NCBI GenBank assembly: GCA_904420555.1
Contig: CAJFVO010000004.1
Location: 1-64,000, forward strand
DNA from: Candidatus Heritagella intestinalis
GTDB lineage: Bacteria > Bacillota > Clostridia > Oscillospirales > Acutalibacteraceae
DNA: 64,000 bases
Direction of reading: 5' to 3'
This document shows positions 1 to 64,000 of the stretch, piece by piece (within the stretch, counting starts at the first letter, position 1; every line of letters starts with the position of its first letter). Both the position numbers and the translations under genes were made by a program. Under the pieces are notes generated by a model, which had not been told where the DNA came from, did not search any database, and worked only from the letters and a program-made list of their open reading frames with translations.

Positions 1-98
1 ATTTCCATGACCGAAAGATGCTCGTCCAGGTGCAGATGGATGTAATACAGTTTTTCCTCTTTGCTCCACTTCCGATGTGGTGTCCCTTTCTTTCCCAT
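1..98 (-). CDS. IS3-family transposase OrfA-like HTH protein, N-terminal fragment (runs off the window)
   Basis: The reverse strand encodes about 32 residues beginning MGKKGTPHRKWSKEEK, preceded by a well-placed AAGGAGG ribosome site. This opening (Lys-rich, HRKWSKEEK, then LHLDEH) resembles the N-terminal helix-turn-helix segment of OrfA proteins of IS3-family insertion sequences, which bind the element ends. The rest lies beyond base 1, so neither OrfB nor the far terminal repeat can be seen. The fragment suggests a mobile element next to the GH85 gene. Assignment rests on motif memory from a short stretch. Confidence 0.55.
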   Translation of the reverse strand, partial: MGKKGTPHRKWSKEEKLYYIHLHLDEHLSVME

Positions 99-135
99 TC
101 CTATTCCTCCTTTTTCTCTTGTTTTGCTACGAAAA

Positions 136-169
136 AAGTAGGCACCCACACTTTTGTGAGTGTCTACTT
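136..169. repeat. Imperfect inverted repeat upstream of the IS OrfA-like gene
   Basis: AAGTAGGCACCCAC (136-149) pairs imperfectly with GTGAGTGTCTACTT (156-169) around a short T-rich loop. It lies about 40 bp upstream of the OrfA start, where IS ends or anti-readthrough hairpins are often found. It may be the element's terminal structure, but the partner end is outside the window. Confidence 0.45.
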
Positions 170-223
170 TCATTTTACAGGTGCAGCTTCATTTTAGGAT
201 TATCCCCTTTCTTCATGTTCCTT

Positions 224-246
224 ACCCCCGGTTCCGGGGTTTTTTG
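224..246 (+). terminator. Intrinsic terminator, plus strand
   Basis: CCCCGG-tt-CCGGGG stem (226-239) followed by seven T residues. No complete plus-strand gene ends here, so it may insulate the downstream GH85 gene or be a relic of a gene disrupted by the insertion. Confidence 0.6.
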
Positions 247-310
247 TCTGATTTGGATAGAGGAAGAGCGAGATGACAAATTTGAGGGTGCTTTTCTAAA
301 TTTGTAAATC

Positions 311-339
311 AATTCCTGTTTTTTTGTAAAATAGGAATT
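311..339. repeat. Short A/T-rich hairpin in a gene-free region
   Basis: AATTCCTGTTTT (311-322) is complementary to AAAATAGGAATT (328-339) except one position. The surrounding 340-620 region is very AT-rich, and no ORF with a convincing ribosome site is seen there. A pair of AAAAACAATGT direct repeats (567-577 and 588-598) lies 21 bp apart, two helical turns, just upstream of the GH85 promoter. Confidence 0.4.
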
Positions 340-622
340 ATAAAGATGTAAAGAAAGCACATAAAAAAGGAGACGCTAATTTAAAACCAAATAGAAGATA
401 TAAAAATGTAGTGTTTAATTGTAAAAATAATCATAAAATTTTTTATAAATAAGAAATTAACGAGTGAAAATATGAGAGGCGCTTGTATCAAATATGTCAA
501 AAATGTATTTACAAACGATGACGATATGTGAATACAAAAAAAGATCAAGATGTAAAATTTTGAAATAAAAACAATGTTATAAGCAACAAAAACAATGTAC
601 TAAACTCTGTAATAAGTATGCA

Positions 623-650
623 TTTACTTCTGCGAATTAAGTGATATAAT
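623..650 (+). promoter_or_regulatory. Predicted sigma-A promoter with extended -10 for the GH85 gene
   Basis: TGATATAAT (642-650) gives an extended -10. A weak -35 TTTACT lies 16 bp upstream. The start codon is about 100 bp downstream. Confidence 0.5.
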
Positions 651-749
651 AATAGATGATAATTATTGTTTTGATGCGGATTTAGTAGTCATGTTGAATA
701 TTAGTTCCCGGGATTACAAAGAGCACAAAACAAAAAAGGAGGTACACTT

Positions 750-3700
750 GTGAAAAGAAATGGTAAAAGAGCGCTGGCTGCGCTCCTGGCGGTTCTGATG
801 GCAGCAAGCTCGGCGCCCTTTGCACTGGCTGCTGATACGCTCCCGTACATCGGGGAAAGCGCCAAGGGAGAAAACCAGCCCTACCAGCACGGCTACCGCG
901 CCGAGGATTTCCTGGATTGGAATCCGGAAACCGACCCCTGGGGCGATATGCTCCGGGCGCAGGTTCCCCTGCAGGACCGCAACGCCGCTCTGGCAGCCAC
1001 CCAGGCCAATCCGGAGCTGAGCCCGGAAACGGAATATTTTGCCCTCTCCGGCGACTACGGCAATGCATTCTTCGACAGCTATCCTTACACCAACGAGTTC
1101 AGCCAGTATCTGTTTAATTTCTGGCAGTACACGGACTATTATGGCGGCTGGCACGGAATGCCCACGGAAGAAGTCCCGGAGGAAATGTATAACGCCGAGG
1201 GAGAGCGCAATGGCACAGCAGACTGGTCTACCCGGTATTTTGAGTTTGGCCTGGTAAACCTGCCCAACCCCGCCTATACCAATGCGGCCCATAAAAACGG
1301 CGTGCTGTCGGTAGGTTGTATTTTCCTGCCCCGCACCGGTTTGAAGCATACCAAATTCCTGACCCAGGACGAGAACGGCAATTTCCCCTATGCGGAAAAA
1401 CTGGTAGAGATGGCCGAGTACTACGGCTTTGACGGCTATTTCATCAACCAGGAGGAAAGTATCCCAGCTGGCGATGTGGAACTGTATAAGGGCTTCATGA
1501 AGCAAATACGGGAAGACGGTATCTATGTGCAGTGGTATGACTCCATCAATGCAAACGGCGGCGGCTTGACTTACCAGAATGAATTTAACAGTGTCAACTC
1601 CCCCTTTGTAGTAGAAAATGGGGAGCAGTATGCCAGTTCTATTTTCCTCAACTACTGGTGGAACAGTTCCATGTTAGCTTCTTCCGCAGAACATGCAAAG
1701 TCTTTGGGAGTTGATCCGCTGGACGTGGTCTTTGTAGGCGTAGAAGCGGGAAAATATAAATTCAGTCAACCCTATGATTTGCGCGGCAACATCGGCGAGG
1801 ATGGCCAGCCCATGAACTCCATCGCTTCTCTGGGTGCAGACGCTGTCCACCATGCAGTCGATGAAGATTTCTCGGGCAATGCAATCCGCCGCGAAAAAGA
1901 TGAATTCCAGTGGATGGCTTTCCAGCGTGAGCGTATGTGGTGGTCCGGCCCCTTCCAGGATCCCAGCCAGGCCAGCTTCACCGCCGACCGTTCCACCTAT
2001 CCGGCCGCGCCGGAAGTCGGTGTAAGATCCAATAATTTTGACGGCGTTGCGGCTTACATCACCGAGCGTTCCGTCATTAACGGTGATACTTTTGTGACCA
2101 ACTTCAACACCGGCCACGGCCTGGAGTACGCTCTCAACGGTGAAATCTCCAACGAAGATGAGTGGTCCAACATCAGCATTCAGGACATCCTGCCCACCTG
2201 GCAGTGGTGGTTCGAAACCGACGGAACCAAGCTCAAGGCTGATTTCGATTACGGCGACGAATACAAGAAGAACTATGACAACGGTGCGGAAGATATTTAT
2301 GGTAAGCCTGGCAGCTTCGACTTCGACCTGGTAGGCGCGTATAACGGCGGTTCCTCTCTGGTGGTTTATGGACAGGTAGACGCTGAGAACTTCCTGCATC
2401 TGTACAAGACCGATCTGGACGTCACCGATGCCACCAAGGTAGACGTGACCTTCAAGAAGACTTCTCAGGATAACGTAGGCATGAAGCTGGGCGTGATCTT
2501 TGAGGACAATACCAATGAAGTGGTGAAGCTGGACATCGCCAACTCCACCGAGGCCAGCGACGGCTGGGTCACCAGCACCGTTGATCTGTCCGGTTATGCC
2601 GGCAAGCAGATAGCAGCCTTTGGTCTGGTATTCGACGGCGAAGCTGAAGATTATCAGGTGAACATTGGCCGCATCGCCTACACTTCCGGCGAATCCCAGA
2701 AGCCCGCTGCCCCCACTGGCTTTACCGTTGACAAGGCCTATGACACCAACGAAATGGTTGTTTCCTGGGATATGGCTTCCTATGACGACGTGAAGCAGTA
2801 CAACCTGTACGCAGTGACCGACGGCAAGGAAATCTATCTGGGCGGCACCTATGACCAAGTGTATTACATCAAGGATATCGAGCAGGCCATTGCTGATGCA
2901 GCAGGCGTTTCCGTCACGGATGTGACTGTGACTCCCAGCGAGACCAGCGCAGAAGCTGGCAGCGTTGTTTCCTTTGACGCAAAGGTAAATGGAATGACCG
3001 AAGAAATCGGCCAGGTTACTCTGGAACTCAAGGCAGTTTCCGAAGATGGTACTGAGAGCGATCCCGCAGTGGCAACCCACAACTATGCAGAAGGCGTGAC
3101 CAATGTGGAAGTCACCGCAGAAGATGGCGCTCTGAACGTAACTTGGGAAGGCGGCCAGGCTGATGTGGTCGTGACCAAGGAGTACAGCACCGACGACCGC
3201 ACTTGGACTGCTTCCGGTAACAACGGCTGCACCGTGGAAGTTCCCACCGGCGCTGACGCGGATTATGCCCGTTACACCATGACCATTACCACGCCTGATG
3301 GCGCAGTGACTACCTATGACGGTCGGATGGATGACAGCTATTGTAAGCCTTATACTGGTATAGTGTCGAGTAATGGTACGTTGGAAGTACCGTTAGCTAA
3401 GGATTGGTATCAGATGGTCTATAAGACGGTAACCAATGGTGTGGAGTCTGAAGAATCTACCATCACCCGATATAGAGCGAATATGCCTAGCATCCCAGGT
3501 AGTGTGGATTCTGTAATGATTAAGTTGATAGACTATCGTGGAAATGAGTCCGAGTGGGTTACCATTCCCAATCAAATCAGTGTGTCAGTAGAAAGCGATA
3601 CTACCTCTATGACAGCTGGGGAGTCTATTACTCTACGTGCAGTTGTCAAGGATTATACGGAAACCGATGCGGTTACTTGGGAGATTACGAGTGCTCACGT

Positions 3701-5450
3701 TGAAGGAACCACGATTGATGAAAATGGAGTTCTGGTTGTGGCAGAAGAAGAAAGTGCTTCCAATCTAACTATAGAGGCAACCTCTGTGGAAAATACTGCC
3801 GTATCCAGCAGTATTACAATAACCGTGAAACCTGTATATGTTATCCGCTGCGATAGCAGCCGAGTATATCAGGGAGATACCGCAAATTTAACGGTGTATT
3901 ATAAGGATAATCCTACATCTGTTCAAAATTACGAGTGGTCTGTAAGCGGTGCCACCAGTCAAGAAACTTCTATTAAAGACGGTGTTCTTACTGTTGGTTT
4001 GGATGAACCTTTCCGTACAAACCTTATTGTAACAGCTACCAGCAAAGAAGGAGGTATAAGTTATTCCACAAAAGTTTTTGTCTATAATATTTATGCAATT
4101 AATCCTTCATCCGCTTCTGTAATTAATGGTGGACAACAACAGTTTAGTGTCTTAAATCAGAAGACTCAGGAAGCAGTAGAAGCTACAGAATTTATTTGGA
4201 GTGTAGAATCCTCGTATCCGAATTATTATGGCGATATTACCTCGGCGGATACAAAAGTAAATGAAAATGGACTTTTTACCAGAGGTTCTGACGAGGTTTG
4301 CCCGTATTTGACTTTGACAGCTGTTCATAAAGAAACAGGTACAACAATTTCGGCTTCAATATCTCAGTCTTATTCTGCAACTGCCGAAACCAAATCTCTG
4401 GAAATGAAGACCATGCCGCAGGCCAATGCAGCTCCCAAGTCCGATGAAGTTTCCCAGGATGTGACTTGGACCGTGGAAGGCGCAACCAGCGTGCACACCC
4501 GGATCGATGCAGACGGCAACCTGACTATCGGCGGCGATGAGACCGCAGAAGTCCTGACCGTTCGCGCAACCTCCGTTGCAGATCCCAGCAAGTCTGACAC
4601 TGCAACCGTAGCAGTTACCCCCAGCAAGGAGCTGCTCCGCAAGACCTATGAATATGCACAGACTCTGAACACCGAAGGTGTAGTAGACAGTGCAGTGAAG
4701 TTCTTCGAGGAAGCCATGGCCAACGCCAAGGCAGTTCTGGATAATCCCGACGCTACCATCGAAGAGATCAACACCGCATGGGACAACCTGCTAGAAGGCA
4801 TCTGGGGCCTGGGCCTGGTACAGGGCGACAAGGCAATGCTGGAGCAGCTGATTGCTCGTGCAGAAGCCATGGACGAAGACAAGTATGTAGCCGATAACTG
4901 GCAGCAGCTGGTAGACGCACTGGCCAATGCAAAGACCGTCTATGACGATGGCGACGCCCTGCAGGGCGATGTGGATGCAGCAGCAAATGCCCTACTGAAC
5001 GCCATCCTGGCCCAGCGGTATAAGGCAGACAAGTCTATCCTGGAAGACCTGATTCACCAGGCCAACGAGATTGACACCAGCCTGTATACAGCAGAGAGCG
5101 TGCAGGCGTTCACAGCAGCACTGAAGAGCGCTAACGCAGTCCTGGCTGACGAGAGCCTGAGCGAAGATGAGCAGGCAACAGTCGACGAGGCTGTAGCAAC
5201 TCTGAGTAGCGCCATGGACAACCTGGTAGAAACCTCTGCTGACGATAACAACAGCGGTGACAATACCAACACTGGTGACGACGCCGACAAGGGCGACAAC
5301 GACACCAGCAGCAAGGACGATCCCAACAAGGGACCCATCAACAAGACCCCTGCAACTGGCGACAACAACCTGGTTGCCCTGGGCGCCCTGGCCGTGCTGC
5401 TGACCTCCGCAGGAGCCTTTGTGGTGATTCGCAGAAAGAGCAGAGTATAA
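750..5450 (+). CDS. Secreted, wall-anchored GH85 endo-beta-N-acetylglucosaminidase with FIVAR repeats
   Basis: Predicted to cleave the chitobiose core of N-glycans, releasing oligosaccharide from host glycoproteins at the cell surface. GTG start behind AAAGGAGG. Residues 1-27 are a signal peptide ending ALAA. The GH85 catalytic region fills about 30-500 and contains FDGYFINQE, with the family's Asn-x-Glu pair at N233/E235. Then follow a carbohydrate-binding-like beta domain (to about 655), Fn3/Ig-like modules, Big-like repeats (about 860-1250), FIVAR-type helical repeats (about 1290-1490), an acidic linker, and a sorting signal TPATGD near 1533 with a TM segment and RRKSRV tail. At 1566 residues it is longer than minimal ENGases because of accessory modules. 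Codons 864-1210 are markedly AT-rich compared with both flanks, suggesting modular acquisition. No sortase gene is in the window. Confidence 0.9.
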   Translation: MKRNGKRALAALLAVLMAASSAPFALAADTLPYIGESAKGENQPYQHGYRAEDFLDWNPETDPWGDMLRAQVPLQDRNAALAATQANPELSPETEYFALSGDYGNAFFDSYPYTNEFSQYLFNFWQYTDYYGGWHGMPTEEVPEEMYNAEGERNGTADWSTRYFEFGLVNLPNPAYTNAAHKNGVLSVGCIFLPRTGLKHTKFLTQDENGNFPYAEKLVEMAEYYGFDGYFINQEESIPAGDVELYKGFMKQIREDGIYVQWYDSINANGGGLTYQNEFNSVNSPFVVENGEQYASSIFLNYWWNSSMLASSAEHAKSLGVDPLDVVFVGVEAGKYKFSQPYDLRGNIGEDGQPMNSIASLGADAVHHAVDEDFSGNAIRREKDEFQWMAFQRERMWWSGPFQDPSQASFTADRSTYPAAPEVGVRSNNFDGVAAYITERSVINGDTFVTNFNTGHGLEYALNGEISNEDEWSNISIQDILPTWQWWFETDGTKLKADFDYGDEYKKNYDNGAEDIYGKPGSFDFDLVGAYNGGSSLVVYGQVDAENFLHLYKTDLDVTDATKVDVTFKKTSQDNVGMKLGVIFEDNTNEVVKLDIANSTEASDGWVTSTVDLSGYAGKQIAAFGLVFDGEAEDYQVNIGRIAYTSGESQKPAAPTGFTVDKAYDTNEMVVSWDMASYDDVKQYNLYAVTDGKEIYLGGTYDQVYYIKDIEQAIADAAGVSVTDVTVTPSETSAEAGSVVSFDAKVNGMTEEIGQVTLELKAVSEDGTESDPAVATHNYAEGVTNVEVTAEDGALNVTWEGGQADVVVTKEYSTDDRTWTASGNNGCTVEVPTGADADYARYTMTITTPDGAVTTYDGRMDDSYCKPYTGIVSSNGTLEVPLAKDWYQMVYKTVTNGVESEESTITRYRANMPSIPGSVDSVMIKLIDYRGNESEWVTIPNQISVSVESDTTSMTAGESITLRAVVKDYTETDAVTWEITSAHVEGTTIDENGVLVVAEEESASNLTIEATSVENTAVSSSITITVKPVYVIRCDSSRVYQGDTANLTVYYKDNPTSVQNYEWSVSGATSQETSIKDGVLTVGLDEPFRTNLIVTATSKEGGISYSTKVFVYNIYAINPSSASVINGGQQQFSVLNQKTQEAVEATEFIWSVESSYPNYYGDITSADTKVNENGLFTRGSDEVCPYLTLTAVHKETGTTISASISQSYSATAETKSLEMKTMPQANAAPKSDEVSQDVTWTVEGATSVHTRIDADGNLTIGGDETAEVLTVRATSVADPSKSDTATVAVTPSKELLRKTYEYAQTLNTEGVVDSAVKFFEEAMANAKAVLDNPDATIEEINTAWDNLLEGIWGLGLVQGDKAMLEQLIARAEAMDEDKYVADNWQQLVDALANAKTVYDDGDALQGDVDAAANALLNAILAQRYKADKSILEDLIHQANEIDTSLYTAESVQAFTAALKSANAVLADESLSEDEQATVDEAVATLSSAMDNLVETSADDNNSGDNTNTGDDADKGDNDTSSKDDPNKGPINKTPATGDNNLVALGALAVLLTSAGAFVVIRRKSRV

Positions 5451-5523
5451 TCGTTTTAACCTTTCACGTTTTCCTTTTTGACTCCCGCAGTTGGGTTCTC
5501 CCGGCTGCGGGAGTTTATTTTAT
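5433..5523 (+). repeat. 91-bp direct repeat, copy 1 (gene 3' end plus terminator)
   Basis: Begins inside the last codons of the GH85 gene (encoding RKSRV-stop) and runs through the terminator. It matches 17957-18047 without gaps, 86 of 91 bases identical. One difference (G to A inside the stem) replaces a U-G pair by U-A, so the hairpin is preserved. The two copies bracket the heme locus. Confidence 0.9.
5481..5520 (+). terminator. Intrinsic terminator of the GH85 gene
   Basis: ACTCCCGCAG pairs with CTGCGGGAGT (5505-5514), extended through the inner TTGGG/CCCGG, followed by TTTATTTTAT. Confidence 0.85.
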
Positions 5524-5545
5524 AATGTCTATTTTGGATTTTGTG

Positions 5546-5571
5546 CCCGCATTGATAGCGGGTATCTTTTT
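5546..5571 (+). terminator. Second, weaker plus-strand terminator
   Basis: CCCGC-N7-GCGGG followed by TATCTTTTT. It backs up the previous terminator and separates it from the convergent holin-like ORF. Confidence 0.6.
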
Positions 5572-5643
5572 GTAGCGTAGACCCACCCAAAAACCGCCCC
5601 ACCCGAAGAAAGAATCCGAGCGTGGGCAGTGTGCATGTATCAA

Positions 5644-6027
5644 TTATTCAAATTTGGTGGCCTGCTTGCCCAGCTGGTTAATATAGTCGGAGCAGAGGAT
5701 ACCCTGCACAATGGCGGTGAAGGCGGCCAGCAGCGCGTCCTGCCAGCCGGAGAGGGGAGAGGTGGCCAGCACCCACGGAAAAGACAGAGCAACGCCAATC
5801 CCGCCCAGGGAGACGGGAATCAGGGTATCCGAGAACCACCCGGCCTTCTTGAGCCCCATGCCGATAAAGTACAGCACGGGCACCAGAATGAGCAGTTCAG
5901 GGCTTACATATGTTTCTGTGTACAGGGCGGGCCATTGTTGCATGATTCCCAACAAAAGGAAAGGACAGCATGTTTCCCAGCCAGCAAGAAAAATATTTCT
6001 TGACAACTGTACCATAGTATGGTACAT
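5644..6027 (-). CDS. Phage holin-like small membrane protein (holin_5_2 type), probable prophage remnant
   Basis: Residues from about 42 onward (VSPELLILVPVLYFIGMGLK, then SDTLIPVSLGGIGVALS and a second hydrophobic stretch) look like the short holin family that permeabilises the membrane for phage lysins. The first 40 residues do not fit that family and no ribosome site precedes either ATG, so the native 5' end was probably lost. Internal initiation at the Met before QQWPALY is an alternative. No lysin, tail or integrase gene is nearby. Its upstream DNA is the promoter of the divergent regulator, so it may not be expressed. Confidence 0.55.
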   Translation of the reverse strand: MYHTMVQLSRNIFLAGWETCCPFLLLGIMQQWPALYTETYVSPELLILVPVLYFIGMGLKKAGWFSDTLIPVSLGGIGVALSFPWVLATSPLSGWQDALLAAFTAIVQGILCSDYINQLGKQATKFE

Positions 6028-6028
6028 T
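6000..6028 (+). promoter_or_regulatory. Sigma-A promoter with a 19-bp perfect palindrome in its spacer
   Basis: TTGACA (6000-6005), 17-bp spacer, TACATT (6023-6028). The spacer contains the perfect palindrome TGTACCATAGTATGGTACA (6008-6026), covering the space between the hexamers and part of the -10. A repressor bound there would block polymerase. It drives the regulator at 6164, so autoregulation by that protein is the simplest model. Confidence 0.75.
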
Positions 6029-6035
6029 GATATAA

Positions 6036-6051
6036 GTTAGTAGTAACTAAC
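6036..6051. promoter_or_regulatory. DtxR-type operator GTTAG-N6-CTAAC (site 1)
   Basis: GTTAG-tagtaa-CTAAC lies at the predicted transcription start of the 6000-6028 promoter. The same inverted repeat recurs in the heme leader and feo promoter. Half-site TTAG/CTAA and spacing resemble DtxR/IdeR iron boxes. Confidence 0.6.
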
Positions 6052-6163
6052 TAAAACTTCCTAAAGCCTGAAACTGTATAATAGAAAAAAGACGCCGGTT
6101 CGCTGCTTCAAAGTGCGCAGGCTTGTTTTCATATACATTGAATGACAGGAAGAGGGGTTTTTT

Positions 6164-7003
6164 ATGTCTGAAAATCTGAACGGCATCCAAATCCAACTGC
6201 TATTGTACTTTTTGGAAGCGGAACCGAAAAAGCGGACGGTGACCGACGCCGCCCGATATTTGAATAAGCCGAAATCCACCCTGACACATATTTTGGACAG
6301 CCTGGACGAGCTCTCGCTGATGGAGCGTGTAGAAAGGCGAAAGTCGGTGTTGACCGCCGCCGGGGAAAGAACGGCGCAGCAGCTGCTGCACCGGCGGAAA
6401 ATCCTGGAGCAGTATATGCAGTACCAGGACATCCCGCCTGCGCAAATCAAAGAAAATGCCCTGCGGGCGCTGTCGGCCGGCTTTTCCGATGCGTTTATGG
6501 AGCGCCTTGCTGAACAGGAGGGGCGGATGCGCCTCAAGGAGATTTTTGCCGGGCGCCGGGATTTTCACGGCGGGGATATCTGCAATTACCTCAAAGACGG
6601 CAGCTATTACTTCCCGTTCATCATCTACCGGGAGCAGATCAAAAACCATAACAACCTCTCCATGGCGAACCGTGGATTTGAAAATCCCTGCGAGATGATC
6701 GTCAAGGGCCATGAAGGGCTGGTGTATCTGGCGGTGAAAACCATGTCTGCCGAATCCATGTCCAGCGGCAAAAAGATGGAAGGCCGGGTCAACAAAATGC
6801 AGTACCTGTACAACGGCGAATTCCGGGACGGCGGGATCGATGGGCGGTATGTGTATTTCCCAGTGACGGCGCTGAACTTTATTGCCATGGGAAAGGGCCG
6901 GGACACCATGCTGCACGGCAGCGTATGCCTGAAAATGCAGTGCAGCGTAGGGGATATGCATATGCCGGAAAGCGCGGCAGTTTTTACCATGTTTATCCAC
7001 TGA
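6164..7003 (+). CDS. Winged-helix (MarR/DtxR-like) transcriptional regulator with unknown C-terminal domain
   Basis: Residues about 8-65 form a winged helix-turn-helix (VTDAARYLNKPKSTLTHILD, then LSLMERVERRKSVLTAAG). A linker helix follows, and then a 150-residue C-terminal domain (about 120-279) that I do not recognise; it could sense a ligand or metal. Start ATG is preceded by GGAAGAGGGG. Its own promoter contains a 19-bp palindrome. A near copy of that palindrome lies immediately downstream (7036-7053) and a half-site TTTGGTACA sits just upstream of the -35 of the heme surface gene. This suggests it controls itself and the heme locus. The C-terminal domain is too long for an ordinary MarR protein. 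Confidence 0.7.
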   Translation: MSENLNGIQIQLLLYFLEAEPKKRTVTDAARYLNKPKSTLTHILDSLDELSLMERVERRKSVLTAAGERTAQQLLHRRKILEQYMQYQDIPPAQIKENALRALSAGFSDAFMERLAEQEGRMRLKEIFAGRRDFHGGDICNYLKDGSYYFPFIIYREQIKNHNNLSMANRGFENPCEMIVKGHEGLVYLAVKTMSAESMSSGKKMEGRVNKMQYLYNGEFRDGGIDGRYVYFPVTALNFIAMGKGRDTMLHGSVCLKMQCSVGDMHMPESAAVFTMFIH

Positions 7004-7035
7004 AAGAGGACGTCAAGGGAGAGACGGAAATTTTT

Positions 7036-7053
7036 TGAACCATAGTTGGTACA
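7036..7053. promoter_or_regulatory. Second copy of the ACC-N6/7-GGT palindrome, upstream of the heme locus
   Basis: TGAACCATAGTTGGTACA matches the 19-bp palindrome at 6008-6026 with one base deleted and one changed. A lone half-site TTTGGTACA (7123-7131) lies 10 bp before the -35 of the next promoter. It probably binds the regulator encoded at 6164. Confidence 0.55.
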
Positions 7054-7140
7054 AGCGCGTTTTTTTGGAATCATGCGGGTTCCGGGCCTTTTTTAAGGTC
7101 AAAAAGGGCGGGTTGGCCCGGGTTTGGTACAGAATTTTGA

Positions 7141-7169
7141 TTGACAATAAAAAGACAAGCGGATATACT
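7141..7169 (+). promoter_or_regulatory. Near-consensus sigma-A promoter of the heme uptake operon
   Basis: TTGACA (7141-7146), 17-bp spacer, TATACT (7164-7169). Transcription should start near 7176, giving a leader of about 318 nt before the first gene. Confidence 0.8.
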
Positions 7170-7232
7170 GAGGGTGCTGTAGGGAACTGCGGGAGAATGG
7201 GGAAAGAAAAAACCACCTTGTGAAGCGGACTG

Positions 7233-7262
7233 CCTCGGAAAACTCCGGAGGGAGTATTTTTT
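7233..7262 (+). terminator. Terminator-like hairpin with competing antiterminator in the leader
   Basis: ACTCC (7242-7246) pairs with GGAGT (7251-7255) followed by ATTTTTT. Alternatively CCTCGG (7233-7238) can pair with CCGGAGG (7245-7251), which would unpair the terminator. The stem is short, so strength is uncertain. Confidence 0.4.
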
Positions 7263-7271
7263 AGGGGCATG

Positions 7272-7287
7272 GTTAGCTGAAGCTAAC
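7272..7287. promoter_or_regulatory. DtxR-type operator GTTAG-N6-CTAAC (site 2)
   Basis: GTTAGCT-GA-AGCTAAC, arms perfect over 7 bp, about 100 bp downstream of the predicted transcription start. It may act as a roadblock site or serve an unrecognised second promoter. Confidence 0.55.
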
Positions 7288-7375
7288 TCTGAGTAGCATT
7301 TTGCACAACATGATATACCAGGAGGGCGAGTTTGCAGCTCAGTCTCCTGACCAGAAACGATAGAAGGAGGAGCCT

Positions 7376-7402
7376 ATGAACTGTATCAAAGATTCGCCGT
7401 AG
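7376..7402 (+). CDS. Possible 8-residue leader peptide
   Basis: ATG preceded by GAAGGAGGAGCCT encodes MNCIKDSP and stops; a hairpin follows directly. The ribosome site is as strong as those of real genes, which is unusual for a chance ORF. No run of one amino acid suggests classical amino acid attenuation; a translation-coupled leader or a degraded gene start are alternatives. Confidence 0.3.
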   Translation: MNCIKDSP

Positions 7403-7427
7403 AAGCGGCAAAATTTTTTGCCAGGAG

Positions 7428-7443
7428 GTTAGAAAACGCTAAC
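7428..7443. promoter_or_regulatory. DtxR-type operator GTTAG-N6-CTAAC (site 3)
   Basis: GTTAG-aaaacg-CTAAC, 50 bp upstream of the surface protein start codon. Confidence 0.55.
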
Positions 7444-7493
7444 TTCAATACGAAATTCCCCTTGAGGGAGAACATGAAATGGAGGTACATACC

Positions 7494-10094
7494 ATGACAA
7501 GGACAAAACCGTCGTGGCGGAGCCGGGGCCTTTCCCTGGTTTTGAGCCTGGCGCTTCTGTGCAGCCTGTTCACCATTGGCGCTGCAAACGCCTTTGCTGC
7601 CACGCTGGAACCCACTACGCCTATCGAGAAAATCGACGTGCCGGCAGAGGACGGCGTCTATTATGCGGACATTGATCTGTGGCACGCCACAATGAATCAG
7701 TCTTCCATGGGCAACGCGGCCCTGAGAGGAAGCACCACCTTTGAGACCAACCATTCGGAGGATACGGATTACCAGGCCATTATTGTGGTAAAAGACAACA
7801 CCGCCACCGCTATCGTGGAGTTTATGCCGATGGGCTTCATTGGGCAATATGGCTTCATGATGGAGCTGGAAGGGGTGGACGCCAAGTACCTGACGCAATT
7901 CGGCGCGGTTTTTGACACGGTAGGGGATCCTGACGCCGCCAGCTACACGCCCATGGACGTCCTCACCCGGCATTTGACCCAGGAAGGGACCACCGTTTAC
8001 GACAGCTATAACGACCCGGACTCCCAGTACGTTTATGACGGCAGCACCATGCGTCCCCCTGGATATGGCTACGATTACGAGAGGCCTTTGGACATTGAAG
8101 ACGTGCCTTACGCCCACCTCATCGCCATTGACGTGACCCCTGTTTGGGTACAGTTTGAGGATTCCGTCAAGCCCAGTTCCGCAGAAGAATACACCCATGA
8201 AAATGCGGCCTATGTCCATGTTTTCGTCCCGGTGATGTATTCGATCATGCCCACCTCCGGCGACCAGTACGCCAGAATGAAGGTGGATTGGACGTCTCTG
8301 GAAAAAATCGAAAACCCGGAAGAAAACCTGCAGTACCGCCTGTGGAGCGCAAAACAAATTTCCGGCGCCGCTTATACCGGCGAGTCCTATGAAACCCTGC
8401 AAAACGCCATCAGCGAAGTAACGGCAGAGATGGAGAAGATCTGGCCTTCCAGCCAGATTTCCATGTCGGGTACCGGTACCAGCAAGCAGCCGATCCTGGA
8501 GCAGAAGGAATTTACGGCGGAGGAACAGGCCGCTATGGTGCAAAAGCTCAACGACGCCATTGACGGCTTGGAGGAAATCGGCGATAAGACCAATCTAAAC
8601 GCGGTCATTGCGGAAGCGGAAACCAAAGCAGAAGGGGAGTATACGCCAGACAGCTGGGCCGCCTTCCAGGATAGCCTGGAAAGTGCCAAAACCGTCCAGG
8701 CAGATGAGGACGCCGGTGTTTCCCAGGTGAATGCCGCCGTCCAGGCTCTCACCGAAGCCATGGAGGCCCTGATCCCCCGGGCCGATACCGCCGAACTGGC
8801 CGCTCTGGTCGCACAGGCTAAGGAGATTGAGCAAGGGAACTACACAGAGGAATCCTGGGACGCCCTGCAAAAAGCGATTGCCGCTGCGGAAGAGGCACTG
8901 GATAACCCCAACCTTTCTCAGAATGACGTCAGCGGCCAGGAGTTAAATCTCCAGAATGCTATAAACGGCTTGGCAGTGAAGGGAACACTAGACAAAAACA
9001 ATCTGGAAGACGGCGTATATTCGGTTTACGGCGAGATGATGAAAACCAACCGCCAGGAAAAATCCATGAGCAACGACGCCATTAACCACTATATCAAGCT
9101 GACGGTGGAAGACGGCAGGTATTACCTCAATATGGATTTCCACGGACTTGCCTACCTGAATAAATTTGGATATCTGGCAGAGCTTTCCTACTACGACAAC
9201 GGCTATACCTACGGCCAGTACGGCGCTGTGGAAGGCGATTTGGTTCCTGCAGCGGTCCTCTCCACCCAGAAAAATGCAGACGGCGCCGATGTAGTGGATG
9301 AATTCAACCAGGCGGGGGGCTCCTATGAGGGCAAGCTGTATCCCGACCAGGTTAAATTCCCGTTGGTTTCCGACGCTCTTGCAGATGAAGACGGCTATGT
9401 GCCTCTCCATGTATTCGTGCCGGTCATGGAGGACATTTCCGCCGGCACCGGCGACCAGGACGTGCTCTTAAAGCTCGACTGGTCCACACTGACAGAAACC
9501 ACCGAAGATGACCCGAATTTTGAACCGGAAGAGCCTGTAGAGCAGTCCCCGGCTGTGGACTTCACCGATTCCGCTACGGGCGTGAAGGTCAGTGCCGGCA
9601 AGGGCGTGTTCGACGAAGGCGTGCAGATTGTAATCTCCGAGATTACCAAGGGCGCCGATTACGACAAGGCGGCTTCCTCCCTCAGCGATGTAGGCAAGAA
9701 GTTCAAGCTCTATGACGTGAAATTCCTGGACGCTTCCGGCAGTGAAGTGTCTCCCAACGGTACGGTCAGCATCAGTTTCCCCATTACTGCCGGTTATGAT
9801 TCCGGGAAAGCAGCAGCCTACCGCATGGCGGATGGCGGCAAGGTCCTGGTGAATGGTACGGTAAACAGCGGCTATTACACCGTAATCACCAAATCGGCCG
9901 GCGCCTATGCGCTGGTGGAAAAGGGCAGCACTATCACAGACGCCCAGAACACCCAGAACCAGGGTGGCGTCACGCCTCCCCAAACCGGCGACAACGCCAG
10001 TGCCGCAGCCGCAGCACTGCTGGCTGCGGCCTCCCTGGGGATGGTGACCGTTACCCTGGCTGTGAGAAAGCGCGGTCTGCGGGACTCTATATAA
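7494..10094 (+). CDS. Cell-wall heme-binding protein with two NEAT-like domains and FIVAR repeats
   Basis: Predicted to capture heme from host hemoproteins at the surface and pass it inward. ATG at 7494 is chosen because GGAGG lies 8 bp before it; an ATG 15 bp earlier overlaps that site. Domains: signal peptide 1-35 (ending AFAAT); NEAT-like domain about 45-265 (DGVYYADIDLWHATMNQSSM, later VHVFVPVMYSIMPTSGDQYA and KVDWTSLE); FIVAR-type repeats about 280-495; second NEAT-like domain about 500-665 (LEDGVYSVYGEMMK, LHVFVPVMEDISAGTGDQ, LKLDWSTL); a beta domain about 690-815; sorting motif PPQTGD, TM and positive tail. Both NEAT-like copies end in FVPVM-x-xI and DW-T/S-L. First gene of the heme operon. 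Confidence 0.85.
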   Translation: MTRTKPSWRSRGLSLVLSLALLCSLFTIGAANAFAATLEPTTPIEKIDVPAEDGVYYADIDLWHATMNQSSMGNAALRGSTTFETNHSEDTDYQAIIVVKDNTATAIVEFMPMGFIGQYGFMMELEGVDAKYLTQFGAVFDTVGDPDAASYTPMDVLTRHLTQEGTTVYDSYNDPDSQYVYDGSTMRPPGYGYDYERPLDIEDVPYAHLIAIDVTPVWVQFEDSVKPSSAEEYTHENAAYVHVFVPVMYSIMPTSGDQYARMKVDWTSLEKIENPEENLQYRLWSAKQISGAAYTGESYETLQNAISEVTAEMEKIWPSSQISMSGTGTSKQPILEQKEFTAEEQAAMVQKLNDAIDGLEEIGDKTNLNAVIAEAETKAEGEYTPDSWAAFQDSLESAKTVQADEDAGVSQVNAAVQALTEAMEALIPRADTAELAALVAQAKEIEQGNYTEESWDALQKAIAAAEEALDNPNLSQNDVSGQELNLQNAINGLAVKGTLDKNNLEDGVYSVYGEMMKTNRQEKSMSNDAINHYIKLTVEDGRYYLNMDFHGLAYLNKFGYLAELSYYDNGYTYGQYGAVEGDLVPAAVLSTQKNADGADVVDEFNQAGGSYEGKLYPDQVKFPLVSDALADEDGYVPLHVFVPVMEDISAGTGDQDVLLKLDWSTLTETTEDDPNFEPEEPVEQSPAVDFTDSATGVKVSAGKGVFDEGVQIVISEITKGADYDKAASSLSDVGKKFKLYDVKFLDASGSEVSPNGTVSISFPITAGYDSGKAAAYRMADGGKVLVNGTVNSGYYTVITKSAGAYALVEKGSTITDAQNTQNQGGVTPPQTGDNASAAAAALLAAASLGMVTVTLAVRKRGLRDSI

Positions 10095-10109
10095 AGGAGA
10101 TACAAATTT

Positions 10110-11063
10110 ATGATCAATACTGCATCAAAGCTCATGCGGGCGCTGTGCAGTATGGCGGTGATGCTCGCCCTTGCGGCGGGCATTGCTGCTATACCGGTGT
10201 TCGCCGCGTCCCATGGTATTTATACTGCCGCTGCAACTTCTCACTACCGCCATCCTACCACTGGTGTGATTGAAGACTCCGGCGGCGAGGGCTCCTATGT
10301 GCTGGGCCAGTCGATGACGGACAGTGCTTTGAATAAAAGCGCCCTGGTGGAAGTGGACGCCAGCGGAAACACCTGGGTAACCATCCGCTTAAACCTGATG
10401 GACAATATCCAGTCCCCCCAGTTCCAGGTGGACGGCAGCCGGAACGGGAAATTTTCCTCTGTCACCGCCACGGTGATGCAGGAGGATTTTACCGAGAACA
10501 CCACGGATTTCCGGATGCAGGTTCCCGATGAGAACGCCATTATCCGCTGCAATATGTATGTGGTCCCTATGGGACGGGAAGTGGTTTTTTACATAACGGT
10601 TGGCAGCCTGAAAGCCGGCTCCGGGGATTTTGTTACCAGCATTACGGTTCCCTCTCAGGAGGAGCCCAGCGCACAGTCCTCCGCAGCTTCTTCCAGTGAA
10701 AGCCATAGCTCCTCCAACAGCCAGAGCAGCAATTCCAGCCAATCCTCCTCGTCCTCCAGCCAGCCGGAATCCTCTGCGGCCCCCTCTGCCAGTCCTTCCC
10801 CCTCTCCTTCGCCTTCGGAAAGCAGCCTTTCTTCCCAGCCGGAAACGAGTGCGGCTGTCTCTTCTGCCGCCGGTCTGGCGGAGTTTGACGCCGCCGGCAA
10901 TGAAGTGAGCAACGCTTCCACGGAAGCGGGGCAGGACAGCAGTACCGGCAATCCGGTGATCTGGTGGGTCATCGGCGGCATTGTGATTGTTGCCATTGCG
11001 GGAGGCTGCGTGTGGTACTTCTGCTTCTTTAGAAAGGGAAAGAACCCCTTTCAGAAAAAGTAA
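10110..11063 (+). CDS. Shp-like heme-binding surface protein, membrane anchored
   Basis: Probable heme relay between the NEAT surface protein and the IsdE-like lipoprotein. Signal peptide 1-33 (VFAAS). A domain of about 155 residues (34-190) begins GIYTAAATSHYRHPTTG and contains ALVEVDASGNTWVTIRL, resembling the streptococcal Shp heme-binding family, a NEAT relative that uses methionine ligands; several Met are present (Q-S-M, L-M-D, V-M-Q, C-N-M). A long Ser-rich, Pro-containing spacer (about 190-270) spans the wall, followed by a single TM (about 288-308) and tail RKGKNPFQKK. No LPxTG motif, so it is TM-anchored. RBS AAAGGAGA. It lies 15 bp after the NEAT gene. Confidence 0.7.
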   Translation: MINTASKLMRALCSMAVMLALAAGIAAIPVFAASHGIYTAAATSHYRHPTTGVIEDSGGEGSYVLGQSMTDSALNKSALVEVDASGNTWVTIRLNLMDNIQSPQFQVDGSRNGKFSSVTATVMQEDFTENTTDFRMQVPDENAIIRCNMYVVPMGREVVFYITVGSLKAGSGDFVTSITVPSQEEPSAQSSAASSSESHSSSNSQSSNSSQSSSSSSQPESSAAPSASPSPSPSPSESSLSSQPETSAAVSSAAGLAEFDAAGNEVSNASTEAGQDSSTGNPVIWWVIGGIVIVAIAGGCVWYFCFFRKGKNPFQKK

Positions 11064-11069
11064 GGGAAG

Positions 11070-11939
11070 GTGGCCGGCGTTCTGACTCTGCTGATGGCCG
11101 GCTGCGTCAACCAGCACCCGGAAGAAACCGGCAGTACAAGCACCGCTAATGGAAGCGGGGAGGTACGCCTTGTCGCCACCTCCCCGGCGGTAGCGCAGAT
11201 CTGCAACCGGCTGGGTCTTGACCTGGTGGGCATCTGCGAATCCAGCAGCGACCTGCCGGAGCGGTATGACGGCGTTACCACGGTTGGCATGGCCATGAAT
11301 CCGGATCTGGAGATCATCAAATCCCTCGATCCCGACTACATTCTGTCCCCCAGCACCCTGCAAAACGACCTGCAGCCCAAATATGCCTCCATCGGGGTCA
11401 GCTCCCTGTTTTTGAACCTCAAAAGCGTGGAAGGAATGTACGCCTCCATCAAAGGGCTGGGCGAGAAATTTGGCCGGGAGGAAGAAGCGGCTGTCATGCT
11501 GGAGGAATTCGATTCCTTTATGGCCGAATTTGCAGAAAAAAACGCCGGTAAGGAATCCCCCAAGGTGCTGGTGCTCATGGGCCTTCCCGGTTCCTACATT
11601 ATCGCAACCGACAACAGCTATGTGGGCAGCCTGGTGAAGCTGGCGGGCGGCACCAACGTCTACGGCGACGGGGACGGGCAGGAATTCCTGTTCGCCAACA
11701 CCGAGGATATGAAAACCAAGGAGCCGGACGTGATCCTTCGGGCAGCCCACGGCCTGCCGGATGAGGCCCGGAAGATGTTCGCGGAGGAATTTTCTACCAA
11801 CGATATCTGGCAGCACTTCAAGGCGGTGCAGGAAGGCCGGGTGTACGACCTGGATTCCGACCTGTTCAATATGAGCGCCAATTTCAGTTATGAGGAGGCG
11901 CTGAAAGCGCTGCAGCCCATGCTCTACGGCGAGGAATAA
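11070..11939 (+). CDS. isdE: IsdE-like heme ABC transporter substrate-binding lipoprotein
   Basis: Periplasmic-binding-protein fold of the cobalamin/siderophore/heme class, receiving heme from surface proteins and delivering it to the FecCD permease. Lipobox LMAGC with Cys12; the mature part includes VATSPAVAQICNRLGLDLVGICESSSDLPERYDG, NPDLEIIKSLDPDYIL and AGGTNVYGDG, typical of IsdE/BtuF-type proteins. The start is odd: GTG lies only 6 bp after the previous stop in the same frame, and the signal peptide has no basic n-region (VAGVLTLLMAGC). Reading upstream through the TAA would supply KNPFQKK-stop-GK. Either expression relies on termination-reinitiation or an ancestral N-terminus was altered. 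Confidence 0.75.
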   Translation: MAGVLTLLMAGCVNQHPEETGSTSTANGSGEVRLVATSPAVAQICNRLGLDLVGICESSSDLPERYDGVTTVGMAMNPDLEIIKSLDPDYILSPSTLQNDLQPKYASIGVSSLFLNLKSVEGMYASIKGLGEKFGREEEAAVMLEEFDSFMAEFAEKNAGKESPKVLVLMGLPGSYIIATDNSYVGSLVKLAGGTNVYGDGDGQEFLFANTEDMKTKEPDVILRAAHGLPDEARKMFAEEFSTNDIWQHFKAVQEGRVYDLDSDLFNMSANFSYEEALKALQPMLYGEE

Positions 11940-11959
11940 CCCCGAAACAAAACACAAGG

Positions 11960-11999
11960 CGGCCGGGCTTTTCCTGTCGGGAGAATCCCGGCCGTTTTT
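11960..11999 (+). terminator. Intrinsic terminator inside the heme operon (isdE/permease gap)
   Basis: CGGCCGGG (11960-11967) pairs with CCCGGCCG (11987-11994), then TTTTT. It should lower transport-gene expression relative to the surface proteins, or mark a boundary. Confidence 0.7.
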
Positions 12000-12018
12000 C
12001 CAAAAGGAGATTTTGCCT

Positions 12019-12971
12019 ATGGTAAGCAGCCGAAAGAAAATTCTCTCCTTTGTGATCACTGCTCTGGGGCTGCTGGCGCTGTTCCTGGTTGCCGTCAATA
12101 CCGGCAGCCTGAAGGTGACGCCCTTGGAACTGTTCAAAGGACTCTTTATTGAATACAACGAAAACGTGGCGACCATTTACGACCTGCGGTTTCCCCGCAT
12201 CCTCATCGCCATCTTCGGCGGAGCAGCAACCGCCGTATCCGGTGTGCTGCTGCAGGCTGTGATGAAAAACCCGCTGGCCGACCCCGGCATCATCGGCGTC
12301 AGCAGCGGCGCCAGCCTGACGGCGGTGCTCATTACCGCCTTTTTCCCGACCCTCTACCATTCCTGCTGGTATACAGCCTTTCCTGGAAGGGCGGGCTGTC
12401 GCCCCTGCGGATTATCCTGGTGGGCGTGGCGGTCAACGCCATGTTTACGGGGCTCATGAGCGCTTTCAACTCCGGAACAGGGAGCAACTACTCCGGCGTC
12501 GCCAGCATTGTCAATGCCAATATTACCATGAAAACCTGGGAAGATTTCCAGACGCTGTTACTCTATGTGGTCATCGGCCTGATTGCCTCCATCTTTGTGC
12601 TGGGGCAGTGCAATCTGCTGGCGCTGGAGGATAAAACGGCAAGAAGCCTGGGGGTAAACGTCACCCGCAGCCGGATCATGATTTCGGTGGTGGCGGTGCT
12701 GCTGGCTTCCATCAGTACCGCAATCATCGGCCCCATCAGCTTCCTGGGGTTGATCGTTCCCCATATCGCAAGGCTGCTGGTGGGAAGCAATCATAAAGTG
12801 CTGGCGCCCTATTCCATCCTGCTGGGAGCGTTCACCCTGCTGCTGGCGGACACCCTGGGACGCACCATTGCGGCGCCCTACGAGATCAGCGCTTCCATTA
12901 TCATGTCGGTGGCAGGCGGCCCGTTCTTTATCCTGCTGTTAAGGAGGTCGAAGCAAAGCTATGGACAATAA
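12019..12971 (+). pseudogene. isdF: FecCD/IsdF-type heme permease, broken by an internal frame-disrupting deletion
   Basis: Membrane permease for heme or siderophore uptake. ATG 12019 (MVSSRKK) behind AAAAGGAGA. The first frame encodes the N-terminal half through GVSSGASLTAVLITAFFP and then turns into nonsense (HSCWYTAFPGRAGC). The downstream frame restarts at about 12357 with LLVYSLSWKGG, RIILVGVAVNAMF and is open to 12971, containing GPISFLGLIVPHIARLL, the family signature. Comparison by eye with FecCD proteins suggests about 12-20 residues are missing at the junction (near 12354-12363), which also shifts the frame. The start of the ATPase gene overlaps the 3' end by 11 bp, so the operon was once intact. 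Assembly error is possible. Confidence 0.8.
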
Positions 12972-13737
12972 CGTGTTTACTGTCAAAAACCTCTCCTTTG
13001 CCTACGGCAGGCAGCAAGTGCTGAAGAATCTCGACCTGGAGCTTCACGAGGGGAAAATCACCACCCTCATCGGCGCCAACGGCTGCGGAAAGAGTACTCT
13101 TTTCAACCTGATGACCAAAAACCTCCGTCCGGACGAGGGGGAGATCCTCCTGCGGGACGGCGATATTGCCGGGATGCGGCTCAAAGACTTTGCCAAAGAA
13201 GTTTCTATCGTCCACCAGTACAACACGGCGCCGGTGGATTTAAGCGTGGAAAAGCTGGTGGGCTACGGAAGAACGCCCTACCACACCATGGGGCTTTCAC
13301 CCGATCCCAAAGAAGATGAAGAAAAGATCCGCTGGGCGCTGGAAATCACCCATACCTGGAAACACAGGGCCAAGCCGGTATCCGAGCTATCCGGCGGGCA
13401 GAAGCAGCGGGTATGGATCGCTATGGCGCTGGCGCAGGATACCAGGGTGCTGTTCCTGGACGAACCCACTACCTATCTGGATATCCGGTACCAACTGCAA
13501 ATCCTAAAGCTCATCCGGCAGTTAAACCGGGAGTTCGGCATCACCATCATTATGGTGCTCCACGACATCAACCAGTCGCTGTATTACAGCGATGAGATTG
13601 TCGCCATGAAGGACGGACAAATGATTGCCCACGGCCTGCCGGAGGAAATCCTTACAAGCGAGCTGGTACAGGAGGTCTACGATGTAAATCTGGATATCCG
13701 GAGCGTGGGCGGCAAGCCGTTTGTCATTCCGGTATAG
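12961..13737 (+). CDS. FecE-type heme/siderophore ABC transporter ATP-binding protein
   Basis: Cytoplasmic ATPase energising the adjacent permease. Walker A GANGCGKST (residues about 37-45), Q-loop HQYNTAPVDLS, signature LSGGQKQRVWIAMALAQ, Walker B VLFLDEPTTYLDI and H-switch LHDINQ are all present and normal for iron-siderophore importers. 258 residues, the usual length. It starts inside the last codons of the permease gene with a GGAGG site in that gene, so translation is coupled. With the permease broken, it may be without a partner unless another permease exists. Confidence 0.88.
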   Translation: MDNNVFTVKNLSFAYGRQQVLKNLDLELHEGKITTLIGANGCGKSTLFNLMTKNLRPDEGEILLRDGDIAGMRLKDFAKEVSIVHQYNTAPVDLSVEKLVGYGRTPYHTMGLSPDPKEDEEKIRWALEITHTWKHRAKPVSELSGGQKQRVWIAMALAQDTRVLFLDEPTTYLDIRYQLQILKLIRQLNREFGITIIMVLHDINQSLYYSDEIVAMKDGQMIAHGLPEEILTSELVQEVYDVNLDIRSVGGKPFVIPV

Positions 13738-13799
13738 TATTCGGAGTGTTCTGTGGAGCGCTTCCTGCACAAGCAGATAGAAAGGAGACGGAAAGCCAC

Positions 13800-14219
13800 A
13801 TGAAACAGAGGAAAACCGTCGAAGATTATCTGAAAACCATCTACCTTCTGCAAAAGCAGAATGGCTGTGTTCGCGGTGTGGATATCGCCGCGCAGCTTGG
13901 CGTGTCCAAGCCGACGGTTTCCATCTCCCTCAAGGGGCTGGAGCAGGAGGGCTATCTGTTTCTGGACGAAGCCCACGAGGTCCATTTGACCGATGCTGGG
14001 AAAAGGGTGGCCGAAGCCACCTATGAACGGCACCAGACTTTCCGGTCCCTATTGGAAAACCTGGGGGTCGACGGGAAAACAGCGGCAGCAGACGCCTGCC
14101 GGATGGAGCACGCCGTGAGCCCGGAAAGCTACAATGCGCTGAAGGCTCTTGTAAAAAAATCAAAAAAAGGCGGACAAAACCATGATGATCAACAAAAGGC
14201 TTATCGGCACGGTAGCTGA
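13800..14219 (+). CDS. DtxR-family iron-dependent repressor (short form)
   Basis: ATG 13800 after AAAGGAGACGG. Residues 8-62 are the DtxR winged helix (EDYLKTIYLLQKQ, GVSKPTVSISLKGLEQEGYL). Residues 65-115 are the dimerisation/metal domain with ERHQTF and DACRMEH, which matches the Cys-x2-Glu-His metal motif of DtxR (C102, E105, H106) more closely than that of MntR. It lacks the C-terminal SH3-like domain; 139 residues. It overlaps the next gene by 38 bp. It is the best candidate to bind the GTTAG-N6-CTAAC boxes at the heme and feo promoters, since DtxR/IdeR boxes use TTAG half-sites. Confidence 0.82.
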   Translation: MKQRKTVEDYLKTIYLLQKQNGCVRGVDIAAQLGVSKPTVSISLKGLEQEGYLFLDEAHEVHLTDAGKRVAEATYERHQTFRSLLENLGVDGKTAAADACRMEHAVSPESYNALKALVKKSKKGGQNHDDQQKAYRHGS

Positions 14220-15898
14220 GAGCAAAAAATACATCGCCGGGAACGTCGTTTTGCAGTGGTGTTCCCTGGCGGCGAACATCGCCATGATGTTCAGCATTAC
14301 CAACTACCAGTCCCGCCTCCCTGTGGGCGACGGCGGCTGTGGCGGCGCTGGCGCTCCTCATCCGGTTCCTGTGTACCACCGGGGCTTCCAGGATGAGTTA
14401 CCTTTCTTCCAAAGCGGTGAAGAAAACCCTGCGGGAACGGATTTATGAAAAGCTGCTGCGGCTGGGCGCCTCCTACAACGAGCAGGTGAAAACCTCCGAG
14501 GTGGTGCAGGTGGCGGTGGAAGGCGTAGACCAGCTGGAAACCTACTTCGGCGCTTACCTGCCCCAGTTTTTCTACGCCATGCTGGCGCCGCTGACCCTAT
14601 TTGCGGTGCTCTGCTTTGTGAATGTCCCGGCGGCCATTGTGCTGCTGGTCTGCGTGCCGCTGATTCCTATCGCGATTGCCGCAGTGCAGACCTGGGCGAA
14701 AAAACTGCTCTCCAAATACTGGGGGCAATACACGGCGCTGGGCGACACCTTCCTGGAAAATCTCCAGGGCTTAACCACCCTGAAAATCTATCAGGCGGAT
14801 GAGTTTAAGAACCAGGAAATGAACGTGGAGGCCGAGAAGTTCCGCAAAATCACCATGAAGGTGCTGACCATGCAGCTCAATTCCATCACGATTATGGATT
14901 TGATCGCCTACGGCGGGGCGGCGCTGGGGGTCATCATGGCGGTGACGCAGTATATGGGTAACCACGTATCCTTAGCCGGCTGTCTGCTGATTATCCTGCT
15001 GGCAGCGGACTTTTTCCTTCCCATGCGGCAGCTCGGCTCCTTCTTTCACATCGCCATGAACGGTATGGCGGCCAGCGACAAGATCTTCCGCCTGCTGGAT
15101 CTCCCGGAGCACAAACAGGAGGTTTCCGAGAGCTTCCCATTACAGCATGACATCGTATGTTCCAATCTGCGGTTTTCCTATGAACCGGATCGGGAAATCC
15201 TTCATGGCGTGGGCTTGCAGTTTCCACAGGGCAGCTTTACCGCTCTGGTTGGCGAGAGCGGCTGTGGGAAATCCACCATCGCCGCCATCCTCATGGGGCG
15301 AAACAAGGGCTATACCGGTTCGGTCACCATGGGCGGCGTGGAACTGCGGAAAATAAACGAAAGCCCTCTTCTGCGGAATATCACCTATGTCAGCCATCAG
15401 AGCTATCTGTTCAAGGGCGCCGTGCGGGACAACCTGCTCATAGGCAAGCCGTCCGCAACCGACGACGAGCTGTGGGCGGTGCTGGAACGGGTTCACCTCG
15501 CCGGATTCCTGAAAGCGGAGCAGGGTCTGGATACGCACCTGACCGAAAAAGCGGGGAACCTCTCCGGCGGACAGTGTCAGCGGTTGGCGCTGGCAAGAGC
15601 GCTGCTCCACGACAGCCCGGTATACATCTTTGACGAGGCCACCTCAAATATCGACGTGGAGAGTGAAAACGACATCATGGCGGAAATCCATGAATTGGCC
15701 AGAACCAAAACCGTGCTCCTTATATCCCACCGGCTGGCAAATGTGGTGCACGCGGACAACATCTATGTGCTGGACAACGGCAGCGTCGCGGAAAGCGGCA
15801 GCCATGAGGAACTTTTGAAAAATCATGGGTTGTATGAAAAACTGTGGAACGCCCAGAGGGAGCTGGAAAATTACGGAAAGGACGGTGAAAGCGCATGA
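14182..15898 (+). pseudogene. CydD-like ABC exporter half (TM + ATPase), frameshifted near its start
   Basis: ABC exporter of the CydDC-like kind often found beside heme genes; substrate unknown (heme, thiol or peptide). The N-terminal 43 residues (MMINKRLIGTVAESKKYIAG through MMFSITNYQ) read in one frame, then the frame breaks near 14304-14316 and resumes in another as ASLWATAAVAALALL, continuing intact to 15898. About 10-15 residues of the first TM hairpin seem to be missing. The remainder has five or more TM helices, Walker A GESGCGKST, signature LSGGQCQRLALARALL and Walker B VYIFDEATSNID. An internal start could give a protein lacking TM1. It overlaps the partner exporter gene by 4 bp (ATGA). 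Confidence 0.75.
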
Positions 15899-17565
15899 AT
15901 ACCGGCATAAAAAAACGAAGCGGCTTCCAAGTGATGGCACGTCTCATCGGGCTGGTGAAGCCTTTAACCGGCTTTATGCTCCTGGCTATCCTTATGGGGC
16001 TCATCGGCCATCTCTGCGCCGCCTTTATCACCATCTTCGGCGGCTATGCGGTGCTGGAGGCTTTGCGTTTTGATACGCCCTTCACCCTCACCGCCCTGTT
16101 TGTCTGCGTGGTAGTCTTTGCCGTCGTGCGGGGCTTTTTGCGGTATGCGGAACAGGCCTGCAACCACTTTATCGCCTTCAAGCTGCTGGCCCTTCTGCGG
16201 GACAAGGTGTTCCGGGCGCTGCGGCGGCTCTGCCCCGCCAAGCTGGATGGCCGGGACAGGGGCGACTTGATTTCAGTCATCACCTCGGACATTGAGCTGC
16301 TGGAGGTCTTCTACGCCCATACCATCTCCCCGGCGGCCATTGCATTCCTATTTACCGTTGTGATGTGCTTGTTCATCGGTTCCTACCACTGGCTGCTGGG
16401 GCTGATCGCACTGGCGGCGTATCTCGCCGTGGGGATTGCCATTCCTCTGGCAACGTCCAAGTTCAGCGGGGACAACGGAATTCGGTTCCGCACCAAGTCA
16501 GGCGATTTATCCGGCTTTGTGCTGGACAGCCTGCGAGGGCTTTCGGAAACCCTGCAATATGGACAGGGCAGGAAGCGGTTGGATGAGATGAATGAGAAAA
16601 CCGGCGAGCTTGCCAAAGACGAGGAACGCATGAAGCGCACGGCCGGCCGCAATTCGGCAGTGACCAACACGGTAGTGCTGGCCTTTGACCTTGTGATGCT
16701 GTTTGTCTCCGCTTTGCTCTATCTAAGCGGCGCCGTGGGCTTTGATGGGGTGCTGATCCCCACCATTGCCCTGTTCTCCTCCTTTGGCCCCGTAATCGCA
16801 TTGGCAGCATTGGGGAGCACCCTGCAAAACACCTTTGCGGCGGGCAACCGGGTGCTGGATATTCTGGACGAAACTCCGGTGGTGGAGGAAGCCACCGGTC
16901 AGACGGAAATCACTTTCACGGGCGCGGCGGCGGAGCAGGTCACCTTTTCCTATGGGAGCGAAACCATCCTTTCGGACGTATCGGTGGAGATACCGGAGCA
17001 CAGCGTGATTGGCATTGTGGGACGCAGCGGCAGCGGGAAGTCTACGCTGCTGAAGCTGTTCATGCGGTTCTGGGATGTGCAGCAGGGCAGTGTAACGCTT
17101 TCCGGCACAAGGGTCGCGGACATCAATACGAAGAATCTGCGGGAGATGGAGAGCTTCGTCACCCAGGAGACCCACCTGTTCCACGACAGCATCAAAAACA
17201 ACCTGCGGATCGCCAAACTGGACGCTGCCGACGAGGAAATCGAGGCCGCCTGCAAAAAGGCGTCGGTGCATGATTTCATCATGAGCCTTCCAAAAGGTTA
17301 CGATACCCCGGTGGGTGAGCTGGGGGATACCCTCTCCGGCGGGGAACGGCAGCGGCTGGGGCTGGCAAGAGCTTTCCTGCACGACGCGCCCTTCCTGCTC
17401 CTGGACGAGCCCACCAGCAACCTGGACAGCTTAAATGAGGCGGTCATCTTAAAATCCCTCCGCGAGGAACGGGAGGGAAAGACGGTGGTACTGGTGTCTC
17501 ACCGTCAGTCCACCATGCGGATTGCGGATACCGTCTATTCGGTTGAGCATGGGAGAATGAGTTAA
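15895..17565 (+). CDS. CydC-like ABC exporter half, heme-locus associated
   Basis: Type IV ABC exporter half: six TM helices in residues about 20-300, then an ATPase domain with Walker A GRSGSGKST, Q-loop TQETHLF, signature LSGGERQRLGLARAF, Walker B FLLLDEPTSNLDS and the VSHR switch. It forms a heterodimer with the upstream half in comparable pairs. Start ATG overlaps the stop of that gene. Complete, 556 residues. Operon position downstream of the DtxR gene suggests iron or heme stress control. Confidence 0.82.
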   Translation: MNTGIKKRSGFQVMARLIGLVKPLTGFMLLAILMGLIGHLCAAFITIFGGYAVLEALRFDTPFTLTALFVCVVVFAVVRGFLRYAEQACNHFIAFKLLALLRDKVFRALRRLCPAKLDGRDRGDLISVITSDIELLEVFYAHTISPAAIAFLFTVVMCLFIGSYHWLLGLIALAAYLAVGIAIPLATSKFSGDNGIRFRTKSGDLSGFVLDSLRGLSETLQYGQGRKRLDEMNEKTGELAKDEERMKRTAGRNSAVTNTVVLAFDLVMLFVSALLYLSGAVGFDGVLIPTIALFSSFGPVIALAALGSTLQNTFAAGNRVLDILDETPVVEEATGQTEITFTGAAAEQVTFSYGSETILSDVSVEIPEHSVIGIVGRSGSGKSTLLKLFMRFWDVQQGSVTLSGTRVADINTKNLREMESFVTQETHLFHDSIKNNLRIAKLDAADEEIEAACKKASVHDFIMSLPKGYDTPVGELGDTLSGGERQRLGLARAFLHDAPFLLLDEPTSNLDSLNEAVILKSLREEREGKTVVLVSHRQSTMRIADTVYSVEHGRMS

Positions 17566-17581
17566 AGAAAGAGGTACATAG

Positions 17582-17974
17582 ATGAAATTAAAGCGGCTGA
17601 TATTTCTGATTTTTGGTTTTCTTAGCCTGGGATTGGGTTGTGTCGGTGTAGTGATTCCTATTCTTCCTACCGTCCCATTTTTCTTGGTAACGGTGTTCTG
17701 CTTTGCCAACTCCTCCCAGAAACTCCACGACTGGTTTGTAAGCACCAGGCTTTACAAAAAGCACCTGGAATCCTTTGTAAAGAAAAAGGGGATGACGGTG
17801 CAGACTAAGCTGGGAATCATCATCCCGGTGACACTGGTGATGGGGGTCGGATTTTTCATGATGATGCGGGCGAATGTGCTGGCGCCCAGTATCATTCTGG
17901 CCATCGTCTGGGTCTGCCACATCATTTACTTTGTATTTGGGGTGAAAACAATCCATAGAAAGAGCAGAGCATAA
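17582..17974 (+). CDS. ybaN: YbaN/DUF454 family inner membrane protein
   Basis: 130 residues with an N-terminal hydrophobic pair (LIFLIFGFLSLGLGCVGVVIPILPTVPFFL), the motif FCFANSSQKLHDWF, and two further TM helices, all typical of the DUF454/YbaN family. Molecular role is unknown; homologues often sit beside heme or metal uptake genes. RBS AAAGAGGT. Last gene of the operon; its final codons lie inside the 91-bp repeat. Confidence 0.85.
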   Translation: MKLKRLIFLIFGFLSLGLGCVGVVIPILPTVPFFLVTVFCFANSSQKLHDWFVSTRLYKKHLESFVKKKGMTVQTKLGIIIPVTLVMGVGFFMMMRANVLAPSIILAIVWVCHIIYFVFGVKTIHRKSRA

Positions 17975-18047
17975 TCTTTTTAATCTTTCACGTTTTCCTT
18001 TTTGACTCCCGCAGTTGGGTTTTCCCAGCTGCGGGAGTTTATTTTAT
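17957..18047 (+). repeat. 91-bp direct repeat, copy 2 (ybaN 3' end plus terminator)
   Basis: Starts in the codons for RKSRA-stop of ybaN, in the same reading frame as copy 1 in the GH85 gene, and ends at the same terminator base. Same orientation as 5433-5523, five substitutions, no gaps. The intervening 12.4 kb holds the holin-like ORF and the heme locus. Confidence 0.9.
18005..18047 (+). terminator. Intrinsic terminator of the heme operon
   Basis: ACTCCCGCAG pairs with CTGCGGGAGT (18029-18038), then TTTATTTTATTT. It overlaps the stop codon of the convergent gene. Confidence 0.85.
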
Positions 18048-18424
18048 TTCGCCTGTGAGAGTTCTTCCGTTAACTGCAAAATCTGCGGCGCGACCTTTTC
18101 CCGCTCTTTCCTGGTAACCCGGGTATACAGGGGATAGGCGGCGATTACCGCCCCAATCCCGATGAGGCCGATGATGATGCCGGGAATAAAGAGCTGTTCC
18201 ATCCAAACCATGGTGCAGCACATGCCCACTCCCAAGAGCAGGCAGCCGATTACCCCAAGGGTAATGGAGAGAATCCTGCCCTTTTTGGTCGTGCCCTGGT
18301 CCAGGCGCCGGAGCTGCTCCATTTTGTCCTCTTCCTTTGGCAGATACTTTTTCCGGATACTCTGGATTTCCTCCTGCTGCCTGGCGGAATAGGTATAGTG
18401 AAACGTCTGGTTTTGGTTTTCCAT
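18044..18424 (-). CDS. Conserved hypothetical two-TM protein
   Basis: ATG 18424 is chosen because AAAGGAAG lies at normal spacing; 126 residues. N-terminal soluble part (FHYTYSARQQEEIQSIRKKYLPKEEDKMEQLRRLD), two TM helices (about 50-70 and 78-98: ILSITLGVIGCLLLGVGMCC, LFIPGIIIGLIGIGAVIAAY), and a basic/acidic C-terminal helix. I recall similar clostridial proteins without known function. It lies last in the two-component cluster, 68 bp after the membrane protein gene. Confidence 0.75.
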   Translation of the reverse strand: MENQNQTFHYTYSARQQEEIQSIRKKYLPKEEDKMEQLRRLDQGTTKKGRILSITLGVIGCLLLGVGMCCTMVWMEQLFIPGIIIGLIGIGAVIAAYPLYTRVTRKEREKVAPQILQLTEELSQAK

Positions 18425-18492
18425 TGTCAATCTTCCTTTCTGATAAATAGAATACCTCTATGATACAGGATGGTTGTTTTAAAAGAATAAAT

Positions 18493-19401
18493 TTATGTTT
18501 GCGGATAGTGATTTGATTTCTGAATCTGCTTGGTAGAGCGGACAATCATAGAAATCGCCATGGTCAAAACAATCACGCACACCACCCCGCCGGAAGCGCT
18601 GAGCATCATGCGGCGGAACTCCGGCTGGTGGCTCCCAAACTGGGAGAGCATGGCGGTTTCCAGGGAAAGCATTGAGACCAGGGCAGCCGTAAAGTTGATG
18701 ACCTTGGCCGCCGACATGACAGGGCTGCCGTGTTTCCGGAATTTGATGACGTTGATGACGGCCACAATGACGATATAAAACGAATACATGGCCATGGCGT
18801 AAATCATAAACCCCGGATAGGAAAAGCCCCGGTTTTGTGTCACCATATAGACGAGAATCCCCACCAGGGCCTGGTTCATCAGCAGGAGGATGCTCCCGCA
18901 GGCCCGGTAGCGCTTCCATTCGGAGATAATGTCCTCCCCCATGGGCCGGCGGTGGACGTATCGTACCAGGACCGCCCGCATGATGGAAAGCAGGATATAG
19001 TAAAACGCAAGGGCCATAAACCAGGCGGAACGGTACCGGATTCCGGAAAACAGGTTCAGCGCTACATACAGAAGGTTGATGACCAACTCGCCGTGAAGGG
19101 TAACCTCTGAGCGGAAAACCACATCCTCCAATAAACGCTTTCCCAAAGGGGTGCTGCGGATTTTTTTAACCAGCGCCATCTCCCGGATGCCGGTGCGTAT
19201 GGCGTCGATGATGCGGGGCATTCCTGTTATGGTGACAATCATGGCATAGGCCGAGAGGAGATAGGCCACATAAGAAAGGGCAGAGTGGTCCTCCATGCAC
19301 AGCACAATACAGACAAAAACAAAAGAGGGGACGGCAATGAGCACAGTGGGGAGAGGCTTGAGAAAGAATATTTTTTTGCAAAGCCTTTTAAGACGTTCCA
19401 T
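18493..19401 (-). CDS. Polytopic membrane protein of a two-component operon, unknown function
   Basis: 302 residues, about seven hydrophobic segments (PTVLIAVPSFVFVCIVL, ALSYVAYLLSAYAMIVTI, VINLLYVALNLF, ILLLMNQALVGILVYMV, MIYAMAMYSFYIVIVAVI, and two in the C-terminal third). No recognisable catalytic motif. The start overlaps the kinase gene by 14 bp, so it is co-translated with it; it could be a sensor partner or an envelope-modifying protein. I do not recognise the family. Confidence 0.7.
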   Translation of the reverse strand: MERLKRLCKKIFFLKPLPTVLIAVPSFVFVCIVLCMEDHSALSYVAYLLSAYAMIVTITGMPRIIDAIRTGIREMALVKKIRSTPLGKRLLEDVVFRSEVTLHGELVINLLYVALNLFSGIRYRSAWFMALAFYYILLSIMRAVLVRYVHRRPMGEDIISEWKRYRACGSILLLMNQALVGILVYMVTQNRGFSYPGFMIYAMAMYSFYIVIVAVINVIKFRKHGSPVMSAAKVINFTAALVSMLSLETAMLSQFGSHQPEFRRMMLSASGGVVCVIVLTMAISMIVRSTKQIQKSNHYPQT

Positions 19402-20482
19402 CCCGCTCCCTCCTGAGCTTTACTGTAAAGGTGCTGCCTTTTCCCACCTGGCTGCTGACGGAAATATCCCCGCCCATAATGTCCATCACCCGCTTCACCA
19501 GGGCAAGCCCAAGGCCATTGCCCTGGGTGGCGTGGGAGGTATCCCCCTGATAAAACTTTTCAAAGATGTGCTTTCCCACTTGGGGCGGAATCCCGCAGCC
19601 GGTGTCCGACACCTGTACCACCGCAAAATCCCCTTGGGCCTGTAGGGAAAGGGACACTTTTCCGTGGGGCTCCGTAAACTTGATGGCGTTGGAAAACAGG
19701 TTGTTCCACACCAGGGACAGCAGCTCCGCGTCGGCTTTCACCATGACCTCTTCTGCTACGGCGGTTTCAATTTCCAGATTTTTTTCTTCCCAAATCTCCT
19801 CAAAGGCCAGCAGACATTCGCATAGCTGCTCCCCCAGATTGTAGGTTTCCATTTTCGGATAGATCTGCTGGTTTTCCAGCTTGTTGAGCTTGAGGATATT
19901 GGTAATCAGGTTGGCAAGCCGCCGGGAAGCATCCGTGACGGATTTGGCGTATTCCATCCGCCGGGCCTCCGGCAGGCCGGGCTGCTGGAGCAGGGTGCCG
20001 TAGTTTTGAATCACCGCCAAGGGGGTTTTCAATTCGTGGGACACATTGGCGATAAAGTCTGTCCGCAGGGTCTCGGTTCCGGAAAGCTCCTCCGCCATTT
20101 GGTTAAAGTAATCGGCAATGACGTCAAACCCGCTTTCGGTATCCAGATTGCGCATAGGGGGAATCCGTACAGAGAAATCCCCTTTCATGATCTGCTCCGC
20201 CGCCTTCACAATTTTTTTCACCGGGCGGTCTACCATGAATTTGCGCCGGATCCCGTCGATCACCGTACATAGAAGGCTCAGCAACACCACATTCCAAAAA
20301 GTGGCCTTGGCCGCCTGCTCGATGTGCGCTTTGGAAAACTCCATTCCCGTAGACCGGGTCACCGTATTGAGAAATAAAATCATACAGCAGCTAATGACAA
20401 AGGCCATCAGCAGGAAGAAGGTAAGATACCGCCGGATGGAGAACAGCCACCGGACGCTCCGCTTGGTCATTTTCTCACTCAT
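19388..20482 (-). CDS. Sensor histidine kinase (HAMP, HisKA, HATPase)
   Basis: Membrane sensor that phosphorylates the adjacent OmpR-type regulator. TM1 about 19-38, a very short extracytoplasmic loop (about 39-60), TM2 about 61-76, HAMP-like linker 82-135, phosphoacceptor motif SHELKTP with His149, N-box NNLFSNAIKF, G1 DTGCGIP, F-box FEKFYQGD and G2 GNGLGLAL. The loop of about 22 residues is typical of intramembrane-sensing kinases that detect envelope stress. The start overlaps the regulator stop by 4 bp. Confidence 0.92.
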   Translation of the reverse strand: MSEKMTKRSVRWLFSIRRYLTFFLLMAFVISCCMILFLNTVTRSTGMEFSKAHIEQAAKATFWNVVLLSLLCTVIDGIRRKFMVDRPVKKIVKAAEQIMKGDFSVRIPPMRNLDTESGFDVIADYFNQMAEELSGTETLRTDFIANVSHELKTPLAVIQNYGTLLQQPGLPEARRMEYAKSVTDASRRLANLITNILKLNKLENQQIYPKMETYNLGEQLCECLLAFEEIWEEKNLEIETAVAEEVMVKADAELLSLVWNNLFSNAIKFTEPHGKVSLSLQAQGDFAVVQVSDTGCGIPPQVGKHIFEKFYQGDTSHATQGNGLGLALVKRVMDIMGGDISVSSQVGKGSTFTVKLRRERDGTS

Positions 20483-21153
20483 GTCAATACCGCCTTATAG
20501 CCCAGCCCGTGGACCGTGACAATTTTAAAATCCGTGCATTCCGAAAATTTATCCCGCAGCTTTGTTATATAGACATCCACCGTCCGGGGGCCGGAGGAGG
20601 ATGCGCTGTCCCAAAATTCATCCATGAGCTGGGAGCGGGTAAAGGTCTTTTTCGGATAGGACAGCAGCTTGTAAATCAGGTTGAATTCCCGCACGGTCAG
20701 GGGGATTTCCTCCCCGTTTAAATAGGCGGTGTGCTCTTCGGCGTCCAAAGTCAGGCTGCCTACCATCAGTTTTTTGCTGGTTGCGATTTTCGCCCGCCGC
20801 AGCAGGGCTTCCATCCGCAGAAGCAGCTCATCCAGGTCGATGGGCTTTACCATATAATCGTCGATGCCCACTTTGAAGCCCCGCTGCTTGGCTGCGAAAT
20901 CATCCCGGGCAGTCATAAACAGGATGGGGATTTCCTGGTTCAATTCCCGGATGGTTTTGGCAAATTCAAACCCATCGATTCCAGGCATCATAATATCGGA
21001 GAGAATCAAATCAAACAGGGTGCCCCCATACATGGCGTCATAGGCTTCGTTGGCGCTCAGGCAGCCGTATGCGTTGTAGCCGTTTTGGTTCAGATAAGAG
21101 CACACGGTCTTGTTCAGCTCCCGGTCATCCTCTACTACCAATACTTTAAACAT
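20479..21153 (-). CDS. OmpR/PhoB-family response regulator
   Basis: Receiver domain 1-120 with acidic pocket E8-D9-D10, phosphoacceptor D53 (LILSDIMMPG), T81-A82 switch and K103; winged-helix output domain about 130-224 (LTVREFNLIYKLLS, GPRTVDVYITKLRDK, GLGYKAVL). ATG 21153 follows GAGGAGGCGGGAG. First gene of the operon with the kinase and membrane protein. OmpR-type regulators bind direct repeats of about 11-bp period, and such a triplet occurs at 21865-21892. Confidence 0.92.
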   Translation of the reverse strand: MFKVLVVEDDRELNKTVCSYLNQNGYNAYGCLSANEAYDAMYGGTLFDLILSDIMMPGIDGFEFAKTIRELNQEIPILFMTARDDFAAKQRGFKVGIDDYMVKPIDLDELLLRMEALLRRAKIATSKKLMVGSLTLDAEEHTAYLNGEEIPLTVREFNLIYKLLSYPKKTFTRSQLMDEFWDSASSSGPRTVDVYITKLRDKFSECTDFKIVTVHGLGYKAVLT

Positions 21154-21241
21154 AACTCCCGCCTCCTCATACTTGGCCCCTTCAGGATACCACGGAAATG
21201 TTAAAGATTTGTTTGGATTCCGGGGTAGCATATAAAATTTC

Positions 21242-21272
21242 GGGCCTGCACACAGCATGTGCGCGCAGGCCC
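21242..21272 (-). terminator. Intrinsic terminator of the small-protein gene (minus strand)
   Basis: GGGCCTGC (21242-21249) pairs with GCAGGCCC (21265-21272); on the minus strand it is followed by GAAATTTTATA. It separates the small genes from the regulator operon. Confidence 0.65.
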
Positions 21273-21295
21273 GAAGTCAGATGTATTTTTAGGGC

Positions 21296-21565
21296 TTAGT
21301 GCTGTGCAGACAGCGTGCTGCCGTTTTTCGCGGCGTCTATCCGGGCTTGGGCCTGGGCGGTTCTCGCCTTTGCCTGGGCAATGGCTTCTTCCCGCTTTGC
21401 CTGGTCTGCGGCCTTGCGGAGTTCCGGGTTGCTTTGGGCTTTGGCCTCCTCCCACTGGGCCTTGGATTCCGCCTTTGCCGCCTCAAAGTTGGCCTTGTCC
21501 ACTTGGTGCTGGGCCTTAGCACTTTCCTTCATATCCTCCAATGCGTTCTTGAAAAAATTCGACAT
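21296..21565 (-). CDS. Small Ala/Lys/Glu-rich helical protein, unknown function
   Basis: 89 residues, almost all predicted helix, with heptad-like Ala/Lys/Gln repeats (EAAKAESKAQWEEAKAQ, then REEAIAQAKARTAQAQARID). No TM or cysteine. RBS AGAAAGGAAG at proper spacing. It is the second gene behind the 21843-21892 promoter and follows the 34-residue membrane peptide, so the pair may be an envelope-stress output of the neighbouring two-component system. Possible coiled-coil or membrane-associated role; family not recognised. Confidence 0.65.
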   Translation of the reverse strand: MSNFFKNALEDMKESAKAQHQVDKANFEAAKAESKAQWEEAKAQSNPELRKAADQAKREEAIAQAKARTAQAQARIDAAKNGSTLSAQH

Positions 21566-21625
21566 GACAATCTTCCTTTCTGAAAATCATATGGGAATCG
21601 CAGTAAGCGATGGTATGGGGGTTGG

Positions 21626-21659
21626 CTGTTTTTTGCGGCGTCTATTTTGCCTGGCCTGG
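21626..21659 (-). pseudogene. Decayed duplicate of the 3' part of the 89-residue gene
   Basis: The stretch around TTTTTTGCGGCGTCTAT resembles the 21323-21340 segment of the neighbouring gene (TTTTTCGCGGCGTCTAT), and CCTGGCCTGGGGCCTTGCGG resembles its continuation. Reading frame is lost. It looks like a remnant of a tandem copy. Confidence 0.3.
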
Positions 21660-21682
21660 GGCCTTGCGGGGTCTCCCCTTAC

Positions 21683-21787
21683 TTAATAAGAGGATTGCCT
21701 GCGCCCGCGGACCGAATAAACCGCCGCCGTTACGATTCCCACCAGAACGGCAATTCCAGCCGCCACGGGAACAACAAACTTTGCCAT
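21683..21787 (-). CDS. 34-residue single-TM small membrane protein
   Basis: ATG 21787 sits behind AAGGAGGGACTCTC. The product is one hydrophobic helix (FVVPVAAGIAVLVGIVTAAV) followed by a basic tail YSVRGRRQSSY, a typical small membrane protein with positive-inside tail. First gene downstream of the phased-repeat promoter, about 120 bp upstream of the Ala/Lys-rich gene. Confidence 0.6.
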   Translation of the reverse strand: MAKFVVPVAAGIAVLVGIVTAAVYSVRGRRQSSY

Positions 21788-21842
21788 GAGAGTCCCTCCT
21801 TATGAAATCTTTTGGTTTGTGGTTTTCTTATGGGATGGGTTT

Positions 21843-21892
21843 ATTGTAAATCCCGGGTGTTTTTGAATTGCTTGGGAATTGTTTGCGAATTG
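21843..21892 (-). promoter_or_regulatory. Response-regulator-type promoter with three 11-bp-phased repeats
   Basis: On the plus strand GAATTG occurs at 21865, 21876 and 21887, exactly 11 bp apart. Read on the minus strand, the last CAATTC takes the place of the -35, 16 bp from TACAAT (21843-21848). This is the architecture of promoters activated by OmpR-family regulators; the neighbouring regulator (20479-21153) is the obvious candidate. Confidence 0.6.
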
Positions 21893-21983
21893 TGAAAACC
21901 AACGGCAGGATAAATATGCGCAAACCGCTAAAAATAAGGGGAAGCCAAGGGAGATTGGAGAATCAATCGAAGGGGGAAAGGGA

Positions 21984-23612
21984 ATGTCTAAAATTGCGTA
22001 TGTAAACGGGGACGTCATTACGATCAATCCAAACAATGAGGTAGTAGACGGGATTCTAATAGAAAATGGAAGGATTCTGCGGGTGGGAAGCAAAGAGGAG
22101 ATTCTGGCCCTTGGGGATGGCAATACCCAGATAGTGGATTTAAAAGGGAAAGCCATGCTGCCGGGGTTTATCGACCCCCACGGCCACATCGTTGCGGTAG
22201 CGCAGACGCGGCTCCTGATAGATTGCAGCCAGTGCCGCTCCAAAGAAGAGCTGCTGCAGCTGCTGAACCGGAACGTACAGGAGGGTTCCCAGAAAGTAGG
22301 GGGATGGGTAATGGGGTTTGGCTATGACAATTCCCAATTCCACGGCCAGCTGCACCCCACCAAATTTGATTTGGATTCGGTTTCTTCAGAAATCCCGATT
22401 TTTTTGTCCCATGTGTCGGGCCATTTAGCCGTTGCCAACAGCGCTGCTTTACAAAAGCTGGGCTATGCGGGTGAAAACTATGCAGTTCCAGAAGGCGGCG
22501 TTGTCCGGACCGTGTCGCCTGCCTCCAAAGAGCCCAATGGGGTGTTAGAGGAAAACGCCTACTTGGCGGCGGAAAAGAAGAGGCTTCTCCCCGCCCCCAC
22601 TTTTTTGCAGCTCATGGACGCTCTCACAGAGGCCCAGGACCTTTACTGCGCCCAGGGCATTACCACTGCCCAGGACGCCAGTGTGGACCATGGGATTCAC
22701 AGGCTATTGCTGGCTGCGGCCAATGGGGGGAAATTGAAGATAGATGTGGTAGGATACGCCGTACAGAAAGCGACCTTTACTTTATTAGAGGATGCGGGCG
22801 CCCCGGAGCGGGAATCCGTCAACCATTACAAGCTCCTTGGCGGGAAAACATGGCTGGACGGCTCTCCCCAGGGGAAAACCGCTTGGCTGACGCAGCCCTA
22901 TTGGGAACCGCCCAAAGGCCAGGAACCGGGGTACTGCGGTTACGGGACACAGACAGATGAAGCGGTGCTTTCCTATTTTCAGGGCTGCATCCAGAGGAAT
23001 CTCCAGGTAAACGTACACGCCAATGGAGACGCGGCAGCAGATCAGTTCCTGCGCTGTTATAGAAAAGCCTTGGAAACCACCAATCCAACGGCAAAGCTGC
23101 GCCCGGTAATGGTACACGCCCAAACCGTCCGGGAGGACCAGTTAGACCAAATGAAAGCCCTGGGAATCCTTCCCACCTTCTTTTTGGACCACATTTGGTT
23201 CTGGGGAGACTACTACTATGAATCCATCCTGGGGCCGGAAAGGGCAGAGCGGATTTCCCCGGCGGGTTCTGCGGTGAAAAAGGGAATCCCCTTTACCCTG
23301 CACCAGGACCCTCCTGTGAAAATGCCCAACCCTCTTCTGGCCATTCATAACGCTGTGAACCGGCGAACTCAAAAAGGGCGCGTGTTGGGGGAAGGGCAAA
23401 AAATTTCCGTGATGGAGGCCATCTGCGGGGTGACCATCAACGGGGCGTATCAATATTTTGAAGAGCATCAAAAAGGAAGCCTGGAACCCGGCAAATATGC
23501 GGACCTGGTCATACTGGACCGGAACCCCTTGCGGGTCAGCACGGCCCAGATCAAGAATATTCAGGTGCTGGAGACCATCAAGCAGGGGGAAACCCTATGG
23601 AAGAGATCATGA
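21984..23612 (+). CDS. YtcJ-like metal-dependent amidohydrolase
   Basis: Amidohydrolase superfamily TIM-barrel enzyme of the YtcJ/imidazolonepropionase-like branch, predicted to hydrolyse an amide of unknown structure in the cytoplasm. ATG 21984 follows AGGGGGAAAGG. Metal motif DPHGH near residue 65, LSHVSGHLAVANS near 145, VNVHANGDAAADQF (metal His) near 335, VMVHAQ near 370, LHQDPPVKMPNPL (metal Asp) near 440, and the C-terminal beta-sandwich KYADLVILDRNPL. 542 residues, normal length. Monocistronic, with a strong terminator. Confidence 0.85.
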   Translation: MSKIAYVNGDVITINPNNEVVDGILIENGRILRVGSKEEILALGDGNTQIVDLKGKAMLPGFIDPHGHIVAVAQTRLLIDCSQCRSKEELLQLLNRNVQEGSQKVGGWVMGFGYDNSQFHGQLHPTKFDLDSVSSEIPIFLSHVSGHLAVANSAALQKLGYAGENYAVPEGGVVRTVSPASKEPNGVLEENAYLAAEKKRLLPAPTFLQLMDALTEAQDLYCAQGITTAQDASVDHGIHRLLLAAANGGKLKIDVVGYAVQKATFTLLEDAGAPERESVNHYKLLGGKTWLDGSPQGKTAWLTQPYWEPPKGQEPGYCGYGTQTDEAVLSYFQGCIQRNLQVNVHANGDAAADQFLRCYRKALETTNPTAKLRPVMVHAQTVREDQLDQMKALGILPTFFLDHIWFWGDYYYESILGPERAERISPAGSAVKKGIPFTLHQDPPVKMPNPLLAIHNAVNRRTQKGRVLGEGQKISVMEAICGVTINGAYQYFEEHQKGSLEPGKYADLVILDRNPLRVSTAQIKNIQVLETIKQGETLWKRS

Positions 23613-23655
23613 TGTACAGCTGGTATAACGGGGAAAAATGAGCATGACCTATGTC

Positions 23656-23704
23656 AAAAGGCTCCCATGAAACCGCCTTCCCGGCAGGTTTATGGGAGCC
23701 TTTT
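23656..23704. terminator. Bidirectional terminator between the amidohydrolase and XRE genes
   Basis: AAAAGGCTCCCAT pairs with ATGGGAGCCTTTT, with further AAACC/GGTTT pairing near the loop. The stop codon of the minus-strand XRE gene lies within the stem. Confidence 0.8.
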
Positions 23705-23968
23705 GTGCCTCTTGTGCCTCCAAAAGGATTCGGTTTGCCTGCGGCCTATGGGGGTGGAATCCAGGAGGAAGTCGGTGGAAACCTGATAGAGGGCCGCCAG
23801 ACGTTTTAGATTTTGCAGGCTGGGTTCCGAACGCCCTGTTTCATAGCTGGCATAGGTGGAACGCTCAATGTGCAGGGCAGCGGCCACTTGCCTCTGGGAA
23901 AGCTGGCGGCATTCCCGCAGAAATTTCAGCCTCTGCCGGAATTGTTCCCGGTCAAAATTATTCTGCAA
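23690..23968 (-). CDS. XRE-family helix-turn-helix regulator
   Basis: Start TTG 23968 is chosen because GGGAGG precedes it by 7 bp. Residues about 8-62 carry the Cro/CI helix-turn-helix (LKFLRECRQLSQRQVAAALHIERSTYASYETGRSEPSLQNLKRLAALYQVSTDFLL). The C-terminus is a short basic tail (WRHKRHKRLP). It faces away from a second XRE gene across an AT-rich 157-bp spacer holding an inverted repeat; the two may cross-regulate. Confidence 0.8.
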   Translation of the reverse strand: MQNNFDREQFRQRLKFLRECRQLSQRQVAAALHIERSTYASYETGRSEPSLQNLKRLAALYQVSTDFLLDSTPIGRRQTESFWRHKRHKRLP

Positions 23969-24001
23969 AATAGAACCTCCCAAAGTGTTCTAATGAATCT
24001 A

Positions 24002-24041
24002 TACTATAAGCAATATTTTTTTAAATTTAATATTTATAGTA
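24002..24041. promoter_or_regulatory. Inverted repeat between divergent XRE genes (candidate operator)
   Basis: TACTATAA-gc-AATATT (24002-24017) mirrors AATATTTATAGTA (24029-24041). The location between two divergent HTH genes suggests an operator, though the sequence is simply AT-rich as well. Confidence 0.4.
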
Positions 24042-24125
24042 CATCACATTTCGGACAAAATATCAATAGTATATGTATTTAAAAATGAGATACTTATAGA
24101 CTATATTTTGAAAGGATGTGAGCCT

Positions 24126-24464
24126 ATGAGTGCTATAACACAGATTATCGGCAGGAGAATCCGCAGCTACCGGCTGCAAAAGGGGCTGAGTCAGGAAAGG
24201 CTGGCAGAACTGGCCGGATGCCATCCAACCTATATTGGACAGATTGAGCGCGGGGAAAAGAACGCCACCATGGAAAGCATTGAAAAAATCGCGTTGGGTT
24301 TGGAAATTCCCCTATCTCAGCTGTTTGAGCTGCTGGGAGGGGAAAAGGAGGAAGGAACCGCCTATGCCTATCGGTGTTATGAGCTTGTGGCGGCTCAGGA
24401 GGTAGGGGATCAAAAACAGCTTTACCAGATTATATCGGAAATCGAGAAATACAAAAAGGGGTAG
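24126..24464 (+). CDS. XRE-family helix-turn-helix regulator
   Basis: ATG 24126 after GAAAGGATGTG; 112 residues. HTH at about 8-63 (GRRIRSYRLQKGLSQERLAELAGCHPTYIGQIERGEKNATMESIEKIALGLEIPLSQLF), similar to SinR-like single-domain regulators. The C-terminal 40 residues form a helical tail (YRCYELVAAQEVGDQKQLYQIISEIEKYKKG) probably for dimerisation. Divergent from the other XRE gene. Confidence 0.82.
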   Translation: MSAITQIIGRRIRSYRLQKGLSQERLAELAGCHPTYIGQIERGEKNATMESIEKIALGLEIPLSQLFELLGGEKEEGTAYAYRCYELVAAQEVGDQKQLYQIISEIEKYKKG

Positions 24465-24475
24465 CAGGTCGGAAA

Positions 24476-24503
24476 AAGCCGGACAGCGCAGGCTGTCCGG
24501 CTT
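24476..24503 (-). terminator. Intrinsic terminator of the M23 gene (minus strand)
   Basis: AAGCCGGACAGC (24476-24487) pairs with GCTGTCCGGCTT (24492-24503); the T-tract TTTTTCC is on the minus strand. Confidence 0.75.
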
Positions 24504-24548
24504 GGAAGGAAGATACAGCAGCCCCTAAACGAAGTCGGGGGCAGGCGG

Positions 24549-25289
24549 TTATTCCTCTTCTTCCGTCATCAGCAAAGAGAGAGGGTCCACCCATTCTTCA
24601 CCCTGGCGGATCTCCAGATGGAAATGGCTTTTTTCCGCAGATTCTGCGGGACAGGTCCCCACGGTGCCGATCTCCTGGCCGCTGGCCACCGCGTCCCCTT
24701 TTTTTACTTGGATTTGGTCGGCCAGGCCGCAGTACCGGGCTTCCAGTTCCCCGTGGGAGATGACCACCACATTGCCCAAAGAGGCGTCCTTCAGGATTTC
24801 CTGCACGGTGCCTTCGCCCATGGCCTTTACGCTCTCACCGGCGGCTGCTTCAAAGTCCACGCCGTTGTGCACCCGCCAGTCCCGCATGGTTTCGGAGTAG
24901 ACCGGGGCGTCGGCGCTGAAGCGCTTGAGGATTTTCTGCCCCACCGGGAAATCAAGCTGGACGTCTGGAGAGTCTGCTTCCGCTTCGGAAGCGGGAGCAG
25001 GCGTAGGGGTTGGGGTGGGTTCCGCAGAGGGGGAGGGCGCAACGCTTCCGGCAACTGCCTGGTCCGGCGTGGGGGTGGGAGTGGGAAGGGAAGAGCTCTC
25101 TTCCTCTGTGGGCTGGGTCTCCGAAATGGATACCTGGGAATCCAGTTCCAGGGGCTCCTGCACCACGCTGTCATAAGCGGCCCAGGCGGCCACGCCTATG
25201 GCCATGATGCAGATGCCGGAAGCAATGACAAAACCGCGGTTTTGGCGGCTTTTGGTTTTTGTGGATGGGGAGGTACGCTTATTTCTCAT
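24549..25289 (-). CDS. SpoIIQ-like membrane-anchored M23 (LytM) protein
   Basis: Type II membrane protein: basic N-terminus, TM about 19-40 (FVIASGICIMAIGVAAWAA), a Pro/Thr-rich linker (about 65-105, PTPTPTPDQ), then an LytM domain (110-240). HNGVDF and HFHLE supply the H-x3-D and H-x-H zinc ligands, so it may be active. The topology and linker match clostridial SpoIIQ proteins, which bridge forespore and mother cell membranes during engulfment, but other M23 proteins share this layout and spoIID is not adjacent. 246 residues. Confidence 0.7.
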   Translation of the reverse strand: MRNKRTSPSTKTKSRQNRGFVIASGICIMAIGVAAWAAYDSVVQEPLELDSQVSISETQPTEEESSSLPTPTPTPDQAVAGSVAPSPSAEPTPTPTPAPASEAEADSPDVQLDFPVGQKILKRFSADAPVYSETMRDWRVHNGVDFEAAAGESVKAMGEGTVQEILKDASLGNVVVISHGELEARYCGLADQIQVKKGDAVASGQEIGTVGTCPAESAEKSHFHLEIRQGEEWVDPLSLLMTEEEE

Positions 25290-25424
25290 GATTCATCAGG
25301 CCTTTCCGCGCCTTGCCGGAGAACAGAAGCCGAGAACAGGCGCAACATTCAAAAATAAGGTTGACGCTTTTATTCTGGCCTGTCATCCGCCGAAATATGC
25401 GGTTGTCCCTGAAAAATGAAAAAT

Positions 25425-25480
25425 CCCCTCAAACGACGAAAAAGGACCGGAAACCGGTCCTTTTTCTGTAGCTTGAGGGG
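25425..25480. terminator. Nested double-stem hairpin, bidirectional terminator-like
   Basis: Outer stem CCCCTCAA (25425-25432) with TTGAGGGG (25473-25480); inner stem GAAAAAGGACCGG (25438-25450) with CCGGTCCTTTTTC (25454-25466), all perfect. It has T-tracts on both strands, yet no gene on either strand ends near it. It may terminate a small RNA, or be itself part of one. Confidence 0.6.
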
Positions 25481-25490
25481 TTCTAAAATT

Positions 25491-25545
25491 GAGGAGGGTA
25501 GAACATGTATCCAAGAATGGTGCGGCTCCATTTGAATACATCCTC
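25491..25545 (+). other. Imperfect stem-loop upstream of lexA, overlapping a 15-codon ORF
   Basis: ATGTATCCAAGAATGG (25505-25520) pairs with CCATTTGAATACAT (25528-25541) with a 2-nt bulge; GAGGA and TCCTC extend the stem. The ribosome site GAGGAGGG (25491-25498) stands 6 bp before ATG 25505, which opens MYPRMVRLHLNTSSL (to 25552). The ORF may be a leader peptide or small protein whose ribosome site is sequestered by the hairpin; it may equally be a decayed gene end. Confidence 0.35.
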
Positions 25546-25629
25546 ATTATAAAGAAAAAATCATGGAAATTTGTGAATATACAGTGAACAAAATTTGAAA
25601 TTTTAGGAATAAAAAATTCTGCGAATTTT

Positions 25630-25670
25630 CAAACAAATGTTTTGTATTTTTCGGGGTTTTATGGTATACT
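25630..25670 (+). promoter_or_regulatory. lexA promoter with overlapping SOS-box-like palindrome
   Basis: TATACT (25665-25670) is spaced 17 bp from TTGTAT (25642-25647). CAAACAAATGTTTTG (25630-25644), containing the inverted repeat AAACA-AA-TGTTT, overlaps the -35 and resembles the clostridial LexA box (GAAC-N4-GTTT type). This predicts autorepression by LexA. Confidence 0.6.
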
Positions 25671-25733
25671 GTAAGAGGAGCAGAGCAGGCTGTGCCGGCA
25701 GGCAAGTTTTAAGAACCAGGAGGCAGAGTCAAA

Positions 25734-26321
25734 ATGAAAAAACTGAGTAAAAGCCAGCAGAAAATATATGATTTCTTAAAGGAGAAGGCCCAATATGGCG
25801 TCCCGCCCTCGGTGCGGGAGATTTGCGCCGCTACCGGACTGAAATCCACCTCCACAGTCCACGCGCATTTGCGCAGCTTGGAGGAAATGGGATATATTTC
25901 CCGTCAGGCCGGGATGAACCGCTCCATCCATATTGAGGGGACCGAGGAGACGACCCAGGTGCCCATCCTGGGCCGGGTTACCGCCGGGCTGCCCGTTTTG
26001 GCCATTGAGGAAGTCCAGGGCTACCTGCCCTATTCTGCCCGCCATGCCGCGGGGAAAGAGCTGTTTGCCCTCCACGTGGACGGCATGAGCATGAAGAATG
26101 CGGGGATCCTGGACGGGGACTATGTCATTGCGGAAAGGACCCCCACTGCCGATGACGGCGCGATTGTCGTGGCCCTCATTGAGGACGAGGCCACGGTGAA
26201 GCGGCTGTATCGGGAAAAGGACACCATTCGTTTACAGCCGGAAAATCCGGATTTCGAGCCTATCTATTCCCAGAATGTGTCCGTCTTGGGGAAAGTGGTC
26301 GCTGTTTTGCGCTATTATTAA
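25734..26321 (+). CDS. lexA: LexA SOS repressor
   Basis: Represses DNA damage genes and self-cleaves when stimulated by RecA filaments. Winged helix at 1-65 (KSQQKIYDFLKEKAQYGVPPSVREICAATGLKSTSTVHAHL), cleavage site VTAGLP between A84 and G85, catalytic S119 (DGMSM) and K156 (ATVKRL). 195 residues, normal. RBS AGGAGGCAGAG. Promoter has a matching box, so it is autoregulated. Confidence 0.97.
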   Translation: MKKLSKSQQKIYDFLKEKAQYGVPPSVREICAATGLKSTSTVHAHLRSLEEMGYISRQAGMNRSIHIEGTEETTQVPILGRVTAGLPVLAIEEVQGYLPYSARHAAGKELFALHVDGMSMKNAGILDGDYVIAERTPTADDGAIVVALIEDEATVKRLYREKDTIRLQPENPDFEPIYSQNVSVLGKVVAVLRYY

Positions 26322-26400
26322 ACCATAGCGGCAAAACGGTTGCGGCGGCTTTTCCCACGGCAGGGCGATCCCCGACCCGGAAAAGCCCAGTATTTTTGCG

Positions 26401-26440
26401 AATTCCCGCCTGCCAGCCGCAGTGCGGGAATTTTTATTTT
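26401..26440 (+). terminator. Intrinsic terminator of lexA
   Basis: AATTCCCGC (26401-26409) pairs with GCGGGAATT (26424-26432), followed by TTTATTTT. Confidence 0.85.
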
Positions 26441-26600
26441 GTAATGATTTTGTTACTGTTTTGTTTCTATGTTGTAAGGATTTATTTCTTATAAAGCATT
26501 CTCCGGAATCATGAGTAAGTTATACTATAGGAGGGGAGTATTTCCCCTTGGAAATCTGCTCATCCGGCAGGGAATGCGGAAAAGAAAGGGGAAAAATTTC

Positions 26601-28403
26601 ATGCGGATATGCAGATTTTGTGGAGCGGAGATCAAGGAAGGGAGCCGGTGCCCGGTTTGCGGGCTGGAAAATTCCGGGGAGGCCCGGCGGGACGACAGCC
26701 TGTTCCGCCGGCCGGAATTCCAGCCCCAGCCGTCGGAAGAAGAGCTCCCAAAGGACATAGAGGAGGAAGAGGGGGAGTCGGTGTTTTCCCGGGCCCTGCA
26801 GTGGCAGCCGGAAGAGCCGGAGCCCCAGCCCTCCCAGCCGGCTTCTGAGCCCCAGACAGAAGGGGCGCAGCCAGAGAGCGGGCAGGCAGAATTTCAGGCT
26901 TTCTTCCCGGAAGAGGCGGACCCGCCCCGGACCCCACCGCGCCATTGGGCCCGTATGGCTGCTATAGCGGCGTCGGTGCTGGTGGTGGCAGCCGCAGCCT
27001 TTTTCCTGTGGCCCAGGCCCCAGCCCCAGGCGGAGATGCCGGCCATCTTTTCCGCCGGGGAGTCCTATCAGGTTTTCTTTCCGGGAAAACAGGAGGAAGC
27101 CTTGGAGTTGGGAACGGGGCTTTCGGAGTACGACTACAGCCAGGACGGCCAGCAGTATGCCTGGATTGCGGATAACCAGCTGTTTTATCAGCCTTCCCCC
27201 ACAGCGGAGCCGGTATTCCTGGCCGAGAGAGCCGTGGACTGTATGATGCGCCCAGAGGGGGACGTGGTGTACTATCTGTCCTACGACACGGAAGCCGAAC
27301 CTGCTTCCCAGACCCTGTACCGCTATGACGCGTCTACTGGGGAAACGGAATCCCTTCTTTCCGGCTTGTATGGGGTGTGGGTCCGGAAGTTCAAGGAGGA
27401 AGCGCCCTACTGCTTTTTGATAGAGTCCAGCTCCGTTCTCCGGCTGGATTTGGAAACCGGGGAAGTATTGCCGGTGGTGCAGAATATTGCTTCCGGGACG
27501 GCTTATATTGTCACGTCGGACGACCAGGGGCTCTACTATACGGACGTTAATCAGGAAAGAAAGATCAGCCGCTTACGGTATTGGACGCCGGAGGACGGTT
27601 CCCAGAACATTGCGGAGAATATGGACATTATCGTCAACGCGGATAACGGAAACGCGTATTATACTATTTCGGAAAGCAGCGGGGAGCCGGGGCTTTATTG
27701 GCTGGAACATGGGGAGAGCACCCTGGTGGACGCCAGTGTTCCACAGAATATTGTGGGCTTTCTCCAAGACGGGGAGTATTCCGCCGAAAGGGCAGACGGC
27801 CTGCTGTATGTAAAGGACGATGACCCGGAAGGGAATCTGTATATGGCCCTTGGGGGAAAATCCTATGAGCTGCCCATGACTTCGGAAACTTACCAAGGGG
27901 TGTTCCTCCGGGACAACCGGCTGTATTACCTGATGGACGGCACCGTGTGGTTTATGGAGATCACCGAAGAGGGGCTCGGCCAGCCGGTGGAGAAGGAAAC
28001 CGCTCCGGAAACGGCCTCCGGCCTGGTGATGGTGGACCGCTGGGGCAACAGCCTTTTTAGCTGGGATAGCATGGTCGCCCGGTCTCTCACCTATGGCGGG
28101 CAGACGGTAACCCAGGCTTTGTATGAAGCTTCCGGCGCTGCCATTCAACAGGCAGAGGACGGCAGCCTGTACTTCCTGGACGGCATGGGTTCTCCCTCGC
28201 TGGTGCGGCTGCAAAACGGCCAGGCGCAGACGGTGGCGGAAAATGTCCTGGATTTCCGGGTGGACGGCGACTGGGTGATCTACATCCAGGAACCCCTGCC
28301 TTCCCAGGAGGATATCAGCACCACAGCGGTGATGGCTTATGATGGCCGGCATACGCCGGTGGTAATAGCGGAGACGGATTCCCAGGTTTCCTTCTATTTT
28401 TGA
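26601..28403 (+). CDS. Zinc-ribbon / single-TM / beta-propeller-like protein, paralogue 1
   Basis: First of four tandem paralogues. ATG 26601 follows GAAAGGGGAAAAA. Zinc ribbon: C4-x2-C7 and C17-x2-C20 (ICRFCGAEIKEGSRCPVCG). An acidic, Pro/Gln-rich cytoplasmic linker (about 25-112) contains the motif FSRALQWQPEE (62-72). TM about 118-137, then WPRPQPQ. The extracytoplasmic region (about 140-600) is built of short beta-rich repeats with Y/W-x-Asp turns (SEYDYSQDGQQYAWIADNQLFY, QTLYRYDASTGETESLLSG, GLYWLEHGESTLVD), resembling TolB/DUF5050-type propellers. 600 residues. The topology puts a metal-binding ribbon inside and a propeller outside, as in a sensor or scaffold. Function unknown. Confidence 0.8.
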   Translation: MRICRFCGAEIKEGSRCPVCGLENSGEARRDDSLFRRPEFQPQPSEEELPKDIEEEEGESVFSRALQWQPEEPEPQPSQPASEPQTEGAQPESGQAEFQAFFPEEADPPRTPPRHWARMAAIAASVLVVAAAAFFLWPRPQPQAEMPAIFSAGESYQVFFPGKQEEALELGTGLSEYDYSQDGQQYAWIADNQLFYQPSPTAEPVFLAERAVDCMMRPEGDVVYYLSYDTEAEPASQTLYRYDASTGETESLLSGLYGVWVRKFKEEAPYCFLIESSSVLRLDLETGEVLPVVQNIASGTAYIVTSDDQGLYYTDVNQERKISRLRYWTPEDGSQNIAENMDIIVNADNGNAYYTISESSGEPGLYWLEHGESTLVDASVPQNIVGFLQDGEYSAERADGLLYVKDDDPEGNLYMALGGKSYELPMTSETYQGVFLRDNRLYYLMDGTVWFMEITEEGLGQPVEKETAPETASGLVMVDRWGNSLFSWDSMVARSLTYGGQTVTQALYEASGAAIQQAEDGSLYFLDGMGSPSLVRLQNGQAQTVAENVLDFRVDGDWVIYIQEPLPSQEDISTTAVMAYDGRHTPVVIAETDSQVSFYF

Positions 28404-28450
28404 GTACGATACATCTGGGAAAATAGAATGAATGAAAGGGGATGCGGTTT

Positions 28451-30115
28451 ATGGTGCGTACCTGTCAGGTAGAAGAAGTCAAAGAAGAGGTTGTTGGTAA
28501 TTGGGAAGTGGAGAAGGAAGAGCCAATTGCCCATTCGGCGCCGGACGCGCCCCGGCGGTGGCGGACCTGGCAGCGGCTGACGGCTGCTGCTGTGGTGGTA
28601 CTGGCCATTCTTTTTGCGGTGGGAGCCGTTTTTTTCTTCCTGGCCCGGGAACCAGAGGAGACCCATCAGGAACCCCTGTACTTCACGAAAAAAGGGCAGC
28701 TTTGGGCCCTGCTTCCTCAGGAGACAGCGCCTTTGGAGCTGGGCCGTTCGGATATTGTCCGGGTAACGGTGATGGAGAGCCGGGATAACACCCGGTTTGC
28801 CTGGTATGACGGCGTTGGCCTTTATTATCGTAAAGCGGATGCGAAAGAGGCGGAGGAAGTCCAGCGGGACGTCCGGGCGGCGGCCTTGTCCCCTTCCGGG
28901 AATTCCCTGCTCTATTATGTCTATGTGAACGAGGAGAGCGGGGGCAAGCTCTGCCGGTATGATGGGAATTCCGGAGAGGTGCAGGAGCTGCTTACCGGGC
29001 TGGGGAACCTGCAATATTCCGTCATCAGCCAGGACGGCGCCTATTGGGCCCTCCAAGTGGGGGATGTGCTGCTCTGGGCCAATGTGGAGACCGGGGAAAT
29101 CCAGCAGGCAGCCTCGGGTTTATTAGATGGCCAGATGCGGATACGGGCCGTTAGCAGTCGGGGCGTGTATTATGACGTGCTTTCTTCCGCAGGCCAGAAC
29201 CTCTACGATTTGATGCACTGGCGGCCCGGGGGTTCCCCGGAGCGGGAGCTGGCCAGCGTCCAGTCCCTGTCTTTGGATGAGGACGGCCAGGGGTATGGGG
29301 TCTGTGATTCCGAAGCATCCAGCAGCCTCTATTGGTTTGACGGAGAAACCGCTTCTTTAGTAGACAGCCAAGTGGACGCCAGTTACTTGCGGATACTGGG
29401 GAACTGGGATTCCGCCCAAAGGATGAAGGCAGAGGTGGCTGTTTACCGCCGCAGCGGCGAAGACCAGCTCTATGCGGCCAACCGGGGGAAATCCGGCCCC
29501 TTGTCCCAGGAGGTTCCTTCTGGGGAGCTTTTAGACGACCCTATAGGCGGGACGCCTTTGCCGGACGTGATTCTGGAAGGGAACAGCCTTTACTGTATGA
29601 CCGGGGAATTCCGGGGTGACGGAGAGGTTTGGCGGGTGCCCTTGGAATGGAACGGCCCGGGAAGTCCCGAAAAATTGGAGAGCTTCCCCGCCTCTCAGGA
29701 GACTTGGAAATTTTATGTAACCTCTGCCGGGGACGTACTGCGCTGCGGTTCCAGCCGGGAAGAGGGAGAGCGGGGGAGCTTCTGCTCCCTGTATTGGAAC
29801 GGGGAACAGGCGGCGGACGACCTGTATCTTTGGGGCGGCCTGCCTTACCAGCTCTTTGAGTATCAGGGGGCGGTGTACTACATGGGGAAAGGCCGGGACC
29901 AGGGCTTTTCTATGAAGCGCATCCAGAAGGGCGTTTCGGAAATGGTGGACGATACAGTGGAGGATTGCCGTCCTATGGAGGATGGACGGTTGGCTTATCT
30001 GCGTACAGGGGAAGGGGAAACCCAAGACCTGTTGGTGATGGGCCCGGATGGAAAGCCGCAGTTGGCGGCAGAAGCAGTGGACGTCGTCCTGGGATGGAGC
30101 CACGTGGTTTATTGA
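28451..30115 (+). CDS. Single-TM / beta-propeller-like protein, paralogue 2 (lacks the zinc ribbon)
   Basis: Second paralogue, 47 bp after the first. ATG 28451 is chosen because an earlier in-frame ATG (28442) touches the GAAAGGGG site. Unlike its neighbours it has no Cys-x2-Cys ribbon and no FSxALxW motif; the N-terminus is a 40-residue acidic segment (VEEVKEEVVGNWEVEKEE) before TM about 44-64. The ectodomain (70-554) shares the LYWFDGETASLVD motif and repeated tryptophan/tyrosine beta strands with the others. Loss of the ribbon suggests division of labour, such as hetero-oligomers in which only some subunits carry the cytoplasmic module. Confidence 0.75.
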   Translation: MVRTCQVEEVKEEVVGNWEVEKEEPIAHSAPDAPRRWRTWQRLTAAAVVVLAILFAVGAVFFFLAREPEETHQEPLYFTKKGQLWALLPQETAPLELGRSDIVRVTVMESRDNTRFAWYDGVGLYYRKADAKEAEEVQRDVRAAALSPSGNSLLYYVYVNEESGGKLCRYDGNSGEVQELLTGLGNLQYSVISQDGAYWALQVGDVLLWANVETGEIQQAASGLLDGQMRIRAVSSRGVYYDVLSSAGQNLYDLMHWRPGGSPERELASVQSLSLDEDGQGYGVCDSEASSSLYWFDGETASLVDSQVDASYLRILGNWDSAQRMKAEVAVYRRSGEDQLYAANRGKSGPLSQEVPSGELLDDPIGGTPLPDVILEGNSLYCMTGEFRGDGEVWRVPLEWNGPGSPEKLESFPASQETWKFYVTSAGDVLRCGSSREEGERGSFCSLYWNGEQAADDLYLWGGLPYQLFEYQGAVYYMGKGRDQGFSMKRIQKGVSEMVDDTVEDCRPMEDGRLAYLRTGEGETQDLLVMGPDGKPQLAAEAVDVVLGWSHVVY

Positions 30116-30167
30116 GGCAGTGACAAAAGCCGGGAGCGTTTTCGCGATGGAGAGAGGATGTGCGGGC

Positions 30168-32462
30168 ATGGAGAGGAACTGTCAATTTTGCGGGAAACCT
30201 TTAGATAAAGAGGGCAGATGCCTCTTCTGCGGGCGGGAAGCCGAGGAAAAGGTTGCGGAAGAAGCCGAAGAATCGGAGTTTTCCCGGGCGCTGCACTGGG
30301 AACTCCCGGAGGAACCTGAATCTCCTCAAAAAGCGGAGGCCCCGGTGGAGGAAGGACCCACGGCAAAGAAAATGGGCTGGAAGAAATGGCAGAAGGCCGT
30401 GGCGGCGGTTCTGGTGCTGGCTTTCCTGGCGGGGATGACCTGGTTTTTGTGGCCCCGGCCCCAGCCAGTTTTACCGGCGGTGACCTTTACAAAGGATGGA
30501 AGCATCTGGATGTTCCGTCCGGGAGAAGAACAGAACTTACAGGAAATAGGGGATTCAAAAAACTTGAAAAACCTCTCCGTGGAGGAGGACGGGAGCCTCC
30601 TTTGGGGAGAAAACACCCTGTGGTATCTTGGACTGGAAGCCGAAGAGGCCCGGCAGGTTGAAGAGAGGCAGGGGCAGATTTGGGATCGTGACCTTTCCCC
30701 TGACGGGAAGCGGCTGGTGTATCTGTTCTATCCCGGGGAAGCGACGGAGGGAGAGCTTGATATCAGTCAGGCAGAGCTGTGGTGCTTTTCCATAGAAACC
30801 GGGGAGAAACACAAGCTGGCACAGGGAGAGACCACCTACCGCTTTAGCGCGGAAGGTTCCGCCTTAGCCTTTACTTCCCCGGACGGGTTGTATTTTTTGC
30901 CGGAGGATTCCTGGGAGGCGGAAAAAGCCGGGGAGCCCGGGGATATCCGGCTGCAAGCGGTGGATGAAGATTCCGTGCTCTATCTGGTGGTAAAAGACCT
31001 GAAAAAGGCCCAAATGCAGTGGAAGCGGGGAGGCCAGCCGGAAGTTCTCATGGAGAATGTGGATAGGGAGAGGATCATGCCGGATGGCACCGGTTATCTC
31101 TTGGCCTACTCCAAGGAAATCACGCTGTGGGATACGATAAGGGACGATTATGCCCAGGCGGACAGCACCGGCAACCCCTTGGATAGCTATGACCTCCGGT
31201 CGGTGGAGGGGCTGCGCTGGACCCTGGACGGCGGGGAAGAATCCTTCACCACGCAGAAAAATGAGGGGGCTATTTCCATTAGCATGGAAGCAGGGGGCTC
31301 TGTAGAATATGTAGACCCTATCAGCGTGTATTATACAGGAAACCAGCATGTCTTTGCGGAAGAAGACGGGCTTTTCCGGATGGTTTCCCAGGGCGAGGAC
31401 GATAATGGTTCCTGGACCCAGAGCTATCAGGTGCAGGCCGGGGAGGACGGCCGCCTGTGCATGGTAGTGAAGCGGGAAATCAAAGGGAAACCGGCGCAAA
31501 CCAACGCCATGGGGCCGGCGCCCGGGGTGTACCACACCGATGCCCCCTTGCCCGAGGCCCCCTGTATTGGCAGGAACCGGGTGCGGGAGAGCCTGAAAAA
31601 AGCCACTATCCATTCCCCTTGTTCTGATTTGTATTGGTTTGACGGGGAGACCCTCCAGCTGGTGAAGAAAGAGGCGGATGTTAGGTCCATGGATTTTGGC
31701 CCAGGTACGATTCCCGATAAATCTATAGATGGAGATCTCTCCGATGGCCAGCTGATTTACGGCCCCGGGGTGACGGTACGCTCGTTGTTTTCCAGCTGCC
31801 TGTCCATTATGGGGGATTCCCAGGAAGCAGGTGAGGAAATTTCCCCGGAAGATTGGAAATTGTACCTCAATACCTCCCGGACTGCCCCCAAGCCGGGAAG
31901 TCCCCGGTATCTGCTGGTGCAGGGGCAGAAATACCTCCTGCCGGAATCCCTGTGGGAAGTATCCATGAGGAGCTGTGGATTCTCGCAAAATACCCTGTAC
32001 TATACCCTGGAAGGCGATGGCTCGGAGGAAGAAGGCTTGACCCTCTATGCTTCCACCCTGGAAAATGGGGAAACGCAGGAGCCGGTAGAGGTGGAGACCC
32101 AGGTGAAGGATTTCCGGATCGCCCCGGATGGGCAGATTTTGACCCGGCGTACTGGCGGCTCTTACTGCGACGGGAATTTTTTGGACCGGAATACCCGTAT
32201 AGACCGGCTTTTGTACAGCCCTGACGGCGGCGTGTATTATTTTGCCGGAAAAGCGGGAAACCACTTGTGCCGCGTTGTCAACGGGGAAGGGCAGAGCATC
32301 GCGGAGGATGTTTATAAGGTTTGGCCCATCAGCCAGGATTACGTGGCTTTTACCACCAAAGAAGTTGGGGAAGACAAAATGGACCTGATGGTTTATAATG
32401 GAGTCGGAGCCCCAAAAATAGTTGCGGAAGATATTACTACGCTGCCGGTTCCGGGGGAATAA
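30168..32462 (+). CDS. Zinc-ribbon / single-TM / beta-propeller-like protein, paralogue 3
   Basis: Third and longest paralogue (764 residues), 52 bp after the second. Preferred start ATG 30168 (MERNCQFCG) behind GAGAGG; an ATG at 30147 is an alternative. Ribbon C5-x2-C8 and C18-x2-C21; motif FSRALHWELPEE (38-49); TM about 77-94 then WPRPQP. The ectodomain has LYWFDGETLQLVKKEAD, and carries an additional loop-rich segment around residues 380-500 not obvious in the others. Clearly homologous by layout and motifs. Terminator follows. Confidence 0.8.
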   Translation: MERNCQFCGKPLDKEGRCLFCGREAEEKVAEEAEESEFSRALHWELPEEPESPQKAEAPVEEGPTAKKMGWKKWQKAVAAVLVLAFLAGMTWFLWPRPQPVLPAVTFTKDGSIWMFRPGEEQNLQEIGDSKNLKNLSVEEDGSLLWGENTLWYLGLEAEEARQVEERQGQIWDRDLSPDGKRLVYLFYPGEATEGELDISQAELWCFSIETGEKHKLAQGETTYRFSAEGSALAFTSPDGLYFLPEDSWEAEKAGEPGDIRLQAVDEDSVLYLVVKDLKKAQMQWKRGGQPEVLMENVDRERIMPDGTGYLLAYSKEITLWDTIRDDYAQADSTGNPLDSYDLRSVEGLRWTLDGGEESFTTQKNEGAISISMEAGGSVEYVDPISVYYTGNQHVFAEEDGLFRMVSQGEDDNGSWTQSYQVQAGEDGRLCMVVKREIKGKPAQTNAMGPAPGVYHTDAPLPEAPCIGRNRVRESLKKATIHSPCSDLYWFDGETLQLVKKEADVRSMDFGPGTIPDKSIDGDLSDGQLIYGPGVTVRSLFSSCLSIMGDSQEAGEEISPEDWKLYLNTSRTAPKPGSPRYLLVQGQKYLLPESLWEVSMRSCGFSQNTLYYTLEGDGSEEEGLTLYASTLENGETQEPVEVETQVKDFRIAPDGQILTRRTGGSYCDGNFLDRNTRIDRLLYSPDGGVYYFAGKAGNHLCRVVNGEGQSIAEDVYKVWPISQDYVAFTTKEVGEDKMDLMVYNGVGAPKIVAEDITTLPVPGE

Positions 32463-32481
32463 CCCCGGCGCGGGCCGAAGG

Positions 32482-32513
32482 GCGGGGAGCTCTCAAGGGG
32501 CTTCCCGCTTTTT
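32482..32513 (+). terminator. Intrinsic terminator between paralogues 3 and 4
   Basis: GCGGGGAGC (32482-32490) pairs with GGCTTCCCGC (32499-32508), then TTTTT. Paralogue 4 may therefore have separate or reduced expression. Confidence 0.7.
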
Positions 32514-32566
32514 GTTTTCCGCTTTTGTGATAAAACCCAAGGCTCTTGCAGAAAGGAGCGATGCCA

Positions 32567-34519
32567 ATGGCAGAGAAGTGCAGGTTTTGTGGAAGGGAGA
32601 TGGAAGAGGGGGCGGCGGCGTGCCCCTTCTGCGGCAAACAGGCGGAAAGCCAGGAGGCGCTTTTCCGCCGGCCGGGCGCCGGGAAAGGGGAGTCTCCGGG
32701 AGAAGAATCGGAATTTTCCCAGGCGCTGCGCTGGCAGCCGGAGGAAACGCCGGAGCCTCCTGTGGAAGAGCCACCGGCAGAGGAGCCGGAGCCGCCGAAA
32801 AAGCTGCCCTGGCGGCGCTGGCAGAAAATTGCCGCTGCCCTGTGCGGGGTGCTTTTGCTGGCCGGGGCGGCGTGGTTCTGGTGGCCAAAACCCTCCAACC
32901 TGCCCCAAACCCCGGTACTTTTCTCCCGGGAGGGGCAGATGATGGCGTTTCTGCCCGGGCAGGAAGGGGAGAAGTTTCCCCTGCGGGGTTCGGCGGACAC
33001 AGAGGACGCCTTATACCGGTACAGCCCCGACGGCCAGCGGTATCTCCGGTATGACTTGGCCCTAAACAACCTGTTCCTGGGCGTCTTTGGCGGGGAAGAG
33101 GAGCAAATTGCCGGGGACGTCCGGGGGTATTCCTTTAGCCGGGACAGCCAGCGGGTGTTTTTTATCTATGATTCAGGCGATGATATTTATGATCCGGAAT
33201 CGGCGGCGCTGTACCGCTATGAGATTTCCACCGGGGAATCCCAGAGGCTGATGACCGGGGTAGCCTCCTACCGGATGAACCAGGACGGCACCCTGCTGGT
33301 GGACCGGATGAACCAGCCCATCCTGCTGCTGGACCCGGACACCGGGGAAACCTGGGAGACGGGGGCGTTCCGGAACCAGCTGTTGGCCTTTCCGGAGAAC
33401 GGCGGCCCTTTGTACTACACGGTTCCCCAAGAGGTGGGGCGCAATGTGGTGCGCTGGACCCGGGACGGCGGGGAAGAAACCATCCTGAAAGGGGTGGGGC
33501 CAGTGTATCTGAACCCCGACGGCACCGGCTATTACGGCCAGATTCGCAAGACCATTTCCCTGTTGGACCTGGTCCAGGAGGAGTCTTTGGCGGAAGCGGA
33601 CGCTTACCCGGAGCTTTACCAGAGGATGAAGGACATCCAGGTGCCCTCCCCCTGCTGCGATTTGTACTGGTTTGATGGGGAGGAAAGCACCCTGATTGTC
33701 CGGGAGGCCGCCTTTTCCCAGCTGACCTTTTTACAGGACGAGGCCGGGGACGGGAAGATTTCCGGCTGCCTGTACCGGCCGGGAACCCAGAAGCGGGTGT
33801 ATTCGCTGCCGCAGATTGCGGAACAATACGGGTTGGAAGAGTTGGATGGCCTTCGGCAGGAGGTGTGCCAGTGGCCCTTCTTTCGAGAAGGCACCCAGGA
33901 AGCAGAGGGGAGCAGCCAATTTGCGGCGGTGGGGCCCAGAAGTTTTTCCATCGAGACCGACGGGGAAGACCCGCAAAATGCCGGGCTTTATGGGGATACC
34001 CTCTATCTTCTCACCGGCCCGGTGGCCGTGCAGGGGGAGCTTTGGCGGATGAATTTGGCGGATGCTTCCCCCAAGCCGGAAAAGATGGCGGAGAATGTCT
34101 ATCGGTTCTGGCTTGCCGGGGAAGAGGGGGTTCTCTACCGCCAGGCGGAGACCCCCTGGGAAAAATCCGCCCTGTATTACAATGGGGAACTGGCGGCAGA
34201 GCTGCCGCCCCTTTCGGGAGACCAGGGCGAGGGGGTTTCCATGGAAATTACCGAAGATGGCGGCGTATACTATCTCCGTGACGCCCAGGGAGGCGGCTCT
34301 ACCCTGTGTACCCTGCAAAACGGCCAGGAAGTGACCCTTTCCCGGAATGTGGCGTCCTTTGTCCCCCTGTCTCGGGACTATGCCCTGTTCCTGCGGGAGG
34401 AGAAGGACGGATCCCGGACCCTGATGGCTTGGCGGAGCCAGGGCGGCCTGCTGCCGGTGGCGGACCAGGTGGAGGATTTCTATTACCGGGAGGAGCCCCT
34501 TACCGGCCTGTTGTGGTAA
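32567..34519 (+). CDS. Zinc-ribbon / single-TM / beta-propeller-like protein, paralogue 4
   Basis: Fourth paralogue, 650 residues. ATG 32567 stands 8 bp after GGAG; an in-frame ATG at 32561 is too close. Ribbon C5-x2-C8 and C19-x2-C22 (KCRFCGREMEEGAAACPFCG); motif FSQALRWQPEE (50-60); TM about 88-106; ectodomain with LYWFDGEESTLIVREA and repeats such as ALYRYEISTGESQRLMTG, closely matching the same repeat of paralogue 1. It lies 67 bp upstream of cysK with no terminator seen between them, so some readthrough into cysK is possible. Confidence 0.8.
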   Translation: MAEKCRFCGREMEEGAAACPFCGKQAESQEALFRRPGAGKGESPGEESEFSQALRWQPEETPEPPVEEPPAEEPEPPKKLPWRRWQKIAAALCGVLLLAGAAWFWWPKPSNLPQTPVLFSREGQMMAFLPGQEGEKFPLRGSADTEDALYRYSPDGQRYLRYDLALNNLFLGVFGGEEEQIAGDVRGYSFSRDSQRVFFIYDSGDDIYDPESAALYRYEISTGESQRLMTGVASYRMNQDGTLLVDRMNQPILLLDPDTGETWETGAFRNQLLAFPENGGPLYYTVPQEVGRNVVRWTRDGGEETILKGVGPVYLNPDGTGYYGQIRKTISLLDLVQEESLAEADAYPELYQRMKDIQVPSPCCDLYWFDGEESTLIVREAAFSQLTFLQDEAGDGKISGCLYRPGTQKRVYSLPQIAEQYGLEELDGLRQEVCQWPFFREGTQEAEGSSQFAAVGPRSFSIETDGEDPQNAGLYGDTLYLLTGPVAVQGELWRMNLADASPKPEKMAENVYRFWLAGEEGVLYRQAETPWEKSALYYNGELAAELPPLSGDQGEGVSMEITEDGGVYYLRDAQGGGSTLCTLQNGQEVTLSRNVASFVPLSRDYALFLREEKDGSRTLMAWRSQGGLLPVADQVEDFYYREEPLTGLLW

Positions 34520-34586
34520 GTGGTAACAAGAGAGTTTTTGGGCCGTTGGCCCATGCCGTGAAGAACGGCGGAAAGGAGACTGTAGT

Positions 34587-35510
34587 ATGATGTATCAAAG
34601 TATTCCGGAGTTGATCGGCAACACCCCCCTGTTGGAGCTGGGGCGGTACAGCCGGGCCGTGGGGCTTTCCACCCCGCTGGCGGCCAAGCTGGAAGCCTTT
34701 AATCCGGCGGGAAGCGTGAAAGACCGGGTGGGTTTGGGTCTCATCCTGGACGCGGAGGAAAAGGGCCTGCTTCATCCCGGCTCGGTGATTGTGGAGCCCA
34801 CCAGCGGCAATACGGGCATTGGCCTGGCCTGTGTGGCGGCCTCCCGGGGCTATCGGGTGATTCTCACCATGCCGGAGACCATGAGCTTGGAGCGCCGCAA
34901 GCTGCTGGCGGCCTATGGGGCGGAGCTGGTGCTCACCCCGGGCAGCCAGGGAATGCAGGGGGCTGTAGACCGGGCCAAGGCGCTGGTGGAGGAAATCCCC
35001 GGGGCGTTTTTGGCCGGGCAGTTTGACAACCCCGCCAACCCCCAGGCTCACTACCGTACCACCGGCCCGGAAATCTGGAAGGACACCGACGGGAAAGTGG
35101 AAATCTTTGTGGCCGGGGTGGGCACCGGCGGCACCCTCAGCGGCGTGGGGCGCTATCTCAAGGAGCAGAACCCCCAGGTGAAGGTGGTCGGCGTGGAGCC
35201 AGCGGATTCCCCCCTGCTTTCCCAGGGCAAGGCCGGCCCCCACGGGATTCAGGGCATCGGGGCCAACTTTGTCCCCAAGAACTTTGACCCTGCCATTTGC
35301 GATGAGATTCTGCCGGTAAACACCCAGGACGCCATCCAGGCCGCCAAAGAGCTGGCCCGGCAGGAAGGCTATCTGGCGGGAATCTCTTCCGGCGCGGCTC
35401 TGTGGGCGGCGGTGCAGGTGGCCCGCCGGCCGGAAAATCAGGGGAAACTCGTGACGGTGCTTTTGCCGGACACCGGCGAGCGGTATCTCTCCACCGCCCT
35501 GTTTGATTGA
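34587..35510 (+). CDS. cysK: Cysteine synthase (O-acetylserine sulfhydrylase)
   Basis: PLP enzyme joining sulfide to O-acetylserine to make cysteine in the cytosol. Schiff-base lysine in NPAGSVKDRVG (K45), substrate loop TSGNTG (about 73-78), PLP phosphate loop GVGTGGTLSG (about 180-189) and the C-terminal SGAALWAA. 307 residues, standard. RBS GGAAAGGAGA. No cysE beside it. Confidence 0.95.
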   Translation: MMYQSIPELIGNTPLLELGRYSRAVGLSTPLAAKLEAFNPAGSVKDRVGLGLILDAEEKGLLHPGSVIVEPTSGNTGIGLACVAASRGYRVILTMPETMSLERRKLLAAYGAELVLTPGSQGMQGAVDRAKALVEEIPGAFLAGQFDNPANPQAHYRTTGPEIWKDTDGKVEIFVAGVGTGGTLSGVGRYLKEQNPQVKVVGVEPADSPLLSQGKAGPHGIQGIGANFVPKNFDPAICDEILPVNTQDAIQAAKELARQEGYLAGISSGAALWAAVQVARRPENQGKLVTVLLPDTGERYLSTALFD

Positions 35511-35518
35511 GGAAAACG

Positions 35519-35560
35519 AAAAAGCGAGAAACTCTGTTTTTAAGAGTTCCTCGCTTTCTT
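35519..35560. terminator. Bidirectional terminator between cysK and padR
   Basis: AAAGCGAG-a-AACTCT pairs with AGAGTT-c-CTCGCTTT around a TTTTTA loop; T-rich on both strands. Confidence 0.8.
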
Positions 35561-35583
35561 ATGTGCAAATTTGAAAAACTGCC

Positions 35584-35937
35584 TTACACAGGGTTGTCAG
35601 GGCTGGAAGCCAGAACCTTCATAATGCCCTGGTTCATGGAGAGGTATTCTTCCCGCAGCTGGTGCAGGTAGATTTCCCCCGCCGGCTCCAAATGATAGTA
35701 GATTCTGGCCCGGCGCCGGCCTACAATCACCCGGTGGTCGGAAATCAGTCCATGATCCAGCATCCGGTACAGGGTAGGGTACAGGGAGCTTTCGGGAATG
35801 GCGCACAGGCCGCCGCTCCGGTTGGAGAGCTCCTGGGATAGCTGATAGCCGTACATATCCTTGTCCCGCAGCAGTGTGAGCAGCAGCAGGTCCATGGTCC
35901 CCCGCTGGAGGGTTTCCGAAATGCTCAATCCAATCAT
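35584..35937 (-). CDS. PadR-family transcriptional regulator
   Basis: Winged-helix PadR_N domain at about 14-85 (RGTMDLLLLTLLRDKDMYGYQLSQELSNRSGG, ESSLYPTLYRMLDHGLISDH, GRRRARIYYHLEPAG) plus a short C-terminal dimer helix. 117 residues, the small PadR class, which commonly represses an adjacent transporter or enzyme gene. No obvious partner is next to it. Confidence 0.9.
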   Translation of the reverse strand: MIGLSISETLQRGTMDLLLLTLLRDKDMYGYQLSQELSNRSGGLCAIPESSLYPTLYRMLDHGLISDHRVIVGRRRARIYYHLEPAGEIYLHQLREEYLSMNQGIMKVLASSPDNPV

Positions 35938-36027
35938 CTCCTCAAATCAACATAGATTTTATCCTATTTAACCATCATTGACAGTTTGTTGTAAATCACC
36001 TGGGCTGAAACTGCAAAAAAGCTTTTC

Positions 36028-36759
36028 TTACAGCAGCCCGGCGTTCCGGAAAATCCCCTGGGCCATTTCCATCTCCTGGGCAGTGGGTTCCGGGGTGTCC
36101 GCCAGGGTGAAGGGAATGTGCAGGGCCTCCCATTTGTAAGCCCCCATTTTGTGGAAGGGCAGCAGCTCCACCTTTTCAATGCAGGAAAAGCCCTTGAGGA
36201 ACTTCGCCAGCTTTTCCAGCCGGGAAGGCTCCAAGGTGATGCCGGGAACGCACACATGGCGCACCCACACGGGCTTTTTCACCTCTTCGCACCACCGGAG
36301 CAGCTCCAAAGCGCGGCGGTTGTCCGTCCCGGTAAGGGAGCGGCACTCCTGGGGGTCTAGGGCCTTGATGTCCAGCAGGAACAGGTCGGTGAGCTCCGCT
36401 GCTTCCCGGCACTTTTCCAGAGGAATGGCCCCGCAGGTGTCCACCGCCGTGTGGAAGCCCTGCTCTTTGCACAGGTGCAGGATGGCGGTGGCAAACGCCG
36501 GTTGGAGCAGGGGCTCCCCGCCGGAGAGGGTCACGCCCCCGGACTGGATGAAGTTCCGGTAAGGCAGAATGTTTTCCACCACTTTTCCAGCAGTGGTGGA
36601 ATTTCCGTCGTTGCGCTCCCAGGTGTCCGGGTTGTGGCAGTAGGCGCAGCGCAGGGGGCATCCCTGAAAGAACACCACATAGCGGATGCCCGGGCCGTCC
36701 AGGGCGCCGAAGGTCTCCACAGAGTGGATGCGGCCGGGGGTATCGGGAAGAAAGGGCAT
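36028..36759 (-). CDS. pflA: Pyruvate formate-lyase activating enzyme (radical SAM)
   Basis: Generates the glycyl radical of PflB using SAM and a 4Fe-4S cluster. ATG 36759 after AAAGGAGCTGACC. Cluster motif C-x3-C-x2-C in GCPLRCAYCHNPDTW (about 31-45), preceded by GPGIRYVVFFQG; GGVTLSGGEPLLQP is the SAM-binding GGE motif. 243 residues, normal. It is downstream of pflB with an intervening terminator-like hairpin that likely lowers its expression relative to PflB. Confidence 0.95.
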   Translation of the reverse strand: MPFLPDTPGRIHSVETFGALDGPGIRYVVFFQGCPLRCAYCHNPDTWERNDGNSTTAGKVVENILPYRNFIQSGGVTLSGGEPLLQPAFATAILHLCKEQGFHTAVDTCGAIPLEKCREAAELTDLFLLDIKALDPQECRSLTGTDNRRALELLRWCEEVKKPVWVRHVCVPGITLEPSRLEKLAKFLKGFSCIEKVELLPFHKMGAYKWEALHIPFTLADTPEPTAQEMEMAQGIFRNAGLL

Positions 36760-36788
36760 AATGGTCAGCTCCTTTGCAGAATGAAAAA

Positions 36789-36815
36789 TGCGCCCCGGCG
36801 TTGGGCTGGGGCGCA
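36789..36815 (-). terminator. Attenuating terminator between pflB and pflA (minus strand)
   Basis: GCGCCCC pairs with GGGGCGC, inner GC pairs added, followed on the minus strand by ATTTTTCATTC. Confidence 0.7.
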
Positions 36816-36843
36816 CAGGATGAGAGGGTTTATTTGGAGAAAA

Positions 36844-39060
36844 TCAGAACCGCTCGTGGAAGGTGCGGTGGATGACGTCCAGCTGCTGCTCCCGGGTCAG
36901 CTTGATAAAGTTCACGGCATAGCCGGAAACCCGGATGGTCAGCTGGGGATACAGCTCCGGATGGTCCATAGCGTCCAGAAGCACTTCCCGGTTGAGGACG
37001 TTGACATTGATGTGGTGGCCGCCCTCCATAAAGTAGCTGTTGAGCAGGTGCACCAGGTTCTCTTCCCGGGCGTCCTCCTCCCGGCCCAGAGCGCCGGGCA
37101 CAATGGAGAAGGTGTAGGAAATGCCGTCCTCGCTGTAGTCATAGGGCAGCTTGGCCACGCTCATCATGGAAGCCACGCAGCCGCTGCTATCACGGCCGTG
37201 CATGGGGTTAGCGCCGGGAGCAAAGGGCTCGCCGCGCTTGCGGCCGTCGGGGGTGGAGCCGGTGTGCTTGCCATAGACCACGTTGGAGGTGATGGTCAGG
37301 ATGGACATGGTGGGCCGGCTGCCGCGATAAGTGCGGCACTTTTCCAGCTTGCTCATAAAGCGCTTGACAATATCCACGGCGATTTCGTCCACACGGGGGT
37401 CATTGTTGCCGAACTTGGGGAAGTCCCCTTCAATCTCATACTCCGTCACCAAGCCGGTGTCGTCCCGCACCGGGTGAACCTTGGCGTATTTGATGGCCGA
37501 GAGGCTGTCCGCCGCCACCGAAAGGCCGGCAATGCCGCAGGCCATGGTGCGCACCACCTGCTGGTCGTGGAGGGCCATCTGGATTTTCTCATAGCAGTAC
37601 TTGTCGTGCATATAGTGGATGATGTTCAGGGCGTTGACGTAGAGGCTGGCCAGCCAATCCATCATCACATCGAACTTCTTCATGACCTCGTCATAGTCCA
37701 GAGTGTTGCCCCGGACGGCCAGCAGCTCCGGCCCTACCTGGTCGCCGCTGATTTCATCCCGGCCGCCGTTAATGGCGTAGAGCAGGCACTTGGCCAGGTT
37801 GGCCCGGGCGCCGAAGAACTGCATCTGCTTGCCCACCCGCATGGCGGAAACACAGCAGGCAATGGCGTAGTCATCGCCAAACTTCTTGCGCATCATGTCG
37901 TCGCTCTCATACTGGATGGAGGAGGTCTCAATGGACAGCCCGGCGCAGAACTTCTGGAAATTCTTCGGCAGGCGGGGGCTCCAGAGCACCGTCATGTTGG
38001 GTTCCGGGGCGGGGCCCAGGTTGGTGAGGGTGTGCAGGTAACGGTAGGAGTTCTTGGTGACCATGTGGCGGCCGTCAGTGCCGATACCGCCAATGGACTC
38101 CGTGACCCAGGTGGGGTCGCCGGAGAAGAGCTGGTCGTATTCCGGGGTGCGCAGGAACCGCACCAGGCGCAGCTTCATAATAAACTGGTCGATGATTTCC
38201 TGGATTTCCGACTCCGTATAGCGGCCGTTTTCCAAATCCCGCTGGGCATAGATGTCCAGGAAGGTGGAGGTGCGGCCCAGAGACATAGCCGCGCCGTTCT
38301 GCTCCTTCACCGCGGCCAGATAGGCGAAGTACAGCCACTGGACAGCTTCCTTGGTGTCCTGGGCGGGACGGGAGATGTCAAAGCCGTAGCTCTCGCCCAG
38401 GCGCTGGAGCTTTTTCAGAGCCTTGATCTGCTCGGCCACATCCTCCCGGCGGCGGATGGCGTGGGTGTCCATGACGTCATAGGTCAGGCTGTTCAAATCC
38501 GCCTGCTTGGACTGGATGAGGAAATCCGTGCCATACAGGGGCACCCGGCGGTAGTCGCCGATAATGCGGCCGCGGCCATAAGCGTCGGGCAGGCCGGTGA
38601 TGATGTGGCTGTGACGAGCCTTTTTAATGTCGGGGGTGTATACGTCAAAAACGCCGTCGTTGTGGGTCTTGCGGTATTTGAAGATTTCTTCTACCTTGGG
38701 GTCCATTTTACGGCCATAAGCCTCCAAGGACTTGCGCACCATGCGGATGCCGCCAAAGGGCATAATGGCGCGCTTCAAGGGGGCGTCGGTCTGCAGGCCC
38801 ACAATGACCTCTTTTTCTTTATCAATATAGCCAGGGGCATAAGCGTCGATGTCGCTGATGGTGGAGGCGTCCACATCCAGCACGCCGCCGGCCTGGCGCT
38901 CTTTTTCCAGCAGCTCCTTCACTTCGTCCCACAGCTCTTTGGTGCGCTGGGTGGGGGGAGCCAGAAAGCTCTCGTCCCCGTCATAGGGGGTATAGTTCCG
39001 CTGGATAAAATCCTGTACGTCTACGGTATGGTTCCAATGTCCGCTGATAAAATCTTTCAT
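36844..39060 (-). CDS. pflB: Formate C-acetyltransferase (pyruvate formate-lyase)
   Basis: Splits pyruvate with CoA into acetyl-CoA and formate during anaerobic fermentation. The catalytic cysteine pair is in [10 protein letters not shown] (middle of the protein) and the glycyl radical site is RVSGYAVNF near the C-terminus (G713). 738 residues, close to E. coli PflB. RBS GAAAGGAAC. Codon use is that of a highly expressed gene. Confidence 0.97.
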
Positions 39061-39126
39061 GAATCTGTTCCTTTCTTCTGCCGCAGCAGAGGACGCGCGC
39101 CTTGATAGGGCGCAGAATCTGATATC

Positions 39127-39157
39127 GAAAAAAGACCCGGGACGAAAATAACGTCCC
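39127..39157 (-). terminator. Intrinsic terminator of the dCMP deaminase gene (minus strand)
   Basis: GGGACG (39139-39144) pairs with CGTCCC (39152-39157); TCTTTTTTCG follows on the minus strand. Confidence 0.75.
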
Positions 39158-39188
39158 GCCCAACGGGGAAAGCAGCCAATTCTATTTT

Positions 39189-39692
39189 TTAGTATCCAAA
39201 AACACCGTGCAGGGATTCGTCCTCTTCAATCCACTGGAAAACAGGGATTTCTTTATAGTTCTGCTCGTCCAGCCGCACCACGACCCGGCTGATGCCTGCG
39301 TTGATAATCAGGCGCTTGCACATAGAGCAGGAGGAGGGATTTTCCACATATTGGCCGGTGCGGGCGTCCTTGCCTACCAGATAGAGGGTGCCGCCCAGCA
39401 TCTCCTTGCGGGAAGCGCTGATAATGGCGTTGGCCTCCGCGTGGACAGAACGGCACACTTCATACCGCTCGCCCCGGGGGATGCCCAGCTGTTCCCGGAT
39501 GCAGATCCCGGTGTCGATACAATTCTGACGCCCACGGGGAGCGCCGTTATAGCCCGAGGAGACGATCTCATCGTTATTGACAATAATCGCGCCGAAATTC
39601 CGGCGCAGACAGGTGCCGCGTTCCAGCACAGTCTGTGCAATGTCCAGATAGTAGTTTTCCTTATCGCGGCGAGCCTTTGTCATGTCGAGCAT
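39189..39692 (-). CDS. dCMP deaminase (ComEB-like cytidine/deoxycytidylate deaminase family)
   Basis: Predicted to deaminate dCMP to dUMP for thymidylate synthesis. Zinc site HAEANAII (His and catalytic Glu) and [11 protein letters not shown] (C-x2-C). 167 residues, typical. Start is ATG 39692 or 39683 (MTKARR); the AGAGGAAG site is close to the first and far from the second. It lies behind a leader of about 218 nt full of hairpins. Confidence 0.9.
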
Positions 39693-39910
39693 CTTCCTCT
39701 CAAAAATTTTTTAAATGAAAGCGCTCCCAGCCTTCCGGAGGGCGGGGAACGCCGGCTGCTTTACTGCGCGCGTTCCGCGAAGACTCCGCGGTTTCCGATC
39801 CACGCGCCGGGCCTTTGGCCCGAAAGCCCCAGCAGGGCTGATATGCGGGGAAATTTCCCTGCATATCCAACTGGCACGAAAAACACAATATCTTTGGTTG
39901 CCAGTGTCTT
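39693..39910 (-). ncRNA. Multi-hairpin transcribed region: structured leader or small RNA
   Basis: Between a good minus-strand promoter and the dCMP deaminase gene, at least five stems follow one another: a 28-bp near-perfect palindrome (39840-39867, arms GATATGC/GCATATC and centre GGGAAATTTCCC); AGCCC/GGGCT (39825-39839); CGGGCC/GGCCCG (39808-39822); CCGCG/CGCGG (39775-39791); GGAAC/GTTCC with inner GC pairs (39746-39776). No terminator T-tract is seen before the gene, favouring a leader. It does not match 6S, SRP, tmRNA or RNase P signatures that I know. A repeated intergenic element is an alternative. Confidence 0.45.
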
Positions 39911-39916
39911 GCTTAT

Positions 39917-39945
39917 ACTATATCGTATATTTTTTGAATTCGCAA
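39917..39945 (-). promoter_or_regulatory. Minus-strand sigma-A promoter
   Basis: TTGCGA (39940-39945 as complement), 17-bp spacer, TATAGT (39917-39922 as complement). Drives the structured region and dCMP deaminase. The arms ACTGGCA (39870-39876) and TGCCAGT (39899-39905) flank the predicted transcript start. The remaining 39946-40166 holds only AT-rich DNA upstream of ksgA. Confidence 0.6.
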
Positions 39946-40166
39946 GATTTTTTTCCAGAGCCCCAGCCGCCAGAAGAAGCGCAAATCGCTTTACTTCTGA
40001 GATTCTGCATGATAAAATAAAGAAAAATTCTCATTTTTGGAGAAGTTACCGGTAGTTTTTTGTAAAAAAACGGAATTTTCCGCCTTGGATTATGGAAATA
40101 CACACAAAACCGGCGGGAAAGTTGTTGGATTTTAAAAAAATAAACGATTTTGAAAGGGAGAACAGA

Positions 40167-41054
40167 ATGACGGAAAAAAAGGAATCGCGCTTATCGGATA
40201 TTTCCACCATCCGGGAGATTTTGGGCCGCCACGGGTTCACTTTTTCCCGGGCCCTGGGGCAGAATTTCCTCATTAACCCCTCGGTGTGTCCCCGGATGGC
40301 GGAGCTGTGCGGGGCCGATGAGGACACCGGCGTGCTGGAAATCGGCCCGGGGATTGGGGTGCTCACCCAGGAACTGGCCAAGCGGGCCAAAAAAGTGGCG
40401 GCAGTGGAGCTGGACCAGCGGCTGCTGCCGGTGCTGGCGGAAACTCTGGCGGAATACCCCAACTGCCGGGTCATCCAGGGGGACGTGATGAAGCTGGATT
40501 TGCACCAGCTCATTGCTGAGGAGTTCCCGGGCATGAAGGTGGCGGTGTGCGCCAATCTGCCCTACTATATTACCTCCCCGGTGATTATGAAATTACTCGA
40601 GGAAAAGCTGCCCATTGCCGCTTTGACGGTGATGGTGCAGAAAGAGGCGGCAGAGCGCATCTGTGCCCAGCCGGGCACCCGGGCCTGCGGGGCGGTCAGC
40701 GCGGCGGTGCAGTACTACGCCCAGCCGGAAATCCTGTTCCAGGTGTCCCGGGGCAGCTTTATGCCGGCCCCCAATGTGGATTCGGCGGTAATCCAGCTGA
40801 AGGTGCGGGAAACGCCTCCGGTGGCCCTGAAAAGCGAAAAGGGCTTTTTCCAGCTCATCAAGGCGGCTTTTGGCCAGCGGCGGAAAACCGCCCTCAATGC
40901 CGTTTCGGCGGGATTGGGGCTGCCCAAAGCCCAGGTGGCCGGCGCCATGGAGCAGGCGGGGGTTCCCCAAAATGCCCGGGCAGAACAGATGACCCTGGAT
41001 ATGCTGGCGGCCTTTTCCAATGCCCTGGCCGACAGTAAAGAAAAGGAGGCGTAA
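40167..41054 (+). CDS. rsmA: 16S rRNA dimethyladenosine transferase
   Basis: KsgA/RsmA dimethylates two adjacent adenines in the 3' helix of 16S rRNA, a late small-subunit check. ATG 40167 after GAAAGGGAG. SAM motif EIGPGIGVLTQELA (about 53-66), VAAVELDQRL, the catalytic NLPYYITSPV, and a C-terminal helical domain (FGQRRKTALNAVSAGL). 295 residues, normal. Followed 5 bp later by a GNAT gene, so co-transcribed. Confidence 0.96.
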   Translation: MTEKKESRLSDISTIREILGRHGFTFSRALGQNFLINPSVCPRMAELCGADEDTGVLEIGPGIGVLTQELAKRAKKVAAVELDQRLLPVLAETLAEYPNCRVIQGDVMKLDLHQLIAEEFPGMKVAVCANLPYYITSPVIMKLLEEKLPIAALTVMVQKEAAERICAQPGTRACGAVSAAVQYYAQPEILFQVSRGSFMPAPNVDSAVIQLKVRETPPVALKSEKGFFQLIKAAFGQRRKTALNAVSAGLGLPKAQVAGAMEQAGVPQNARAEQMTLDMLAAFSNALADSKEKEA

Positions 41055-41059
41055 GGCAT

Positions 41060-41656
41060 ATGTGGAATATCCGGTTTCCGGGAGAAGAGGAATGGGGCTT
41101 CTGCCTGGAATATTTAAAAGAAAATGGAGCCTCCCCTTTTCCCAAAGAGGGGGAGCGCGTTCTCGCCCTGTGTGAAGAAGAGGGGAAGCTCCTGGCAGCA
41201 GGAGAGCTGGTCATAGAGGAAGGCAGCGCCTGGGTGGCCTGCGCCTCCGGGGTGAGCGCGGAATATCAGGGGATTCTCATGGACGCCCTGGCCCGGGAGG
41301 CGGAGAATCGGGGTGCCAAAACCCTGCTGGCCTGGGCCCGTTCCAATGACCCGGAGCGCATGATTCTGTATCGGGACCGGGGCTTCCTGGTGGAAGAAGG
41401 GGAAGAGCCCCAGGATTGGCTGCTCTTTTCGGCGGCCTTGGGGGCAGGCCAGGGGAATTGGATTGCCAGCCGGTATTTTTGGAGCCGGGCGGCCCTGATT
41501 GCCGGCGGCGTGCTGTTGTTTGCCGCCATGCTCCTGGGACCCCTGCAATACACCAGCCTGTCGGTGGCCTTTGGCATTATCGCCTCGGCCCTTTCTTTGG
41601 CGGGCATCCTGCTGGGCTTTGCCTCCTGGGAGGAGGAAGACGTTTGCGAACCGTAA
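41060..41656 (+). CDS. GNAT N-acetyltransferase-like domain fused to two TM helices
   Basis: Residues 1-130 look like a divergent GNAT fold (LCEEEGKLLAAGELVIEEGSAWVACASGVSAEYQGILMDALAREAENRGAKTLLAWARSNDPERMILYRDRGFLVEEG), the last part being the usual motif for acetyl-CoA binding and the YRDRGF strand. Two hydrophobic helices follow (about 145-165 and 170-190), unusual for GNATs. It starts 5 bp after rsmA and overlaps the next gene by 13 bp, so the three form one transcript. Substrate unknown. Confidence 0.65.
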   Translation: MWNIRFPGEEEWGFCLEYLKENGASPFPKEGERVLALCEEEGKLLAAGELVIEEGSAWVACASGVSAEYQGILMDALAREAENRGAKTLLAWARSNDPERMILYRDRGFLVEEGEEPQDWLLFSAALGAGQGNWIASRYFWSRAALIAGGVLLFAAMLLGPLQYTSLSVAFGIIASALSLAGILLGFASWEEEDVCEP

Positions 41657-43617
41657 CAGTCGGCGTCCTGGCCCATGTGGATGCGGGGAAAACCACCATT
41701 ACCGAGCAGCTTCTCTGCCATGGCGGGGCCATCCGCCGGGCCGGCAGCGTGGACCAGGGCACGGCCCGGACGGACTTCCTGCCGGTAGAGCGGGAGCGGG
41801 GCATCTCGGTGCGCACTTCCACAGCGGTGATGGAATACAACGGGGTGGAAATCAACCTCATCGACACCCCGGGCCACGTGGATTTTGCCGCGGAAGTGGA
41901 GCGCTCCCTGGCGGCTTTGGATATGGCGGTGCTGGTGATCTCCGCCGTGGAGGGCATCCAGGCCCAGACGGAGATTCTCTATGAAGCCCTGCGGCGCTGC
42001 GGGGTGGCAGTGTTCTTTTTCATCAATAAGATGGACCGGGCCGGCAGCCGTGTCTCGGAAATTCTGGAAGAGCTGCGGGGCTGGGGGCCCCTGCTCCTGT
42101 GCAGCGAGATTTCCGGGGAAGGCAGCCGGGATTGTCAGGCCATCCCCCGCAAATGGGAGGAGCCGGACTTTGCCGAAGAAGCCCTGGACGCTGTCAGCGC
42201 CTTTGACCAGGAGATTACCCAGGCCTGGCTGGAAGAGGGGACCGTTTCCGCTCAGGCCCTGGAAGAGGCCTTTGTGAGGGGAATCGGGAACGAGGAGATT
42301 TCCCCGGTGTTCTGCGGCAGCGGCCTGCTGGATGTGGGGGTCCGGGGGCTGCTGGACGCCATTGCCGCCTGGGGAAGGCCGGTGAAAAACCGGGAGGACG
42401 GGCAGCTTTCCGGGGTGGTGTACCAGATTACCCACGATAAAACCATGGGACGGGTGGCCCATGTGCGGCTTTTTGGCGGGGAAATCCGCAGCCGGGATAC
42501 GGTGCCCTTTTTCACCCCGGGCAGCGGGAAGGCCCAGGAAGGGAAGATCAGCCAGATTCGCCGGGATTCCGGCGGGCGCTGGGTGGACGCCGGTTTTGCC
42601 GGCCCCGGACAGACGGCGGCTTTGTGCGGCCTGGCGGGCATCCGCGCCGGGGATATTCTGGGGGAGATGACCCAGGGGAGCGGCGTGCGGCTCATGGAAC
42701 CCCTTTTAAAGGTGCGGGTGGAGCCGGCCTTTCCCGGGGATTTGGAGGCGGTGCTCCGGTGCTTCCAGGAGCTGGAAGCCGAGGACCCGGCCCTGCGGTT
42801 GGAGTATTATCCCCAGGAAAAAGAGCTGGACGTGTGCATTACCGGGGCCATCCAGCAGGAGATTCTGGCGGAGCTGGCCCGGGAGCGGTATGGTTTGACA
42901 GTGGGGTTTTCCCAGCCGGCGGTGCTCTACCGGGAGACCCCGGCCAAGGCGGGGCGGGGCTTTGCCGCCTATACCATGCCCAAGCCCTGCTGGGCCATTG
43001 TGGAGCTGGCCATAGAACCCCTGCCTCCGGGCAGCGGCTTTCAGTTTGCCGCCCAGGTGCCCAACGACCAGATTTTTTACCGGTATCAGAACCATGTCCG
43101 GGAGGCGCTGCCCCGGGCCCTGCAGCAGGGCCTTTGGAACTGGCCGGTGACGGACTTGAAAATCACCCTCACCGGGGGCAGCCACCACACGGTCCACACC
43201 CATCCCCTGGATTTCTTTGTGGCTACCCCTATGGCCCTGATGAACGGCCTGGAAAACACCGGCACCGTGCTGCTGGAGCCCATTCAAATTCTGCGCATCT
43301 CCGCCCAGGCGGAGCTGGCCGGCAAGATTATGGGGGATATCGTCAATATGCGGGGCGTGTTCGACTCCCCGGTGACCCACGGCGGGAGCTTCACCCTGGA
43401 AGCCCGGGTGCCGGCGGCGGAATCCCTGGACTATCCCCAGCGGCTGGCAGCCCTCACCGGGGGCCGCGGGGTGATGAGCGTCCGCTTTGCCGGCTATGAG
43501 CCCTGCCCGCCGGGCAAGGGCCAGCCCGCCCGCCGTCACGGGGAGGACCCCCGGGACCGGGAAAAGTGGATTCTCACCCAGCGCAGCGCCATGGACGGAG
43601 CGGGGGCGTCCCTGTGA
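41644..43617 (+). CDS. EF-G-like GTPase of the TetM/TetO ribosomal-protection type
   Basis: Start TTG 41644 is chosen since GGAGGAGG lies just upstream inside the GNAT gene. 657 residues. G1 AHVDAGKTT (9-17), switch I RGISVRTST, G3 DTPGHVDF, G4 NKMDRAG. The GTPase, II, III, IV and V domains follow in EF-G order, ending in DPRDREKW. Length and switch sequences are those of ribosomal protection proteins, which release tetracycline from the ribosome, rather than of EF-G (about 690). Many Clostridia carry chromosomal relatives with no proven resistance, so function is open. Translation is coupled to the GNAT protein. Confidence 0.85.
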   Translation: MRTVTVGVLAHVDAGKTTITEQLLCHGGAIRRAGSVDQGTARTDFLPVERERGISVRTSTAVMEYNGVEINLIDTPGHVDFAAEVERSLAALDMAVLVISAVEGIQAQTEILYEALRRCGVAVFFFINKMDRAGSRVSEILEELRGWGPLLLCSEISGEGSRDCQAIPRKWEEPDFAEEALDAVSAFDQEITQAWLEEGTVSAQALEEAFVRGIGNEEISPVFCGSGLLDVGVRGLLDAIAAWGRPVKNREDGQLSGVVYQITHDKTMGRVAHVRLFGGEIRSRDTVPFFTPGSGKAQEGKISQIRRDSGGRWVDAGFAGPGQTAALCGLAGIRAGDILGEMTQGSGVRLMEPLLKVRVEPAFPGDLEAVLRCFQELEAEDPALRLEYYPQEKELDVCITGAIQQEILAELARERYGLTVGFSQPAVLYRETPAKAGRGFAAYTMPKPCWAIVELAIEPLPPGSGFQFAAQVPNDQIFYRYQNHVREALPRALQQGLWNWPVTDLKITLTGGSHHTVHTHPLDFFVATPMALMNGLENTGTVLLEPIQILRISAQAELAGKIMGDIVNMRGVFDSPVTHGGSFTLEARVPAAESLDYPQRLAALTGGRGVMSVRFAGYEPCPPGKGQPARRHGEDPRDREKWILTQRSAMDGAGASL

Positions 43618-43645
43618 TTTTTCCCGGAAAACCGGCAAAAACCCC

Positions 43646-43674
43646 TTGACGAACGCCGGGGGGTGTGCTACAAT
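43646..43674 (+). promoter_or_regulatory. Sigma-A promoter of the rpmG-secE-nusG-rplKA transcript
   Basis: TTGACG (43646-43651), 17-bp spacer, TACAAT (43669-43674). The start of rpmG is 160 bp downstream. Confidence 0.8.
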
Positions 43675-43734
43675 GGGGATACCTCGCAAAGGGGTTATTT
43701 TTTTGCGCCCCTTTTCAATGAGGGAGGCTGGGCC

Positions 43735-43792
43735 ATCGGAAACGGCGCAGGGCTGTGGCCTATGGGCGTGACGCCTTTGGCCGGATTCCGAT
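43735..43792 (+). promoter_or_regulatory. Structured leader element upstream of rpmG
   Basis: Outer stem ATCGGAA (43735-43741) with TTCCGAT (43786-43792), enclosing GGCC/GGCC and GGGCGT/ACGCCT helices. An A+G/C-rich stem with T-rich loop (43686-43716) precedes it. Such leaders often bind a ribosomal protein for feedback; I do not know a described class before rpmG. Confidence 0.4.
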
Positions 43793-43832
43793 TCGAGACC
43801 TAAATTTTTTCCGTTAAACGGGAGGTGCCGTC

Positions 43833-43982
43833 ATGAGAGTTAAAGTCGTTTTGGCCTGCACGGAGTGCAAGCAGCGCAACTACAACACCAAGAAGAACAA
43901 GAAAAACGACCCCGACAGACTGGAAATGAACAAGTATTGCCGGTTCTGCCGGAAGCACACCGTCCACCGCGAGACAAAGTGA
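43833..43982 (+). CDS. rpmG: 50S ribosomal protein L33
   Basis: 49 residues: [19 protein letters not shown], then a basic stretch and [14 protein letters not shown]. The two C-x2-C pairs form the zinc-binding L33 variant. RBS GGGAGGTG. First gene of the secE-nusG-ribosomal cluster. Confidence 0.97.
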
Positions 43983-44000
43983 GTTCGGGGAGGAACTGAG

Positions 44001-44237
44001 ATGGCTGAAAAGACCGAAAAGAAGCCGAACATTTTTGTTCGCGCTGGTAAAGGCAGTGTGAAATTTATCCGCGATACCAAAAACGAGATCAAGAAGATCG
44101 TTTGGCCCACCCCCAAGGCTGTGTTCCGCAACATGGGCGTGGTACTGGTGATGATCGTGGTGCTCGGCGCATTTATTTTCGGGCTGGATGTAGCGTTTAC
44201 CAACCTGCTCAAGCTCGTGATGGATGTGGCTGCCTAA
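44001..44237 (+). CDS. secE: Preprotein translocase subunit SecE
   Basis: 78 residues with the amphipathic helix FIRDTKNEIKKIVWPTPKAV and one TM (VVLVMIVVLGAFIFGLDVAF); stabilises SecY in the membrane. Between rpmG and nusG, the canonical order. Confidence 0.95.
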   Translation: MAEKTEKKPNIFVRAGKGSVKFIRDTKNEIKKIVWPTPKAVFRNMGVVLVMIVVLGAFIFGLDVAFTNLLKLVMDVAA

Positions 44238-44286
44238 TCTGCCAAAAGGCTGATTTGGGTAATGGCTTGCTGCGGAGGAATGAAGA

Positions 44287-44814
44287 ATGCCTGATGAATC
44301 CAGATGGTACGTTGTCCATACCTATTCCGGGTATGAGAACAAAGTAGCGTCCAATCTTGAAACGACGGTGGAAAACCGTCAGCTCCACGACCTGATCCAG
44401 GAAGTCTGCGTGCCTACCGAAACCGTCATTGAAGTGAAGGACGGCAAGCAGAAAGAAGTGGAGCGCAAAGTTTTCCCCGGCTATGTGCTGGTGAAAATGG
44501 TCATGACCCCCGAATCCTGGTATATTGTCCGCAATATCCGCGGATGCACCGGGTTTGTGGGCCCGTCTTCCAACTCGGACCCCATCCCCCTCACTGACGC
44601 CGAAGTGGCGCGGCTGGGCGTGGAAAAGCGCGAGGTGGAAGTTTCCTATGCCGTTGGCGACTCCGTGCGGATTATCGACGGGCCGCTGGAAGGCTTTGTG
44701 GGTACTGTGGAAGAGCTGGACGCTGAGAAAAACAGCGTGCGGGTAATGGTATCCATGTTTGGCCGTGAAACCCCGGTGGAGCTGGAGCTCAACCAGGTGG
44801 AAACGGTGGAATAA
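44287..44814 (+). CDS. nusG: Transcription termination/antitermination protein NusG
   Basis: NGN domain (RWYVVHTYSGYENKVASNLE, VFPGYVLVKM, TGFVG) and C-terminal KOW domain (VRIIDGPLEGFVGTVEELD). 175 residues. Binds RNA polymerase and couples it with ribosomes. RBS GCGGAGGAATG. Confidence 0.97.
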   Translation: MPDESRWYVVHTYSGYENKVASNLETTVENRQLHDLIQEVCVPTETVIEVKDGKQKEVERKVFPGYVLVKMVMTPESWYIVRNIRGCTGFVGPSSNSDPIPLTDAEVARLGVEKREVEVSYAVGDSVRIIDGPLEGFVGTVEELDAEKNSVRVMVSMFGRETPVELELNQVETVE

Positions 44815-44952
44815 CGCGGCGTTCCGCGTTGTGTAAGGTTAGGTAACAGGCCGGATATCCGGCATTTGTTATGAGGGGCACAGCCCCTGTGGGAGGAATA
44901 CGTCCAAAGGGCGTATCCCGCCATCTACCACGAATTTTGGAGGTGCAATAAA

Positions 44953-45378
44953 ATGGCTCAAAAGGTTACGGGCTTTATCAAGCTGCAGATACCTGCTGGC
45001 AAGGCAACCCCGGCGCCCCCTGTTGGACCGGCTCTCGGCCAGCACGGCGTCAACATCATGGCGTTCACGAAGGAATTCAATGAGCGCACCAAGAACGACG
45101 CGGGTCTTATCATCCCCGTTGTGATCACGGTCTATGCGGACCGTTCCTTCACTTTCGTCACCAAGACCCCTCCCGCTGCTGTCCTCATTAAGAAGGCTTG
45201 CGGCATTGAGAGCGGCTCCGGTGTCCCCAACAAGACGAAGGTTGCGAAGATTACCCGTGAACAGGTCAAGAAGATCGCCGAACAGAAGATGCCCGATCTG
45301 AATGCCGCGAACATCGAAGCCGCCATGAGCATGGTGGCCGGTACCTGCCGCAGCATGGGCGTTGAAGTCGTCGACTGA
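44953..45378 (+). CDS. rplK: 50S ribosomal protein L11
   Basis: 141 residues, full family signature ([38 protein letters not shown]-like strand, [11 protein letters not shown]). RBS TTGGAGGTG. The 138-bp gap after nusG contains several GC hairpins (for example GCCGGATATCCGGC) that may form a leader. Confidence 0.98.
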
Positions 45379-45441
45379 TTGCCCGGGTGGGAGGAACAAT
45401 AAAAAATCCGATATTTACCACTCAACAGGGAGGACAAACCT

Positions 45442-46131
45442 ATGAAACATGGTAAGAAATATGTCGACGGCCTCAAGCTGATCGACCGTACAAAATTTTA
45501 TGATCCCGACGAGGCCCTGGACCTGTGCATCAAGACCGGTACCGCCAAGTTTGACGAGACCGTGGAAGTGCATGTAAAGCTGGGCGTTGACAGCCGTCAC
45601 GCTGACCAGCAGGTTCGCGGCGCTATCGTCCTGCCCAACGGCACCGGCAAGACTGTCCGTGTGCTGGCCATCTGCAAGGGCGAGCAGGCCGACGCAGCCC
45701 AGGCTGCCGGCGCTGAGTTCGTGGGCGCTGAAGATATGGTGCAGAAGATCCAGGGCGGCTGGATGGATTTCGACGTGGTCATCACCACTCCCAACATGAT
45801 GGGCGTTGTGGGCCGCCTCGGTAAGATCCTCGGTCCCCGCGGCCTGATGCCCAACCCCAAGGCCGGCACTGTGACCATGGATATCGCGAAGGCGATCCAG
45901 GAAGCTAAGGCCGGTAAGATCGAGTATCGTCTCGACAAGACCAACATCATTCACTGCCCCATCGGTAAGGTTTCCTTTGGCAAGGAGAAGCTCCAGGAGA
46001 ACTTCGACACCCTGCTGGGCGCTATTGTCAAGGCAAAGCCCGCCGCTTCCAAGGGCCAGTATATCCGCTCCTGCGTGGTTGCTTCCACCATGGGCCCCGG
46101 CGTGCGCATCAACCCCAGCAAGGTTGGCTAA
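45442..46131 (+). CDS. rplA: 50S ribosomal protein L1
   Basis: 229 residues: [26 protein letters not shown] start, [24 protein letters not shown] and the [15 protein letters not shown] signature. Binds 23S rRNA in the L1 stalk; L1 often autoregulates this operon. RBS GGGAGGAC. Confidence 0.98.
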
Positions 46132-46173
46132 TAGCGAAGGCCGGAAATTTGCCGTAGTTTTGAAAACGTTCCC

Positions 46174-46202
46174 TTGACAAAAGGCATCTTGGATGCTATA
46201 AT
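46174..46202 (+). promoter_or_regulatory. Consensus sigma-A promoter of the rplJL operon
   Basis: TTGACA (46174-46179), 17-bp spacer, TATAAT (46197-46202). Confidence 0.9.
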
Positions 46203-46208
46203 AGTAAA

Positions 46209-46357
46209 GCTGTTTTCCAAAGACAGCAGGTGCGTATGCATAAACGGGGATTTCCCCACCTGCCGAGGGAGCGCTTATCAAAACGGTTTGCAGCCATATG
46301 GCTGCGGCAGATGTGATGATACAGCCCTCTCTGCGGTAGTGCGGAGAGGGCTTTTTT
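46209..46357 (+). ncRNA. L10 (rplJ) leader RNA
   Basis: The leader contains AAGACAGCAGGTGCG (46219-46233) and CACCTGCCGAGGGAGC (46257-46272), the conserved core of the ribosomal protein L10 leader, where excess L10-L12 complex binds to shut down rplJL. It ends in an attenuator hairpin. Confidence 0.9.
46323..46357 (+). terminator. Attenuator terminator of the L10 leader
   Basis: AGCCCTCTC pairs with GAGAGGGCT, followed by TTTTT. Confidence 0.88.
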
Positions 46358-46423
46358 CGGCCTTTCGGGCCGGAGCCTTCCCAAATGGACAGCGTGATTC
46401 CTATGCGTGGAGGTGAATTTATT

Positions 46424-46960
46424 ATGCCAAGCGAGAAGATTTTAGAGCAGAAGAAGCAGCAGGTTGCTGAGCTCAGCGAGAAGCTGAAGGGCGCTTGCAC
46501 CGGCGTGATCGTCAACTATAAGGGTATCACCGTGGCTGACGACACCAAGCTGCGTAAGAGCCTGCGTGAATCCGGCGACGAGTACAAGGTTGTGAAGAAC
46601 ACCCTGCTGAGCCGTGCCCTCAAGGAGGCTGGCATCGACGGCCTGGATTCCGTGCTGGAAGGCACCACTGCTATTGCTATTTCCCAGGAGGATTATGTTG
46701 GCGCTGCCAAGATCCTCTGCGAGTATGCGGAGAAGAGCAAGACCTTCGAGATCAAGGCCGGCTTCGTAGACGGCAACGTCATCGACGCTGAAGGCGTGAA
46801 GAACCTGGCAAAGCTGCCCTCCAAAGAGGTGCTGCTGGCTCAGGTGCTGGGCGGCTTGAATGCTCCCATCACTGGTTTTGCCACCGTGCTCAACGGTACC
46901 CTCAAGGGCCTGGTTGTGGCCCTGAACGCTATCGCCGAGAAGCAGGGCGCAGAAGCCTAA
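46424..46960 (+). CDS. rplJ: 50S ribosomal protein L10
   Basis: 178 residues from ATG 46424 (MPSEKILEQKKQQVAELSEK) behind GTGGAGGTG. N-terminal rRNA-binding domain with GVIVNYKGITVADDTKLRKSLRE and YKVVKNTLLSRAL; C-terminal helix binds L7/L12 dimers. Autoregulated through the leader. Confidence 0.97.
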   Translation: MPSEKILEQKKQQVAELSEKLKGACTGVIVNYKGITVADDTKLRKSLRESGDEYKVVKNTLLSRALKEAGIDGLDSVLEGTTAIAISQEDYVGAAKILCEYAEKSKTFEIKAGFVDGNVIDAEGVKNLAKLPSKEVLLAQVLGGLNAPITGFATVLNGTLKGLVVALNAIAEKQGAEA

Positions 46961-47051
46961 TTTTCGGTAAAGCAGGCGGCATTTGGACCAGCCGCCGATT
47001 ACAAAAGTCCTATTATTTTGATTTTACATTAAATTTTGGAGGTATACAATC

Positions 47052-47426
47052 ATGTCCGAGAAAGTTGTTAAGCTGATTGAAGACGTAAAGGCCCTCACCG
47101 TTCTGGAGCTCTCCGAGCTGGTTAAGGCTCTGGAAGAGGAGTTCGGCGTTTCCGCTGCTGCTCCCGTGGCTGTTGCTGCTGCTCCCGCTGCTGCTGCTCC
47201 CGCTGCTGAAGAGAAGACCGAGTTCGACGTTGTGCTGAAGTCCGCTGGCGCCAACAAGATCCAGGTTATCAAGGTTGTCCGTGAGATCACCGGCCTGGGC
47301 CTGAAGGAAGCCAAGGCTGTTGTTGACGAGGCTCCCAAGACCGTGAAGGAAGGCGTTTCCAAGGAAGACGCTGAGTCCATCAAGACCAAGCTGACCGAGG
47401 CTGGCGCTGAGGTTGAGGTTAAGTAA
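47052..47426 (+). CDS. rplL: 50S ribosomal protein L7/L12
   Basis: 124 residues: N-terminal dimer helices ([28 protein letters not shown]), an Ala/Pro/Val hinge (about 36-57) and a C-terminal factor-binding domain ([20 protein letters not shown]). RBS TTGGAGGTA. Codons strongly biased. Confidence 0.98.
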
Positions 47427-47451
47427 TTTAACCCCTCTATGTATAGGAGAG

Positions 47452-47480
47452 AAGGCGTACCCGCTGGGTGCGCCTTTTTT
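47452..47480 (+). terminator. Intrinsic terminator of rplJL
   Basis: AGGCG-t-ACCC pairs with GGGT-g-CGCCT, then TTTTTT. Confidence 0.85.
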
Positions 47481-47513
47481 GCTGTTTCCGGGGAGAAAGG
47501 AGCAGGCGAGACC

Positions 47514-48053
47514 ATGAAGCTGTATGTGACCCGTCACGGGGAGACCACCTGGAACGCGGCCAATAAAGTCTGCGGCCGCACAGACGTAGATTTGACAGAG
47601 AGGGGCAGGGAGCAGGCCCGGGCCCTGGGGGAAAAGCTGCGCCGGCAGGGCGTGAAAATTGACCGGATTGTGGCTTCCCCTTTAAAGCGGGCCGTGGAGA
47701 CCGCCCAACTCATCGCCGGGCAGATTGGGGAGCCGCCCATTTCCGTTGATGAGCGGCTCATTGAGCAGGAATACGGCGTCTATGAGGGGAAGGACCGGAA
47801 GGACCCGGGATTTTTGGCCAATAAGCGGCAGTTCGCCTTCCGGTATCCCGGCGGGGAATCCATGATGCAGCTGGCCCACCGGCTTTACAGCCTGCTGGAA
47901 GAGCTGCGGGAGGGGGATCCGGAGGAAACGGTGCTGCTGGTGTGCCACAACGGGGTGTGCCGGGTGCTGAACACCTATTTCCGGGACGTGACCAACGAGG
48001 AATTTTTCCACTATGAGCTGCCCAACTGCGGCCTGGAGGAGTACTGGCTGTGA
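47514..48053 (+). CDS. Histidine phosphatase family protein (phosphoglycerate-mutase-like)
   Basis: ATG 47514 after GAAAGGAGCAGGCG. Motif RHGETTWN (catalytic His at residue 7), LTERGREQARALGE, IVASPLKRAVETAQ, the acid-base Glu in ERLIEQEYGVYEGK and LLVCHNGVCRVLN (second His). 179 residues. Could act as alpha-ribazole phosphatase, a sugar phosphatase or a broad-range phosphatase; the sequence does not decide. Overlaps the next small ORF by 4 bp. Confidence 0.9.
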   Translation: MKLYVTRHGETTWNAANKVCGRTDVDLTERGREQARALGEKLRRQGVKIDRIVASPLKRAVETAQLIAGQIGEPPISVDERLIEQEYGVYEGKDRKDPGFLANKRQFAFRYPGGESMMQLAHRLYSLLEELREGDPEETVLLVCHNGVCRVLNTYFRDVTNEEFFHYELPNCGLEEYWL

Positions 48054-48127
48054 AAATAGAGACGCTGCTGGCGTATGGGGAGGAGGACCATATCCACATG
48101 GGCAAGGGCAGCGACGATGAAAGATGA
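48050..48127 (+). CDS. Possible 25-residue small protein, coupled to the phosphatase gene
   Basis: GTG at 48050 overlaps the phosphatase stop (GTGA) and reads MKIETLLAYGEEDHIHMGKG, then SDDER and stop. Coupled starts of this kind are usual for operon genes, and a CTGGAGGAG site lies upstream inside the phosphatase. It may be a real small protein or the remaining N-terminus of a truncated gene; a terminator follows 13 bp later. Confidence 0.35.
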   Translation: MKIETLLAYGEEDHIHMGKGSDDER

Positions 48128-48140
48128 AACAGGCTAAAGA

Positions 48141-48179
48141 AAAAGGGATGAAAGCGCAAGTTGCTTTCATCCCTTTTTC
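48141..48179. terminator. Strong bidirectional terminator
   Basis: AAAAAGGGATGAAAGC pairs perfectly with GCTTTCATCCCTTTTT. Serves the phosphatase transcript and the convergent suf genes. Confidence 0.92.
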
Positions 48180-48196
48180 TGCGTTGGCTGTTATGC

Positions 48197-49114
48197 TTAT
48201 TTCAGGAAGCCCTCGACAATGCGGGCCTCGGCTTCTTCTTCCGTCAGGCCCAGGGTGCGGAGCTTCAGGAGCTGCTCGCCGGCAATCTTGCCGATAGCGG
48301 CTTCGTGGATCAGACTGGCGTCAATGTGGGCGGCTTCCAGAGCCGGCTGGGCCACCACCGTGCCGTTGTCGGACAGGATGGCGTCGCACTCGGAGTGGCC
48401 GGTGCAGCGGGTCTTGCCCTTGATGCAGGAAAGGAACTCCTGGTGGGAGTTGCCCTTGGCCACGGAACGGGAAATCAAATCCACGCCGGAATCCTCGCCT
48501 TCCATGGTCACGTCAAAGTCCGTGCGGGCAGTCTCCTCGCCATCGGTGAGCAGACGCTCCCGCACTACCAGCTTGGCCCGGGGGCCCACTACGCCGGTGG
48601 TCTTGCGCACGGTGCGGTCCACACCGCGAATCTGGACGGTGTCCATTTCCAAAGAGGAATCCTCCTCCAAATAGACGTCCGTCACCGGGTCAATCCGGCG
48701 CAGGCCCTTGCCGTTGCCGGTGCCCAGATGCTTTTCCTGATACACCACATGGGCGCCCTTTTTCAGGAAGAACCGGTGGATACCGTTGTGCCGGGCCTCT
48801 TCTTCGCCGTCGCTGTGGACGCCGCAGCCGGCCACAATGAGCACGTCGGCCCCTTCGCCCACATAAAAGTCGTTGTACACCAGGTCATCCACATCGCTGT
48901 GGGTCACGCAGGCGGGAATGTACACGGTTTCGCCCTTGGTGCCGGGCTGAATGTGAATGTCCAATCCGGGCAGGTCCTTCTTGGAAGTAATCTGGATATT
49001 CTTGGTGGACTGCCGTCCAGCACAGGCGCCGTCCTCCCGGATGTTAAACGCGCCTTCAAAATTTCCCTTAAAATCCGCAACTGCCCGAAGCAGCTCTTCT
49101 GTAATCTTGTTCAT
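48197..49114 (-). CDS. SufB/SufD-family Fe-S cluster scaffold protein (short form)
   Basis: 305 residues, shorter than SufB (about 470). Right-handed beta-helix core typical of SufBD (VVYQEKHLGTGNGKGLRRIDPVTDVYLEEDSSLEMDTVQIRGVD) and C-terminal LLKLRTLGLTEEEAEARIVEGFLK, the SufBD ending with the family glutamate. Its own ATPase SufC is encoded just upstream with 4 bp overlap. Together they form a two-gene SufC-SufB unit lacking sufS/sufU, like reduced systems of anaerobes. Confidence 0.85.
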   Translation of the reverse strand: MNKITEELLRAVADFKGNFEGAFNIREDGACAGRQSTKNIQITSKKDLPGLDIHIQPGTKGETVYIPACVTHSDVDDLVYNDFYVGEGADVLIVAGCGVHSDGEEEARHNGIHRFFLKKGAHVVYQEKHLGTGNGKGLRRIDPVTDVYLEEDSSLEMDTVQIRGVDRTVRKTTGVVGPRAKLVVRERLLTDGEETARTDFDVTMEGEDSGVDLISRSVAKGNSHQEFLSCIKGKTRCTGHSECDAILSDNGTVVAQPALEAAHIDASLIHEAAIGKIAGEQLLKLRTLGLTEEEAEARIVEGFLK

Positions 49115-49836
49115 GCCATTTCCTCCTTTCCCAGCGGACAGCGGGCCGTCCGCTCATCGGCCATGAGTTGGGGCAGGACCTCTTCTCTGGGGCCTGCCAT
49201 GCGTACCCGGCCCTCTGCAATGACGATGACTTCATCGGCAATGGAGAGGATGCGCTCCTGATGGGAAATCACCAGGAGGGTGCCGGTGCCCTGGCGGCGC
49301 AGGGTCTGGAAGGTCTCCACCAGCCGGGAGAAGCTCCACAAATCAATGCCGGCCTCCGGCTCGTCGAAGATGGAGAGCTTGGCTTTCCGGGCCAGCACCG
49401 TGGCGATTTCAATGCGCTTGCTCTCGCCGCCGGAGAGGGAGGCGTTCATCTCCCGGTCAATATATTCGTTGGCACACAGGCCCACCTGGCCCAGCAGGCC
49501 GCACAGCTCCTCTTCCGGGAGCTTGCCGCCAGCGGCCAGTTCCAGCAGGTCCCGGACGGTGAGGCCCTTAAAGCGCACTGGCTGCTGGAAGGCATAGGCG
49601 ATGCCGTTGCGGGCACGCTGGGTCACGTCCAGGCCGGTGATGTCCTCCCCCTGGAAGAAAATCTTTCCGTTGGAGGGGGTCTCAATGCCGGCAATGAGCT
49701 TTGCCAGGCTGGTCTTGCCGCCGCCGTTGGGGCCGGTCACCACAATGAGCTTCCCCTCCGAAGCGGTAAAATCAATGTCCTTTATAATTTCTTCTCCGCC
49801 GGGAATACTCCAGGCGAGATGTTCTATTTTCAGCAT
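49111..49836 (-). CDS. sufC: Fe-S cluster assembly ATPase SufC
   Basis: ABC-type ATPase without membrane domain. Walker A GPNGGGKTS (34-42), Q-loop AFQQPVRFKG, signature LSGGESKRIEI, Walker B LSIFDEPEAGIDLWS, and SHQERIL. 241 residues, standard SufC. It drives cluster assembly on the SufB-like partner. RBS GAAAGGAAG. Confidence 0.93.
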   Translation of the reverse strand: MLKIEHLAWSIPGGEEIIKDIDFTASEGKLIVVTGPNGGGKTSLAKLIAGIETPSNGKIFFQGEDITGLDVTQRARNGIAYAFQQPVRFKGLTVRDLLELAAGGKLPEEELCGLLGQVGLCANEYIDREMNASLSGGESKRIEIATVLARKAKLSIFDEPEAGIDLWSFSRLVETFQTLRRQGTGTLLVISHQERILSIADEVIVIAEGRVRMAGPREEVLPQLMADERTARCPLGKEEMA

Positions 49837-49883
49837 ATTAGCTTCCTTTCCCCGTTATACCGGTTTTTTTCCTGTCGGTTTTT

Positions 49884-49912
49884 ATTGTATCACGGTTTCG
49901 CGATCACGTAAA
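49884..49912 (-). promoter_or_regulatory. Promoter of sufCB (minus strand)
   Basis: Read on the minus strand: TTTACG (49907-49912), 17-bp spacer, TACAAT (49884-49889). CGTGAT occurs twice within the promoter, 14 bp apart. Confidence 0.6.
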
Positions 49913-49935
49913 TATATAATGTGCCGGTTCTCAAA

Positions 49936-49962
49936 GAAAATATACTAAATTAGTATATTTTC
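49936..49962. promoter_or_regulatory. Perfect 27-bp palindrome upstream of sufCB (candidate operator)
   Basis: GAAAATATACTAA, a single central A, then TTAGTATATTTTC. It sits about 25 bp upstream of the suf -35, between the arsR terminator and the suf promoter. The length and perfect symmetry suggest a protein site, possibly of an Fe-S or Rrf2-type regulator; no such gene lies in the window. Confidence 0.5.
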
Positions 49963-49967
49963 TGCTC

Positions 49968-49994
49968 AAAAAAGCGCTTGCCAAGGAGGCAAGC
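49968..49994 (-). terminator. Intrinsic terminator of the arsR gene (minus strand)
   Basis: GCTTGCC (49976-49982) pairs with GGCAAGC (49988-49994); GCTTTTTTG follows on the minus strand. Confidence 0.8.
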
Positions 49995-50001
49995 CTCTTT
50001 T

Positions 50002-50355
50002 TTACTCGCTGAGATGCTCCATTCCCTGCCCGATAATACTGCGCACGTGGTCGTCGTCCAGGGAATAGAAAATGTTTTTCCCCTCCCGGCGGGAACGCAC
50101 CAGCTTGCTGGTTTTGAGCACCCGCAGCTGATGGGATACCGCCGTCTGGGTGAGCCCCAGCAGCTGGGCCATATCGCAGACACACAGCTCCGCTTCAAAG
50201 AGGGCGTAGAGGATTTTGATTCGGGTGGAGTCCCCAAAGACCTTGAACAGCTCTGCCAGGTCATAGAGGGTCTCATCGGAGGGCATGGCGGCCAGGAGCC
50301 TTTCCACCACTTCTTCATGGACGTTGGTCAATTCGCAGCGCTCTGGTTCTACCAC
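50002..50355 (-). CDS. ArsR/SmtB-family metal-sensing repressor
   Basis: Winged helix with alpha-3 metal motif ELCVCDMA (as in CadC/SmtB/ArsR types) in LCVCDMAQLLGLTQTAVSHQ, RSRREGKNIFYSLDDDHV, and an N-terminal extension with Cys near ERCELTNVHEE, as in CadC/CmtR. The start is GTG 50355: the AAAGGAGAGG site overlaps the upstream in-frame ATG (50373), which has no site of its own. Cd/Zn/Pb-type sensing is likely. No efflux ATPase is adjacent, so its target is elsewhere or it acts alone. Confidence 0.85.
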   Translation of the reverse strand: MVEPERCELTNVHEEVVERLLAAMPSDETLYDLAELFKVFGDSTRIKILYALFEAELCVCDMAQLLGLTQTAVSHQLRVLKTSKLVRSRREGKNIFYSLDDDHVRSIIGQGMEHLSE

Positions 50356-50371
50356 GGGCACCTCTCCTTTC

Positions 50372-50418
50372 ATGTGAATATCGGTTCATATGTTATTCCA
50401 AAATAGCCCCCTTGTCAA
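50372..50418 (-). promoter_or_regulatory. arsR promoter and SmtB-type operator
   Basis: Minus strand: TTGACA (50413-50418), 17-bp spacer, TAACAT (50390-50395). The inverted repeat ATATGAA-N6-TTCACAT (50372-50391) overlaps the -10 and start region, matching ArsR/SmtB operators. Autorepression is expected. Confidence 0.7.
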
Positions 50419-50484
50419 GAGACCAGCCCGCCTAAAAAGAAAGCAGAGAAGGCCGTGGAAGGCTTTCTCTGCTGATTCGTTTGA

Positions 50485-52818
50485 TTAAGCCGCCGGTAAG
50501 CTGTCCTCACTCTCAGGAGGAGTGGGTTCCGGGGAGGGCTCTACGCCGGGTTCCTCAGAAGAGGGGTCATCCGAAGGGGTGGGGGAAGGCGTGGGAGAAG
50601 CCTCCGGGCTGGTGCTGGGGGAAGCGGAGGGCGATGCAGAGGGGGAAGCGCTGGGGCTGGGGGAAGCCTCCGCCTTGTGTTCCTCGTGGCAGATGCCCGG
50701 CACTCGGGAGCTCTGATACCAGCCAGTGGAGGTCTTGGTGCAGTTCTCCCCGGCTAACAGGCCGGATTCCTCACAGTATTCGGCGGAGATCACCGTGGGG
50801 TCGTATTCAAACTGGTATTCCTCCGGGTCCTTGTCCTCCAGCACCCGGGTCATAATGGCCTTCCACAGGCTGATGGGGTCCCGGGTAGAGTAGAGGTGGG
50901 AGGGGGTATCGTAGCCGGACCACACGCCAGCCACCGCATAGGGGGTGCCGCCCACAAACCAGGCGTCCCGGTCGTCATCGGTGGTACCGGTCTTGCCGTA
51001 GACCTCCCAGCCGGAAATGGCGGCCCGCCAGCCGGTGCCGTACTTGCCGTAGACCGGCTCTTCCAGGAGCTTGTGCATGACAGTGGCATCCTCGCTGGAA
51101 AGGACCTGCTCCGGTACGTTGTCGGTGTTGTCCAGGATGCGGTTGCCGTCGTGGTCGTTGACATAATAATAGGTATAGGATTCGTTATACTGGCCGCCGT
51201 TGCCAAAAATCTGATAAGCGGTGGTGATTTCCCGGACGGTCATGCCGCCGTTGAGGCCGCCGATGGCCATAGCCGCCAGCTCGGTGCTGTCGGTCTGGGC
51301 GTTCAGGTTTTGGAAGTGGAGTTTTTCCGTCAGGAAGTTATAGACATTGGTGGGGCCTACCAGATTGGTCAGCTGTACAGCCGCCGTGTTCTGGGACTGG
51401 CCGATGGCCTTGGCTACGGTCATAGTGCCTTCCGGTTCCCGGCCGGCGTTGTTGGGGCCGGGCTCGCCGGGGCCAAAGTAGTTTTCAAAATATTCGTCCT
51501 TGAGGAGGGTGGAATAGTTAATCATGCCCATGTCCATAGCGGTGCCGTATACGCCGATGGGCTTAATGGTGGAACCGGGCTGGCGCTTGGCGTCGGTGGC
51601 ATAGCTGAACCACAGGTTGCCGGTTTTTTCGCCCCGGGAGCCCACAGTAGCCAGTATCCGGCCGCTGTAGTCCATCATCACAAAGCCGGACTGCACGTCT
51701 TCATCGGTACTGTAGTTGTCCTCGTTGGCGTATTCCTCTTCGGCGATTTTCTGGATCTCCGGATCCATAGCGCAGTAGATCTCCAGCCCGCCGTGATAGA
51801 GCATATCCTCGGCCCGGTTTTCATCGAAGTCATAGGCTTCCTGCAGGTCGGCGATGACGTCGTCATACAGGGCCTCAATATACCAGTTCCACACAGAGGA
51901 GCTGTTTTCCTCCTCGCTTTCGGCTTCCTGGCTGTAGCCCACAAACTCCATGTGCTCGGATTTTTCCATGGCCTGGTTGTATTCGTCCTCGGTGATCTTC
52001 CCCTGGTCATACATTTCCCCCAGCACTACCTGCTGGCGCTCCTTGTTGTTTTCAGGGTAAATCAGGGGGTTATACCGGGAGGGGTTCTGGGTAATGCCGG
52101 CAATGGCGGCGCACTCGGCAATATCGCACTGGCTGATGTCCTTGCCGAAATAGAGCTGGGCCGCTGCCTGGACGCCGTTGCAGCCGCTGCCAAAGCTGAC
52201 GATATTCAGATACGCCTCCAGGATCTCATCCTTGGAGTATTCATCCTCCAGCTTCAGGGCCATAAAGATTTCCCGCACCTTGCGCAGCAGGCTCACCTCG
52301 TTTTTGCCGGTGATGTTCTTGACCAGCTGCTGGGTGATAGTGGAACCGCCGCCGCCGTCCTGGCCGGTGAACAGCTTGAATACTGCGCCGAAGGTGGTGG
52401 TCCAGTCCACGCCGTTGTGCTCCCGGAAGCGCTTGTCCTCAATGGCCACAATGGCATCCTTCATGGCCTGGGGGATGTCGGCGAAATTCACCCACACCCG
52501 GTTTTCGGAGCTGTGCAGGGAAAGGTATTCCTCAAACTCCCCGTCCTCGTTCTGTACATAGATAATGCTGCTGTAATCCAGCTTCTGCAAATCCAGGCTG
52601 GGCGCTTCTGTCTGGTTCCCTTCGTTGATGATAAAGGCGACTACAGTGCCCCCAACTACCATACCGGAAATAGCCAGCACCACAAACAGGGTCAAAAGAA
52701 ACTTCCCAAAAGAACGCCAGATGGACTTTGCAGCGGCCGCTGCGCCCCGGGAACGTTCTTTTTTTGTAGGGATAGAACCGGTGTTGGTGTTGTACTTGTT
52801 TATGTCCGTTTTTTTCAC
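50485..52818 (-). CDS. Class A penicillin-binding protein (transglycosylase/transpeptidase)
   Basis: Start GTG 52818 (KKTDINKYNTNTG) chosen behind AGGAG. Cytoplasmic tail, TM about 40-62, GT51 domain (EDKRFREHNGVDW with the catalytic Glu, GGSTITQQLVKN, EAYLNIVSFGSGCNGVQAAA), then a transpeptidase domain with S-x2-K (GSTIKP), S-x-N (SQN), and KTGTT. A Ser/Pro-rich C-terminal tail (about 715-777, SPSPSASPSASP) is probably disordered outside. 777 residues. It polymerises and cross-links peptidoglycan. Divergent from the BofC-like gene. Confidence 0.95.
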   Translation of the reverse strand: MKKTDINKYNTNTGSIPTKKERSRGAAAAAKSIWRSFGKFLLTLFVVLAISGMVVGGTVVAFIINEGNQTEAPSLDLQKLDYSSIIYVQNEDGEFEEYLSLHSSENRVWVNFADIPQAMKDAIVAIEDKRFREHNGVDWTTTFGAVFKLFTGQDGGGGSTITQQLVKNITGKNEVSLLRKVREIFMALKLEDEYSKDEILEAYLNIVSFGSGCNGVQAAAQLYFGKDISQCDIAECAAIAGITQNPSRYNPLIYPENNKERQQVVLGEMYDQGKITEDEYNQAMEKSEHMEFVGYSQEAESEEENSSSVWNWYIEALYDDVIADLQEAYDFDENRAEDMLYHGGLEIYCAMDPEIQKIAEEEYANEDNYSTDEDVQSGFVMMDYSGRILATVGSRGEKTGNLWFSYATDAKRQPGSTIKPIGVYGTAMDMGMINYSTLLKDEYFENYFGPGEPGPNNAGREPEGTMTVAKAIGQSQNTAAVQLTNLVGPTNVYNFLTEKLHFQNLNAQTDSTELAAMAIGGLNGGMTVREITTAYQIFGNGGQYNESYTYYYVNDHDGNRILDNTDNVPEQVLSSEDATVMHKLLEEPVYGKYGTGWRAAISGWEVYGKTGTTDDDRDAWFVGGTPYAVAGVWSGYDTPSHLYSTRDPISLWKAIMTRVLEDKDPEEYQFEYDPTVISAEYCEESGLLAGENCTKTSTGWYQSSRVPGICHEEHKAEASPSPSASPSASPSASPSTSPEASPTPSPTPSDDPSSEEPGVEPSPEPTPPESEDSLPAA

Positions 52819-52898
52819 GTTCCGCCAACTCCTTGCATATCTTCTGTTTTCTGCATATTTTTCCAATCCGTCCTCATACTAACGGCGAGGTGATTGCT

Positions 52899-53306
52899 TT
52901 GAAGAAGCCAAGATTACTGGCCGCCTGCCTGGCAGGGACGGGAATCCTCGCCGTTGCGGCTGTCATCGGCATTTCCCAATTCGCGGGGGTGCAGGCAGAT
53001 CCTTCCTCCCGGTTATCGTCTTATTCTACCGCAAATCCCGATACAAGTCAAGAAAGCGCCTCTTCTGCGGGGAGCTCTTCCCAGGAATCCACCGCCCAGG
53101 CGGCTGCGCCGGAAACCCCCAAATACCGCATTTCCGTTTATAACGGCTATGTGGCGGTATTTTTGGCGGGCCACGAGCTGCCCTGCCAAATTTTAGAGAC
53201 CCGGGTGGATTCCCTGCCGGAATACGACCAGGAGCTGCTGAAAGAGGGCTTGGCGGCCCGGGACGAGCGGGAGCTGAACCAAATGCTCCAGGACTACGAA
53301 AGCTGA
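52899..53306 (+). CDS. BofC C-terminal-domain-like secreted or membrane-anchored protein
   Basis: Start TTG 52899 behind GCGAGGTGATT; 135 residues. N-terminal hydrophobic helix (LLAACLAGTGILAVAAVIGI), a Ser/Thr/Gln linker, then a 60-residue domain YRISVYNGYVAVFLAGHELP, ILETRVDSLPEYDQELLKEG, ending LNQMLQDYES. It resembles the C-terminal domain of BofC, which restrains the SpoIVB protease during sporulation, and is widespread as a short form in Clostridia. Role here is inferred only. Confidence 0.6.
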   Translation: MKKPRLLAACLAGTGILAVAAVIGISQFAGVQADPSSRLSSYSTANPDTSQESASSAGSSSQESTAQAAAPETPKYRISVYNGYVAVFLAGHELPCQILETRVDSLPEYDQELLKEGLAARDERELNQMLQDYES

Positions 53307-53319
53307 AACCGCGGCCAAA

Positions 53320-53360
53320 AGACAAGGGCGCCATCCATAGGGATGACGCCCGTCTTTATG
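53320..53360. terminator. Bidirectional terminator between the BofC-like and SASP genes
   Basis: AAGAC and GGGCG pair with CGCCC and GTCTT around an ATCC/GGAT inner stem; T-rich on both sides. Confidence 0.75.
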
Positions 53361-53374
53361 GCTTTGGGCTTTTG

Positions 53375-53563
53375 TTATTTCATGCCCTCTTCGTACTTCT
53401 GGATCATCTTCTTGACCATCTGGCCGCCCACAGAGCCGGCCTGCTTGGAGGTCAAATCGCCGTTGTAGCCCTGCTTCAGGTTCACGCCAACCTCGGAAGC
53501 AGCTTCCATCTTAAAGCGGTTCAGGGCCTCGCGGGCTTCGGGAACAACGTTCTTGTTGGACAT
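53375..53563 (-). CDS. Alpha/beta-type small acid-soluble spore protein
   Basis: 62 residues: EAREALNRFKMEAASEVGVNL and DLTSKQAGSVGGQMVKKMI are the two conserved SASP helices, including the GPR protease site E-x-A-S-E. Coats spore DNA in the A-form, protecting against UV. Direct evidence of endospore formation. RBS GAGGAG. Confidence 0.97.
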   Translation of the reverse strand: MSNKNVVPEAREALNRFKMEAASEVGVNLKQGYNGDLTSKQAGSVGGQMVKKMIQKYEEGMK

Positions 53564-53699
53564 TTCAATACACTCCTCGTTTTCAAAAGGTTTTGTTCGG
53601 CGTTTGCGTTCATAGTGTGCGCGGGCCGGCGGTTTTTATCACTGACAATTTTTTCAAATTTTGCTTTTTTTCCCCATGTTTTTTAAGATGAGAATTTGC

Positions 53700-54197
53700 C
53701 TACAGCAGATACCCCTCTTCAGGCGGGACGCCGCACAGGATGAGAGCGCCGCACAGGGCCAGCATCCCCTCTGGCTCCAGGGGGGCGGCCATCTTCACCG
53801 GAATTTCCCCGGGTTCCACCGGCTCCCCGGCCAGGGTGGTGACGCCCCGCAGGACGCTGACCGCCCCCTGGGGGAAATCCCAGCTGGAAATGCTCAGGGT
53901 GTCCCGGGAGGAGGCCCCGCAGGTGACGGTGGGAATCCCCGTGCCCTGGAGGGCCCGGAGGCCCTCGGCGCATCCGGCGGGGAGCAAAGCCACCCATCCC
54001 GGCAGCAGGGCGGGCTCCACCGGCCGGCAGAACCCGGACCGGAACAACAGCAGGCCGGGGCCCTGGCGGTCTGGGGGCCAGCCCTCGCCCTCCTCTACCA
54101 GGCAGTTGGGGAGATACCGCCCCAAAACCTCCTTGACCCGGCGGGACGACACTGGCCCGCCTTTCCTGCCGCACAAAAAAATTCGGGTCCGTTCCAT
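53700..54197 (-). CDS. Hypothetical protein between SASP and cwlJ
   Basis: 165 residues starting MERTRIFLCGRKGG. Very Gly/Pro/Leu-rich, GC-rich sequence; phrases such as LLFRSGFCRP, GIPTVTCGASSRDTLSISSWDFPQGAVSVLRG recall the middle part of Mur ligase-like or UDP-sugar domains, but no motif can be secured. RBS is GGGAAAAGGGGGAAGGGT. No TM or signal peptide. Its position inside a spore gene cluster suggests a sporulation role but nothing more. Confidence 0.5.
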   Translation of the reverse strand: MERTRIFLCGRKGGPVSSRRVKEVLGRYLPNCLVEEGEGWPPDRQGPGLLLFRSGFCRPVEPALLPGWVALLPAGCAEGLRALQGTGIPTVTCGASSRDTLSISSWDFPQGAVSVLRGVTTLAGEPVEPGEIPVKMAAPLEPEGMLALCGALILCGVPPEEGYLL

Positions 54198-54343
54198 ACC
54201 CTTCCCCCTTTTCCCAAAATTGGCGGTGATTTCCTTTCGGTAACAGCCTTTCCACCTTCCCCCGGATTATACGGGGGTAGCATTGGCGGGGGAAAGCGCA
54301 TATGGTGGACAGGGAGAGTTTTCCCGGAAAGGAGGCGCTGCAA

Positions 54344-54790
54344 ATGGCGTACACAGATCGGGAGCTTTTTGCCCGGCTCATCCGGTGCGAAGCCGGAGGC
54401 GAGGGGGACGACGGGATGCGGGCGGTGGCTTCTGTGGTGATGAACCGGACCTTTGTCCCCTATGGGGAGTTCCAGCGGGTGAGCGACGGCGGCAATGTCC
54501 GGAATATTATCCAGCAGCCGGGACAGTTCACTTGTATGAAAACACAGGTGGGTGGGAATTACAATCCCCAAAATATCTATAACCAGGACCCGGAGGAAAT
54601 CCACTATGCCATTGCCGACTGGGCCCTGGCGGGGAACACGGCGGCGTCCGTGGGGGATTCCCTGTTTTTCCAGAACCCCTATCAGCCCGTCTGCCCCACA
54701 TACTTTCCCCCTGGCGGCATCGGCGTTTACTACAGCCGAATCAACAACCACTGCTTTTATTCCCCTACGGAAAAATATAAGCAGACATAA
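54344..54790 (+). CDS. cwlJ: CwlJ-like spore cortex-lytic hydrolase
   Basis: 148 residues from ATG 54344 behind AAAGGAGG. SleB/CwlJ (Hydrolase_2) domain: ELFARLIRCEAGGEGDDGMRAVASVVMNRT with the catalytic Glu in RCEAGGEG, then QQPGQFTC and WALAG. No signal peptide, as usual for CwlJ, which reaches the coat with GerQ. The gene is followed 23 bp later by gerQ, the typical partner. Confidence 0.93.
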   Translation: MAYTDRELFARLIRCEAGGEGDDGMRAVASVVMNRTFVPYGEFQRVSDGGNVRNIIQQPGQFTCMKTQVGGNYNPQNIYNQDPEEIHYAIADWALAGNTAASVGDSLFFQNPYQPVCPTYFPPGGIGVYYSRINNHCFYSPTEKYKQT

Positions 54791-54813
54791 CTTTTGGAGA
54801 GAGGAGCTTTTCC

Positions 54814-55248
54814 ATGACGTATCCCAATACCGGCTTCAGCGCCGTATATACCCAGCCCCAGACTGCCGCGAATTCCAATACTGAGGGCTGTCCGGGAGGC
54901 ACCGGGTGCTCCGTGGGGAATGACGCGGGGTTCAGCGCCCTGCCCCAGCTTTCCGGGGCATTCCAGAACCAGATGGTCCCATCCGGCAACGGACAGCAGA
55001 TTATGCCCCAGCAAAACCAGCCCATGGCAGTGAAGCCGGAGAATTTGCAGTATCTCAACGGCTTTATCCGCACCCAAATCGGCAAGCGGGTGACGGTGGA
55101 ATTTTTGGTGGGCACCAACACCCTGACAGACCGTACCGGTATTTTGGTGGGGGTGGGGGCCAACTATATCCTCCTCAACGAGGTGGAGACCGACGACCTG
55201 CTGGCCTGCGACTTTTACAATATCAAGTTTATCCGGTTCTATTATTGA
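54814..55248 (+). CDS. gerQ: Spore coat protein GerQ
   Basis: 144 residues. A low-complexity N-terminal half (Gln/Asn/Gly/Pro-rich, likely cross-linked) and a conserved C-terminal domain LQYLNGFIRTQIGKRVTVEF, LVGTNTLTDRTGILVGVG, ANYILLNEVETDD, CDFYNIKFIRF. GerQ localises CwlJ and is needed for germination with Ca-DPA. Confidence 0.95.
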   Translation: MTYPNTGFSAVYTQPQTAANSNTEGCPGGTGCSVGNDAGFSALPQLSGAFQNQMVPSGNGQQIMPQQNQPMAVKPENLQYLNGFIRTQIGKRVTVEFLVGTNTLTDRTGILVGVGANYILLNEVETDDLLACDFYNIKFIRFYY

Positions 55249-55285
55249 GGCATCCCCTGCCCCGAAAAGGCCGCGGATAAAAGGA

Positions 55286-55315
55286 AATTCGCCCGTCTGG
55301 AAAAGGCGGGCGAAT
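55286..55315. terminator. Hairpin between gerQ and the convergent membrane gene
   Basis: ATTCGCCCG pairs with CGGGCGAAT. The minus strand gives AATTTCCTTTT after the stem, so it most likely terminates the minus-strand gene. Confidence 0.6.
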
Positions 55316-55366
55316 CCGGTATAGAGGGAAAATTTATTTCCTTTACTATAATGAGGTCACATCGGT

Positions 55367-56359
55367 TTAGTATTCAGGGCCATTCTCAGAAGGTTCCTCT
55401 GAAGGGGAAGGAAGAGGCTCCCCGTGCAGGGGGCGCAGGGTGGCCATGTGGTTCCGGAAGGTCTCGCAGGGCATCCGGCCCGGCCCCAGGATAAACCGCC
55501 AGCCCAGCAGGCTGCCCAACACCGTAAAGAGGATGCCGTAGAGGAAGTCCGAGACCACCGCCATGGCGAATTCCGCCTCCGTCATCCACCAGGGCAGCAG
55601 GGAAAAGGCCAGCTGCAGGGGGATTTCATAGCTGGTGACAGCGGCCAGGACGCAGCCCATGGCCAGGAGGGGGGAGAAAACCACCGAAAGGGCAGTGCAG
55701 ATGATTTTTCCCGTGCGGGTAGCGGGGCCTTTCAGGAGCTTATAGCCGAAAAAGGCCAGCACCGGCGGCAGCAGGTAGAGGAGCATCAGGCTGTAACCGG
55801 TGAAGTAGTTCAGGGCAAGCTGGGGGAGCGCCCCTACCAGCAGGCCCAGGATAGCTCCCAGAATACCGGTGACGTAGTTCTTCTTTTCCGGGGTAGTAGT
55901 TGGTTCCTCATAGGTGGCCGGCGGGAATACGCCGGCGGCGCAGGCTTCGTGTACCGGGGCGTAGCGGTCCTGCACCACGCACAGGGAATCGCAGTGGTCC
56001 TGGCCGCAGAAGGGGCAGAAGGTCAGGGGCACCACGCCCAGCATGGAAAACTGCTGGAAGATGACAGACAGCAGGTAGTGGTAGAGCTCCCCGATGTTTT
56101 CCCTGTGGAACCGCAGGGTGCAGGAAACGGAGTCGGGCTTGCAGAGGAGTTTGGAAGCCGTCCGGCGGTTGAGCTGGACGCCCAGGCGCCCCTGCAGGGC
56201 CGCTGGCTGGGGAATGTTGGCGGTAACGGTGACGCGCCACTGGTTTTCAGAGAGGTATTGCAGCAGCACCGGATAACCGTTTTCCATGCCGTAAGCCATG
56301 CGGGCCGTATACGTATATCCCTTGAAACGGGCGAAGTCCTGAAAAATGTCGATGGTCAT
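55367..56359 (-). CDS. Hypothetical protein with Cys motif and five or so TM helices
   Basis: 330 residues. The soluble N-terminal half (about 1-150) contains CPFCGQDHCDSLCVV with potential zinc ligands. About five TM segments follow (YVTGILGAILGLLVGAL, SLMLLYLLPPVLAFFGY, IICTALSVVFSPLLAMGCVLAAV, and two more), ending in an acidic/Ser-Pro tail. I recognise no family. It is convergent with gerQ and 5' to the feo operon on the opposite strand. Confidence 0.65.
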   Translation of the reverse strand: MTIDIFQDFARFKGYTYTARMAYGMENGYPVLLQYLSENQWRVTVTANIPQPAALQGRLGVQLNRRTASKLLCKPDSVSCTLRFHRENIGELYHYLLSVIFQQFSMLGVVPLTFCPFCGQDHCDSLCVVQDRYAPVHEACAAGVFPPATYEEPTTTPEKKNYVTGILGAILGLLVGALPQLALNYFTGYSLMLLYLLPPVLAFFGYKLLKGPATRTGKIICTALSVVFSPLLAMGCVLAAVTSYEIPLQLAFSLLPWWMTEAEFAMAVVSDFLYGILFTVLGSLLGWRFILGPGRMPCETFRNHMATLRPLHGEPLPSPSEEPSENGPEY

Positions 56360-56449
56360 GAAAATCCTCCTGTACGGGGTTTTTCCTTATTTTATCATGT
56401 TTATTGCCGGGGCGCCAGATATTTTTTTCGCCCTTTGGGAAAATCCCCC

Positions 56450-56478
56450 TTGACAAACGGGTTAGATAATGCTAACCT
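56450..56478 (+). promoter_or_regulatory. feo promoter with overlapping operator
   Basis: TTGACA (56450-56455), 17-bp spacer, TAACCT (56473-56478). Operator site 4 fills the spacer and -10, so repressor binding excludes polymerase. Confidence 0.65.
56461..56476. promoter_or_regulatory. DtxR-type operator GTTAG-N6-CTAAC (site 4)
   Basis: GTTAG-ataatg-CTAAC, with outer G/C pairing to GGTTAG/CTAACC. Overlaps the feo promoter. Confidence 0.75.
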
Positions 56479-56489
56479 ATTACTTGCGA

Positions 56490-56505
56490 GTTAGAGATTT
56501 CTAAC
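56490..56505. promoter_or_regulatory. DtxR-type operator GTTAG-N6-CTAAC (site 5)
   Basis: GTTAG-agattt-CTAAC, 29 bp centre-to-centre from site 4, downstream of the predicted start. A tandem arrangement is consistent with cooperative dimers. Confidence 0.7.
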
Positions 56506-56533
56506 CCAACATCATCACAAAGAGGGGTGCAAC

Positions 56534-56746
56534 ATGATGCCGTTGACACTGATGAAAACGGGAGAGAGCCAGACCATTAAACGGATTGGCGGCCGGGAGG
56601 ATACCCGGCGGTTTTTGGAAAACCTGGGCTTTGTCGTTGGCGGGACAGTGACCGTGGTGTCCGAGCTGGGCGGGAACGTCATCGTCAATGTGAAGGATTC
56701 CCGGGTAGCGGTGAGCCGCGAAATGGCCTCTAAAATCATGGTATGA
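56534..56746 (+). CDS. feoA: Ferrous iron transport protein A (first copy)
   Basis: 70 residues, single FeoA (SH3-like) domain: TIKRIGGREDTRRFLENLGFVVGGTVTVVSELGGNVIVNVKDSRVAVSREMASKI. Small cytoplasmic partner of FeoB. RBS AGAGGGGTG. Confidence 0.93.
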   Translation: MMPLTLMKTGESQTIKRIGGREDTRRFLENLGFVVGGTVTVVSELGGNVIVNVKDSRVAVSREMASKIMV

Positions 56747-56833
56747 CGAGCGGGGCTTCGGCTGCGCTTTTCAGACAGAGAGCCTCCGGCGGCTGCCGGG
56801 GGCAGGTTTAGGAATACGGAAGGAGAGAAGGAT

Positions 56834-57055
56834 ATGCAGACATTGAAGCAGGCCCAGGTGGGAAGCACTGTGACCGTGGTAAAGCTCCATGGAGAGGGCG
56901 CTGTCAAGCGGCGCATTATGGATATGGGCATTACCAAGGGCGTTCAAGTCTATATCCGCAAGGTGGCTCCCCTGGGAGACCCGGTGGAGGTAACAGTCCG
57001 CGGGTATGAGCTTTCCCTGCGGAAGGCCGACGCGGAGATGATCGAGGTACAGTAA
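56834..57055 (+). CDS. feoA: Ferrous iron transport protein A (second copy)
   Basis: 73 residues, FeoA domain: MQTLKQAQVGSTVTVVKLHG, VKRRIMDMGITKGVQVYIRKVAPLGDPVEVTVRGYELSLRKADAEMIEV, closer to standard FeoA than the first copy. Two feoA genes before feoB are common in Firmicutes. Confidence 0.95.
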   Translation: MQTLKQAQVGSTVTVVKLHGEGAVKRRIMDMGITKGVQVYIRKVAPLGDPVEVTVRGYELSLRKADAEMIEVQ

Positions 57056-57068
57056 TTTTTGTCCGAGG

Positions 57069-57084
57069 GTTAGATATTTCTAAC
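57069..57084. promoter_or_regulatory. DtxR-type operator GTTAG-N6-CTAAC (site 6)
   Basis: GTTAG-atattt-CTAAC in the feoA-feoB gap, 36 bp before the feoB start. It may act as an internal roadblock in the operon. Confidence 0.7.
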
Positions 57085-57119
57085 TCTCGCAGAATGGATT
57101 TTGAAGGGGGAACTTACCG

Positions 57120-59582
57120 ATGAAAATTGCTTTGGCGGGCAATCCCAACAGCGGCAAAACCACGCTGTTCAACGCCCTCACAGGCTCCAATCAGTTTGTG
57201 GGAAACTGGCCCGGCGTTACGGTGGAAAAGAAAGAGGGCAAGCTCAAGGGCTTTAAGGACGTCACCCTGACGGACCTTCCCGGCATCTATTCTCTTTCCC
57301 CGTACACCTTGGAAGAAGTGGTGGCCCGGAACTACATCTTACAGGAAAAGCCCGACGCCATCCTGAACATTGTGGACGGCACCAACCTGGAACGCAACCT
57401 GTATTTGACCACCCAGCTTATGGAACTGGGGGTGCCCCTGGTTATGGCCATCAATATGTCCGACGTGGTGGCCAAGAACGGCGAGAAAATCAACACCGCC
57501 GCCCTGGAAAAGTCCCTGGGCTGTACCGTGGTGGAGATTTCCGCCCTGAAAGGTACCGGCGTCAAGGAGGCGGCCCAGCAGGCGGTGATGGCCGCCAAGT
57601 CCGGCAAGGCCTCCCAGGCGGTGCACCGTTTTGGCGACAAGGTAGAAGAAGCCCTGGATGCCATTGCGGAACAGCTCACGGGGATTCCCCAGGAGCAGAA
57701 GCGCTTTTACGCCATCAAGCTCTTTGAGCGGGACGAGAAAATCAAGGAAGAAATGAGCCAGGTTCCCGATGTGGAATCCATTATCAAGGGCCTGGAGGAC
57801 GAAATGGACGATGATGCCGAGAGCATCATCACCAACGAGCGGTATGAGTACATATCCTCCATAATCAAGGGCTGCTATAAGAAGAAAAAGGACAAGAAGC
57901 TGACCACCTCCGACAAAATCGACCGGGTGGTGACCAACCGCTGGGCGGCCCTGCCCATCTTTGTGGTGGTCATGTTTATCGTGTATTACCTCTCGGTTTC
58001 CACTGTGGGCACCATCTTCACCGACTGGGCCAACGACGGCCTCTTTGGCGAGGGCTGGCACCTGGCCGGCGTGGGCTCTGAGGCCTACACCGAGGCTTCT
58101 GACGAGTACACCCTCCAGAGCGATATGGCCGCCGCCTATATTGAGGCTGCCGGCGAGGCCGGTGTCAACACCGACGCCATCAACGCCATGCTGGAAGAGG
58201 AAACCACCGACGAGGCTGTCATCAGCGAGTTTGAAACCGCAGCTTCCGCCGCCAATGTGCAGGGCAGCCTGGACCTCTACAACGACGACACCGGCGAAGT
58301 GGAGGAGACCCTCACCGTGACGGCGGCGGATTTCGCCACGGCCATCCAGGCGGAAGAGCCCGACCCCAACGATTATGGCGTGTGGGTGCCCGGTATCCCG
58401 GTCCTCATTGAAAACGGCCTCAACGCCATCCACTGCGTTGACTGGCTCCAGGATTTGATTCTCAACGGCATTGTGGCCGGTGTGGGCGCTGTGCTGGGCT
58501 TTGTGCCCCAGATGCTGGTGCTGTTCCTGCTGCTGGCCATCTTGGAATCCTGCGGCTATATGGCCCGTATCGCCTTTATCATGGACCGTATTTTCCGCAA
58601 GTTCGGCCTGTCCGGAAAGTCCTTTATCCCCATGCTTATCGGCACCGGCTGCGGCGTGCCCGGCGTCATGGCTTCCCGTACCATTGAAAACGACCGCGAC
58701 CGGAAAATGACCATTATGACCACCACTTTTATCCCCTGCAGCGCCAAGATGCCCATTATTGCCCTGGTTGCAGGCGCGCTCTTCGGCGGGGCCTGGTGGG
58801 TGGCCCCCAGCGCCTACTTTGTGGGCGTGGCCGCCATTGTGGTTTCCGGCATTATCCTGAAGAAAACCAAGATGTTCGCAGGCGACCCGGCTCCCTTTGT
58901 CATGGAGCTGCCCGCCTATCACCTGCCCACCGTGGGCAATGTCCTGCGCAGCATGTGGGAACGGGGCTGGTCCTTTATCAAGAAGGCCGGTACCGTCATC
59001 CTTCTGGCCACCATTCTGGTGTGGTTCCTTTCCGGTTATGGCTTTGGCGAGAACGGCTTTGGCCCGGTGGAGATGGAGCAGAGCCTGCTGGCTGTCATCG
59101 GCAACGCCATTGCCTGGATTTTCATTCCTCTGGGCTGGGGCGATTGGCGTTCGGCTGTGGCTGCCATCACCGGCCTGATTGCCAAGGAAAACGTGGTGGG
59201 CACCTTCGGCGTGCTCTTCGGCGGCTTTGACGAGGTGGCCGAAAACGGCTGGCAGGTCTGGGCCGCCATGCGGGAGTCCTTCACCCAGATTTCCGCCTAC
59301 TCCTTCCTGGTGTTCAACCTGCTGTGCGCCCCCTGCTTTGCAGCCATCGGCGCCATCAAGCGGGAGATGAACAACGCCAAGTGGACTTGGTTCGCTATTG
59401 GCTATCAGTGCGGCTTCGCGTATGTGGTCTCCCTGTGCATTTATCAGATCGGCAACCTGATTACTACCGGCTCCTTCGGGGTGTTTACGGTGATTGCTTT
59501 CCTGCTGGTAATCGGCATGATTTATCTGCTGGTGCGGCCCTATCGTGAGAGCAACACCCTGCGCACCAAGGTCCGCGTATAA
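57120..59582 (+). CDS. feoB: Ferrous iron transporter FeoB with an acidic extracytoplasmic insertion
   Basis: GTPase-coupled Fe2+ importer. G1 GNPNSGKTT (7-15), G3 DLPG, G4 NMSD; GDI-like helical domain to about 260. TM1 about 281-305 (WAALPIFVVVMFIVYYLSVSTVGTIFTDW), then an Ala/Glu/Asp-rich segment at about 320-425 (AYTEASDEYTLQSDMAAAYI and similar) that other clostridial FeoB proteins I recall lack. Conserved membrane motifs follow: GFVPQMLVLFLLLAILE, GYMARIAFIMDRIF, GCGVPGVMASRTIEN, PCSAKMPI. 820 residues versus about 700-770 usual, largely due to the insertion. RBS AGGGGGAAC. Confidence 0.95.
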   Translation: MKIALAGNPNSGKTTLFNALTGSNQFVGNWPGVTVEKKEGKLKGFKDVTLTDLPGIYSLSPYTLEEVVARNYILQEKPDAILNIVDGTNLERNLYLTTQLMELGVPLVMAINMSDVVAKNGEKINTAALEKSLGCTVVEISALKGTGVKEAAQQAVMAAKSGKASQAVHRFGDKVEEALDAIAEQLTGIPQEQKRFYAIKLFERDEKIKEEMSQVPDVESIIKGLEDEMDDDAESIITNERYEYISSIIKGCYKKKKDKKLTTSDKIDRVVTNRWAALPIFVVVMFIVYYLSVSTVGTIFTDWANDGLFGEGWHLAGVGSEAYTEASDEYTLQSDMAAAYIEAAGEAGVNTDAINAMLEEETTDEAVISEFETAASAANVQGSLDLYNDDTGEVEETLTVTAADFATAIQAEEPDPNDYGVWVPGIPVLIENGLNAIHCVDWLQDLILNGIVAGVGAVLGFVPQMLVLFLLLAILESCGYMARIAFIMDRIFRKFGLSGKSFIPMLIGTGCGVPGVMASRTIENDRDRKMTIMTTTFIPCSAKMPIIALVAGALFGGAWWVAPSAYFVGVAAIVVSGIILKKTKMFAGDPAPFVMELPAYHLPTVGNVLRSMWERGWSFIKKAGTVILLATILVWFLSGYGFGENGFGPVEMEQSLLAVIGNAIAWIFIPLGWGDWRSAVAAITGLIAKENVVGTFGVLFGGFDEVAENGWQVWAAMRESFTQISAYSFLVFNLLCAPCFAAIGAIKREMNNAKWTWFAIGYQCGFAYVVSLCIYQIGNLITTGSFGVFTVIAFLLVIGMIYLLVRPYRESNTLRTKVRV

Positions 59583-59612
59583 GAGTTCTGCAAACACAAA
59601 GGAGGTTTTCCC

Positions 59613-59795
59613 ATGCTGGCTTTTCTTGCTGCAAATATTGGCACCATCCTGGTGGAGGCGGCGCTGCTTGCGGTTGTCCTGCTGATTATTGCCAAGCTGA
59701 TCCGGGATAAACGGCAGGGGAAACACACCTGCTCCGGCAGCTGCGGCGGATGCAGCGGCTGTGGCGGCGGATGCCATTCACCAAAAAGGGAGTAA
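59613..59795 (+). CDS. FeoB-associated Cys-rich membrane protein
   Basis: 60 residues: N-terminal TM (LVEAALLAVVLLIIAKLI), basic turn RDKRQGK, then CSGSCGGCSGCGGGC. This architecture is the FeoB-associated Cys-rich family found after feoB in Firmicutes; proposed to help iron delivery or complex assembly. RBS AAAGGAGG. Confidence 0.93.
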   Translation: MLAFLAANIGTILVEAALLAVVLLIIAKLIRDKRQGKHTCSGSCGGCSGCGGGCHSPKRE

Positions 59796-59867
59796 AAAGA
59801 AAGCGGAAAGGGGGGTACGGCGAAAGCTGTGCCTCCCTTATTCGCGCTTTGGAAAGGGGCTGGTTTC

Positions 59868-60239
59868 ATGAAGCTCTCCAGGACGCAGATTGAATACCTG
59901 TTGATTATGGATGAAATGATGGAGGAGGGGCCGGTGCGGCTCCGGGATGTGGCCCAGGCCCTGGGAGTGAGCAAGCCCAGCGTTCATGGCATGGAAGAGC
60001 AGTTTGTCCGGCTGGGGCTCATTGAAAAGCAGCGCTATGCCCCTGTTCACATGACGGAGGAGGGGCTGCGCACAGCGGAGGAATACCGGCTGCAGGTGCA
60101 GGCCCTCTCCCGATGTCTGGAAAAAGCTCTGGGACTGCCGGAAAGCGAGGCCAGGGACAGCGCCCTGGCCCTGCTGGGGGAGTGGTCGGAGGAATATCGG
60201 GGCAAGGTGTTTTCCTATTTGTACGCCCGGCGGGAGTGA
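59868..60239 (+). CDS. Winged-helix (MarR/DtxR N-terminal-like) regulator of the feo operon
   Basis: 123 residues. Helix-turn-helix YLLIMDEMMEEGPVRLRDVAQALGVSKPSVHGMEEQFVRLGLIEKQ, wing YAPVHMTEEGL, and a C-terminal helical region. It resembles the DNA-binding half of iron-dependent repressors but lacks their C-x2-EH type metal motif, so it may sense something else or need a partner. RBS GGAAAGGGG. Likely tied to feo by position. Confidence 0.78.
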   Translation: MKLSRTQIEYLLIMDEMMEEGPVRLRDVAQALGVSKPSVHGMEEQFVRLGLIEKQRYAPVHMTEEGLRTAEEYRLQVQALSRCLEKALGLPESEARDSALALLGEWSEEYRGKVFSYLYARRE

Positions 60240-60261
60240 GAAGAGAAGAATAAAAGCAGCA

Positions 60262-60295
60262 GGCCCGGCTGACGCGCAAGCCGGGCCTTTGTTTT
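60262..60295 (+). terminator. Terminator of the feo operon
   Basis: GGCCCGGCT pairs with AGCCGGGCC, then TTTGTTTTG. Confidence 0.85.
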
Positions 60296-60308
60296 GGACA
60301 AAAAGAAG

Positions 60309-60351
60309 GGACACCCCAGAGGAATGAAGGAGCGGCTCCTCTGGGGTGTCC
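60309..60351 (-). terminator. Terminator of the pilin-like gene (minus strand)
   Basis: GGACACCCCAGAGGA pairs perfectly with TCCTCTGGGGTGTCC; the minus strand continues CTTCTTTTTG. Confidence 0.85.
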
Positions 60352-60397
60352 TGAATTCAACTGTTAGCTTTTACGCAAGGTTTGCGTTTGGCGGAGA

Positions 60398-62626
60398 TTA
60401 AGCCCGGGCCTTACGGCGGCGGGAAATCACAAAGACGACGCCAGCGGTAGCGATGAGCGCGCCGCCCACAATGGAGAACAGGGTGGTGCCCATGCCGCCG
60501 GTGTGGGGGATGAGGGAGTTGGCGAAGCTGACGTTGACAATCTTGTCAGCATCCGCATCATCCGGAATTTCGATAGTTACAACTTCGTTGCTGCACACAT
60601 AGCCTTCAGGGGCTTTCGTCTCTTTCAGGTAGTAGGTACCGGCATCCAGGCCGTCGAAGGTAGCAAAACCATCGTCGCCTGTAAGAACGGGGGAAACCCC
60701 CTCTACAGGCGTAGTTGCTGCTTTGTCAGAATACAGGGTAAACTCTGCGCCGGGCAAAGCAGTGCCCTCGCCATCGATGCCCTTGTTCTGGTCATACTTG
60801 AAAATCTTGATTTGGTAAGTGTTTACATCTACGCTCACGGGCTGAGACTCATCACTCGGATAGCTTACCCACGCGGTGTTGTGGAAAGTGCCGTTGGTAA
60901 CGGACTCATCCAGCTGGCCGGTGTAGGTAATGACAATGGGCGTAGCGTTGGTGATATCATCATCTGTGATGATGCCGTCTTCATACAGGGCAACCAAATC
61001 CAAAGTGATTTCGAAGTCGCAACCGTCAGTAGTTTCTGTAACGAGGACATAACCTTCATTCACGGCATCTTTTAATGGAATCACCGTATCAGTCTGCCCT
61101 TCCGGACGGTCGAGAATCACCTTGAAATCAGTGGGTTCTACCAAAGAAAGCCCATCGTCCATCTGATCGTGGAAAGTCAGGGCATAGTGGCCTCTGTTAG
61201 AATCTGCGGGAGTACCGGGTTCAGGGTTACCCGGCTCATCGTCGCCGACAACCGGCGGGTAGACATCCTTGGGGTTGAGGTAGTTGAGCAAATCATCCGG
61301 TACATTGGAGGTCAGCTTGAAGTTGATTTCATCGCCAGCGGCCACATCGTCTTCCGTAACCTCTTTGTCGCCGGCCACAATTTTCTTGTCCAGGCCGGGG
61401 TAGCTGGTTTTTCCGGGGTTCTTTTCGTTGGTATAAAGCTCAATAGCCCCGTGGGTCAGCGGGTTAGCTACCTTTTCGGTATCCTGGGTGTCGTAGGTCT
61501 GAGTGTTTTTGATGGATGTAGATTGACTACTAGGGTACATATCAGTACCTTCCATATTTGCAAGAATCTCTTTTACCTCAGTTGTGTAATTCGCATCGTT
61601 GTACCAAGTAGTATCAACAGCAAGGGCATCAGGATTATTGACCTCTACATATTCCTGTACAGTGCTATCAGTATAATGATACAGAACAGGATAAACGATG
61701 TAACTATCTTCTTCCGTACAATTTTCGTATGTTGCTTCAGTGTTATAACCGCGTTGATCATAAATCGATCCTACAAACAGATGGCCCTTTGATTGTTCAA
61801 CAGGACCATATCTCAGTCCGTCTGAATACAACCGGACACCCTTTGTAGAACAATTTTTTACTGCAACGGAGGTTATACCCATGCCAAACAGAGAACCAGA
61901 TGTGGAATTATAGCCGCCAACAAAAGTGTTTTCTACCGTACAGCCATCAAATGTAATTGTAGTTTCAAAGTCAGCCGTTGCATTTGACTCTCCGTGTCCA
62001 ATACCATTGGCATAACCCAGAATCGCACCATTGTTAAAACCGCCGGTCACTACGCTGTTGCGTACAGAAACATTATTAAATGTAAATTTACCATTGGCTC
62101 CATCAGAATATAAACTACCGGGTCCGTGTCCTACGACAACACCACAATAGGTGAGACTACGAGTTTCATCGCCATCAGGAGTAGATACATGCGCATTTTC
62201 AAATGCCAAATCTTTCACAGTCAATTCCGAATAATGAGTAGTTGTTCCAATAAAGCCCAATGCCGTAATAGTTCCGCCGTAATCAGCGTTATAGCTATCC
62301 TGGATTGTCATGTTGGAAATGGTGTGATTCTTGCCATCAATGATGACAGTACCGCCCAAGTTAATAATAGGCTCCCAGTTTTTGCCGCTCAGGTCAATGT
62401 CATTCTCAATGGAGATGGTGTAACCGTCGTAAGTGTTATTGGTGGCAGTAGCCGAATCCGCCCACTCGCGCAGGCCGGTGGCAGTGTAAATGGATACGGT
62501 TTTATCCGTCTCGTTTACCTCCCAGTCATTCGGCTGTGCCGCCATGGCGCTGAAGGGCAGCATGGAGATGACCAGCGCCGCAGCCATCATCCACGACAAG
62601 AGCCGCTTTGCGAACTTTTTTTTCAT
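60398..62626 (-). CDS. LPxTG-anchored pilin-like surface protein with SpaA-type domain
   Basis: ATG 62626 (MKKKFAKRLLSWMM) behind GGGAG; 742 residues. Signal peptide to about 30 (AMAAQ). Residues 35-390 are beta-helix/GLUG-like repeats rich in Asn/Gly (NDIDLSGKNWEPIINLGGTV; NSVVTGGFNNGAILG). A central Ig-like isopeptide region (about 430-630) follows, then a SpaA-type domain (about 635-710: GAEFTLYSD, GTYYLKETKAPEGY, the usual E-box motif) and IPHTGG sorting signal, TM and RRRKARA. Shafts of sortase pili have this ending, but no sortase or partner pilin is close. Positions 61500-62400 are AT-rich compared with both ends. Confidence 0.8.
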   Translation of the reverse strand: MKKKFAKRLLSWMMAAALVISMLPFSAMAAQPNDWEVNETDKTVSIYTATGLREWADSATATNNTYDGYTISIENDIDLSGKNWEPIINLGGTVIIDGKNHTISNMTIQDSYNADYGGTITALGFIGTTTHYSELTVKDLAFENAHVSTPDGDETRSLTYCGVVVGHGPGSLYSDGANGKFTFNNVSVRNSVVTGGFNNGAILGYANGIGHGESNATADFETTITFDGCTVENTFVGGYNSTSGSLFGMGITSVAVKNCSTKGVRLYSDGLRYGPVEQSKGHLFVGSIYDQRGYNTEATYENCTEEDSYIVYPVLYHYTDSTVQEYVEVNNPDALAVDTTWYNDANYTTEVKEILANMEGTDMYPSSQSTSIKNTQTYDTQDTEKVANPLTHGAIELYTNEKNPGKTSYPGLDKKIVAGDKEVTEDDVAAGDEINFKLTSNVPDDLLNYLNPKDVYPPVVGDDEPGNPEPGTPADSNRGHYALTFHDQMDDGLSLVEPTDFKVILDRPEGQTDTVIPLKDAVNEGYVLVTETTDGCDFEITLDLVALYEDGIITDDDITNATPIVITYTGQLDESVTNGTFHNTAWVSYPSDESQPVSVDVNTYQIKIFKYDQNKGIDGEGTALPGAEFTLYSDKAATTPVEGVSPVLTGDDGFATFDGLDAGTYYLKETKAPEGYVCSNEVVTIEIPDDADADKIVNVSFANSLIPHTGGMGTTLFSIVGGALIATAGVVFVISRRRKARA

Positions 62627-62956
62627 ATTGCAGGTCTCCCTTCTTACGATTTTTGCTGATTTGTATTTTGAGTAAGCCGCCCAATATGGAAGTTTTTCCT
62701 GATACAGTAATCCGCTCCAAGAAACTGTCAGGAAAGCATACTTTGTTTTAAAGGGCAAAGCCAATCAGCGTTTCGTTAATATTTTACCATGCCAATGAGA
62801 GAAATTCAATAGATTTTGCAGTTTTTTTGGGGAATTAGTCTAAAGAAAAAAGAGTGCGTTTTGTCTCCAAAGGAAGGGATTTCCTGCCAAAAGTCAGGAA
62901 AAAGCAAAGTTTACAATTTAGACAAGAAATTTTTTGCCGGCTGCGTTACAATAGCT

Positions 62957-62983
62957 TTAGCACTAAAGCACGATGAGTGCTAA
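62957..62983. promoter_or_regulatory. CIRCE element upstream of htpG
   Basis: TTAGCACTA-N9-GAGTGCTAA, one mismatch to the HrcA consensus arms. TACAAT (62947-62952) lies just upstream as a -10. The rest of the 62627-62956 gap is AT-rich; I see only a weak TCCTGCC/GTCAGGA hairpin near 62882-62899. Confidence 0.9.
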
Positions 62984-63008
62984 AAATAGAGATAAGAGGT
63001 TGATACTT

Positions 63009-64000
63009 ATGGAGATGAAGCAGTTTCAGGCAGAATCCAAACGCCTGCTGGACATGATGATCAATTCGATTTATACCCACAAGGAGATTTTCCTCCGGGA
63101 GCTGATCTCCAACGCCAGCGACGCCATTGATAAGCTCTATTACCAGGCCCTTCAGAACGGCGACACCGGCCTGAACCGGGATGATTTTTCCATTACCCTG
63201 GCGGTGGATCAGGACAAGCGCACCCTGACGATTTCCGATAACGGCATCGGCATGACCCGGGACGAGCTGGACAATAACCTGGGCGTCATCGCCAAGAGCG
63301 GCTCCCTGAACTTTAAGCAGGAGAACGAGAAGAAAGAGGACATCGACATTATCGGCCAGTTCGGCGTGGGCTTCTACTCCGCCTTTATGGTCAGCGACGA
63401 CGTCACCGTAGAAAGCCGGGCCTATAACAGCAGCGAAGCCTGGCGTTGGCACTCCACCGGCGCAGAGGGCTACACCATCGAGCCCTGCGAAAAAGAGGGC
63501 CACGGCACGGTCATCACCCTGCACATCAAGCCCAGCACCGACGACGAAAATTACGAGGAATATCTGGATCAGTACCGCCTGCGCTCCATTGTAAAGAAGT
63601 ATTCCGATTATATCCGCTATCCCATCCGCATGGACATGGAGAAGAGCCGCCCCATGGAGAAGCCCGAAGGCGCCGGCGAGGATACCCCGGTGGAGTTTGA
63701 GACCTACACCGAGACCGAGACCCTCAACAGCATGGTGCCCATCTGGCGGAAAAACAAGAGCGAGGTCACCGACGAGGAGTACAACAACTTCTATAAGGAT
63801 AAGTTCATGGATTGGCAGGACCCCGCCCGGGTGATTCGCACCCACGCAGAAGGCGTGGCCACTTATGACGCCCTGCTGTTCATCCCCGCCAAGGCCCCCA
63901 TGGATTTCTACACCCGGGAGTATGAAAAGGGCCTCCAGCTCTACTCCAACGGCGTGATGATTATGGAGAAGTGCGCCGACCTGCTCCCCGATTATTTCAG
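63009..64000 (+). CDS. htpG: Molecular chaperone HtpG (Hsp90), N-terminal part, runs off the window
   Basis: 330 residues visible. ATP-binding GHKL domain: [36 protein letters not shown], and the start of the middle domain ([20 protein letters not shown]). ATG 63009 behind AAGAGG; a second Met at 63015 is an alternative. HrcA/CIRCE control is predicted, as in other Clostridia. Confidence 0.96.

Follow-up and report, generated by a model that had tools for sequence, protein, structure and literature searches.

A tandem array of four putative membrane-anchored beta-propeller proteins in Candidatus Heritagella intestinalis and its relatives in Clostridia

Among described proteins, the TcaA-like zinc-ribbon proteins of Firmicutes, which we take to consist of a cytoplasmic ribbon, one transmembrane (TM) helix and a large extracytoplasmic part, share the layout of the proteins analyzed here; the fold of their ectodomains presumably differs from the propeller of the array. 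A second point of comparison is DUF5050 (PF16472), a domain to which no function is attached and which spans only part of our ectodomains. The TsgL protein of the T7SSg secretion system is a beta-propeller of this kind (PMC11217815). Our literature search on the ribbon/TM/propeller architecture returned nothing relevant beyond TsgL, and no function for the family. Here we analyzed four genes within a 64,000-nucleotide stretch of Candidatus Heritagella intestinalis (contig CAJFVO010000004.1, positions 1 to 64,000; hereafter the window). Their propeller fold is predicted, and gene 1 scored above the DUF5050 gathering cut-off of 27 (33.1 bits), whereas gene 2 fell below it (20.1 bits) and genes 3 and 4 gave no match. 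The resemblance to TsgL raises the idea that the array encodes scaffold or gate parts of an envelope or secretion machine. This appears highly improbable: a search of the genome for the T7SS protein EssC gave nothing above cut-off, the one partial match being FtsK-like and lying in a 917-aa frame, and no secretion genes were recognised near the arrays examined. A role as a T7SS component was rejected because EssC was not found.

The four genes lie on the + strand of contig C4, in a genome of 2.2 Mb, between lexA and cysK, and are separated by successive gaps of 38, 52 and 104 bp (Table 1). They are paralogues over their length, with 24-28% identity and pairwise E values of 5e-27 to 6e-34 (BLASTP against gene 4: 6e-34, 5e-27 and 6e-34 for genes 1 to 3, respectively), and the homology between genes 2 and 4 extends from the TM helix to near the C-terminus. 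These results bear out a preliminary description of this DNA, which had reported four consecutive genes of one architecture at the same coordinates. Genes 1-4 are the only copies in this genome. The phylogenetic tree places the four in one cluster, although weakly supported (76/69). In the same tree, the copies of one congener (G002), three in number, cluster with G001 and with copy b of G003 (G003_b). Two hairpins had been overlooked earlier, a strong terminator 3' of lexA and another, terminator-like, between genes 3 and 4; because of the latter, gene 4 may be transcribed apart from genes 1-3. Elsewhere in the window, the sole Rfam match was an L10 ribosomal leader (RF00557, 46199-46366).

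Table 1. Features of the array and its flanks, with positions in the window
Feature	Position	Strand	Basis or description
lexA	25734-26321		Named from its own sequence
Terminator hairpin 3' of lexA	26399..26435	+	Fold -21.6 kcal/mol, z -5.11
Gene 1 (P0001, 600 aa)	26601..28403	+	Ribbon, linker, TM, propeller; DUF5050 above Pfam cut-off
Zinc ribbon, gene 1	26610..26663	+	Sequence; weak Zn_Ribbon_1 match, E 0.026
Motif DDSLFRRP, gene 1	26691..26714	+	Alignment with congeners
Motif FSRALQW, gene 1	26784..26804	+	Alignment
TM helix, gene 1	26955..27011	+	Hydropathy
Gene 2 (P0002, 557 aa)	28442..30115	+	No ribbon, short acidic N-terminus, TM, propeller
Possible diverged W motif VKEEVVGNW, gene 2	28478..28504	+	Alignments A1 and A2
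TM helix, gene 2	28586..28642	+	Hydropathy
Gene 3 (P0003, 764 aa)	30168..32462	+	Ribbon, linker, TM, propeller with extra segment
Zinc ribbon, gene 3	30180..30230	+	Sequence
Motif FSRALHW, gene 3	30279..30299	+	Alignment
TM helix, gene 3	30396..30452	+	Hydropathy
Extra beta-rich segment, gene 3	31200..31560 (borders approximate)	+	Alignment A2; lower-confidence model
Intrinsic terminator-like hairpin, gap between genes 3 and 4	32478..32514	+	-24.2 kcal/mol, z -3.25, then U-run
Gene 4 (P0004, 650 aa)	32567..34519	+	Ribbon, linker, TM, propeller
Zinc ribbon, gene 4	32579..32632	+	Zn_Ribbon_1 E 0.003, below cut-off
Motif LFRRP (EALFRRP), gene 4	32660..32674	+	Alignment with congeners
Motif FSQALRW, gene 4	32714..32734	+	Alignment; modelled as short low-confidence helix
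TM helix, gene 4	32828..32884	+	Hydropathy; AlphaFold2 model helix residues 84-105
Predicted beta-propeller ectodomain, gene 4 (residues 117-644)	32915..34498	+	AlphaFold2 model and Foldseek PDB matches
cysK	34587-35510		Named from its own sequence

The position of the array between lexA and cysK is not conserved in the genus. Specifically, the propeller genes of G001 and G003 are located between paaK-like and iorA-like genes, and those of G002, which sit at the end of a contig, adjoin paaK. In the window species, a 92% identical paaK is present on another contig (C7) with no array beside it, and cysK of the congeners also lacks one. That the adjacency to lexA might be chance, as suggested earlier, is thus upheld by the location of the genes in congeners and by the terminator that parts lexA from gene 1. 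Control by LexA as part of the SOS response was rejected on account of the same terminator, together with the absence of an excess of SOS-box-like sites.

The inner half of the proteins largely follows the preliminary description. Genes 1, 3 and 4 encode a C-x2-C...C-x2-C ribbon at the N-terminus; gene 2 lacks it, and the 38 bp in front of that gene are too short to hold one. The cysteines and their spacing suggest that the ribbons bind zinc, with scores below Pfam cut-offs here. An acidic, Pro-rich linker (short in gene 2) and a single TM helix with basic residues at its inner side were found in all four proteins. Of the WPRPQP stalk that had been described at the end of the helix, exact copies occur in genes 1 and 3, but gene 4 has WPKPS and gene 2 has none. 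As had been reported, genes 1, 3 and 4 have the cytoplasmic motif FSxALxW in exact form, and its W is invariant in all four; the corresponding peptide of gene 2 is possibly a diverged form. A second cytoplasmic motif, LFRRP in genes 1 and 4, had escaped notice. Inspection of 30 of the 33 pattern matches in this genome revealed one further ORF with it, unrelated to these two genes. The copies of G001 and G002 carry the forms F-x-VE-x-LL-x-W and DD-x-[LM]FR[RP]P, and those of G003 keep the latter type only. Motifs of this kind are retained between species and loci of the genus, but the proposed cytoplasmic peptide is not a general feature, since neither FxxxLxW nor LFRRP was detected in the relatives examined outside the genus.

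The outer half of 450-650 residues is confidently predicted to be a beta-propeller. AlphaFold2 modelled gene 4 from a 31-sequence alignment with a mean pLDDT of 83.8 and a pTM of 0.77, most of the ectodomain reaching at least 90. The roughly 40 strands in series, together with Foldseek matches in the PDB to the propellers of LRP6, tricorn, DPP4 and the nine-bladed eIF3b, point to this fold; because TM-scores were low, at best about 0.47 (TMt), the matches fix no blade number. A sequence search of solved structures gave no significant match. All four array genes have LYW-x-DGE-like strands (LYWLEHGE, LYWFDGE, LYWFDGE and LYWFDGE), in agreement with the preliminary description. In gene 3, model quality is lowered by an additional stretch of roughly 100 residues, overlooked before, which is common to one gene of G003 (gene a of L024) and to G035 (L025). 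Separately, 35 bp in the ectodomains of genes 3 and 4 (31213-31247 versus 33450-33484) share 91% DNA identity, far above the surrounding divergence. As to the side of the membrane, a relative (L066) has an LTGC lipobox in place of the ribbon before the same kind of ectodomain, which puts its propeller outside the membrane. This relative and the basic inner flank of the TM helices suggest that the propellers of the window are also extracytoplasmic, with the N-terminus inside, as had been proposed.

Related proteins are widespread. Profile A2 matched 64 of 398 genomes of the taxonomic family, and profile A4 matched 225 of 391 genomes of the class, many of these matches spanning the ribbon-TM part only. 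In the class-wide search, genes 3 and 4 were matched along their entire length and gene 1 in two segments, by a profile (A4) that itself includes the window genes; a profile built from the window alone (A1) recovered the congeners independently of A4, with E values down to 5e-71. Clostridial ribbon/TM/propeller proteins (e.g., those of G687, G586, G701 and G437) have the same order of parts, with profile matches over most of their length, but unlike the array they are mostly single-copy, scattered and devoid of LFRRP and FxxxLxW. Tandem copies were nevertheless observed in at least ten other genomes, unrelated Clostridia included, as the preliminary description would have predicted: G002 (at least 3), G003, G181, G091, G030 and G310 (2 each), G652 (4 hits), G591 (3), and G689, G586, G498 and G496 (2 each). 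Loci were picked by best match and these counts give no rate. Among the 61 family proteins longer than 380 residues in the fetched loci, including the four of the window, 37 had a ribbon and a TM helix, 19 a TM helix without ribbon, one a lipobox and four no detected TM helix; about a third of the relatives thus lack the ribbon. The array is an expanded, fast-diverging branch of a widespread and functionally unstudied clostridial family rather than a new kind of system. A genome-contig scan with the four window proteins as queries gave no match, and anti-phage defence or a phage origin was rejected (no PADLOC hit, weak PHROGs hits only, no plasmid or phage homologue).

Comparison of the two halves indicated that the inner one (cytoplasmic part plus TM helix) is the more conserved in three species of the genus, with identities of 30-48% versus 22-26% among the window paralogues, 49-57% versus 37-40% among the copies of G002 and 45% versus 25% in G003, the inner figures being inflated by the low-complexity acidic, Pro-rich linker. 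The reverse was observed in G586 and in one pair of G591, so the pattern is not general. Two other tandem pairs showed a contrast between ends and ectodomains. In L066 (G091, contig C1, 5987-9674), two lipoprotein propeller genes are 93.6% identical in DNA over 249 bp at their 5' ends and 84% identical over 509 bp at their 3' ends, with ectodomains only about 44% identical in protein, and a fragment of the downstream gene was duplicated along with them. Likewise, the pair of L027 (G030, contig C316, 53-3232) shares 147 bp of the 5' end at 90% identity and has ectodomains that are 36% identical. Such near-identical 5' ends beside divergent ectodomains would be produced by an outer part that diversifies while its anchor stays constant, or possibly by misassembly of the contigs. 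One may go further and picture a clostridial surface-recognition system in which a constant inner anchor carries docking peptides and the outer propellers diversify by selection, or by exchange of cores between conserved ends as L066 and L027 might illustrate, so that a single cell would have several specificities outside and one connection inside; we regard this as unlikely.

The preliminary description also anticipated a constant partner gene, which did not materialise. Neighbours differ from locus to locus, and those that recur are either ordinary genes with conserved roles of their own or a small protein that combines a coiled coil with a ribbon at its C-terminus. The latter adjoins propeller genes, or lies a few kb from them at most, in G345, G419, G586, G701, G437 and G714, and also in the non-seed genomes G476 and G454; loci with this arrangement include L069, L076, L115, L119, L120 and L129. 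By a rough estimate for a genome of 2.5 Mb, any given pair of genes would fall within 5 kb of each other by chance in about 0.4% of cases. This protein occurs throughout the class (248 of 391 genomes), mostly not adjoining propeller genes, and is best considered a lead rather than a partner. Its proximity, apparently above chance, together with the architecture itself, would suit true transmembrane receptors, in which an outside ligand alters the state of the ribbon or peptide inside and thereby controls a regulator. We find such receptors quite improbable, given that the coil-ribbon protein is far from the propeller genes in most genomes and about 312 kb from the array in this one (G000:C4:345978), and that no kinase or regulator domain was found. 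An assignment as anti-sigma factors (NF052375) was rejected at 18.1 and 15.2 bits against a curated cut-off of 100 bits.

The reading that we prefer, with a probability of roughly 0.5, is that the array encodes extracytoplasmic propellers that are anchored in the membrane, differ in their ligands and optionally carry a cytoplasmic handle for docking or anchoring, and that it was produced by lineage-specific tandem expansion of a DUF5050-like family. The observed paralogues, with their common order of parts and recurrence as arrays, would expose predicted propellers to the envelope or surface, where each copy might bind its own putative ligand (a peptide, glycan or surface protein) through a diverged propeller face. 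The ribbon, DDSLFRRP and FxxxLxW would serve the copies as a handle, by which they dock the same cytoplasmic partner or are held together, and several outer specificities could thereby be joined to one inner connection. Since the wider family can do without this handle, outside binding is taken as primary and signalling as secondary. Of the transmembrane sensing or docking role proposed earlier, the shared architecture and the better conserved inner part within the genus speak in favor, but an obligate sensor is weakened by a ribbon that is dispensable (19 of 61 proteins with a TM helix and no ribbon, and one lipoprotein). On the other hand, the propeller may be all that matters, with ribbon, linker and TM helix serving only to anchor, orient or oligomerise it and no signalling or docking at all. 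We hold this to be possible though somewhat unlikely: the loss of the ribbon in gene 2 and elsewhere, the lipoprotein relative, linker motifs that are not kept beyond the genus and the lack of a constant cytoplasmic partner agree with it, but short motifs are kept among arrays of different species at different loci, and gene 2 has kept the W position despite losing its ribbon.

The family is widespread in Clostridia, many of which are gut bacteria. If it is true that outer propellers diversify on a constant anchor, this would represent an unrecognised way to vary what these bacteria bind. The docking idea is open to direct test through the peptides specific to the genus, and the array is of interest as a possible surface-recognition set.
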